Of a stretch of 37,338 nt of DNA, positions 1 to 37,338 are shown one piece after another (positions within the stretch are counted from its first letter, which is position 1; every line of letters begins with the position of its first letter). The position numbers were made by a program, and so were the translations under genes. The notes below the pieces were generated by a model that saw nothing but the letters and a program-made list of their open reading frames with translations, did no database searches and was not told where the DNA came from. Source of the DNA: Halanaerobium congolense (lineage in GTDB: Bacteria > Bacillota > Halanaerobiia > Halanaerobiales > Halanaerobiaceae); contig NZ_SOEF01000028.1 of the NCBI RefSeq assembly GCF_004366375.1, forward strand, positions 1-37,338, read 5' to 3'.

Positions 1-638
1 TTATATTTTTTAAGAAATATTTAATTGCATTAAAAGATATCGGCATTCATCCAGAGGGCAAGCCCATCTGGTTTTCTGTCGATAAAATCTATAACTACAA
101 TAAAAATTATTACTCCATAACTTAAAAAATGGACCCGCCAGCCAAATTTATCAATCACCTGACCAAAAACTGCAACTATAATCGCAAATCCAATTGAGCC
201 CCAGGCCCTCATAAAACCATAATTATGAGCTGTATGGACAGATGTCTCTAAAATCCAGCTGTCCAAAACTGACTGCTGCGGCTCCCATAAAAAACCGACA
301 ATTCCAATTGAAATTGCCAGCATTAGATCTCCATAGAAAGTTAAGGGAGTAATTACAAGCCCCATTAAAGACATAGATATAATAAATACCATTTTTCTGT
401 TTTCCAAACGATCACATATATAACCAACAATTGGTGGCGCAATTAAGCCCATAAATGTTCTCAGTGACATTAAAGTCCCAATTCGCATATTGCTGTAACC
501 TAAATCACTAAGATAATAAACTAAATAAGCTCCATAAACTGCCCAGGAGCTCCAAAAGAAAAACTGCAAAAATGAAAATTCTGCTATTATTTTATATGAA
601 TTATTTGATTTTACTTTTTTGATTAAATTATTAACCAT
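1..638 (-). pseudogene. MFS transporter, N-terminal half, frame broken near the window edge
   Basis: The readable frame (638 to 30) encodes about 202 residues with six hydrophobic segments, the N-terminal half of a major facilitator protein. The loop motif GYICDRLENRK (about residues 72-82) matches the MFS A-like motif after TM2. The frame ends at a TAA at 30-32, but in the shifted frame the sequence continues as FNAIKYFLKNI, which looks like the normal cytoplasmic loop before TM7. Removing one T from the TTTT run (minus strand, about 32-35) would join the two. The ATG at 638 also has no Shine-Dalgarno site at normal spacing; the nearest AAAGGAG is about 55 bases upstream. The gene therefore looks inactivated, or there is a sequencing error. 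The C-terminal half, if present, is outside the window. Substrate unknown. Confidence 0.6.
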
Positions 639-820
639 AACATTATAGATAACGAGTACTTATTTAAAATAATAATTGCAGTTCCCGTTAACTCCTTTCT
701 AAATATTTTACACAAACAAGGATTAGTGTTTGCAATTAAAATTATATCATATTATTTTAAATATTCGAAGGTATTTAAGCTTATAAATATTATGAATTAA
801 ATTATAATTAATTTAAAAAT

Positions 821-865
821 AAAAAACAGCTAAAGCCTAAAATACTGCACCTTAGCTGTTTTTTT
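821..865. terminator. Bidirectional Rho-independent terminator
   Basis: ACAGCTAA pairs with TTAGCTGT around an AT-rich loop, with an A-run on the left and a T-run on the right, so it can act on both strands. It lies in the 639-1061 gap, which otherwise holds only the short remnant at 912-1004 and a second terminator. Confidence 0.6.
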
Positions 866-911
866 ATCCTGTAATTATTCATGTGTTTTCAGATTAAAAA
901 AAATACTACTA

Positions 912-1004
912 TTAATTTTGTTTTAAAGAAATATTATTTAATTTTTCATAGAAAAGTCCCATACCACCATAAAGCAAACCACTTAAAATTATAGAATTTA
1001 ATAT
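912..1004 (-). other. Short reading-frame remnant (30 codons, no start)
   Basis: Between in-frame stops there is a reading frame ending SGLLYGGMGLFYEKLNNI then SLKQN and a TAA. It has no ATG at its beginning and no ribosome binding site. The glycine- and aromatic-rich end resembles the C-terminus of a membrane transporter, possibly MFS, which would fit the broken MFS gene next to it. The similarity is only by eye, and it may be chance. Confidence 0.2.
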
Positions 1005-1006
1005 TC

Positions 1007-1050
1007 AAAAAATTAGAAGCACCAGATCTAATAATTTTAGACCTGATGCT
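1007..1050 (-). terminator. Terminator of the glycerate kinase/permease operon
   Basis: On the minus strand AGCATCAGGTCTA pairs with TAGATCTGGTGCT (two G-U pairs), followed by TCTAATTTTTT. It starts 11 bases after the GntP permease stop codon, so it is the natural end of that transcript. Confidence 0.75.
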
Positions 1051-1061
1051 TGATTTTTTGC

Positions 1062-2396
1062 TTAAATAAAAATCATTGAAAGAATTGCTACAAAGGAAAT
1101 GGTCACAATTCCCTGAACTAAAGTTGCTGTCGTGTAAGTCTTATAGGCAATATCAGTATCCATATTAGAAAACTGACTTACAACCCAGAAAAAACTGTCA
1201 TTAGCATGAGAAACTGTCATCGCACCAGCACCAATTGACATAACAACAAGTGCTTTTGCTACAGACCCATCAAGTCCAAGTGAAGGCAGCATTGGAGCTA
1301 ACAAAGCTGAAGTTGTAATAATTGCAACAGTAGATGAACCCTGAGATGTTTTTAAAGCGGCTGCAATTATAAATGGTAAAAAGATACCTAAATTATAAAC
1401 AGAAAGAGCTTCACCTAAATAGCTGCCGATTGGAGTAGATTTTAAAACCTGACCAAAAGCTCCACCAGCACCAGTTATCATAATTATAGCAGCAGCATTA
1501 ACCATACCTTTTCCTATCCAACCATTGATATATTCTTTATCAAATGAAGGCAGCAGTCTAAAGGCAATAAAAACACCTAATAATAAAGCAACTGTTGGAT
1601 CTCCAATAAAGACTAAGAAAGTTTTTATGTTACCTGTACCAAATATATTTGTTGGGAATTCTGCAATCGACTTTAGAGTAATTAAAAGTATTGGTACAAC
1701 GATTGGGGCAAAAGAATCAAAAACAGATGGTAAATTAACATCATTTTCACCATCATCAATTTCTATATCAGCATCAACCCAATATTTCGATGCAAATTTT
1801 GTTGCCCAGATATAACCAGCGAGTATTGCTGGTATAGAAACTACAACACCAAACATAATTACTAAACCAAGATCTGCACCGAGGTTACCAGCTGCTGCGA
1901 TTGGTCCCGGAGTAGGTGGAACTAAAGTGTGTGTTGCATAAAGTCCAGTTGAAAGTGCAACAGCCATAGTTGACATCGATATTTTAGCTTTTTTTGCAAG
2001 TGACTTATTTAAAGATGATAGAATCACAAACCCGCTGTCACAAAAAACAGGTATTGAAATGATAGCACCAGTGATAGACATAGCTAGAGCTGACTTTGTT
2101 TCTCCTACCCAGCTAAGTACTGTATTAGCCATAGTTAAAGTTCCCTTTGATTTTTCCAAAATTGTACCAATAATAGTTCCAGCAATAATTACAATTCCAA
2201 TGTAGCTTAATATTCCACCAAAACCACTGGTGACTGTGTTTACAACTTCAATTAAAGACATTCCAGAAAAAATACCAACGCCAAATGAAGCTAATAATAA
2301 TACTAAAAATGCATGTAAATTAACCTTTGCTGTCATAAAAATAATAAATATAATAGCAACAGCTAAAATAACTAATAACATTGGACCTTGTACCAT
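1062..2396 (-). CDS. GntP-family permease (glycerate/gluconate type)
   Basis: A 444-residue, strongly hydrophobic protein of the GntP family of gluconate/hydroxy-acid:proton symporters in the cytoplasmic membrane. Family features visible are the segment SIPVFCDSGFVILSSLNKSL (about 114-133), the HTLVPPTPGPIAAAG loop (about 156-170) and the conserved C-terminal GAMTVSHANDSFFWVVSQF (about 391-409). Length is normal for the family. The start has a GGGGG site nine bases upstream. It lies 65 bases downstream of glycerate kinase on the same strand and is followed by a terminator, so the two form a kinase-permease operon. That makes D-glycerate the most likely substrate, although gluconate or another sugar acid is possible; sequence alone does not decide. 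Confidence 0.9.
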   Translation of the reverse strand: MVQGPMLLVILAVAIIFIIFMTAKVNLHAFLVLLLASFGVGIFSGMSLIEVVNTVTSGFGGILSYIGIVIIAGTIIGTILEKSKGTLTMANTVLSWVGETKSALAMSITGAIISIPVFCDSGFVILSSLNKSLAKKAKISMSTMAVALSTGLYATHTLVPPTPGPIAAAGNLGADLGLVIMFGVVVSIPAILAGYIWATKFASKYWVDADIEIDDGENDVNLPSVFDSFAPIVVPILLITLKSIAEFPTNIFGTGNIKTFLVFIGDPTVALLLGVFIAFRLLPSFDKEYINGWIGKGMVNAAAIIMITGAGGAFGQVLKSTPIGSYLGEALSVYNLGIFLPFIIAAALKTSQGSSTVAIITTSALLAPMLPSLGLDGSVAKALVVMSIGAGAMTVSHANDSFFWVVSQFSNMDTDIAYKTYTTATLVQGIVTISFVAILSMIFI

Positions 2397-2461
2397 TTTT
2401 ATTATCCCCCTTTATTTTATATAATCAGGACTAAGAAATATCTTTAGCTTTTTAACCCCCC

Positions 2462-3589
2462 TTAAATTTGAATTGTCCTAATAATTTGTTCACTTAAATT
2501 AGCTAAAAGTTCTGGACTTTTTTCTATTATTTCTTTTAATTCAGCTGGACGATCTATAATGGAGAAATACGAATTTATACCGTAATCTAAAATTTTTTCT
2601 ACACCTTCACCTAAAGTACCGGCAATAGCAATTACAGGTATATCTTTTTTAGCAGCACTGCGGGAAACGCCAACTGGGGTTTTGCCGTAAATACTCTGAC
2701 CATCAAGCATTCCTTCCCCTGTAATAACCAGATCAACATCTTTTAAGTAGCTTTCAAAATCAATAATATCAAGTACGATATCCACTCCTGCCTTCAATTC
2801 TGCATCTAAAAAAGCTACCAGACCAGCTCCGAGCCCCCCAGCTGCTCCGGCTCCAGGAATCTTATTTATATCTTTATTTAGCTCTTTGATTGCAATTTGG
2901 TTAAAATGACGAAGATTTTGATCAAGTATTTTTACCATTTCTGGATCTGCACCTTTTTGCGGAGCATATACATAAGCAGCCCCATCTTTACCATAAAGTG
3001 GGTTATCTACATCACAGGCAACCACCACTTCGACATCTTGCAGTCGTGAATCCAATTTATCTAAATTAATCTTTTCAATTTTATCTAAGTTTCCACCACC
3101 AAAATCAATCTGCTGCTCTTCAGCATCTAGAATTTCTGCTCCCAGAGCCTGGGCCATCCCCACTCCGGCATCATTAGTTGCACTGCCACCAATCCCTATA
3201 ATAATTTTTTGAGCACCAGCATCCAGCGCCGAAGCAATCAACTCACCTGTGCCATAAGTAGTAGTTTTCAGTGGGTTCTTTTTACCTTCAGGCACTAAAG
3301 GTAATCCAGAAGCGGCTGCCATTTCAATTACAGCAGTTTTTTGATCACCAAGCAGGCCGTAAAAAGCTTTAACTTTATTTCCTAATGGTCCATTTACCTC
3401 TTTTTCTATAATTTCACCATTAGTTGCATCAACTAAAGATTGAACCGTACCTTCTCCCCCATCAGCCATCGGCAATAATTCAACATCTATTTTTGAATCA
3501 TAACTATTTATACCTTTTTTAATATTTTTTGCAGCTTCCATTGCAGTTAAAGATCCTTTAAAGGAATCAGGAGCAACTAAAATTCTCAT
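2462..3589 (-). CDS. Glycerate kinase (GarK/GlxK family, glycerate 2-kinase)
   Basis: Phosphorylates D-glycerate with ATP, in this family usually giving 2-phosphoglycerate, which enters lower glycolysis. The 375-residue product has the expected N-terminus MRILVAPDSFKGSLTA, the glycine-rich GIGGSATNDAG motif (132-142), GAAGGLGAGL, and TGEGMLDGQSIYGKTP near residue 290. I start at 3589 rather than the in-frame ATG at 3604: the upstream ATG overlaps the strong GGAGGAG site that serves the ATG at 3589. It is the first gene of a two-gene operon with the GntP permease and is preceded by the cdaR-type regulator gene, the usual arrangement for glycerate or sugar-diacid use. Confidence 0.93.
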   Translation of the reverse strand: MRILVAPDSFKGSLTAMEAAKNIKKGINSYDSKIDVELLPMADGGEGTVQSLVDATNGEIIEKEVNGPLGNKVKAFYGLLGDQKTAVIEMAAASGLPLVPEGKKNPLKTTTYGTGELIASALDAGAQKIIIGIGGSATNDAGVGMAQALGAEILDAEEQQIDFGGGNLDKIEKINLDKLDSRLQDVEVVVACDVDNPLYGKDGAAYVYAPQKGADPEMVKILDQNLRHFNQIAIKELNKDINKIPGAGAAGGLGAGLVAFLDAELKAGVDIVLDIIDFESYLKDVDLVITGEGMLDGQSIYGKTPVGVSRSAAKKDIPVIAIAGTLGEGVEKILDYGINSYFSIIDRPAELKEIIEKSPELLANLSEQIIRTIQI

Positions 3590-3645
3590 ATATATCTCCT
3601 CCATCTGATTTCAATTTATATAATTGACTATATTTAAGATTATGT

Positions 3646-3658
3646 ATATTCTGAATAT
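3646..3658. promoter_or_regulatory. 13-base palindrome upstream of the glycerate kinase operon
   Basis: ATATTC-T-GAATAT is a perfect inverted repeat about 57 bases upstream of the glycerate kinase start, in the only gap where the operon promoter can lie. It is a candidate site for the adjacent CdaR-type regulator, but in AT-rich DNA a palindrome this size may occur by chance. Confidence 0.2.
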
Positions 3659-3738
3659 TAATAATAAACTAACTTTCATCCTCAATTAATATTCTATTAT
3701 AAGAGTGATACTTATACAATATACAAAATATTAAAATA

Positions 3739-3772
3739 AAACTGCACAAAAAGATTAATTTTTGTGCAGTTT
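3739..3772. terminator. Terminator after the cdaR-type gene
   Basis: AAACTGCACAAAAA pairs with TTTTTGTGCAGTTT around a five-base loop, followed on the minus strand by TTTTATTTT. It lies just after the stop codon of the CdaR-type regulator and separates that transcript from the glycerate kinase operon. Confidence 0.75.
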
Positions 3773-3779
3773 GTTTAAA

Positions 3780-4931
3780 TCACTGTTCAAACAGGTAAAG
3801 ATGATAGGCTAATAATAGGGTGAATAACTCTGAAACGTTCTTCAAATCATAACCTGTCTGCTCCTTTATTTTATTTAATTGATACAAAAGTGTATTTCTG
3901 TGAATATATAAACTCTCAGCTGTTTGGCTGATGTTCAAATTATTTTCTACTAATGCTTCAATAATTTCTCCAAGATTTGTATCCTTAAAATATTCTGCAT
4001 AATCATCCTGATGAAAAATATTTTTAAGAAAGTTTTCAGCGTGATAATTCTCTATAAACGGTAAGATATAATTATAACCTAAATTATCAATGCTAAAAAT
4101 ATTATAATTTTCCTGACTTCCTAGTTTGTTACCAACCTCTAAAGCAAACACTGCATCTCGGTAAGATATATGCAGATCATTTATATTATCAACAATAGTT
4201 CCAACTCCAATTTGAGCTTCACTTATCATCTTTTTTATTTTTAATTTTAAATTTTTAGCTAATTCATTTATTTTTTTACTTTGAATCTCATTAACTTGAT
4301 AATTTAAAGTTTTGATTAAAACTAACTTATCACCTCTAATAATAAAAATATCTTCTTTTTTTATAAAAACCAAATTATTTAAATCATTCACTGTATTTGT
4401 AACTAATTTAGCATCAAAAGTATCAAAACTTATCACAAAAACAATTCGATTTAAATCTTTTTTTATGTTAAACAACTTTAAACGATCATTTAATAAATCT
4501 TGATTTTGAATATTTTCATTAAGTATCTGCTGGTAAAAATTTTCTTTTGCTCTGTTGTCAATTTCAATTTCATGTCTTAAAAATTCCTGCTGCAAAATAA
4601 GTTCCACCATATTTTTAACCAATTTACCATAACCAGATACCTCATCAACTTTTCCTGTTATACCGACTACACCAATTATATCTTCATTAAAAATTATTGG
4701 TAAATTTATACCAGCTTTAACACCCTTATATCCTTCTATTTCTTCTTCTTTAATAATTATTGCTTCCTGGGTTTTAATTACCTCTCCTGCTATTTCATGA
4801 AAAGTATTTAATCTTTTTGAATCACCACTACCGATAATTATCCCTTGACTGTTCATTATATTAATATTTTTACCTAAAACATGCATAGTTTTGATAACTA
4901 TTTTTTCAGCTAATTCTCTATTTAAATTCAT
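3780..4931 (-). CDS. cdaR: CdaR/SdaR-type sugar diacid (glycerate) transcriptional regulator
   Basis: A 383-residue regulator of the CdaR family, same length class as E. coli CdaR, which activates glycerate, glucarate and galactarate genes. The N-terminal third (about 1-135) is the sugar diacid recognition domain, with NIMNSQGIIIGSGDSKRLNT and NEDIIGVVGITGK. The middle is a GGDEF-like/PucR linker, and the last 60 residues are the PucR-type helix-turn-helix with LNISQTAESLYIHRNTLLYQ. I use the ATG at 4931: the in-frame GTG at 4943 overlaps the GGGAGGA site that serves it. It lies directly downstream of the antiporter gene and upstream of glycerate kinase, so it probably senses glycerate or a related acid and controls the kinase-permease operon. 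Ligand not provable from sequence. Confidence 0.88.
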   Translation of the reverse strand: MNLNRELAEKIVIKTMHVLGKNINIMNSQGIIIGSGDSKRLNTFHEIAGEVIKTQEAIIIKEEEIEGYKGVKAGINLPIIFNEDIIGVVGITGKVDEVSGYGKLVKNMVELILQQEFLRHEIEIDNRAKENFYQQILNENIQNQDLLNDRLKLFNIKKDLNRIVFVISFDTFDAKLVTNTVNDLNNLVFIKKEDIFIIRGDKLVLIKTLNYQVNEIQSKKINELAKNLKLKIKKMISEAQIGVGTIVDNINDLHISYRDAVFALEVGNKLGSQENYNIFSIDNLGYNYILPFIENYHAENFLKNIFHQDDYAEYFKDTNLGEIIEALVENNLNISQTAESLYIHRNTLLYQLNKIKEQTGYDLKNVSELFTLLLAYHLYLFEQ

Positions 4932-4963
4932 AGATCCTCCCACCTAATTAATTTAAAACCCAT

Positions 4964-6271
4964 TTAATAGCGTTTTGTTTTAATCTCATCTGATTTAATC
5001 AATGCATATTCTGTTGCTAAAGAACCAAAGATTTCTGTGAAAATTGAGGTGAATAAAATGACATTTAAAATTAACATTGAAATGCTTGCAACATTTCCTC
5101 CAATTTGGACAAAATCTTTTTGAATTATGAATGCTAAATCAATTGTGATTCCGATCTGGGGGATCAGACCAAAGCCTATGTAATCTTCAACATGTTTGGG
5201 AGCTGAAGAAAGTTTTGCTCCAAAATGAGCTCCACCTACTTTTCCCAGCATTCTCATTGCTGTATAAGCAAATGCTATTATTAAAAAGCTTGTATCAAAC
5301 AAATTGCTGATATCTAGTTTTGTCCCTGCTAATATAAAAAATGTTGCCAATAAAGGGACCGTTAAGATATCAATCTTATCTGAAACATCCAAACGCCTCT
5401 TAGGAATATTTCGATAAACAAAACCTAAAGTTAAGTTTGCAAACAAAGGTGAAATATGTAGAAATACTGCAGCAGCACTGGTGCCGATGATAGTTGCTAA
5501 AATGAGCAATATTTTTCTACTTTCAGAACTGCATCTGATCATTAAATACTGTGATATATAGCCGATAACTAAACCTAATAATATAGCAGCAGCCACCCTA
5601 AATAATGGTATCAGCAGCATATTGGTAATTGTTAATTCTACTTCCGGAGAAGCTAAAATATATGATAGGGGCTCCATAAAGGAGAATATTAAAAGTGCCA
5701 AAAACTCATCTAAAGCCAGTACAACCATCAGAGTTGCTGAATACTCTCCTGGAATACCATACTCTTTGAGCACCATTACAGTTGCTGCAGGAGCTGTTGC
5801 GGTAGCAATTGTTCCAAATAAAATAGCTACAAATAATTCTTTTCCCAATAAAAACATTATTCCTGAGACTAAAACAAAGGCACCAATCGACTCAAATAAG
5901 ACGATTAAAGCTAGTTCAAACTCCAATTTTTTTAATATTTTTATGTATAAAGAAGTACCAATTCCAAATGAAATAAAAGATACTGCCAAAACAGTGATGA
6001 AATTCAATGTGTTTAATAGGTAATTGTACCAGGCCAAAAACTCCTTTGATAAAAAAGATAAATTACCGACCACACTCTGACTAAATATAGTTCCTAATAA
6101 TATGTAACCTACAACACTGGGAATTCTAAATTTATCTGTTATTGTTTTAACGATAAAAGCTGCTAAAAATAAAAGGCCAATTAAATAAATTAACTTATGG
6201 CTTTTATGATTAAGCATCATCCAGTATTGAAGACCATTTAAATTTTCTAAAACACCATAATCAGTAATCAC
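4964..6271 (-). CDS. Cation:proton antiporter (CPA2/KefB-like membrane domain)
   Basis: A roughly 435-residue integral membrane protein with about 12 hydrophobic segments and no C-terminal TrkA-N domain. Family features are the DKFRIPSVVGYILLGTIF region near the N-terminus, FGTIATATAPAATVMVLKEYG in the core, and an acidic residue in a membrane segment (VVLALDEFLALLIF) in the place of the ion-binding aspartate of Na+/H+ exchangers. The GTG at 6271 fits the GGGGAG site better than the GTG at 6277. It has its own promoter (6320-6348) and lies 32 bases upstream of cdaR. Its place inside a glycerate locus is unusual: it may export Na+ or K+ or supply proton balance for solute uptake. Ion specificity unknown. 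Confidence 0.8.
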   Translation of the reverse strand: MITDYGVLENLNGLQYWMMLNHKSHKLIYLIGLLFLAAFIVKTITDKFRIPSVVGYILLGTIFSQSVVGNLSFLSKEFLAWYNYLLNTLNFITVLAVSFISFGIGTSLYIKILKKLEFELALIVLFESIGAFVLVSGIMFLLGKELFVAILFGTIATATAPAATVMVLKEYGIPGEYSATLMVVLALDEFLALLIFSFMEPLSYILASPEVELTITNMLLIPLFRVAAAILLGLVIGYISQYLMIRCSSESRKILLILATIIGTSAAAVFLHISPLFANLTLGFVYRNIPKRRLDVSDKIDILTVPLLATFFILAGTKLDISNLFDTSFLIIAFAYTAMRMLGKVGGAHFGAKLSSAPKHVEDYIGFGLIPQIGITIDLAFIIQKDFVQIGGNVASISMLILNVILFTSIFTEIFGSLATEYALIKSDEIKTKRY

Positions 6272-6319
6272 TATCACTCCCCACAGAATATTTATAAATC
6301 TAAAATTTTACCGACTTTA

Positions 6320-6348
6320 ATTATATATCAATATTTATTTTAAAACAA
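6320..6348 (-). promoter_or_regulatory. Promoter of the antiporter-cdaR transcript
   Basis: Minus-strand TTGTTT (6343-6348), a 17-base spacer, then TATAAT (6320-6325), about 50 bases upstream of the antiporter start. Good sigma-A spacing and a perfect -10 box. Confidence 0.6.
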
Positions 6349-6382
6349 CCGTAAATTGTCTTAAAAAAATCAAAATAAAATC

Positions 6383-7354
6383 TTAATTAACTTGATTTAT
6401 TAATTCTCCACTCAGAAAAGCTCTAATATTTTTTGAAACAATATCCAGCAGAGATTTCCGTGATTCTTTAGTTGCCCAGGCATTATGGGGAGTTATGATT
6501 GTATTCTCTAAATATAAAAGTGGATTAGAGTCTGAAGGTGGCTCTGAATTTAAAACATCAAGGGCTGCCACCTTAACTTTTTCTGATTTTAAAGCAGCTG
6601 CAAGGTCTTCTTCAACAATCAAACCACCTCTAGCTGTATTAACAATTATCACATCTTTTTTCATCTGAGAAATACTTTTTTGGTTGATCATTTCTGCGGT
6701 TTCTTCAGTCAGAGGACAGTGCAGACTAATTATATCTGCCTGAGTGTAAAGATCATTTAAGCTCACAAATTCTATATTATCAGTTGCTATCTTTGGATTA
6801 TTAATCTTTTTTTCAGGGCTGCGGTCATAGACAATTACTTTCATTCCAAAAACCTGGGCCAGCTCAGCAGTTCGCTGACCAATATTGCCAAAGCCAATAA
6901 TAGCTAAAGTCCTATTTTTCAGCTCAATCAACGGGTAATTCCAAAAACAAAAATCAGGTGATTGACTCCACTCTTTTTCTTTAACAGCTCTATTATGTTC
7001 TCCAATATGAAGTGAGGCTTCTAAAATTAAAGCCAGAGTAAATTGAGCAACTGCATTTGTGCTGTAATCAGGTGCATTAGTTACTATTACATTGTTTTCG
7101 GCTGCAGTTTCAATATCAACTACATTGTACCCTGTTGCTAGAATTCCGATATATTTTAAATCAGGTAGAGACTCTATAGTTTTTCTTCCAAGTGGTGTTT
7201 TATTTGTTAATAAAATATCTGCCCCCTCTGTTCTTGCTAAAATCTTATTTTCTGGAGTCCGATCATATATTTCAAGATTCCCTAATTCACTAATCTTATC
7301 CCAGCTTAAATCACCAGGATTAACTGCATAACCATCTAAAACTACAATTTTCAT
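6383..7354 (-). CDS. D-2-hydroxyacid dehydrogenase (hydroxypyruvate reductase/glycerate dehydrogenase type)
   Basis: A 323-residue NAD-dependent D-isomer-specific 2-hydroxyacid dehydrogenase. The nucleotide fold has GFGNIG at 154-159, with Asp177 after the second strand, which favours NAD(H) over NADP(H). The catalytic set is complete: Arg242 (NTARGGLIVEEDL), Glu271 (DVLNSEPP) and His290 (TPHNAW). The likely reaction is hydroxypyruvate to or from D-glycerate, because the same strand carries glycerate kinase, a GntP permease and a CdaR-type regulator downstream. A lactate or other 2-ketoacid substrate cannot be excluded. The start has AGGAGG at good spacing. It is 105 bases upstream of the antiporter, which has its own promoter. 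Its leader carries a 16-base motif also found before the aminotransferase gene. Confidence 0.88.
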   Translation of the reverse strand: MKIVVLDGYAVNPGDLSWDKISELGNLEIYDRTPENKILARTEGADILLTNKTPLGRKTIESLPDLKYIGILATGYNVVDIETAAENNVIVTNAPDYSTNAVAQFTLALILEASLHIGEHNRAVKEKEWSQSPDFCFWNYPLIELKNRTLAIIGFGNIGQRTAELAQVFGMKVIVYDRSPEKKINNPKIATDNIEFVSLNDLYTQADIISLHCPLTEETAEMINQKSISQMKKDVIIVNTARGGLIVEEDLAAALKSEKVKVAALDVLNSEPPSDSNPLLYLENTIITPHNAWATKESRKSLLDIVSKNIRAFLSGELINQVN

Positions 7355-7381
7355 TTTTATAACCTCCTGCTGTAATATCCG

Positions 7382-7397
7382 TTACGTCAAATCTAAT
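7382..7397 (-). repeat. 16-base leader motif, copy 1
   Basis: Minus-strand ATTAGATTTGACGTAA, identical to 29289-29274. Both copies lie 26-27 bases before a start codon of a metabolic gene. Confidence 0.5.
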
Positions 7398-7401
7398 AGT
7401 T

Positions 7402-7459
7402 TTTATAATAAAAAGCTTCTATTCCTCACCATTAATTAAATGATAACAAATAAAAGCTT
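7402..7459 (-). terminator. Terminator of the glycoside operon
   Basis: On the minus strand AAGCTTTTATT pairs with AATAGAAGCTT, extended inside by ATCATT/AATGGT, and is followed by a T-rich tail. It lies 15 bases after the GH36 stop codon and would end the long operon that starts at the ABC binding protein. Confidence 0.6.
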
Positions 7460-7474
7460 AACTTTCTACAAAAA

Positions 7475-9229
7475 TTATTTGAAAATAAGGCAGGAGGAAG
7501 GTGGAACTTCAATTTTATGGAGTCCTTTTTCCAGATTGATTTTTTTATTTTCCATCAGCTTACCCTGTGAATTATAAATTTTAAGATTTTTATCTTTAAA
7601 CTCTGTTTCTAAATCCAGCACCAGCTCCTCATTTAGAGTAGCATTAACCAGAATCAACTCCGGCGGCAGGTTTTTTCCTGGCTGAACCAGCATTTTATCG
7701 TAAACAGCTATTATTTTCTGCTGATCATTTTCACTGCTGATTAAAGGATATAAATGAGCTGGAGAAAAAGCTTTTAATTTTCCTTCAAGCAGCACTTCCT
7801 TATATTTTTTCCAAAAGCCAAGCCAGAACTCAGCCACAGCTAAATGTTTTTCACTTAATTGACTCAACTTCATTGAAAACTGGGGTACTGCAAATAAAAC
7901 ATTGAGCAGCTGCAGGGCAGCACTGGCTGCACTGGCTTCAGGATCCCACATCAGCATATCCGAATGGACGGCTGTTTCTCCAGCCAGCAGCCTTAAGTCA
8001 ATTGTTCCAACTCTATTGGTCACTGCATCACCGGGACAGTCATTAACCCTAAAGATATTACCATATTTGCGCATATAGGGTCCGATATATTTCTGCCTGA
8101 ATTCGATCATAATTTCCGGATTAAGCTGCTGCAGGTTTTCTCTGATATTAAACATTAATCTATCAACTGCCTGATCTAAGGATTCAATATCCATCTCCGG
8201 CTCGACTTTCAGCTCACTCTCTTTCTCATAAGCAAACTGATCGATAAAATCAAGTTTAAGTCCATCCAAATTCCAGTCCCGAACTGCAGATTTATAGGTC
8301 TCAATCAAATACTCTCTGACTTCCGGATATCTTGGATCAAGGATTCCCGCATCTCTTGCTTCAGCATAAAAAAGAAGTTTATCCTTAAATCGAGGCCAGG
8401 CTTTAGAGTGAATACCGACAAAGGGTACACTGTACCAGAGTAAATATTTGAGACCCATTTTATGTATTTTTTCTACATGTTTTTTCATATCCGGGATTCT
8501 TGATTCTGCTGCTTCCCAGTCACCACAATAAGCATAACCACGATTATTATCCACGGTCTGCCAGCCATCATCGACAATCACTGCCTCACAGCCAAATTCT
8601 TTTGCTTTTCTGGCCTCTTTTTCAATTTCTGCTGCTTTTAAATTCTGATGAAAGCTGTACCAGCTGGAGTACATTGGTTCTTTAGCAGCTGCAGACACAG
8701 GAGCTGGCTTGTATCCATCCAACTCCTCATACCAGGCAGAAACATCTTTAAGTGATTGATAATATGGAATCTCTCTGCTGTCAACTCTGAGTACTGCCTG
8801 ATAATGCTTTCTCTTTTTTGAAGGCTGAGAAAAAAGTATTATCCGGCAGTTAAGACAACCGCTTTCTTCGTTTACTCCCATCTTAAATCTTACAGTCTCC
8901 ATTGCCTCCGAATAAGCAAGGGTGAGTCTGTTTTGGTCATTTTGACTTAAAAATGTAATTACCGGGGCCAGCGAGGCCGCCTTCGCGGCAAATCCATCCT
9001 CCCAGTCAGCTGCCAGTGATTTATCCCGACCGGCCCCTGGATGCCAGGCAGTCTGAACATCGAGCAAAGGGTATAAAAAAGAAAGAGTAACTTCTGGAAA
9101 ATCAATTTTTTTCTCAGCCTCAATTGAGATTTTAAAATAATCTACATCCTCTTTAAAATGTTCAACTTCAAAATCCAGCTCTTCACTCTCAGATTCAACC
9201 TTCAGCAATTCCGGACTCAGCTTAAACAT
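7475..9229 (-). CDS. GH36-family alpha-galactosidase-like glycosidase
   Basis: A 584-residue cytoplasmic protein (no signal peptide) of glycoside hydrolase family 36, related to the short bacterial alpha-galactosidases. An N-terminal beta domain (about 1-170) precedes a TIM barrel with SSWYSFHQNL (188-197), VIVDDGWQ (218-224), and the nucleophile motif DGLKLDF, with Asp327 as the likely nucleophile. RVNDCPGD (394-401) probably provides the acid/base Asp397. A beta-sandwich tail follows. Its ATG overlaps the end of the preceding Gfo/Idh gene by eight bases, so translation is coupled. As the last gene of the ABC/phosphorylase operon it should act on the imported glycoside or an intermediate; an alpha-galactoside is the default guess from family knowledge. 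Confidence 0.82.
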   Translation of the reverse strand: MFKLSPELLKVESESEELDFEVEHFKEDVDYFKISIEAEKKIDFPEVTLSFLYPLLDVQTAWHPGAGRDKSLAADWEDGFAAKAASLAPVITFLSQNDQNRLTLAYSEAMETVRFKMGVNEESGCLNCRIILFSQPSKKRKHYQAVLRVDSREIPYYQSLKDVSAWYEELDGYKPAPVSAAAKEPMYSSWYSFHQNLKAAEIEKEARKAKEFGCEAVIVDDGWQTVDNNRGYAYCGDWEAAESRIPDMKKHVEKIHKMGLKYLLWYSVPFVGIHSKAWPRFKDKLLFYAEARDAGILDPRYPEVREYLIETYKSAVRDWNLDGLKLDFIDQFAYEKESELKVEPEMDIESLDQAVDRLMFNIRENLQQLNPEIMIEFRQKYIGPYMRKYGNIFRVNDCPGDAVTNRVGTIDLRLLAGETAVHSDMLMWDPEASAASAALQLLNVLFAVPQFSMKLSQLSEKHLAVAEFWLGFWKKYKEVLLEGKLKAFSPAHLYPLISSENDQQKIIAVYDKMLVQPGKNLPPELILVNATLNEELVLDLETEFKDKNLKIYNSQGKLMENKKINLEKGLHKIEVPPSSCLIFK

Positions 9230-10217
9230 TTTGTTCAGCCCGCTTTTTATTATTTTCTTTTATTTCGCTGATCAGTTTGATTGCCTTTAAGCCTTCGCTG
9301 ATTGGAACCTGAGCCTCTCTTTTTTCCAGCACAGCCTCGATAAAATCCCTGTTTTCTAAATAGTAAAGGTCCTGATCGGCCGTAAAAACTTTTGTGTCAA
9401 CTTCCCCCTGCTGATGATATTTAAATACTGCCTTCTCTATATTTTCAAATTCGACGGTTAGGTTTTCGCAGATTACTGTCAGCGCTTTCTTCCAGCTGCC
9501 GGGTACAGCACAGTTGGAACCGGCAATACTGCCGAGCGCTCCTGATTTAAACTGAATTAAAGAAAGACTGTTATCTTCAATTGTATATCCTTCAGTCTGC
9601 TGATGGCATAGATTAGCCAGCATTCCCTCTGCACTCTGATAATCTCCAAACAAATGCAGAGCCAGATCATAAAGATGAATCACCTGCTCATAGATCTGAC
9701 CACCGGATTTTTCTAGCTGCCGCCACCAGCTGGAATGAAGGGAATTACAGAAATAATAACCCTGCAGCAGTGCCTGCTGTCCGGCCTGACCGGAATCTAT
9801 TAGTTCTTTAAGTTTCTGAATTCCTTCAGCAAAACGATAGTGATAGCCGACCTGAGAAATAACACCTGCTTCGTTAACTGCCTCAACCATTGATCTGGCC
9901 CGTTTCTCATTGATAGCTATTGGTTTTTCAATAAAAATATGTATCCCTTTATGGACTGCTTTTTCCAGCTGGCCCTGATGGGCAGCCGGAGGTAAGCAGA
10001 TATAGAGCAGGTCTAAGTCTTTTTCTGCCAGCATCTGATCAAAATCAGCATAAGCCGCTGCATTTTTAAAACCAAGACTATTTATTAAATCTGCAGCCGA
10101 ATTCTTATGGCGGGAAGTAACTGCTGTGATTTCAACATCTGCCATATCACGCAGAACTCCAGCATGAATCCGGGCCATTTCTCCTGCACCTAAAAACCCA
10201 ACATTTAATTTCTGCAT
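9222..10217 (-). CDS. Gfo/Idh/MocA-family oxidoreductase
   Basis: A 331-residue NAD(P)-dependent sugar dehydrogenase. The Rossmann motif is GAGEMA (10-15), the conserved EKPI follows at 97-100, and the C-terminal alpha/beta domain has the substrate-side GGQIYEQVIHLYDL helix. These enzymes oxidise or reduce a sugar hydroxyl. The pairing with an MDR dehydrogenase, a GH13_18 phosphorylase and a binding-protein transporter parallels E. coli ycjS beside ycjQ, ycjM and ycjNOP, where the two dehydrogenases interconvert 3-keto-glycosides. The same role here is inference. It is 21 bases downstream of the MDR gene and overlaps the GH36 gene. Confidence 0.85.
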   Translation of the reverse strand: MQKLNVGFLGAGEMARIHAGVLRDMADVEITAVTSRHKNSAADLINSLGFKNAAAYADFDQMLAEKDLDLLYICLPPAAHQGQLEKAVHKGIHIFIEKPIAINEKRARSMVEAVNEAGVISQVGYHYRFAEGIQKLKELIDSGQAGQQALLQGYYFCNSLHSSWWRQLEKSGGQIYEQVIHLYDLALHLFGDYQSAEGMLANLCHQQTEGYTIEDNSLSLIQFKSGALGSIAGSNCAVPGSWKKALTVICENLTVEFENIEKAVFKYHQQGEVDTKVFTADQDLYYLENRDFIEAVLEKREAQVPISEGLKAIKLISEIKENNKKRAEQNV

Positions 10218-10238
10218 AATAGTTTTCAGCCTCCCAGT

Positions 10239-11279
10239 TTAATCAAACTTAAGTACTGTCTGCAGAGCTTCTTTTGGCTCCTGATCCAGCTTTTCAAATA
10301 ATTTTTCTGCATCTTTAAAATCTTCTATGTTAGTAATCAAACCTTTTAAATCTATTTTTTTAGACTGCTGCAGCTTCATAATCGTCTGATTTAACCGCAG
10401 GCGGTCCCAGCGGTAGCTCAATTCCGGTCTGACTCCTGAAATCTGAGAACAGATCAGCTGAATCCGGTTGTGGTGAAATTCTTCCCCTAAATTTAAGCCC
10501 TCTGAGCTGCCGGCAAAAAAACCGGAAGCAATTGTCCTGCCGGAATAGGCGGTGGATTTTATTGCCTGGTGAAGTGCTTTTAGAGAACCAGAAATTTCAA
10601 TACTCACATCTGCTCCTCTACCTCCTGTCAGCTTTTTAATTTCTTTGGCCGCCTCAATTTCAGCCGGATTGAGCACAATATCTGCTCCCATTTTTTTTGC
10701 TGTCTCCAACCGCTTCGGATTTAAATCAAGGGCTATTACCCGGGCTCCATTTAATTTAGCCAGCTGAGATACTATCTGTCCCGGCACTCCCTGACCAAAA
10801 ACTGCTGCTGTTTCTCCAACATGGATATCTGCATCTAAAATTGCATTTAAAGCGATTGATCCAATATGGGAAAAAATTCCATAAATTGGATCAGCTGTCT
10901 CCGGCAGCCGGTGTTCAACTGCGAAGTCCTCGTTTAGAACAGCAGTTGTTCGGTGACCCCAGGTTCCGTAAACAGTGTCCCCAATTTTAACTCCTGCAAC
11001 CTCAGGACCTACTTCTATAACCTCACCAACTTCTTCATAACCCCAGTTTTTAATCGGATAGCTGCCTGCTTCATCTTCTTTTTCTTCAAAAATCCTCAAG
11101 TCTGAATTCCAGCTTTTATTTAGATGGGGATTAAATCCTCTATATGAAGTTAACTCTGTCCCGGCACTGATCCCAGAATAAAGTGTTTTAACCCTCACTT
11201 CTTCTGCTTTTAAAGCTTTTTCTTCATAATCTATAAATTCAAGTTTTCCCGGTTCAATTAGAGCTAATACTTTTCCCAT
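10239..11279 (-). CDS. Zinc-less MDR (alcohol dehydrogenase-like) sugar dehydrogenase, YcjQ-like
   Basis: A 346-residue medium-chain dehydrogenase. The cofactor fold has GQGVPG (162-167) and Asp185 (ALDLNPKR), favouring NAD(H). The usual catalytic-zinc ligands are absent: the expected Cys is replaced in SGISAGTEL (36-43), and the GHE motif is GYE (80-82). The four-cysteine structural-zinc lobe is also missing. The SGISAGTEL signature is shared with BchC/YcjQ-type members of the superfamily. By context it may oxidise or reduce C3 of a glucoside together with the neighbouring Gfo/Idh enzyme. Its ATG is six bases before the phosphorylase stop codon in coordinates, so the two are translationally coupled. 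Confidence 0.83.
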   Translation of the reverse strand: MGKVLALIEPGKLEFIDYEEKALKAEEVRVKTLYSGISAGTELTSYRGFNPHLNKSWNSDLRIFEEKEDEAGSYPIKNWGYEEVGEVIEVGPEVAGVKIGDTVYGTWGHRTTAVLNEDFAVEHRLPETADPIYGIFSHIGSIALNAILDADIHVGETAAVFGQGVPGQIVSQLAKLNGARVIALDLNPKRLETAKKMGADIVLNPAEIEAAKEIKKLTGGRGADVSIEISGSLKALHQAIKSTAYSGRTIASGFFAGSSEGLNLGEEFHHNRIQLICSQISGVRPELSYRWDRLRLNQTIMKLQQSKKIDLKGLITNIEDFKDAEKLFEKLDQEPKEALQTVLKFD

Positions 11280-11285
11280 AATTAA

Positions 11286-13043
11286 TTACCCCCTGGCTTT
11301 TAACCATCTATTTTGGTATGGAGTTAGCTTTAGCTTTAAACTATCATTTTCAATTTTATAATCCTCTTCTGTAATTATATCTCTTAACAGACTTCCATTT
11401 TCAGCTTTAAATAAATCTGCTTTAAGCTCTAATTCAACCGTTTCAGCCGAAACATTGCTTAGAGCTGTAATCCTCTGCTCAGCCTCACCCCGCTGAACTG
11501 CAAATACCTTCTGGTTAAGATCCAGTATTTTCTGAGGACTATCTGGAGCAAAAGCCTTATTTTCCTGCCTCAGCTTTAACAATTCTCTATAGCTGTCAAA
11601 AACCTGTTTTCTAAATGAACCCTGCTCGTTTAACTCACTTAAAAGCCTGTCCCGGTCCAGTTTTTCTCTGTTAATTCTTCTGTTTTCCCCACTTTCTTCT
11701 ACACCCTGCTGATAATTTTCGGATCCCAACAACGAATGAAGATAGATTCCCGGTACACCCTGCAGGGCCAGCATAATTGCCTGAGAGGCCATAAACTGTT
11801 TAACCTGTAATTCAATTTTTTTATCCTGATCTCTAACTGCATCCACATAGCTGACATTTATTTCGTAAGGACTTTTCGAACCATCAGAATTGGTTTTATA
11901 GGAGACCAACCCTCCTTTTGCTTTAACTTTTTTAACCACATCTTCAATCTGATTTTCATTTAAAATTCCTTCTACAGGCCTCAACCCAACACCATCATGA
12001 GAGGCTAAGAAATTGAAATAATAATTACCTGCTTCCAGCTCCTCTAAAGAAGCAGCCCACTCAGTCAGTTTGGAGGCATCTTCCTCTAAAAAGCTGTATA
12101 ATACAAGCGGCGGCAGGGTAAAGTTATAGACCATATCTGCCTCATCTACACCCCTGCCAAAATAGCTGATATTTTCCTCATGTGGCACATTGGTTTCAGT
12201 TAAGATTAAGGTCGTAGGAGCTGCCAGCTTGAAAATTTCTTTAAAAAGCTGGATCACCTTATGAGTTTCCGGCAGATGAATACAGCTGGTGCCCATTTCC
12301 TTCCAGAGATAGGCAATCGCATCCAGGCGAATTATCTCTGCTCCCTGAGCTGCATAAAATAGAAGCACATCAATTATTTCTAAAAGAACTTCAGTTTCTT
12401 TAAAATTTAAATCAATCTGATCTGGACTAAAAGTTGTCCAGACATGTTTTTTGCCGGCTGCAGTCTCAACTTCAGTCAGCAGCGGTTTGGCACGAGGTCT
12501 GGTGACCTCAGAATAATCCTTTTCTGGATCCGCCTCAATAAAATAATTGGCATATTTACCTTCCTGTTCTTTAAACTTTTTAAACCATTCACTTTCTGCA
12601 GAGATATGGTTGATTACTGCATCAAACATTAAAGAAAAGTTTTGTTTGAGGGCTTCTATATCTGACCAGTCACCAAGCTCAGGATTAACCTTTTTATAAT
12701 CAATCACTGCAAAACCATCATCCGAAGAATACGGAAAAAAAGGGAGAAGATGAATGGTGCTGATGCTTTCTTTTAAATAATTTTTAAAAAATTCATTTAA
12801 AGTCTGCAGTGGTGCTTCTCCCTCACTTTGGATATGATCTCCATAGCAGATCACCACACTGTCTTTTTCTGTCAGCCGGGCGGCATCCTGTTCCTGCTCC
12901 CTCAAGTCAGGATGTTTTTCAGCAAAATCAATTATAAATTCCTCAAGTCGAGGATAAAATTCTGCTGTTGTTTTTTTATCATATATAAAATTTAATTTCT
13001 TTTTCAGTTTTTCTCTGCTTGATTTTGGAATTTCAAAACTCAT
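11286..13043 (-). CDS. GH13_18 sugar phosphorylase (sucrose/glucosylglycerate phosphorylase type)
   Basis: A 585-residue retaining alpha-glucoside phosphorylase. The GH13 barrel has the nucleophile Asp241 (IIRLDAIAYLW), the acid/base Glu283 (LTETNVPHEENISYFG) and the transition-state stabiliser Asp350 (FLASHDGVGL). The subfamily 18 layout and the length above that of classical sucrose phosphorylase (about 490-500) fit the glucosylglycerate/sucrose-6-phosphate phosphorylase branch that includes E. coli YcjM. It would convert an imported alpha-glucoside plus phosphate into glucose 1-phosphate and the free acceptor. The acceptor is undecided between glycerate, glycerol and fructose (or its phosphate). 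The adjoining glycerate kinase, permease and dehydrogenase favour glycerate. It is followed immediately by the MDR gene. Confidence 0.85.
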   Translation of the reverse strand: MSFEIPKSSREKLKKKLNFIYDKKTTAEFYPRLEEFIIDFAEKHPDLREQEQDAARLTEKDSVVICYGDHIQSEGEAPLQTLNEFFKNYLKESISTIHLLPFFPYSSDDGFAVIDYKKVNPELGDWSDIEALKQNFSLMFDAVINHISAESEWFKKFKEQEGKYANYFIEADPEKDYSEVTRPRAKPLLTEVETAAGKKHVWTTFSPDQIDLNFKETEVLLEIIDVLLFYAAQGAEIIRLDAIAYLWKEMGTSCIHLPETHKVIQLFKEIFKLAAPTTLILTETNVPHEENISYFGRGVDEADMVYNFTLPPLVLYSFLEEDASKLTEWAASLEELEAGNYYFNFLASHDGVGLRPVEGILNENQIEDVVKKVKAKGGLVSYKTNSDGSKSPYEINVSYVDAVRDQDKKIELQVKQFMASQAIMLALQGVPGIYLHSLLGSENYQQGVEESGENRRINREKLDRDRLLSELNEQGSFRKQVFDSYRELLKLRQENKAFAPDSPQKILDLNQKVFAVQRGEAEQRITALSNVSAETVELELKADLFKAENGSLLRDIITEEDYKIENDSLKLKLTPYQNRWLKARG

Positions 13044-13101
13044 AAAATCACTCCAGTTATTTTTTTATTCTTATCTGCTTATAAGCTTACAAATTCTTAT
13101 G

Positions 13102-14424
13102 CTAAATTAATTTTTCCAATAACTCTTCTAAACGGCTGTAGGATAATTCTGCAGCTGCGATTTCAAAATTTTCTTCTACAGTCTGCTGGCGGTAATCCTG
13201 ATCTTTTAAATATTTTAAAGCCTCTTTTAAAGCAGGCTCAAATTTCTTTTCTGCTATCTTAATATAGCCGTCTTCTCTTTTCTGATACTCTGAGCCCAGG
13301 GAAGCCAGGTTTAGGTTGTATTGCTTAATATCACTCTTAAAAACCGGATATTCGAAAACAACCACCGGTTTTTTTGCAAAAAGTGCTTCTAAAAGCTGAT
13401 TTCCCCAGCCTTCTTTAATACTGGTATAGGTAATTAAATCAGAAATTACATAGCTGTCCCAGAGAGAATAAATTTTCTTTCCTCCTCTGGCTGAACGCTG
13501 ATGGGCAAATAAATTATTGGCCCAGATAATTTCTACCTCACTTTCTGCAGCCTGCTGCTTTAAAAACTGAATATAATTCTCATTTTCTTCTGTCAATCCA
13601 GGCAGCAGAAAAACAACCCTGTTTTCACTGCTGAACTCTCTTCCATCATATAGTTTCCCCTGCAGCTTCTGCTGCTGCAGCCTGGCAGTAAACTCTATAG
13701 CCAGCTCTACTGCCTTTCGCTCTGCAATTCGGGTTGCATGCAGTACAACTATATCATCTTCTTTGATACCCAGTTTAGATCTCAAATCCTCATTATACGG
13801 ATCAGATTTCCATAAAGGCTGCTTAAAATCAAAAACATTGGGCACTACAGTCGCTTCTAGTCCTTTTCTTTTTTTAAGCTCCTTTTGAGCAAGTTTATTG
13901 ATTACTACGTGCTCTATTTCTTTTAGCCGGGGCGGAAAATATTCTCCCAGAATATCATTTACAAAATCACAGACCGGACTGCTGTATAAATCTCTTTCCC
14001 AGTAAAAGTCATGGTGGTGGGCAATAGTTTTCAGCTTTAATTTTTCTATAACCTGCTTAAAAGCTATCGCTGCCGGTAGATTCCAGCCCAGGGAAAATAT
14101 ATTATTGGGAATTAAAAGTTCAATTCCCGCATTTTTGATTTCTTTTTCCAGCTTCTGAGCAATTTGAGCTGCCTCAGCCTCAATCTCAGCCTGAAACTCT
14201 GCTTCGGAACTGTAATCTTTCAGACATCGATAAGCATTATCAACAAATTTAAGATTTTTTTCATTTTTATAAAATAATTCTTCAATCTGAATTTCAGCCT
14301 CCGGAGTTCCCGAGATATAGACTACCTGATGCCCCATTTTTTCTAGAACCAGGCGCCATTTGTCCATTTCTAAGGAAACTCCATCAGTCTGACCGGTCCG
14401 AAAATGTGCCAGAGCAATTTTCAT
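13102..14424 (-). CDS. GT4-family glycosyltransferase (possible mannosylglucosylglycerate synthase type)
   Basis: A 440-residue GT-B glycosyltransferase. The N-terminal half starts MKIALAHFRTGQTDGVSLEM, an acceptor-domain start with the glycine-rich TDG loop. The C-terminal half has HATRIAERKAVELA, which would contact the nucleotide diphosphate, and the retaining EX7E motif in KEGWGNQLLEAL (about 338-346). I use the ATG at 14424, which has GGAGGT six bases upstream; the TTG at 14430 is less likely. A biosynthetic transferase inside an uptake-and-phosphorolysis operon is odd. It resembles enzymes that add mannose to glucosylglycerate, which would fit a glycerate-solute locus, but I cannot confirm donor or acceptor. 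A sucrose- or trehalose-type transferase is another possibility. Confidence 0.72.
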   Translation of the reverse strand: MKIALAHFRTGQTDGVSLEMDKWRLVLEKMGHQVVYISGTPEAEIQIEELFYKNEKNLKFVDNAYRCLKDYSSEAEFQAEIEAEAAQIAQKLEKEIKNAGIELLIPNNIFSLGWNLPAAIAFKQVIEKLKLKTIAHHHDFYWERDLYSSPVCDFVNDILGEYFPPRLKEIEHVVINKLAQKELKKRKGLEATVVPNVFDFKQPLWKSDPYNEDLRSKLGIKEDDIVVLHATRIAERKAVELAIEFTARLQQQKLQGKLYDGREFSSENRVVFLLPGLTEENENYIQFLKQQAAESEVEIIWANNLFAHQRSARGGKKIYSLWDSYVISDLITYTSIKEGWGNQLLEALFAKKPVVVFEYPVFKSDIKQYNLNLASLGSEYQKREDGYIKIAEKKFEPALKEALKYLKDQDYRQQTVEENFEIAAAELSYSRLEELLEKLI

Positions 14425-14479
14425 TATCAAACCTCCAATACTTTTATCACTGCATCTTTAATAAGCTCACAGCATTTGT

Positions 14480-15322
14480 TTATTCTTTAACTCCACCAAA
14501 AGTTAAACCTCCAGTAATAAATCTCTCAACTGACAGAAAGAGGATAATTACAGGTACAGCTGTCAGAACAGATGCTGCCATCATTCTACCCCAGACATAA
14601 TGCTGTGTATAGAATAACTGATTTAAACCAAGGGGCAGCGTTCTTAAACTGCTGGAATTGATAAATACGGAAGCAAATAGATATTCGTTCCAGGCTATCA
14701 TAAAAGCATAGATAAAGACTGAAACTATGGCCGGTGCAGAAAGTGGAAGCACAATTCTATAAATAACCTCAAATCTGCTGCAGCCGTCAATAATCGCCGC
14801 TTCTTCTATGCTTTCCGGGATTGTTCTAAAATAATTTCCCAGCATATAGAGAGAAACAGGCAGGGTCTGAACTATATAAGTTATTATTAGTGAAGTTCTG
14901 GTATCAAATAAGCCCAGTTTGCTGATCATTTGAAACAAAGGAATCACCAGTAAAACTCCGCCAAACATATAAACCATTAAAACTCCGCGCTGAATTACTC
15001 CCCGACCTGTATATTCAAGTCTGGCAAAACTGTAAGAACCAAAAATAGCAATTACTATTCCAATCCCTGCCGAAAGGAAGGCTACAATTAAACTGTTTTT
15101 AAAATATATTAAAAACGGAAAAATTTCGGGATTTAATACTCCCTGGTAATGCTCAATTGTCGGGTTATTGGGAATAATTTTCGGCGGCAGCTGAGTCTGT
15201 TCAACATTCGGCTTCAAGGAAGAACTGATCATTGTTATAAAAGGAATTAAAACAAAAGCCAGGACAGTAATTAACAGTACAACAAATATTATTTTACTTC
15301 TAATGCTTTCTTTCCCTACCAT
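14480..15322 (-). CDS. Carbohydrate ABC transporter permease, MalG type
   Basis: A 280-residue inner-membrane permease with six predicted membrane segments and the EAA loop EAAIIDGCSRFEVIYRIVLP (about 190-209) that contacts the ATPase. It belongs to the CUT1 family that imports oligosaccharides and glycosides. Its ATG overlaps the stop of the MalF-type gene (ATGGTAG), so the two are coupled. No ATPase gene is present in the window; CUT1 systems of Bacillota often share an MsmK/UgpC-type ATPase encoded elsewhere. Confidence 0.92.
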   Translation of the reverse strand: MVGKESIRSKIIFVVLLITVLAFVLIPFITMISSSLKPNVEQTQLPPKIIPNNPTIEHYQGVLNPEIFPFLIYFKNSLIVAFLSAGIGIVIAIFGSYSFARLEYTGRGVIQRGVLMVYMFGGVLLVIPLFQMISKLGLFDTRTSLIITYIVQTLPVSLYMLGNYFRTIPESIEEAAIIDGCSRFEVIYRIVLPLSAPAIVSVFIYAFMIAWNEYLFASVFINSSSLRTLPLGLNQLFYTQHYVWGRMMAASVLTAVPVIILFLSVERFITGGLTFGGVKE

Positions 15323-16182
15323 TCTAACACCTTCCTTACATAGAACATAATAAAACCTAAAACAAAAACAAATAAAATAGCAGATATTGCTGCTGCCTCA
15401 CCAAAACTGTAAGTTGAAAAGGCTTTTTCGTAAATATAGACCGGCAGAACCTCGACTGATGAGGATAGAAGATAGACTTCCGAAAATTTATAGAAGTTCC
15501 AGATTGTGCGTAAAATTACCAGAGCTCCAATTACAAATTTTAGTTCAGGTAAGGTGATATATTTAAATTTCTGCCAGATTGTAGCTCCATCAACTTCTGC
15601 TGCCTCATATAAGGTATCCGAAATGGACTGCAGCTCAGCTAAAATCATTAAAAAGGCAAAGGGAAAATTCCGCCAGATATTAAAGATTATCACTGCAAAA
15701 ATTGCATAACGCGGTGATTCAATCCAATTAATATGCTGAGGTAAAATACTTAAGACATCCACCATAATATAATTAAACATTCCAAAAACGGGATTAAATA
15801 AATACTTCCAGCCAAAAGCGGCTGAGATTACAGGTGTTACATACGGTAATAAGATTATTCCTCTAACAATGGCTCTCCCCGGAAATTTACGGTTTAATAA
15901 AAGTGCGACCCCCAGGCCCAGTAGAGTTGTGCCAATAACAGTTGTAGAAGTAAAAATTAATGAAGTTCGAAATGAAATCCAGAAGTCAAGATCAGTTAAA
16001 ATATTAATGAAATGACTTAAGCCTATAAATTCATTAGGCATAGTTGGATTCATATTTACATCATGTACACTCAACCAGAGATTATAAAATACTGGATAAA
16101 TAATCAAACCACCTATTGAGAGTACGGTTGGTAAGATCAGCCAATAACCAAGTTTTGCTTCCTGATCTTTTTTAATCTGCAT
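15316..16182 (-). CDS. Carbohydrate ABC transporter permease, MalF type
   Basis: A 288-residue partner permease of the CUT1 family with about six membrane segments, including an N-terminal YWLILPTVLSIGGLIIYPVF helix and the EAA loop EAAEVDGATIWQKFKYITLP (about 200-219). It sits between the binding protein and the MalG-type gene. It has a strong AAGGAGG site, and an 11-base-pair hairpin lies just upstream in the gap to the binding protein gene. Confidence 0.92.
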   Translation of the reverse strand: MQIKKDQEAKLGYWLILPTVLSIGGLIIYPVFYNLWLSVHDVNMNPTMPNEFIGLSHFINILTDLDFWISFRTSLIFTSTTVIGTTLLGLGVALLLNRKFPGRAIVRGIILLPYVTPVISAAFGWKYLFNPVFGMFNYIMVDVLSILPQHINWIESPRYAIFAVIIFNIWRNFPFAFLMILAELQSISDTLYEAAEVDGATIWQKFKYITLPELKFVIGALVILRTIWNFYKFSEVYLLSSSVEVLPVYIYEKAFSTYSFGEAAAISAILFVFVLGFIMFYVRKVLEW

Positions 16183-16202
16183 AAGCTTCCTCCTTTATTT
16201 TT

Positions 16203-16228
16203 CAACCCTGCTGTTTTCAGCAGGGTTG
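16203..16228 (-). promoter_or_regulatory. Intercistronic stem-loop between binding protein and permease genes
   Basis: CAACCCTGCTG and CAGCAGGGTTG form a perfect 11-base-pair stem with a TTTT (plus strand) loop. On the transcribed strand it is followed by AAAAATAAAGG, not a U-run, so it is not a typical terminator. Such hairpins after binding-protein genes usually protect the upstream mRNA from 3' decay and raise binding-protein levels over the permeases; that role is inferred here. Confidence 0.7.
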
Positions 16229-16243
16229 ATTTAATTTTTTTAA

Positions 16244-17563
16244 TTAATCAAGAGCATCCTGCATTTCATTGTGTCCCCATTCGGCTGCTCTTTCTGCTGA
16301 CCAGCCTCGCTCTGTCATTCTCATTATTGTCTGACCGACTATAAACTGACTGGTTATATTACCAATTTCAGGAAATACTCTTCCGCCAACATAACCAAAT
16401 TTACCAATACTGTTTAAACCACTGGCTATCCGAGCTGATTTTTCACCCCAGACTTCCAATAATTCGTGTTCTAAATATTTAGGATCATTTGCAATTGAAG
16501 GACGAACTGGATTCATGCCGCCTGGTGCCATATGGAGGAAATCAATATAGTTTTCTCCGGTAAGCAGGAATTCAGCAAATGTTTTGGCTCCCTCTAATTT
16601 TTCTTGATCTTCAGATTTAATAAATGTCAAACCATTGATCTGACCAAATACTGCTTCAGTTTTATGCTTCATAGTATTAGCAAAGTTTGTTTTGTCTACT
16701 AGATTTTCAATTATTGCTCCCTGTTCTCCAGCATAATCTGTTGCCTGCAGACCAATATCATCCATAATATAGGTAGAATACATCATCATCGGCACCCGAC
16801 CGGCTAAATAGAGATCACGCGCATCACGCCAGCCATTAGGTCCTGGAGGTGTGGTTTCAGCAAGTTCTGCATAAAATTTTAGAGTTTCAACCATTTCGGG
16901 AGAATTGAAAACTAAATTTCCCTCTTCATCAAAAATTCTGGCATTATTGGACAGCGCATATTGAGTAAAGGTCTGTCTTGCATAAGCATCTTTATTTGTA
17001 CCAATCACTATCCCATACTGCTGTTCCTCAGGCTTATAAAATTCTTTAGCTGCAGTCATGATACTTTCCCAGGTTGTAGGTGGTTCAAGTCCTCTTTCTT
17101 CAAAAAGATCTTCGCGATACCAAATTCCCTGAACCCAGCCGTGAAATGGTACCCCAAAATAACCTCCAGCTGGATTAGAAAGCATTTTTAAAGCACCATC
17201 ATAAATATCCTCTTCACCAATTCTATTGACAACATCATTAACTGCCTCAGAATCAAGCATTCCTTCTGCTCCTAAATTAAGGATGTTTTCTGCTCCTACC
17301 TCAATCATTTGCGGTAGGCGACCGGCAGCCATACCAGAAGCCAGTTTGGTTGGAATATCATTTTCCTGAACGGTAACCAGTTCAATTTGATATTGATCCT
17401 GCTGTGATTCGAAACGAGCAATTAAATCATTAATTACTTCTACTCTTTCCTGTTCAGTTTGAGTAGTCCAGTATTCAACAGTTGTCTGCGCAAAAGAAGT
17501 GGCAGTAAATACAAATACCAGCACCAGCAATAACGAAATTTTAACTAAGGCTTTTTTTCTCAA
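16244..17563 (-). CDS. ABC transporter sugar-binding protein
   Basis: A 439-residue extracellular solute-binding protein of the CUT1 type. It has a basic, then hydrophobic N-terminus with a predicted signal peptide cut near residue 25 (ATSFA/QTTVEYW); the absence of a lipobox Cys is unusual for a Gram-positive cell wall but fits a diderm lineage such as Halanaerobiales. The mature part begins VEYWTTQTEQERVEVINDLI, as in maltose-binding-type proteins. The start is TTG with GGAGGG six bases upstream. It is the first gene of the operon and lies downstream of a LacI-type operator (17664-17683). The ligand is probably the glycoside degraded by the downstream phosphorylase. Confidence 0.92.
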   Translation of the reverse strand: MRKKALVKISLLLVLVFVFTATSFAQTTVEYWTTQTEQERVEVINDLIARFESQQDQYQIELVTVQENDIPTKLASGMAAGRLPQMIEVGAENILNLGAEGMLDSEAVNDVVNRIGEEDIYDGALKMLSNPAGGYFGVPFHGWVQGIWYREDLFEERGLEPPTTWESIMTAAKEFYKPEEQQYGIVIGTNKDAYARQTFTQYALSNNARIFDEEGNLVFNSPEMVETLKFYAELAETTPPGPNGWRDARDLYLAGRVPMMMYSTYIMDDIGLQATDYAGEQGAIIENLVDKTNFANTMKHKTEAVFGQINGLTFIKSEDQEKLEGAKTFAEFLLTGENYIDFLHMAPGGMNPVRPSIANDPKYLEHELLEVWGEKSARIASGLNSIGKFGYVGGRVFPEIGNITSQFIVGQTIMRMTERGWSAERAAEWGHNEMQDALD

Positions 17564-17663
17564 TTTTAACCCTCCTAAGAATTTTTAAATAATTTTAAGC
17601 AAACAAACTCCTACTCCTCTTAACTGCTGTAAAAAATCACCTCCCTACTATCTGCCAAATAAG

Positions 17664-17683
17664 TTGGTCAATCGTTTGACTAA
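17664..17683. promoter_or_regulatory. LacI-family operator upstream of the ABC/phosphorylase operon
   Basis: TTGGTCAATCGTTTGACTAA is an inverted repeat with the CG centre typical of LacI-family sites. It matches the second copy at 19012-19031 in 18 of 20 positions. It lies about 100 bases upstream of the binding-protein start. Confidence 0.75.
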
Positions 17684-17764
17684 ATTGGTAAAAAACTGCT
17701 TCTCTTTCATTATTTATAATTTCAGGCTAATTAAAATTAATAAACCAGCCTAAATCATCTTAAA

Positions 17765-18766
17765 TTAAAGCCTCCTGACAGAAGCTCTTTTTTTCAATTC
17801 ACAGGATAAATATATTTTTTTCTCCTCTAACTCTTCTCCATTGATTACTTTATATAACATTTCCATTGACCGCCAGCCCAGCTCTTCTTCCGGCTGAGAA
17901 ATTGTAGTTAATTCTGGATCACTGGCTAAAGAAATTATATTATTATCAAAACCAACCACCGAAATATCTTCGGGAACTTTAAGCCCGGCTTTTTTGACAG
18001 CTTTGATTGCTCCAACTCCCATTTCATCACTGGCAGCAAAAACAGCTGTTATGGAATCATCCTTTTTTAAAATTTCTTCCATCGCTTTAATACCACTTTT
18101 GAGCTTAAAATTCCCTTCAACAATAAGTTCTTCTTTTATTTCTAGATTATTATCGCACAGTGCCTGCTTATAGCCCTGAATTCTGTAGAGCCCTGACTCT
18201 TTGTCATTTGCATTACCACTGATCATAGCAATTTTTTGATGACCATTATTAATCAGGTATTTTACTGCCTTATAAGATTCTTTAACATTATTGATATGAA
18301 CAGATGGCAGATCCTCCTCTACCTCTCGGGCCACAACAACTGTCGGAATTTCAGTTTCTCTTAAAAGCTTTCTGCAGCTTTCAGGCATCCGGCCGCTGGC
18401 AAATAAAATTCCATCAACCTGTTTTTCTTTGAGCAAATTGATATATTTTAACTCTTCTTTTTCCTGACCCCCGGTAGTGGAAATAATCAGGCTGTACTCA
18501 TATTTACTGGCTATATTTTCAATTCCACTGGCCACTCTGGCAAAATAAGTATTGGCAAGATCACTTATAATTAACCCGATGGTATTTGTTTTTTTAGTTA
18601 CCAGACTGCGTGCAATTTGATTGGGCTTATAACCTAAATCTGCTGCAACCTGAAAGATTTCCTTTCTGGTTTCTTCACTTGCCTTAGGGATACCATTTAA
18701 AACTCTGGAGACTGTTGATTCAGTTACTCCAACTTTTTCTGCTATATCTTTTAGTGTAACAGCCAT
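17765..18766 (-). CDS. LacI-family transcriptional regulator
   Basis: A 333-residue regulator. The N-terminal helix-turn-helix reads VTLKDIAEKVGVTESTVSRV, and the hinge helix ends KPNQIARSL. The rest is the periplasmic-binding-protein-like effector domain (NTIGLIISDLANTYFARV; DGILFASGRMPES; ISVVGFDNN). I use the ATG at 18766, preceded by GGGG at eight bases; the TTG at 18772 is less likely. It is followed by the ABC/phosphorylase operon. Two near-identical operators, one before that operon and one covering its own -35 box, indicate that it represses both the operon and itself. The effector is probably the imported glycoside or a breakdown product. Confidence 0.92.
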   Translation of the reverse strand: MAVTLKDIAEKVGVTESTVSRVLNGIPKASEETRKEIFQVAADLGYKPNQIARSLVTKKTNTIGLIISDLANTYFARVASGIENIASKYEYSLIISTTGGQEKEELKYINLLKEKQVDGILFASGRMPESCRKLLRETEIPTVVVAREVEEDLPSVHINNVKESYKAVKYLINNGHQKIAMISGNANDKESGLYRIQGYKQALCDNNLEIKEELIVEGNFKLKSGIKAMEEILKKDDSITAVFAASDEMGVGAIKAVKKAGLKVPEDISVVGFDNNIISLASDPELTTISQPEEELGWRSMEMLYKVINGEELEEKKIYLSCELKKRASVRRL

Positions 18767-18990
18767 TTTCAATACCCCATTTATATCTATTATATAATAC
18801 CAGGAAATTATACCTGATGGTTTGTTGTGGATAATATTTATAGTTTCATAATTTCCGCCATCAACAAAATTTAACCTTACTATATTACAGATTGTCCGAA
18901 GGACATTTTGTTCTAAAGTTCATTGATTTTAAACAAATTATTTTATTTGATTCATTAGTTTTAATTATCTCACTATTTCGATTTATTTTT

Positions 18991-19019
18991 ATTATAATAC
19001 TATTTTTTTAATTAGTCAA
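18991..19019 (-). promoter_or_regulatory. lacI-type gene promoter
   Basis: Minus-strand TTGACT (19014-19019), a 17-base spacer and TATAAT (18991-18996) form a near-consensus sigma-A promoter. It gives a leader of about 220 bases before the regulator gene, with a small TGTCC/GGACA hairpin at 18893-18905. Confidence 0.8.
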
Positions 19020-19031
19020 GCGTTTGACTAA
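19012..19031. promoter_or_regulatory. LacI-family operator covering the regulator's own -35 box and the jetD stop
   Basis: TTAGTCAAGCGTTTGACTAA is an almost perfect inverted repeat (one mismatched pair) around CG. It contains the -35 hexamer of the regulator's promoter and the TAG stop codon of jetD. A bound repressor would block this promoter and could also obstruct transcription arriving from the Wadjet operon, since no terminator is visible after jetD. Confidence 0.8.
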
Positions 19032-20152
19032 AATTGATCAGAATTTTTTTTATAAACTTCCAGTGTCACAAGCTCCTGCGGCAGCCTGAGATCATTTTCC
19101 CAGGCCCGCTGCAGCTCTGCAGCCAGATCATTATATCCTCCAGCTTCAAATTCTATCAATACCTCCGCCAGAACATTTTGATTTTTATTCTGCCGCTTCC
19201 GACAGGGATAAAATCTCTCACTCTCCTCCAAAAGCAGCTGATAATATTCTGCCAGCAGTTTAATTTTAAAATCAGGATATTTATTTTCCAAACCCACATA
19301 AATTGCCAGCCCTTCTGGATCCAGGTCACCTGCATAATAGATATTTAGACCATTAAGCAGCTGCTGCCGCTGACTGTAATTATCGTCTGCTGCCTTAAGC
19401 CCCAACAGCTCCTCTAGAAAAGAAAAACTTCTGATTATCTTTTTGCCCTGACCATAAATTACAGTATCAAAATCCCGAGCAAAAATATCAATCCCTGCTG
19501 CCAGGGCTTTTTTGGCACCGATAAAAGCTGAATGGTTTTCCATAATCAAAATATTATTGATCTGAGTTGGATCTTTTGTCCAGTAAACAAAAAGATGATT
19601 GTACTGCTGAGCCTTTAAGTCAGCCAGGCTCAATTTTAAATTGCTGAGGAGCTTCTTTCCTGCAGTCCGGCTTAAATATTTTTCATCTGCAAACAGCTCC
19701 AGGGAGCGCTCCTCCCGGCTGGTCCATTCCCGCTCGGATTTATTATTTAAAAACTCAGCCAGTCGAGAAAGCTGCTGCTTTAACTCCCCTGTCTGCTGAG
19801 CCGGCCTCTTAAGATAATAGCTTAAGTTAAGCTGACGGGAGAGCTTTAAAATAACTTTATCTGACCAACCTGCCGGCTCTTCTTTAACCAGACTCCAGCG
19901 CTTTTTAAGCCGGGGCTGCCGCTGATTGAAATCAGAACTTTTGATTGCTCTAATTTTTTCTTCAGCTTCCATCTTTTTTAAAAGCTGATATAAATTCTGA
20001 TAACCACCGGCTGCCTGATAGGCAGAAGCTCCTCCCAGTCTAGCTTTAATAAAATTTTCTAAATCAGCAAGCTGAAAGCGCAGCCTGTCCTCAAGCTCAT
20101 TTCTTTTATATTTTTTAAATAATCTAATCCACTTTTGCTCGTCTTTCACCAT
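19028..20152 (-). CDS. jetD: Wadjet nuclease subunit JetD (TOPRIM, DUF2220)
   Basis: A 374-residue protein, the fourth gene of a Wadjet operon. Wadjet subunit D (MksG) cuts closed circular DNA that the SMC motor has extruded. The C-terminal half is a TOPRIM domain: the glutamate motif ILIMENHSAF (Glu near residue 203) and the aspartate motif YYAGDLDPEGLAIY (about 270-283), with the DxDxxG set intact, so the metal-dependent nuclease should be active. The N-terminal half is the helical arm-like domain that binds DNA and the motor. It overlaps the end of jetC by 29 bases. Its stop codon is inside a LacI-type operator. Confidence 0.88.
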   Translation of the reverse strand: MVKDEQKWIRLFKKYKRNELEDRLRFQLADLENFIKARLGGASAYQAAGGYQNLYQLLKKMEAEEKIRAIKSSDFNQRQPRLKKRWSLVKEEPAGWSDKVILKLSRQLNLSYYLKRPAQQTGELKQQLSRLAEFLNNKSEREWTSREERSLELFADEKYLSRTAGKKLLSNLKLSLADLKAQQYNHLFVYWTKDPTQINNILIMENHSAFIGAKKALAAGIDIFARDFDTVIYGQGKKIIRSFSFLEELLGLKAADDNYSQRQQLLNGLNIYYAGDLDPEGLAIYVGLENKYPDFKIKLLAEYYQLLLEESERFYPCRKRQNKNQNVLAEVLIEFEAGGYNDLAAELQRAWENDLRLPQELVTLEVYKKNSDQF

Positions 20153-23100
20153 AAATCACCTGACCCTGTACAACTCCCTGGTTGCGCTCGGTATCACCTA
20201 TCTCTAAGGCCCAAAAAACCGGGAAGCGCTCACTAATTTCAGTTTTGATAATCTCTGGAGCAGCAAAGGCCACCAGCTGGAAATTAAGCTTATCGGCAAT
20301 TTTGAAAATTGGATCCAGCACATGGGCTGCCGAAGCCTTGCCAAAAGGATTATCAAGGAAAAGAACTGTCCAGGGATTTGATTTGTCAAAACGCTGTTTT
20401 TTGTAATTTAAAAGCATCATCATCATAAAAGCATTGATCGAAAGTGACTGACCACCACTTCCCTCAGGTCCATTTCCCTTGCCCTGAATCACCGATTCCC
20501 AGTCAGAATAAAAATAATCCTGGGGACGGGCATGGAGAAATTCATTTTTTTCAGTCATTTTATAAACCTGGAGCACCGGATAGCGGCCGCGCAGCGCTCT
20601 TGAGAAAAGAGCTGCATCACCACAGTATTCCTTCAGTTTATAGTCCGGCAGCTGCTCAACATCGATTTCCTCCCGGTTAAACTTATTGATCAATTCTAAG
20701 AAATATTCCTTCAGCTCTGCAATTACCTCCTGTTCATCATCAGGCAGCAGATCATCCCGACGCAGTCTGACTAAGGGAAAAGCAAAACCCCGCTGATTGT
20801 GGTAGACCATATTGCTGATCATTTCCTTCATAGAGGTAATCAGCCGCATCACATGGATTGACGAGCGCTCGGCCCACTGCTGTCTGGCCTCTTCTGCCTC
20901 CGTTTTGTTGCGGTCAATCGTATTCAGTTCATTATTTATATATTCCTTAAAGGAATTCAGCATCTCATAGTTATACTGGTAGTCACTGGCTCTAAAATTA
21001 TGGAGCAGCTTTTCGTTGATACTGTTTTTTAAGGTAATATTTTCTACCACATCTTTGACATCATTTTTAAAATGATAAAAATTATCTTCAGTCTTTTCTC
21101 GAAGAGATTTAAGCTTATTTTCAATACTGCGATAATCATTTTCCCAGCTTTCAATTACTGCTGCTGGTGAATCTTTAAGTTCCTCTTTAATTCCAGCATT
21201 AAGCTCACCCTTTGCTGCCTCCAGCTGGTAATATTGAAGCTTATTGGCCAGATTATTATGGGCCTGCAGTTTTTCCTGATAATTTAAAATCATTTTTTCC
21301 AGTTTGGAAAGATAATCTTTATTCTCACTCAGCTCTTTTTTAATCTCCAATTCCTTAACTTTAAGTTCTACATTATCCCAGCTCTGAACCGAACGCTGAA
21401 AACGCTCTTTAATCTCAGCCGCCTTTTCCTCAAGCTCATTTTCCCTTGTCTCCAGCTGACCGCGGCGGACTAAAATTTCTTCCTTCAAACTCTGAGCTTC
21501 TTTTTCAGTCTTTTTAAGCTGCTCGTTTATTTCCTCCAGAGCGGTTTTGAGCTGGCTCCGATTTTTAAAATCATAATCCCGCTCCTCCCAGTCAGCTGCC
21601 AGCTGAGTTAATTCAGTTTTTAATTCATTAATTTCACTTAAAAGTTTCTGCAGGCTCTCTTCTAAATATTTGAGCTCGGCTGCTCTTTCTTCTTCTTTTT
21701 TTTGAAGAGAAATTATCTTCTCATAGTTTTGATAACTATTGTGCTGCCGAAAAGCAAAAAGTTCAGGATACTGCTCTCTGGGCGAAATATTAAGCTCATC
21801 TTTTTTGAATTCACTTTTAAGCTCAGCCTGCTGATCACTAAGCATTTCATTTAGACTGCTGGTGAATTTCCGATAAGCCTCAAGCCAGTTCTCATAATTA
21901 TTTTCCAGCCTCAGCTCTTCTTTCTGTTTCTTTTTCTGCTCAGTTTTATTTTCAGCAAGCAGTCCGTCCAGATGCTCTATCTCAGCCAGTGCCTGCTGAT
22001 AGCTGCTTTCTTTTTTATCTAAATCTCTTTTTGCCTCCAGATATTCTCTAACCTGCTTGCGATTTTCCTTAAGTTCAGTCAGCTTTTTTTCTTTTATCTG
22101 ATATTCCTGCTTCAAGGCGCTGATCTTTGCCGCTGTATTTTTGAGCCTCTGCTCATATTTTTTGATCTCAGCCTGCAGGGATTCCAGCTTAGATTCTTCT
22201 TTTTCCAGTTTAGTTTTTATCTCAGCTGCTGATTCTGCTGCCAGCATGGTCTCTGCCCGGTAGTTGAGCTGATTTAGATTTTTCAGCTTCCGCTCAAGAA
22301 TAGATATTGTCTCTCTGATCTCAGCCTCTTTACTTTGCAGACCGCTGAACCACTGTTCAAAATCATTTTTATTCTCGATAAAATTCTTTTCCTTACCTGT
22401 CAGCAGTTTAAAGGGCAGTTCAGAATCACTACCATCCAGCTGGTGGTTGATAAAAATCGGCACAGCAAAGTGAGAAATTTCAGCTAAGGAAATATTGGCC
22501 TTAATCTTCTCCCAGTCTGACTTATAAACTACCACCAGTCCATAAGGCAGCAGCGGATAATCCTTTAAATATTTTTGACGATCCTCTACCAGCTCAAATA
22601 AAAATTCACTGCCATAATAGACGCGAATATCAAGCTCTTTAATCTTCTGGTAGAGTCTTTTCTGCTCCAGACTGGCCACCCAGTATTCTCTGTCATTTAG
22701 ATTTAAATCAAGCTGGAGCTCAAATTGATCTGCATTCAGCTCCTGCAGACTTTCCTCTTTTTCGTTAATCAGTTTTAAAAGTTCATTTTGCTGCTGCTGC
22801 AGCCACTGCTTGCTGTAAAATTCTTCAAACCTGTCCAGATTTAAGCTTTTTATAAGCTGAGAAAACAGCTCCTCCTCAGCCTCTTTCTGTTTTTTAAGCT
22901 CTTCCTTCAGATTTTCAACCACTGTCTCCTGAGCCGCTGCCTCAACTGCAGTCTGCTGTCTTTGACCCTGCAGTTTTTCTTTCTGCCCTTCCTGTTCTTT
23001 TAAGTTTTCTTCCAGTTTTTCCAGTTTAGAATCTAACTCAGCTGTCTCATTATCGAGATTCTGCAGCAGATATTTTGGTGTTTCCAGCTCCAGCGGATTA

Positions 23101-24608
23101 AAAAAGTGAGCCAGCTTCTCCTTTTCGGCTTCAACTTTCTGCTCCTGATGTTCGTATTCTAACTTAAACTGCTGCTCATCTCTAATTTTTTGTTCTATCT
23201 TATTTTCTTCAGCCTCCAGCTCTTTCAGCTTCTGCTCTAAATATTTCTGATAGGAATAATAATCGGCAGCTGACTCTTTAACTTTAGAATTTAGCTCATC
23301 TATTTCTGCAGCTGTCTCCTCCTTTAGCTGCCTGATTTCTGCTTCCAGCTCCTTAAATTCTGATCTCTCTTTCAGGGAATTTATCTTATCTCTTTTGCCC
23401 TCAGCCTCACTTTCGAGATCTTCTAATTTGAGATATTTCTGGTTCAGCTTTAACTGTAATTCTTCTTCCCTCAGCTTTTCAAGCTGCTTATTTAATTTCT
23501 GCTGCTCAGCCTCTGCCTCTTCCTGTTCTGCCTTAAGCTCATTTAAAGCCCTCAGCTTTTTAACATATTTTAAGTTCTCTGATTCAAAATTAAGCTCTCT
23601 GATCCTGCTTTCAGTTTTTTTCTTTTCCCGCTGACTGCGGCGGAGCTCATTTTCCAAAAAAGTTCTGCGGTCTGCAATTCCGCGGAGATAATTATTACCC
23701 CGCTCTCTGATCATCTCTCTGGTTTCTTTAAGCCTCAATCCCTGTTCGGCATTACTCAAGAGAGGATCAACCATCTGAGAGAGAGTTTTTAAATCCTCAC
23801 GCCGGGATAAGAGTTCAGGCAGGTTGCGGGCAATCTTTACATTATCCACAAAAATATTGAGCAGCGAATTTTTCTCCCGTTCATTGTAATAGCTGATGCT
23901 TTCACTGACAGCAGGAATAATCAGCCGATCAAAAAGGGCTTTATTATCCTTAGCCTGAGAAAAATATTTCTCCAGGCCACCCTCACTGCGGTTGATATTT
24001 TTCATGATCTCCCACTCAGAACGGTAAATACCATGGCTGCTTAAATACTGATAGTATTCTGAGTTGAGGCTGGAAACTGCTGTTTTTGAATATTTGATAA
24101 AATCAGCCCGATTCTGATCAATAAATTCTTCCAGCCGTTCATATCCCAGCACCTGATCACTGCTTTTAGTATAGAGAGGAAGATTAGTCAGGCTGAAGCG
24201 GCTGCTGCCCTGGTATTCATGGGTGTAGAGAAAATATTTTAGGCCCACTTTTCCTTCTTCATCAGTTGTGCTCTGCTGTTTGTGGGCGGAAACACAGATT
24301 CCAGTTAAAAGTTTTTTATCCTCACTGCCATCAAGCCGCCACTCCAGCACCACATGGAAGGTATAAGGCTGGAAGACCTGGTAGCGGTCATAAAACATTC
24401 CTTCCAGCTTATTGCCATTCCGCTTACCCCAGGCTGTTCCGGGGAGCAAAAGTTGGGAGATTAGCTGCAGCATAACTCCCTTACCACTCCCGTTCTGCAG
24501 GGTAAAAAGGCTGTGGTCAGATTCTAGATCAAAAATTGAGTTGCGGTGCTGTTTTTGAAAACCATCATATTTGTTACCTGTAATCCTAATTTTGCTCAGT
24601 CTGGGCAT
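20124..24608 (-). CDS. jetC: Wadjet SMC-like ATPase JetC (MksB-type)
   Basis: A 1494-residue SMC-family ATPase, the loop-extruding motor of Wadjet. The N-terminal head carries the P-loop LQNGSGKGVML (39-44 = NGSGKG). Long charged coiled coils run from about 310 to 630 and from 760 to 1130, rich in Glu, Lys and Leu. Between them lies a hinge-like segment (about 635-755). The C-terminal head has the ABC signature GSGGQSLS (near 1384) and a Walker B region TVLFLDNPFGKAS (near 1414). Two positions are non-standard: Gly instead of Ser/Thr after the P-loop Lys, and Asn after the Walker B Asp. The length fits type II JetC better than type I (about 1100). It overlaps jetB by 23 bases and has a GAGGAGG site. 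Confidence 0.9.
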   Translation of the reverse strand: MPRLSKIRITGNKYDGFQKQHRNSIFDLESDHSLFTLQNGSGKGVMLQLISQLLLPGTAWGKRNGNKLEGMFYDRYQVFQPYTFHVVLEWRLDGSEDKKLLTGICVSAHKQQSTTDEEGKVGLKYFLYTHEYQGSSRFSLTNLPLYTKSSDQVLGYERLEEFIDQNRADFIKYSKTAVSSLNSEYYQYLSSHGIYRSEWEIMKNINRSEGGLEKYFSQAKDNKALFDRLIIPAVSESISYYNEREKNSLLNIFVDNVKIARNLPELLSRREDLKTLSQMVDPLLSNAEQGLRLKETREMIRERGNNYLRGIADRRTFLENELRRSQREKKKTESRIRELNFESENLKYVKKLRALNELKAEQEEAEAEQQKLNKQLEKLREEELQLKLNQKYLKLEDLESEAEGKRDKINSLKERSEFKELEAEIRQLKEETAAEIDELNSKVKESAADYYSYQKYLEQKLKELEAEENKIEQKIRDEQQFKLEYEHQEQKVEAEKEKLAHFFNPLELETPKYLLQNLDNETAELDSKLEKLEENLKEQEGQKEKLQGQRQQTAVEAAAQETVVENLKEELKKQKEAEEELFSQLIKSLNLDRFEEFYSKQWLQQQQNELLKLINEKEESLQELNADQFELQLDLNLNDREYWVASLEQKRLYQKIKELDIRVYYGSEFLFELVEDRQKYLKDYPLLPYGLVVVYKSDWEKIKANISLAEISHFAVPIFINHQLDGSDSELPFKLLTGKEKNFIENKNDFEQWFSGLQSKEAEIRETISILERKLKNLNQLNYRAETMLAAESAAEIKTKLEKEESKLESLQAEIKKYEQRLKNTAAKISALKQEYQIKEKKLTELKENRKQVREYLEAKRDLDKKESSYQQALAEIEHLDGLLAENKTEQKKKQKEELRLENNYENWLEAYRKFTSSLNEMLSDQQAELKSEFKKDELNISPREQYPELFAFRQHNSYQNYEKIISLQKKEEERAAELKYLEESLQKLLSEINELKTELTQLAADWEERDYDFKNRSQLKTALEEINEQLKKTEKEAQSLKEEILVRRGQLETRENELEEKAAEIKERFQRSVQSWDNVELKVKELEIKKELSENKDYLSKLEKMILNYQEKLQAHNNLANKLQYYQLEAAKGELNAGIKEELKDSPAAVIESWENDYRSIENKLKSLREKTEDNFYHFKNDVKDVVENITLKNSINEKLLHNFRASDYQYNYEMLNSFKEYINNELNTIDRNKTEAEEARQQWAERSSIHVMRLITSMKEMISNMVYHNQRGFAFPLVRLRRDDLLPDDEQEVIAELKEYFLELINKFNREEIDVEQLPDYKLKEYCGDAALFSRALRGRYPVLQVYKMTEKNEFLHARPQDYFYSDWESVIQGKGNGPEGSGGQSLSINAFMMMMLLNYKKQRFDKSNPWTVLFLDNPFGKASAAHVLDPIFKIADKLNFQLVAFAAPEIIKTEISERFPVFWALEIGDTERNQGVVQGQVIYGERRAKVD

Positions 24609-25365
24609 GCTGATTTTCCTCCTCTATCTCTTTTCTGCTTGCTAAAATTAAGTCCATAAATTTATTGTAGCGCTTCTGGCTGTGGTAGAGCTCATCTAAG
24701 CGTTCATAGAGCTCTGCCTTGGGAATCAGCTTCAGCTCATCACTCTGGTCAATAATCAAGCCCTGTTCACTTAAAGGTTTCAGCGCTGTATTGATAAAAG
24801 AAAGGCGGTTACCCTTAGTTCTCGTTACATCCACCTTCTCATTTTTATTTAACCTGTATTCACTGAACTCTGTCAGCCAGAGCTCAGCCACCTCTTCCAC
24901 GGCAATTGACCAATTTTGGGTAAAGCTTTCATCTTCTTTTTTGCGCTCCAGCCAGCTCTCTAAAGTTGCAGTTACCAGGTCAGAGAGGCGGTGATAGGAA
25001 ATCCCTTCTTCCTCCCAGCGAATCCGGACATGACTTTCTTTATCAATTTCAGCCAGAAAAACTGAAATAATGATATTGGCCAGATAAAAGTAGCGCTTCC
25101 GCTTTAAGCCGGAATATTTTTCTTTCATCTGAGTATAGGAATTGGCAAAACTTGAGCCTCTGGCCTTTGAGACAAGGTGCACATTTTTAGCTGTTGAAAA
25201 AACTCTTAGACCTGCCTCAGCTGCCATGGTGTTAACTATATTATGTATTTCACTGTTAGTTCTGTACTTTTCAGCCAGTGGATCGGAGACTGAAAGAATC
25301 TCATTTTCTAATAATTTAAAAAATAGGGCGGCTCCATTTTCGAGTTCTTCCTGTTTAAAGGCCAT
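24586..25365 (-). CDS. jetB: Wadjet subunit JetB (MksE/KITE-like)
   Basis: A 259-residue protein in the jetB position. In Wadjet this subunit is a KITE winged-helix dimer (MksE) that sits on the kleisin JetA and bridges the SMC heads. No enzymatic motif is visible, as expected; it is rich in helices and charged residues, with a central SHVRIRWEEEGISYHRLSDL segment. I use the ATG at 25365, which has GGAGG at nine bases and lies one base after the jetA stop codon in coordinates; the ATG at 25416 inside jetA lacks this signal. The assignment rests mainly on size and operon position. Confidence 0.8.
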   Translation of the reverse strand: MAFKQEELENGAALFFKLLENEILSVSDPLAEKYRTNSEIHNIVNTMAAEAGLRVFSTAKNVHLVSKARGSSFANSYTQMKEKYSGLKRKRYFYLANIIISVFLAEIDKESHVRIRWEEEGISYHRLSDLVTATLESWLERKKEDESFTQNWSIAVEEVAELWLTEFSEYRLNKNEKVDVTRTKGNRLSFINTALKPLSEQGLIIDQSDELKLIPKAELYERLDELYHSQKRYNKFMDLILASRKEIEEENQHAQTEQN

Positions 25366-25366
25366 T

Positions 25367-26857
25367 TTAATCTTCCTCCAGATAAATTTTATAGGGTGAG
25401 ATGATAAACTGATCAAGTAAATTTACTTTTTTACTGCTGCCTGTCAGCCTGGCAGAAATTTTTCTGCCTTCCAGTTCAGCTAATTCAGGCTCGACTTTTA
25501 CTAACTTATTGAATAAAAGCAGCCGTTCATCCAGGCCCGGATACTCTTCCACAATTTTAAGTTTGATATCGGTAATAATAAACATCATAAACAGCTCCAG
25601 ATTAAGCTGTTGACTGAGCCATTTTTCCTTCTGCTCTGGACTAAGCTTATTTAATGCTGACAGCTTAAATTCTCCTTTTTTAAAAAGCTCAGTAAAAACA
25701 TGCTGCCAGAGTTCAACCACCAGCCCCCAGTCTATTTCCCGCTCCGGTGCTGACTCAATTTCCAGAGTTGCTATTTCGCCTTCACTCTCTTCGAGATAAC
25801 TGTAAAGCTGCTGTTCTGACCAGGCCCAATCTAAAGGAAAAATAAAGTCCTGCTCCGGTGAAAAAAGTGGATTCAGCATTTTTTCTAAATCATCGATTTG
25901 GGGTAGTCCTGATTTAAGTACTGTATTCTGCCAGAAATCTTTTTTGAAACTCAAGCGCGAAGTCTGCCAGAAAATATCGGGATTTTCCCGCCGCAGCTGC
26001 AGCTCCAGTGATAAATTGGAAACTGTGAGCTCTGCCAGATAATCATGGAGGGACCTTGCCCGCTCCAGTTCTTCAAATAAGAGTTCTCCTTCTTTCTGAT
26101 CAGCATTTTCAAAAGTATCAAGTCTATCCCGCCAGACAAAGATATCACTGAAAACTTTCTTTTCTTCTTTAAACTGTTCTCTGACCTCGGCCTCTGTCCG
26201 CCGGCGCCGTTCTTTATAGGCAGAAAAAATCAACCCCGGGTTGCGCAGTATATCCTCCCGCCAGTCCTTTTCCTTTTTGATCAGATTACGGACCCGGGCA
26301 ATTAAGTTGCTGACACTGCCCTTTGCTTCTTTAAAATTACCATTTTTAATCAGCTGCAGAGTGTAGAACTGCTCTAAGTCAAAACCGAATTCCTGCAGAA
26401 TTTCCCTGGTAATAAAAATTATCTCCTGTGAAATCTCAGAGAGCCTGTAGACTGTGCTCCCACCTTCCTGCCAGTTTGAGGCCTCCCGGTCCGGAATTAA
26501 ATAGCGGTATTTAAAATCTTTAAAGTCACCGGCAGTCTCATCATAAATTTTGACATGAAAATATGACTGCTGTTTGGGATCCCCAGAGTAGAGAACTCCA
26601 TCTACCAGTCTTTCGACTTCTTCCATATTTATTTCTAAACGCATTTCTTTTAAAATTTCAACTGTCAGCTGGAGTAAATCACTGCGGCTCCGCTGCTCGT
26701 TATTATTTATCTCACGCTTAAAAACTTTTAGCAGAAGATAAAGAGAGATCTGGTGGGAATATTCGTTTAAGCTACCTGCATCCATCCCCTGTCCCAGTTC
26801 TGCTATTGCTTTTGTCTTTTTTAGGCGTTCATTTAAACCAGTATTTGCTCGATCCAT
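25367..26857 (-). CDS. jetA: Wadjet subunit JetA (MksF kleisin-like), type II-like
   Basis: A 496-residue protein, first gene of the operon. JetA is the kleisin that links the two SMC heads and binds JetB. The N-terminal part (about 20-160) is winged-helix-like, with SLYLLLKVFKREINNN. A conserved-looking block RNPGLIFSAYKERRRRTEAE (about 205-224) and a long helical region follow. I see no catalytic motif. The sequence looks more like the type II JetA family than the DUF3375 family of type I, but this is judged by eye. The start has GGAGAGGG four bases upstream. The upstream gap is separated from wrbA by two terminators, so the operon has its own, not clearly recognisable, promoter. Confidence 0.82.
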   Translation of the reverse strand: MDRANTGLNERLKKTKAIAELGQGMDAGSLNEYSHQISLYLLLKVFKREINNNEQRSRSDLLQLTVEILKEMRLEINMEEVERLVDGVLYSGDPKQQSYFHVKIYDETAGDFKDFKYRYLIPDREASNWQEGGSTVYRLSEISQEIIFITREILQEFGFDLEQFYTLQLIKNGNFKEAKGSVSNLIARVRNLIKKEKDWREDILRNPGLIFSAYKERRRRTEAEVREQFKEEKKVFSDIFVWRDRLDTFENADQKEGELLFEELERARSLHDYLAELTVSNLSLELQLRRENPDIFWQTSRLSFKKDFWQNTVLKSGLPQIDDLEKMLNPLFSPEQDFIFPLDWAWSEQQLYSYLEESEGEIATLEIESAPEREIDWGLVVELWQHVFTELFKKGEFKLSALNKLSPEQKEKWLSQQLNLELFMMFIITDIKLKIVEEYPGLDERLLLFNKLVKVEPELAELEGRKISARLTGSSKKVNLLDQFIISPYKIYLEED

Positions 26858-26965
26858 AAAACCCTCTCCAACTTTATTAATTTATATTTTTTAATAATAG
26901 TTCCAGGAACTTTTGAATCCCTATGGCCACCTCGTTAATTAAATTATATACCATTTTCATTAAAT

Positions 26966-27003
26966 AAAAAAGCAAAACAGCCTCCAATTTTAGAAAGGCT
27001 GTT
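26966..27003 (-). terminator. Terminator immediately after the orphan ORF and before the Wadjet operon
   Basis: Minus-strand AACAGCCT pairs with AGGCTGTT, followed by TTGCTTTTTT. The stem begins inside the stop codon of the 46-residue ORF. It insulates the Wadjet operon from upstream transcription. Confidence 0.75.
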
Positions 27004-27142
27004 AAATTAAAATATTTATTATTTTTGGCTTGAAATACAAGTAATCCTTATAGACTTTTATTATTTTTTCAACAGGTTCAAATTCTTTTTCATCTGGCTC
27101 TTCCATCGGTCTGCCAACCGGCATTTGAGTTCCAAAGTCCAT
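27002..27142 (-). CDS. Orphan 46-residue ORF between two terminators
   Basis: The ORF starts MDFGTQMPVGRPMEEPDEKE and ends KPKIINILI. It has an acidic first half and a basic, hydrophobic end. There is no Shine-Dalgarno site before the ATG, and a stop codon directly precedes it in frame. It begins 11 bases after the wrbA terminator and ends in a second terminator, so a promoter would have to overlap the first terminator. It may be a real small protein or the relic of a gene shortened when the neighbouring Wadjet operon arrived. I do not recognise it. Confidence 0.3.
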   Translation of the reverse strand: MDFGTQMPVGRPMEEPDEKEFEPVEKIIKVYKDYLYFKPKIINILI

Positions 27143-27152
27143 TTATGATATG

Positions 27153-27183
27153 AAAAAACCCCAGCTGCTGAGGCCAGGGCTTT
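27153..27183 (-). terminator. wrbA terminator
   Basis: Minus-strand AAGCCCTGGC pairs with GCTGGGGTTT (with G-U pairs), followed by a run of six T. It lies 34 bases after the wrbA stop codon. Confidence 0.8.
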
Positions 27184-27216
27184 TAGAATATATTGGAATA
27201 AGAATTGGTTGCTTAA

Positions 27217-27840
27217 TTAATAAACTTCTTTAATACCACTAGCTACCTTAGCTACTCTTTTAGCGAGTCTTCCTGCCATTTTTAAATCGCCATCTGTTGG
27301 CATTTTGCTGCCATCACCAGCTACAGTAGAAGGACCATAAGGTGTTCCACCCTGAGTTTTGTATTTGTTTAGTTCAGGATTTTCGCTATAAGGTGAACCA
27401 ACAAAAATCATACCAAAGTGAAGCAGTGGAATTAAGGATGTTAAAATAGTACTTTCCTGACCACCATGAAGAGTGTTAGTACTGCTCATAATACCAGTTG
27501 CTTTCCCTTCTAGTGCACCTTCAGCCCATAAACCACCAGCAGTATCTAAAAACTGTTTAATTTGTGCCGGCATATTTCCAAAACGAGTTGGAATACCCCA
27601 AACTATTCCGTCAGCCCACTTTAGATCATCTAAAGTAGTTTCTTCTACATCTGCCTGAGCTTCCTGTGCCTGAACATAAGCATCCTGAGCTGACATTGCT
27701 TTTCTAGCTGATTCTAGTTCGGGAATCTTACGTAATTTAACTTCATAATCATCATTTTCTGCTGCTGCGTCTGCTGCTGCCTTAGCCATTTGATACATGT
27801 GGCCATAAGAACTATAATATGTGACTAATAATTTTGTCAT
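27217..27840 (-). CDS. wrbA: WrbA-type NAD(P)H:quinone oxidoreductase (flavodoxin-like)
   Basis: A 207-residue FMN-binding protein that reduces quinones by two electrons, limiting semiquinone and superoxide formation. It has the FMN phosphate loop YYSSYGHMYQMA near the N-terminus, the WrbA signature GIPTRFGNMPAQIKQFLD and the HGGQEST loop. I start at the ATG at 27840, which has AGGAGG at good spacing; the in-frame start at 27873 would add an atypical MAKIIFRRYLK extension. It is a single-gene transcript with a clear promoter and terminator. A palindrome over the expected transcription start suggests local repression. Confidence 0.93.
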   Translation of the reverse strand: MTKLLVTYYSSYGHMYQMAKAAADAAAENDDYEVKLRKIPELESARKAMSAQDAYVQAQEAQADVEETTLDDLKWADGIVWGIPTRFGNMPAQIKQFLDTAGGLWAEGALEGKATGIMSSTNTLHGGQESTILTSLIPLLHFGMIFVGSPYSENPELNKYKTQGGTPYGPSTVAGDGSKMPTDGDLKMAGRLAKRVAKVASGIKEVY

Positions 27841-27970
27841 TTTTAAATACCTCCTGAATATTATCTTTGCCATAACTTTAATTTAAATATACTTTATAAA
27901 ATTCATAGTTTACAACTCAGAATTAATTTCAAAAAAAATATTGAGAGGAGAAAAATATCTAGAATAATCC

Positions 27971-27993
27971 TGATCAGCTTATCTGTTTGATCA
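27971..27993. promoter_or_regulatory. Inverted repeat at the wrbA transcription start
   Basis: TGATCA, 11 bases, TGATCA, directly downstream of the wrbA -10 box. The position suits a repressor site, but the half-sites are themselves palindromes and no regulator is encoded nearby. Confidence 0.35.
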
Positions 27994-27998
27994 CATTT

Positions 27999-28027
27999 TT
28001 TATAATACTTCTTCTTCAACTTGTAAA
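27999..28027 (-). promoter_or_regulatory. wrbA promoter
   Basis: Minus-strand TTTACA (28022-28027), a 17-base spacer and TATAAA (27999-28004), about 160 bases upstream of the wrbA start. Confidence 0.7.
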
Positions 28028-28131
28028 TTATTAATCCGAATTTTTATTTACTAATTATAAATTATCATCTATAGAAATAACTTTCTGTATTATTGATTAC
28101 AATTCCAAAATTAAATTGAGCACACCGGTAG

Positions 28132-29247
28132 TTACACCTGTTCCCGTAAAAACTCTTTCAGCAGTGCCAAACCTGTTTTTAATTCTTCTTCATTACCAGC
28201 AAAACCAATTCTAATAAAATTTTCTCTACCAAAAGCAATTCCAGGCACAACTAAAACTCCCTTTTCCTGAAAAAGCTTTTTAGCAAAAGTTTCAGAATCT
28301 AAATCCAAATTATATTTAATAAAAGCGGTAGTGCCTCCATTAGGCTTAATATACTCTACCAGATTTTCCTGTTCAACCCAACTGTCAACAATTTCTAGCT
28401 GTTTTTTTACCTTTTTCAGATCTCTCTGCAGCAGTTTTTCCTTGTTTTCCAGGGCAACTACCGAAAGATAATCAGAGATCATCGGATTTGAAATAGTAAT
28501 ATAGTCTCGGTGGAGCTGACAGTTTTCAATTACAGCTTCCGGACCAGCTATCCAGCCAACTCTCAAACCAGCCAGCGAAAAGATCTTAGACATACTACCA
28601 ACACTAATCCCTTTCTCATAAAGATCAGCAATTGAGGGAATCTCCTCTTCAAGATCAAATCCGCGGTAAACCTCATCTGCTAAAATATAGGCATCAACTG
28701 CACGAGCCATTTCCACTATTTTTTCTAAAATTTCTTTGTTCATTACCACACCTGAGGGATTATTGGGATTATTAATCGCTATCAGCTTTGTCTGCTCACT
28801 GAGCAGAGATTCTAATTGTTCCAGATCAGGCAGAAATCCATCTTCATACTGCAGTTCTAATTTTTTTACCTCTGCTCCAAAAGACTCGGGGATTGAATAC
28901 AGCTGCTGGTAGGTTGGAAAAACTGAAACTATCTGGTCTCCCGCTTCCACCAGAGAGTAAAGCAGCAGGAAGTTAGCCCCAATAGCTCCGTGTGATGGTA
29001 AGATATTTTGTGGCTCAATTGTTTGATAAAGTGAACTTACTCCCTTTTTAAAGCCTGCTGAACCTTTAATATCACCATAAGTCAGCTGCATCTTTTTTAT
29101 TTCTTCCAATCTGAGCTCCGGGTCATCAGCCAGATTCAGCAGTTCCTCAACTGTTAAGGATTCTACACAGGTTTCTGCAATATTATATTCAGCATCCACC
29201 TCATACTCGTTCATCCACTCTTCTACTTTAAATGCTGCTATTTTCAT
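28132..29247 (-). CDS. PLP-dependent class I/II aminotransferase
   Basis: A 371-residue fold-type I aminotransferase. Visible cofactor residues are the Schiff-base lysine Lys221 (GSMSKIFSLAGLRVGW), NNPNNPSG (159-166), the aspartate and tyrosine of ADEVYRGF (Asp191, Tyr194), Arg229, and the carboxylate-binding Arg in FIRIGFA near the end. Substrate is not clear; the family includes aspartate, aromatic and capreomycidine-synthase-like members. It lies 42 bases downstream of the broken larA-family gene on the same strand, so an amino/hydroxy-acid pathway shared by the two is possible. It shares a 16-base leader motif with the hydroxyacid dehydrogenase at 6383-7354. Confidence 0.88.
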   Translation of the reverse strand: MKIAAFKVEEWMNEYEVDAEYNIAETCVESLTVEELLNLADDPELRLEEIKKMQLTYGDIKGSAGFKKGVSSLYQTIEPQNILPSHGAIGANFLLLYSLVEAGDQIVSVFPTYQQLYSIPESFGAEVKKLELQYEDGFLPDLEQLESLLSEQTKLIAINNPNNPSGVVMNKEILEKIVEMARAVDAYILADEVYRGFDLEEEIPSIADLYEKGISVGSMSKIFSLAGLRVGWIAGPEAVIENCQLHRDYITISNPMISDYLSVVALENKEKLLQRDLKKVKKQLEIVDSWVEQENLVEYIKPNGGTTAFIKYNLDLDSETFAKKLFQEKGVLVVPGIAFGRENFIRIGFAGNEEELKTGLALLKEFLREQV

Positions 29248-29273
29248 TTATTTACCTCCAATTCATTGAATCA

Positions 29274-29289
29274 TTACGTCAAATCTAAT
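29274..29289 (-). repeat. 16-base leader motif, copy 2
   Basis: Minus-strand ATTAGATTTGACGTAA, identical to 7397-7382. It begins right next to the stop codon of the larA-family gene and lies 26 bases before the aminotransferase start. Confidence 0.5.
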
Positions 29290-30542
29290 TTATTTTGACT
29301 CCACTATAGGCACTGTTAAACTTCCCTGAGGCAGGATATAGCTTTTATAGTTTCCGTAATATTTTTCTTCTAGATATTCAACTGCTTCCTGAAGACTATT
29401 CATCTTTTTAGCAAAAATATTTTCTGTCTCAGCTCGGCTCAGGCTGGAAATTAAAATTATTTCTTTTTCAGCTGCCACCTTAGAAACAGCAAAAGCTTTG
29501 TGACCACCTAGTACGAATTTTTCTTTAATCCGCTCAATATTTACTTCGGGTTTTGCTGCCTGATCCATCCATTTTCTAAAGCATTCTTCACCATAGCCTT
29601 CAGAACATTCTGCAGCCCAGATGATCGTTCCCCCCTTTTTAACAGCATGATCTGCGTGATCTAAAGCTTTTTGTGCCTGATAGATATTTATATCACGAGG
29701 AAAGCCACCTGAACTGACCAGAGCAGCATCAGCTTTTTCAGCCAGAGGTAGATGATACATCTCGGCTGAGGCTGCAATCCCAGCTTCCCAGGCCTGACGG
29801 TAATCACCTGCACAGACCTGGACTATTTTGCGGCTGCTGTTAGTGACAACATTGAGTATGAAATCAACTCCAACTTTAGCTGCCGCCTCAAACATCTCCC
29901 GGCTGATCGGATTATCTTCTAAGGCAGGATTTTCTGCTGTCACTTCAACCATCATCGCATGATTATTTTCGATACTTTTCCGACCTGCTACTCCGGGTAA
30001 AATTGACTTACGGCCACCAGAAAAGCCGGCCATGTAGTGGGTAAAATTACCCCAGTTGTAATTAAAAAATCTGCCTCAGCTGCTCTTTTATTCAGCAGCA
30101 GTTGATTCCCGGTGCTCAGCTGACCTAAGTCGCTTAAATCCTGATCACAGTTATGGTAAACAAACTCATATTCAGCAGCTGCCTCACCAAATATCTCCCT
30201 GTTTTGAGCTGCCGAATGAGGGCTGTGAACTCCGGTGGCAACAATAAATGTCACCTGTTCTTTTTTAATTCCCGCTTCAGCAATAGTTTTCAGTAGAGGT
30301 GGAAGCAGATAATTATAAGGAGTATAGCGGGTTACATCATTAACTACAATTACCAGCTCATTAATTTCCTTAGCTGCTAAAAGATCCGCCAGAGCTGCGG
30401 TAGCTATTGGACTTGTCAGAGCTGCTTCCACTGCTGCTTCTGGATCCTTTATTCCTGTTTTTTCATCTGCTGTTAATATATCAATTACTCTGCTGCTCTC
30501 AATTTCAAATTCCAACTCTTTTCTACCATACTTTAATTTCAT
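29290..30542 (-). pseudogene. larA: LarA-family nickel-dependent racemase, broken by a single-base deletion
   Basis: LarA enzymes racemise lactate or related 2-hydroxyacids using the nickel-pincer cofactor. The first frame covers about the N-terminal 180 residues, including DVTRYTPYN and ATGVHSPHSAAQNREIFG. It then reads TTGVILPTTWPAFLVAVSQF and stops. The expected ILPHYMAGFSGGRKSILPG appears across the -1/+1 frame switch if one base is added to the GGG run at 30039-30041 (CCC on the coding strand). The second frame then encodes the rest to 29290. The restored product would be 417 residues, normal for the family. The break falls in the HY motif with the conserved active-site His, so the sequence as given cannot make an active enzyme unless the ribosome shifts frame or the base is a sequencing error. 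Confidence 0.85.
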
Positions 30543-30571
30543 TTCTGCTATTATTCTCCTCAATTCTCATT

Positions 30572-30603
30572 TTTTGTGACTTATTTCTTTTGTGACTTAT
30601 TTC
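30572..30603. repeat. Two tandem 16-base repeats
   Basis: TTTTGTGACTTATTTC occurs twice head to tail, and a third partial copy (TTTTGTA) runs into the palindrome at 30608. Probably part of the same small repeat element, upstream of the larA-family gene. Confidence 0.8.
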
Positions 30604-30607
30604 TTTT

Positions 30608-30643
30608 GTACCAGGTACAAAAAGGCCTTTTTGTACCTGGTAC
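30608..30643. repeat. 36-base perfect palindrome, REP/REPIN-like
   Basis: GTACCAGGTACAAAAAGG followed by its exact reverse complement. Each arm contains GTACC..GGTAC, itself a small palindrome, like the GTGCCAGGCAC-type REP units of Bacillota. Two such units in inverted orientation form a REPIN, a small element moved by REP-associated tyrosine transposases. It fills the gap between adenosylhomocysteinase and the larA-family gene, and its hairpin may also reduce read-through between them. Confidence 0.75.
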
Positions 30644-30654
30644 CTATATATATC

Positions 30655-31905
30655 TTAATTCTCCCAGCTGTTAATATATGCTTCCTGTTCTTCTGTCAGC
30701 TGATCAATCTCTATTTCTAAAGACTTTAGTTTGTATTCTGCTACCATATTATCAATATCATCCGGTATATTATATACTTGAGCATCCAAATTCTGATTGT
30801 GGTTTAAATAAAGCAGTGAAGACAGCTGTAAAGCAAAGGTCATATCCATAATCTCTGCAGGGTGCCCATCACCAGCAGCCAAATTAACCAAACGACCATC
30901 AGCTAAAAGATAAATTTTTCTCCCATCTGCCATTTCAAATTTCCTGATATTTTTTCGCGCTTCACTAACCTCTACTGCCAGTCTATTTAAGTCTGGTTTG
31001 GAAACTTCAACATCAAAGTGGCCTGCATTGGACAATATTGCTCCATCCTTCATTACTTTTAGGTCTTCTTCATCTATCACATCTCTGCATCCGGTAACTG
31101 TGATGAAAAAGTCTCCCTTTTTGGCAGCTTCCCGCATCGGCATTACTTCAAAGCCATCCATCCAGGCCTCACTTGCTTTAACTGGATCAATTTCAGTGAC
31201 TATTACTCTGGCACCGAGGCCCTTGGCCCGCATGGCCACACCTTTTCCACACCAGCCGTAACCAGCTACCACAGCAGTTTTCCCAGCAACTACCAAGTTG
31301 GTGGTCCTCATAATTCCATCCCAGACAGATTGACCTGTACCATAGCGATTATCAAAAAGGGATTTGCATTTAGCATCATTAACCGCCATCATGGGAAAAG
31401 CTAAAGTTCCCTCACTTTCCATTGCTTCCAGACGGTGAATCCCGGTGGTTGTTTCTTCTGCACCGCCGATAATATTTTCTAAAAGCTCTCTGCGCTCGGT
31501 ATGTAAAGTCTCAACCATATCTCCACCGTCATCAATAATTAGATCCGGCTCAATATTTAAAACCTTATTTAAATGCTCCTTATATTCTTCCGGAGTTGCA
31601 TCATACCAGCTGTGAACCATAACTCCATGAGCTGCCAGCCCTGCTGCTACATCATCCTGGGTGGAAAGTGGATTGCTGCCGGCAATTGCTACATCTGCTC
31701 CCAGCTGACTGATTACATAAGCCATATAGGCAGTTTTAGCTTCTAAATGGAGACAGATTGCTACCGTTTTTCCTGCCAGCGGCTGTGAAGCCTGATGTTC
31801 TTTTAAAATTTCATTTAAGATATCCATCTTATCAGCCACCCACTGAATTTTCCGCCATCCCTCTTCTGCCAGCTCAGGTTTTCTGAGTGTTGATAGATTA
31901 ATCAT
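30655..31905 (-). CDS. ahcY: Adenosylhomocysteinase
   Basis: A 416-residue S-adenosylhomocysteine hydrolase, which splits S-adenosylhomocysteine into adenosine and homocysteine and keeps methylation running. NAD is held by VVAGYGWCGKGVAMRAKGLGA. The substrate region includes ICLHLEAKTA, AGSNPLSTQDDVAA and the AVNDAKCKSLFDNRYGTGQS block with the catalytic Lys/Asp. The C-terminus keeps GDGHPAEIMDMTFALQ. Length and motifs are typical of the prokaryotic short form. The start has AGGAGG at normal spacing. It is followed by the REPIN-like palindrome, then the larA-family gene. Confidence 0.97.
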   Translation of the reverse strand: MINLSTLRKPELAEEGWRKIQWVADKMDILNEILKEHQASQPLAGKTVAICLHLEAKTAYMAYVISQLGADVAIAGSNPLSTQDDVAAGLAAHGVMVHSWYDATPEEYKEHLNKVLNIEPDLIIDDGGDMVETLHTERRELLENIIGGAEETTTGIHRLEAMESEGTLAFPMMAVNDAKCKSLFDNRYGTGQSVWDGIMRTTNLVVAGKTAVVAGYGWCGKGVAMRAKGLGARVIVTEIDPVKASEAWMDGFEVMPMREAAKKGDFFITVTGCRDVIDEEDLKVMKDGAILSNAGHFDVEVSKPDLNRLAVEVSEARKNIRKFEMADGRKIYLLADGRLVNLAAGDGHPAEIMDMTFALQLSSLLYLNHNQNLDAQVYNIPDDIDNMVAEYKLKSLEIEIDQLTEEQEAYINSWEN

Positions 31906-32093
31906 AATTATTAACCTCCTAGTTATATTTTCTAAATTAGTTCTGAGTTGCTTTTGAATTAATTCTTCTGTATTAGTCCAAATTTTCTCTTATTTATATT
32001 TTATCATAGATAATTAGAATGAAAAGAAAAATTATTCAAAAGTACTCTAACTTCAGCTCAGCTAAATTATTTTCTGAAAATACGATTAAAAAC

Positions 32094-32122
32094 TGGAAAT
32101 TTGAGTATTTTACTTATATAAT
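32094..32122 (+). promoter_or_regulatory. resA promoter
   Basis: TGGAAA (32094-32099), a 17-base spacer and TATAAT (32117-32122), about 43 bases upstream of the resA start. The -35 box is weak. Confidence 0.5.
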
Positions 32123-32164
32123 AGATATTAACTCAATAACTTTGAATTTAATTGGAGGGAAAAA

Positions 32165-32680
32165 ATGCAGAAAAAAATTTCAGTATTTTTAATAACAGCT
32201 TTATTGATAGCAGGATTTTCGTTAATTAATCTGCAGCAGTCAACTGCTGGAGCAGCAGAAGTGGGTACAGAAATTGGGATGAAGGCTCCTGATTTTAGCT
32301 TAACGAATTTAAATGATCAGAAAGTTAATTTGAGTGACTACCGCGGCCAAAAAGTTTTTCTAAATTTTTGGGCCAGCTGGTGTCCTCCCTGCAGAGCAGA
32401 AATGCCGGATCTGGAGAAATTGAACCAAAAATACGGAGCTGAGGTTGCTGTTTTGGCAGTCAATATTGGTGAAAGCAAATCAACAGCTGCTAATTTCATA
32501 ATGGAAAATAAATTGAATTTACCGGTACTTTTAGATATTGATAAAAAAACTGCTCAAAATTACCTTATAAGAGCAATACCGACCACCTATATTTTAAATG
32601 AAGATGGAATAATTGTTGAAAAAACTTTTGGAGCTTTAAGCTACCAGAGTATGCTGAAGCTCACCGGGATTGAAGAATAA
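32165..32680 (+). CDS. resA: TlpA/ResA-type membrane-anchored thioredoxin
   Basis: A 171-residue thiol-disulfide oxidoreductase. Residues 7-25 form an N-terminal signal or membrane anchor (ISVFLITALLIAGFSL), placing the domain outside the cytoplasm. The redox motif is WASWCPPCRAEMP (Cys73 and Cys76), and the cis-proline loop is AIPTTYILN. The family reduces disulfides of exported proteins, for example apocytochromes, or takes electrons from CcdA; no partner is encoded here. It is the only clear plus-strand gene in the window, with its own promoter and terminator. The start has GGAGGG at good spacing. Confidence 0.88.
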   Translation: MQKKISVFLITALLIAGFSLINLQQSTAGAAEVGTEIGMKAPDFSLTNLNDQKVNLSDYRGQKVFLNFWASWCPPCRAEMPDLEKLNQKYGAEVAVLAVNIGESKSTAANFIMENKLNLPVLLDIDKKTAQNYLIRAIPTTYILNEDGIIVEKTFGALSYQSMLKLTGIEE

Positions 32681-32740
32681 ATTAGATTTTTAAGAAAAAC
32701 TAACTTTAAAAAGTAAAATAAATTATCTCAAAAAATAGTT

Positions 32741-32779
32741 AAGAGCAGACCCCTATTTAAAAGCGGGCCTGCTCTTTTT
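32741..32779 (+). terminator. resA terminator
   Basis: AAGAGCAG-A-CCC pairs with GGG-C-CTGCTCTT, followed by TTTTT. It lies between convergent genes and may also serve the purine permease, although the minus-strand U-run is poor. Confidence 0.8.
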
Positions 32780-32799
32780 ATCTGCAGTCTTAATTTTGA

Positions 32800-34113
32800 T
32801 TAATGGAAAACAAAGTAGAATACAAAGACTACACCTAAAACATAGACTAACCAGTGAACATCTTTACCTTTACCTGTAAATAGTTTAACTAAAGGATAAA
32901 CAATAAATCCAAGAGCAATACCATTAGAAATTGAATAAGTTAAAGGCATCGCAATCATTGCAATAAAAGCAGGCAGAATTTCTGTAAAGTCATCCCAGTC
33001 CAGTGCTGTAATATTAGTCATCATCATTGTTCCAACTATAATTAAAGCTGGTGCTGTTGCTGCTCCGGGAACTATAGCAATTAAAGGTTTAAAGAATAAG
33101 GAAAGGAAAAATAAAATAGAAACAACTACACCTGTTAAACCTGTTCTTCCACCTTCAGCTACCCCAGATGCTGATTCAACATAAGTAGTAACTGTACTTG
33201 TTCCAAATAAAGCTCCCCCTGTGGTACCAATAGCATCTGCTAAAAGAGCGCGACTTGCCTTTGGCAGATCACCGTTTTCATCAATATAACCGGCCTGCTG
33301 ACTAACTCCAACCAGAGTTCCTGCTGTATCAAACATATCAACAAAGAGGAAAGAAAGAATAACTCCGATCATTCCTACATTTAAAGCTGCCCCAATATCC
33401 AGCTGAAATAATACACCTGACCAATCTGACATCTTAGGCATGGCAACTACTCCATTAAAAGCAGGGGTAACTCCATTAAACCAACCAAATACTGTAGAAG
33501 CTAAAATACCCCAAAGCAAAGCTCCCTTTACCTTTTTAGCATGTAAAATCCCTGTGAAAATTAAACCAAATAAGGCAACAAGAGCTGATCCTTCTAATAG
33601 ATTACCCATTCCAACTAAAGTAGCATCATTATTAACAACTATTTCTGCATTCTGCAGACCAATAAAAGCTATAAAAAGTCCAATACCGGTACTGATACCA
33701 GTTTTTAAGGCCATAGGAATACTGTTGACTATCATTTCTCTAACTGGTGTTACACTTAAAATAATAAAAATAACACCTTCTAAAAATATAATACCAAGTG
33801 CTGCCTGCCAGCTAACTCCCATTCCAATAACTACAGAATAAGCAAAAAATGCGTTAAGGCCCATCCCAGAAGCAAGTGCAAAAGGATAGTTACTCAATAA
33901 GGCCATTGCCATTGTACCTAAAACTGCACCCATGATAGTTGCAATGAAAACTCCATCAAAAGGCATACCTGCATCACTTAAAATAGTTGGATTGACAAAT
34001 ATAATATACGCCATTGTCATAAAGGTTGTAAATCCAGCAATCACCTCTGTTTTCACATCAGTATTATTTTCCTGCAGTTTAAATAAATTTTCTAAACTCC
34101 CATTATTGCTCAT
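32800..34113 (-). CDS. pbuG: Purine (guanine/hypoxanthine) permease, AzgA/PbuG family
   Basis: A 437-residue, 12-to-14-segment membrane permease of the nucleobase-cation symporter 2 (AzgA) family. Family features are EVIAGFTTFMTMAYIIFVNP near the N-terminus, the ALASGMGLNAFFAYSVV motif, LFVDMFDTAGTLVGVS and the GGALFGTSTVTTYVESASG loop. The substrate call comes from the C-type guanine riboswitch in its leader, which turns expression off when guanine or hypoxanthine is plentiful. The start has AGGAGGG upstream. Transported species in this family are hypoxanthine, guanine and adenine; the riboswitch favours the first two. Confidence 0.93.
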   Translation of the reverse strand: MSNNGSLENLFKLQENNTDVKTEVIAGFTTFMTMAYIIFVNPTILSDAGMPFDGVFIATIMGAVLGTMAMALLSNYPFALASGMGLNAFFAYSVVIGMGVSWQAALGIIFLEGVIFIILSVTPVREMIVNSIPMALKTGISTGIGLFIAFIGLQNAEIVVNNDATLVGMGNLLEGSALVALFGLIFTGILHAKKVKGALLWGILASTVFGWFNGVTPAFNGVVAMPKMSDWSGVLFQLDIGAALNVGMIGVILSFLFVDMFDTAGTLVGVSQQAGYIDENGDLPKASRALLADAIGTTGGALFGTSTVTTYVESASGVAEGGRTGLTGVVVSILFFLSLFFKPLIAIVPGAATAPALIIVGTMMMTNITALDWDDFTEILPAFIAMIAMPLTYSISNGIALGFIVYPLVKLFTGKGKDVHWLVYVLGVVFVFYFVFH

Positions 34114-34186
34114 AAAATAAATACCCTCCTAATTTTTTAAAAAAATAAATTAAAATAGAACAAAATCCACCATTTTCAGATTAAAT

Positions 34187-34242
34187 AAAAAAACCTGAGA
34201 AAATAGATACCCCAACTACAAGGAATCTATCTTCTCAGGTTA
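34187..34242 (-). terminator. Riboswitch-controlled intrinsic terminator
   Basis: Minus-strand CCTGAGAAGATAGAT pairs with ATCTATTTTCTCAGG (one G-U pair), followed by seven T. It lies between the guanine aptamer and the permease start, so it is the expression platform: ligand binding should favour it. Confidence 0.9.
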
Positions 34243-34314
34243 ATCTGCCCATTAAGATAAAACATGAATTACATACATGTAATAAATTAGCCATATAAAT
34301 AGCTAATTCAATTC

Positions 34315-34381
34315 CCCCATAGTTGTCAGTTATCGGCTGACACTAGAGACTTGTGAACCATATCATCACAATTATATGAGG
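34315..34381 (-). promoter_or_regulatory. Purine riboswitch aptamer, guanine class
   Basis: P1 is CCTCATA/TATGGGG, P2 is TTGTGA/TCACAA with the loop TGATATGG, and P3 is TGTCAG/CTGACA with the loop CCGATAA. The junction has TCTCTA and ACT. The C in ACT (equivalent to C74 of the xpt aptamer) indicates guanine/hypoxanthine rather than adenine recognition. P1 3' strand and the following region lead into the terminator. This places the permease under an off-switch. Confidence 0.92.
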
Positions 34382-34436
34382 TCTATTTAGTTTTTATTAA
34401 TTTTTAAAATAATAATCTATTTTATTTCCACTTATT

Positions 34437-34465
34437 ATTATAGATAAAGTTGAGCTGCTTGTCAA
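34437..34465 (-). promoter_or_regulatory. Purine permease promoter
   Basis: Perfect consensus: TTGACA (34460-34465), 17 bases, TATAAT (34437-34442) on the minus strand, with transcription expected to start just before the aptamer. Confidence 0.9.
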
Positions 34466-34482
34466 TGAAGTTTTAATTTTTT

Positions 34483-34896
34483 TTAGTCAGTCTGCTCAAT
34501 CTCATAAGTTGAAGTTATTTCTGCGTTAAGTGAGTTGCTGGCTGAACAGTATTTTTCCTCAGAAAGTTTTATTGCCCTCTCAACTTTCTTTTCATCCAGT
34601 TTTTTACCTTTTAATTTATATTTAATTTGGATTTTAGTAAAACGCTTTGGAGCTTCTTCTGCTCTTTCGGCCTCGATTTCCATCTCAAAATCTTCTAATT
34701 CAGTTTTCATCTTATCTAAAATTAAAACTATATCAATTCCAGTACATCCCGCTAAGCCACCGAGCAGCAGTTCCATCGGTCGAGGTCCCTTATTCTGACC
34801 TCCACTTTCTTCGGCTGAATCAACAGTTAAATCATGTCCTGAAGGGAAATGATTATTAAATTCTAATCCTCCCCGCCAATCTACATTCACTTTCAT
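34483..34896 (-). CDS. OsmC/Ohr-family peroxiredoxin-like protein
   Basis: A 137-residue protein of the OsmC superfamily, closest to the OsmC/YhfA branch. The two cysteines needed to reduce organic peroxides are present: Cys51 (GGLAGCTGIDI) and Cys117 (EKYCSASNSL). It acts in the cytoplasm as a dimer. The gene has an AAGGAGG site and lies 101 bases downstream of the DUF134 gene on the same strand, and upstream of the purine permease promoter. Together with WrbA, ResA and CoA-disulfide reductase it makes the right part of the window rich in thiol/redox genes. Confidence 0.88.
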   Translation of the reverse strand: MKVNVDWRGGLEFNNHFPSGHDLTVDSAEESGGQNKGPRPMELLLGGLAGCTGIDIVLILDKMKTELEDFEMEIEAERAEEAPKRFTKIQIKYKLKGKKLDEKKVERAIKLSEEKYCSASNSLNAEITSTYEIEQTD

Positions 34897-34997
34897 TCTG
34901 CTCCTCCTTTTAAATTATCTATTTAAATTATTTAAGCGATAAACTATCAGAAATATCTTTAGTCTGGTTAAAAATAGCTTAAAGTTAACTGAAAAAC

Positions 34998-35411
34998 TTA
35001 ATTTTCACCCTTATCATTATCAACACAATCCCGACAGGGTTCTACTTTCCTTCTTTTACCATGTCGATGGGCTCTATTTCTTCCCAATTTCTTGCCGCAT
35101 TCCGGACAGTGACCTGGTTTTACCAATCTATAATCCCCACCCTCAAATTTAATTGCCTTACCACAGGTTAAAGCTTCTGCTGCTTTTTTTCTAGCAGAAG
35201 TTAAAACTCGCTGAAAAGTCGGACGAGAAACATTCATTAGTTCTGCCGCTTCTGCCTGAGTTAAACCTTCCACATCCTTTAAACGCAGTGATTCGACCTC
35301 TTCCATAGTAATTTCAACTGTTTCTAACTGATGAGCCGGAACTCCTGCTGGTTTAAAAAATCTTATCTCTGGTAATTTTTCTATAATTCTATCTTTTGTT
35401 GGACGAGCCAT
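34998..35411 (-). CDS. DUF134 (UPF0251) family putative DNA-binding protein
   Basis: A 137-residue protein. Residues 1-100 form the DUF134 domain with a sigma-70 region 4-like helix-turn-helix (GLTQAEAAELMNVSRPTFQ). The tail has two CxxC pairs, CPECGKKLG and CRDC, separated by an Arg/His/Lys-rich segment, which probably bind zinc or an iron-sulfur cluster. I start at the ATG at 35411 (AGGAG eight bases upstream) rather than the GTG at 35420, which overlaps that site. The family is linked to metal/redox regulation in anaerobes, but no regulon is well defined. It lies between CoA-disulfide reductase and OsmC genes. Confidence 0.85.
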   Translation of the reverse strand: MARPTKDRIIEKLPEIRFFKPAGVPAHQLETVEITMEEVESLRLKDVEGLTQAEAAELMNVSRPTFQRVLTSARKKAAEALTCGKAIKFEGGDYRLVKPGHCPECGKKLGRNRAHRHGKRRKVEPCRDCVDNDKGEN

Positions 35412-35444
35412 AGTTTTCACTCCTGTTACAATTTATTAAAGTAT

Positions 35445-35496
35445 AGTGAAACACTTTATTACTATTTATTATAACAGATCAGCAGTCAAAGAACAA
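35445..35496 (-). promoter_or_regulatory. Promoter and palindrome before the DUF134 gene
   Basis: Minus-strand TTGTTC (35491-35496), 17 bases, TATAAT (35468-35473). AGTG-TTT-CACT at 35445-35455 is a perfect inverted repeat just downstream, a candidate operator, perhaps for the DUF134 protein itself. Confidence 0.45.
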
Positions 35497-35498
35497 AA

Positions 35499-36845
35499 TT
35501 ATAATTTCTTTTCAGCTACCATTCCTAAAATAGCTACAGCATCTTTCGGGCCTGAAAATGGTGGAGCATAAGCAAGATCAACCTGGAAAAGTTCATTAGC
35601 TGTCATGCGGTTATAAATGGCAGCTGCTAAAACATCAATTCTTTTATCTGAGCCATCTCCGCCAATAACCTCTGCTCCGACAATTACTCCGTTTTTTCTG
35701 TCAAAAATACCTCTTAAGTGGATATCATCAGTTCCGGGATAGTAGCTGGCATGATTATGGGCCTTGACTTTAACTGCAGCTGCATTAATTCCTTCAGCCT
35801 CTGCCTCTTCTAAATCCAGACCGGTTTTAGCAACTGTTAGATCAAAGACTTTGGTAATCCCAGTTTTTAAAATTCCATAGTGCTTTGCTTCTCCTCCAGC
35901 TGCATTTTCTCCAGCAGTTCTTCCCTGCTTATTAGCTGTTGATCCCAGTGGTACCCAGACATCTTTATTTGTCAATAAATCTTTTGATTCGGCACAGTCA
36001 CCGACAGCATAAATACCCTTGATGTTGGTTTCCAGCTTTTCATTTACTTTAATTGCACCAGTATCTCCAACTTCAATCCCAGCTGCTTCTGCCAGCTTTG
36101 AATTTGCCTTAACTCCAATTGATAAAAGAGCTAGGTCTGCTTCAATTTCTCTGCCGGATCCGGTTACAACTTTTGCCACTTTTCCTTCACCTTCAAAATG
36201 ATCAACACCATCACCTAAAATTAACTCAACACCTTTTTCTTTTAGATGGTCTTCCACCAGGCCTGCCATTTCTTTGCTGAATGGTGGCAGTACCTGATCC
36301 TCAAGCTCAATAACTGTAACATCCATTCCTAATTCACTGAAGGATTCTGCCATTTCTAATCCAATTAGACCGGCTCCAATGATTACCGCCCTCTTAACAT
36401 CATCTCTTTTTACAGCATCTTTTATTTGATCAGCACTTTCCACAGATCTGAGTGTGAAAATGTTTTCTAAATCGATTCCCTCAAATGGTGGTTTAATTGG
36501 TGCTGCACCGGTAGCAATAATCAGTTTATCAAATTCGTACCCACCTTCTTTTCCATTTACTAAATTCTGATAATAAAGTATTTTTTCATCACTGTCTATT
36601 TCAGTTACTTCATGTTCTAAACGAACATCAACCTTATATTTTTCTTCAAAATCCTGAGCCGTATTCATCACTACATTATAGCGTGAAGGTGTGACTCCAG
36701 AAATATAATATGGAAGGCCACAGCCAGCATAAGAAATATCTCTTCCTTTTTCGAAAATGACTATTTCTGCATCCTTATTGGTTCTTCTAGCTTTAGCAGC
36801 AGCACTTGTACCTGCTGCAACAGCACCGATAACTGCAATTTTCAT
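35499..36845 (-). CDS. cdr: CoA-disulfide reductase / FAD-dependent pyridine nucleotide-disulfide oxidoreductase
   Basis: A 448-residue flavoprotein of the NADH oxidase/CoA-disulfide reductase family. The FAD motif at the N-terminus is GAVAAGTSAA. The single redox cysteine is Cys42 in SYAGCGLPYYISG, which forms the CoA-S-S mixed disulfide or sulfenic acid. The NAD(P)H site is IIGAGLIGLEMAESF, and the second FAD motif is GIYAVGDCAE. It reduces CoA disulfide, polysulfide or oxygen with NAD(P)H. The start has AGGAGG at good spacing. It lacks the C-terminal rhodanese domain of the longer CoADR-Rhd enzymes. Precise substrate is not clear from sequence. Confidence 0.92.
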   Translation of the reverse strand: MKIAVIGAVAAGTSAAAKARRTNKDAEIVIFEKGRDISYAGCGLPYYISGVTPSRYNVVMNTAQDFEEKYKVDVRLEHEVTEIDSDEKILYYQNLVNGKEGGYEFDKLIIATGAAPIKPPFEGIDLENIFTLRSVESADQIKDAVKRDDVKRAVIIGAGLIGLEMAESFSELGMDVTVIELEDQVLPPFSKEMAGLVEDHLKEKGVELILGDGVDHFEGEGKVAKVVTGSGREIEADLALLSIGVKANSKLAEAAGIEVGDTGAIKVNEKLETNIKGIYAVGDCAESKDLLTNKDVWVPLGSTANKQGRTAGENAAGGEAKHYGILKTGITKVFDLTVAKTGLDLEEAEAEGINAAAVKVKAHNHASYYPGTDDIHLRGIFDRKNGVIVGAEVIGGDGSDKRIDVLAAAIYNRMTANELFQVDLAYAPPFSGPKDAVAILGMVAEKKL

Positions 36846-37243
36846 CTCAAATTCCTCCTGTTGGAAAATTTTATAATAAATTAATAATTCTTAAAAATAT
36901 TAAATTGAAAATAAATAACTCAAACTTCGCACATATAAAAGTGCTTTTGCTCCTTGAAAATTCAATATTATTTAGCAAAAAAACAGCATGAACGCCCCGT
37001 TTCTGATATAATTGAATAGCAAAAAACAGAAAACATCGTGGTAGATCTCACCTGGATTTAGGCTATACATATGCTTCTAGAAATTTTTGTAACTACCATT
37101 AAGATAAATTATCTTCTACCACTCTAAAAAGAGTATTGTTAACAGTATTTTCTGCTGGTTGAGAAATAGCTGCCAGATTCTCAAAAGTTTTCTTTAAAGA
37201 GCAGCTGATAAATCCTGAAGGTAGGTGACAGTCCAGATCCTGC
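36846..37243. other. Gap of about 400 bases between CoA-disulfide reductase and the IS end
   Basis: No gene with a start and ribosome binding site is visible. It holds only short open stretches, a small GCAC/GTGC hairpin near 36930-36945 and an AT-rich upstream region of the reductase. On the minus strand the frame that follows the TnpB-like end stays open to about 37108, but I see no protein family in it. Probably decayed DNA beside the IS element. Confidence 0.4.
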
Positions 37244-37338
37244 TTGACCCTCCTCGGGGCAAGCCCTCGAGGATTCCTGCTTCTTAGAAGTGGTAACCCA
37301 CCATCTCCACAGGCTTAAAATCCTGTTAGCCCAACAGT
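37244..37338 (-). mobile_element. tnpB: End of an IS200/IS605-type (TnpB) element with a possible omega-RNA scaffold
   Basis: Read on the minus strand, the window edge encodes TVGLTGF, a TAA stop (37315-37317), then ACGDGGLPLLRSRNPRG in the same frame, which resembles the C-terminal end of TnpB proteins (an ACGD-type tail). It is followed by consecutive small hairpins (GTGG/CCAC, CTTCT/AGAAG) and a strong CCTCG-A-GGGC-TT-GCCC-CGAGG hairpin (37252-37272) ending AGGGTCAAG. This is the layout of the right end of IS605-family elements, where the 3' end of tnpB overlaps the omega RNA. Nearly all of tnpB is outside the window; the in-frame stop may mean the copy is decayed. Confidence 0.6.

Follow-up and report, generated by a model that had tools for sequence, protein, structure and literature searches.

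The window analysed here, a single contig of 37,338 nucleotides from a Halanaerobium chromosome (Halanaerobium congolense, whole genome 2.83 Mb), carries between 19028 and 26857 four genes that a preliminary description took for a complete Wadjet (JetABCD) operon, probably of type II. The locus raises the question of which type of Wadjet is encoded there, and of how far the SMC-like ATPase of the system, JetC, resembles its counterparts in mechanistically studied Wadjets.

Identity and type of the operon

Four adjoining open reading frames lie on the minus strand, every frame open, and form one operon:

25367..26857, minus strand: jetA, kleisin-like subunit of type III, 496 aa (JetA3 PDLC00565, E 1.3e-192, residues 1-496 on model positions 1-497)
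24586..25365, minus strand: jetB, KITE-like subunit of type III, 259 aa counted from the ATG at 25365 (JetB3 PDLC00573, E 2.4e-95; Pfam DUF6063)
20124..24608, minus strand: jetC, SMC-like ATPase of type III, 1494 aa (JetC3 PDLC00586, E 7.4e-185, residues 1-1470 on model positions 1-1459)
19028..20152, minus strand: jetD, winged-helix and TOPRIM nuclease of type III, 374 aa (JetD3 PDLC00591, E 5e-90; Pfam JetD_C)

The completeness of the operon and its JetABCD identity were borne out by these four frames over the span and by PADLOC matches to all four subunits, the identities of JetA (kleisin) and JetB (KITE) being taken from the family models alone. The order jetA-jetB-jetC-jetD holds as read along the minus strand. 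As for the overlaps claimed between all neighbouring genes, those of jetB with jetC (23 bp) and of jetC with jetD (29 bp) were found, whereas jetA and jetB most likely abut. The start of jetB is most likely the ATG at 25365, one base past the jetA stop, and the upstream TTG at 25416 is less likely, because a GGAGG is placed nine bases 5' of this ATG and the JetB3 model match begins there (at residue 20 of the version of JetB started at the TTG); a jetA/jetB overlap of 50 bp arises only with the TTG start.

All four genes evolve by purifying selection, with dN/dS values of 0.03-0.23 against close relatives, where computable, that of jetD (about 0.2) being the highest of the four, yet constrained. 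JetA is 76-92% identical in other Halanaerobium. An origin of the signal in chance or decay was excluded by the open frames, by these dN/dS values and by the PADLOC E-values (1e-192, 2e-95, 7e-185 and 5e-90), the last of which rule out a chance match.

The assignment to type II, on the other hand, did not survive the profile comparison with JetA, JetB, JetC and JetD models of types I to III, in which a type III model was the best PADLOC match of every subunit, near full length in each case (JetA3, JetB3, JetC3 and JetD3). JetA, JetB and JetC matched no type II model in PADLOC, JetC gave zero JetC1 or JetC2 matches, and neither the single JetC2 model tried (PDLC00550) nor the single JetC1 model tried (PDLC00517) found a match anywhere in the genome. 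Type II systems such as nvJET of Neobacillus vireti share with this operon the SMC-kleisin-KITE-TOPRIM four-gene plan and a long JetC, and the type II reading is favoured by the length (1494 aa) and SMC-like build of JetC, which resemble type II JetC (1355 model positions), and by a weak JetD2 match of JetD (E 5.6e-06, against 5e-90 for JetD3). These resemblances are opposed by the type III matches of all subunits and by the lack in JetC here of the GxNGxGKS and DEAF motifs of type II JetC, so that a type II Wadjet is considered barely conceivable.

Type I Wadjets and MksBEFG are approached by the window system in the fold of JetD, near those of MksG and Pseudomonas aeruginosa JetD, and in the C-lobe model of JetC, nearest to Escherichia coli JetC. 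Their JetC differs in being shorter (about 1110-1150 aa) and in its motifs, GxxGSGKS and DEAF. An identity as housekeeping SMC or type I was dropped, as no models of these matched. We hold with high confidence that the operon itself is one more type III Wadjet, ordinary and intact. That this chromosomal system senses and cleaves circular plasmids is likely, and resistance to plasmids would be expected from it.

ATPase motifs of JetC

Three motifs of the ATPase head were located in JetC:

24477..24500, minus strand: Walker A, residues 37-44, LQNGSGKG (N-lobe alignment and hhalign)
20448..20459, minus strand: ABC signature, residues 1384-1387, SGGQ (C-lobe alignment)
20340..20369, minus strand: Walker B, residues 1414-1423, TVLFLDNPFG (C-lobe alignment)

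In Walker A the lysine (K43) is kept, while Leu replaces the first Gly and a Gly (G44) replaces the Ser or Thr that follows GK. The hhalign comparison of N-lobe profiles placed the type III motif on GSNGSGKS of type II (probability 95) and on GDVGSGKS of type I (probability 96). The Gly is limited to the type III subclade of the window, which has NGSGKG and, in most members, the gene order A-B-C-D; elsewhere in type III this position is Ser or Thr, the more distant relatives examined showing NGGGK[ST] and the order D-A-B-C.

In Walker B the aspartate (D1419) is kept and an asparagine (N1420) stands in place of the catalytic glutamate, the sequence D-N-P-F-G being the same in all 15 type III C-lobes aligned. 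A search of 398 Bacillota genomes with the type III JetC C-lobe alignment gave matches in 49. The catalytic position was occupied by Asn in all of the 30 type III loci counted, from 30 genomes with that of the window included (29 DNPFG and 1 DNLFG), and four of the type III JetC sequences rescanned with PADLOC were JetC3. As controls, 12/12 type II JetC sequences kept SLDEAFAG or ALDEAFAG together with GxNGxGKS, and seven type I JetC sequences, four of them verified as JetC1, had (I/F)DEAF and GxxGSGKS. In profile comparison the type III DNPFG aligned to the DEAF of type I with a probability of 93 and to that of type II in a weak match (probability 3.7). As every sampled type III locus shares it, the change from Glu to Asn does not exclude membership of the Wadjet family.

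The C-lobe model of JetC (pLDDT 76) has a strand with D1419 as its very last residue, and a helix that begins beside SGGQ, a predicted placement as expected for Walker B and the signature helix. Its top structural matches, over the whole length, were the heads of E. coli JetC and of MukB; with Z of only 5-6, this match is supportive rather than strong. The full-length JetC profile matched only coiled coils. No mention of the type III Walker B Asn was found in the literature searched, which was without several key Wadjet papers.

An observation apart concerns a related genome (locus L039, genome G025), in which a group II intron with a reverse-transcriptase reading frame (11510-13353; Rfam RF02005 and RF00029) lies within a type III jetC, inserted exactly at the ABC signature codons (ASGGQS/LSINAFM).

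The JetD nuclease and the genomic setting

The acidic residues of the nuclease are placed as follows:

19538..19540, minus strand: TOPRIM Glu E205, invariant in 13 JetD3
19319..19327, minus strand: TOPRIM DxD, D276 and D278, invariant in 13 JetD3
19073..19075, minus strand: C-terminal Glu E360, invariant in 13 JetD3

The key TOPRIM residues are hence all present, as had been claimed, and the TOPRIM nuclease identity of the jetD product was supported by its modelled fold together with Pfam JetD_C and these residues. The model, built from an alignment with 12 relatives (pLDDT 88), places a winged helix ahead of a TOPRIM domain, and its closest solved fold is MksG of Corynebacterium glutamicum (8b7f, Z 10.6, rmsd 3.4 over 145 aligned residues). 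Comparison with P. aeruginosa JetD (7til) gave a Z of 9.5 and an rmsd of 14.8, a value which suggests that the modelled domain arrangement differs; topoisomerase VI-A scored Z 8.5-9.4. Single-sequence PDB searches with JetD and JetC returned no matches, the JetD profile and the head-only JetC profiles had no Wadjet among their matches, and a JetD search across named genomes matched in Halanaerobium only.

Two further features of JetD were observed. A tyrosine conserved at position 112, after the winged helix, was only considered for a role like that of the catalytic tyrosine of topoisomerase VI. In the JetD proteins of three other loci (L026, L030 and L037) a single loop lying between the TOPRIM Glu and the DxD is lengthened by in-frame insertions of about 10-30 residues, at a site corresponding approximately to residue 256 of the window JetD.

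The operon was present in 9 of the 14 genomes of the same family, that of the window included, and missing from 4 of the 12 Halanaerobium genomes. Its position, flanked by wrbA and a sugar repressor and described beforehand as not standard, turned out to recur: several other Halanaerobium have the operon with wrbA upstream (at about 0.2 to 12 kb) and/or a sugar-type cluster downstream, consisting of LacI with the same ABC sugar genes or of glycerate kinase with hydroxyacid dehydrogenase. These recurring surroundings make it the usual place of the operon in the genus. In two of the four Halanaerobium without the operon, LacI and sugar-acid genes come after wrbA within one stretch. Rather than a defence island, the site is a variable region common to the genus, where the operon has been gained or lost.

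Such a place among metabolic genes, shared by the genus and outside any defence island, together with the strong purifying selection, could speak for JetABC acting mainly in chromosome housekeeping like MksBEF, with plasmid cutting as a secondary function. The lack of the operon in 4 of the 12 Halanaerobium genomes is unlike an essential chromosome organiser, however, and jetD is retained with an invariant active site, which leaves the housekeeping reading very improbable beside that of a Wadjet directed at plasmids. Among plasmids, type III JetC heads turned up in just two records, megaplasmids of 0.9 and 1.08 Mb, and phages had none; this occurrence on megaplasmids only agrees with reports that large plasmids escape, two records being too few for a test.

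Several other features of the window and of its relatives were recorded. The Rfam scan showed no RNA element near the operon. A terminator-like hairpin with a T run, belonging to no known RNA family, lies at 26976-27003, on the jetA strand and some 120 bases 5' of the gene, and attenuation ahead of jetA is possible; a further terminator-like hairpin is present at 27157-27175, just after wrbA. A purine riboswitch (RF00167, 71 bits) occupies 34300-34399, upstream of a xanthine/uracil permease gene (32800-34113). An apparent frameshift, either a sequencing error or the sign of a pseudogene, divides a LarA-family (nickel-dependent racemase) gene at 29290-30563 into two overlapping reading frames (29988-30563 and 29290-30033). 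In a genome of the same family that is without type III Wadjet and has a type II JetC (G012), a short frame (L044, G012:C5:35967-36062) matches the N-terminus of JetA over 34 residues (56%) and is perhaps a jetA remnant.

Proposed mechanism and the question of ATP hydrolysis

In the accepted model of Wadjet action, worked out on type I, DNA is measured by ATP-driven loop extrusion. By analogy with the Wadjets studied so far, JetA (kleisin), JetB (KITE) and JetC (SMC) of the window would form a dimer-of-dimers which, powered by ATP, would act on DNA and detect that it is a small closed circle; this recognition would switch on JetD, which would then cut the circle, and neither the chromosome nor a large or linear replicon would be cut. 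The hydrolysis step cannot simply be transferred to type III, since the ATPase motifs of its JetC depart from those of the mechanistically known Wadjets. With Asn in place of the catalytic Glu, hydrolysis may be slow, absent or achieved via another residue. Binding of ATP and ATP-driven engagement of the heads are probably retained, judging from the conservation of the Walker A lysine, the Walker B aspartate and the signature.

The mechanism of type I Wadjet is available in a review (PMC10586767), according to which DNA cleavage by type I requires ATP and a working JetC ATPase and the type II and III complexes were then still to be characterised. Wadjet-III is named in the literature searched only for a hinge without channel (PMC12647877). 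A Glu-to-Gln change at the same position in MksB (E1042Q) impairs its ATPase (PMC10123090). In the Lamassu protein LmuB, likewise an SMC-like defence ATPase, the Walker B Glu is naturally replaced by Gln, and little or no hydrolysis is suspected (PMC10586767); Lamassu differs in its operon and effector, whereas the window system has Asn and the partners JetA, JetB and JetD.

One explanation would be that type III JetC never hydrolyses ATP, binding alone joining the heads into a clamp around DNA, by which its shape is sensed without loop extrusion. It would agree with the Asn at the catalytic position of every type III locus counted and with the additional loss of the Walker A Ser/Thr in the subclade of the window, with nucleotide-binding Lys, Walker B Asp and signature Ser being nevertheless retained, and it has a precedent in LmuB. 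It is at odds with the need of type I cleavage for a working ATPase and offers no obvious means of measuring DNA size; moreover, another base may act instead, for example E89, E198 or E209, which are acidic, invariant in the N-lobe, and no more than a guess as substitutes. A strictly binding-only clamp is consequently thought rather unlikely. The broader reading is put forward tentatively, as possible and still short of probable: type III Wadjet would be a defence system whose SMC ATPase has, in all members of the type, lost the canonical machinery for hydrolysis and, in the Halanaerobium subclade, the Walker A Ser/Thr too, and that senses small circles either by ATP binding alone or by means of an unrecognised catalytic residue.

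Taken together, the predicted practical effect of the operon is a barrier to plasmid transformation in Halanaerobium, and the type-wide Asn in place of the catalytic Glu of SMC proteins matters more than the operon itself. It would make type III Wadjet, beside LmuB, a second SMC-like defence family with an altered catalytic site, here with Asn. If type III restricts plasmids without the usual ATP hydrolysis, then either the sensing of shape dispenses with fast hydrolysis or hydrolysis proceeds by a route not yet recognised.
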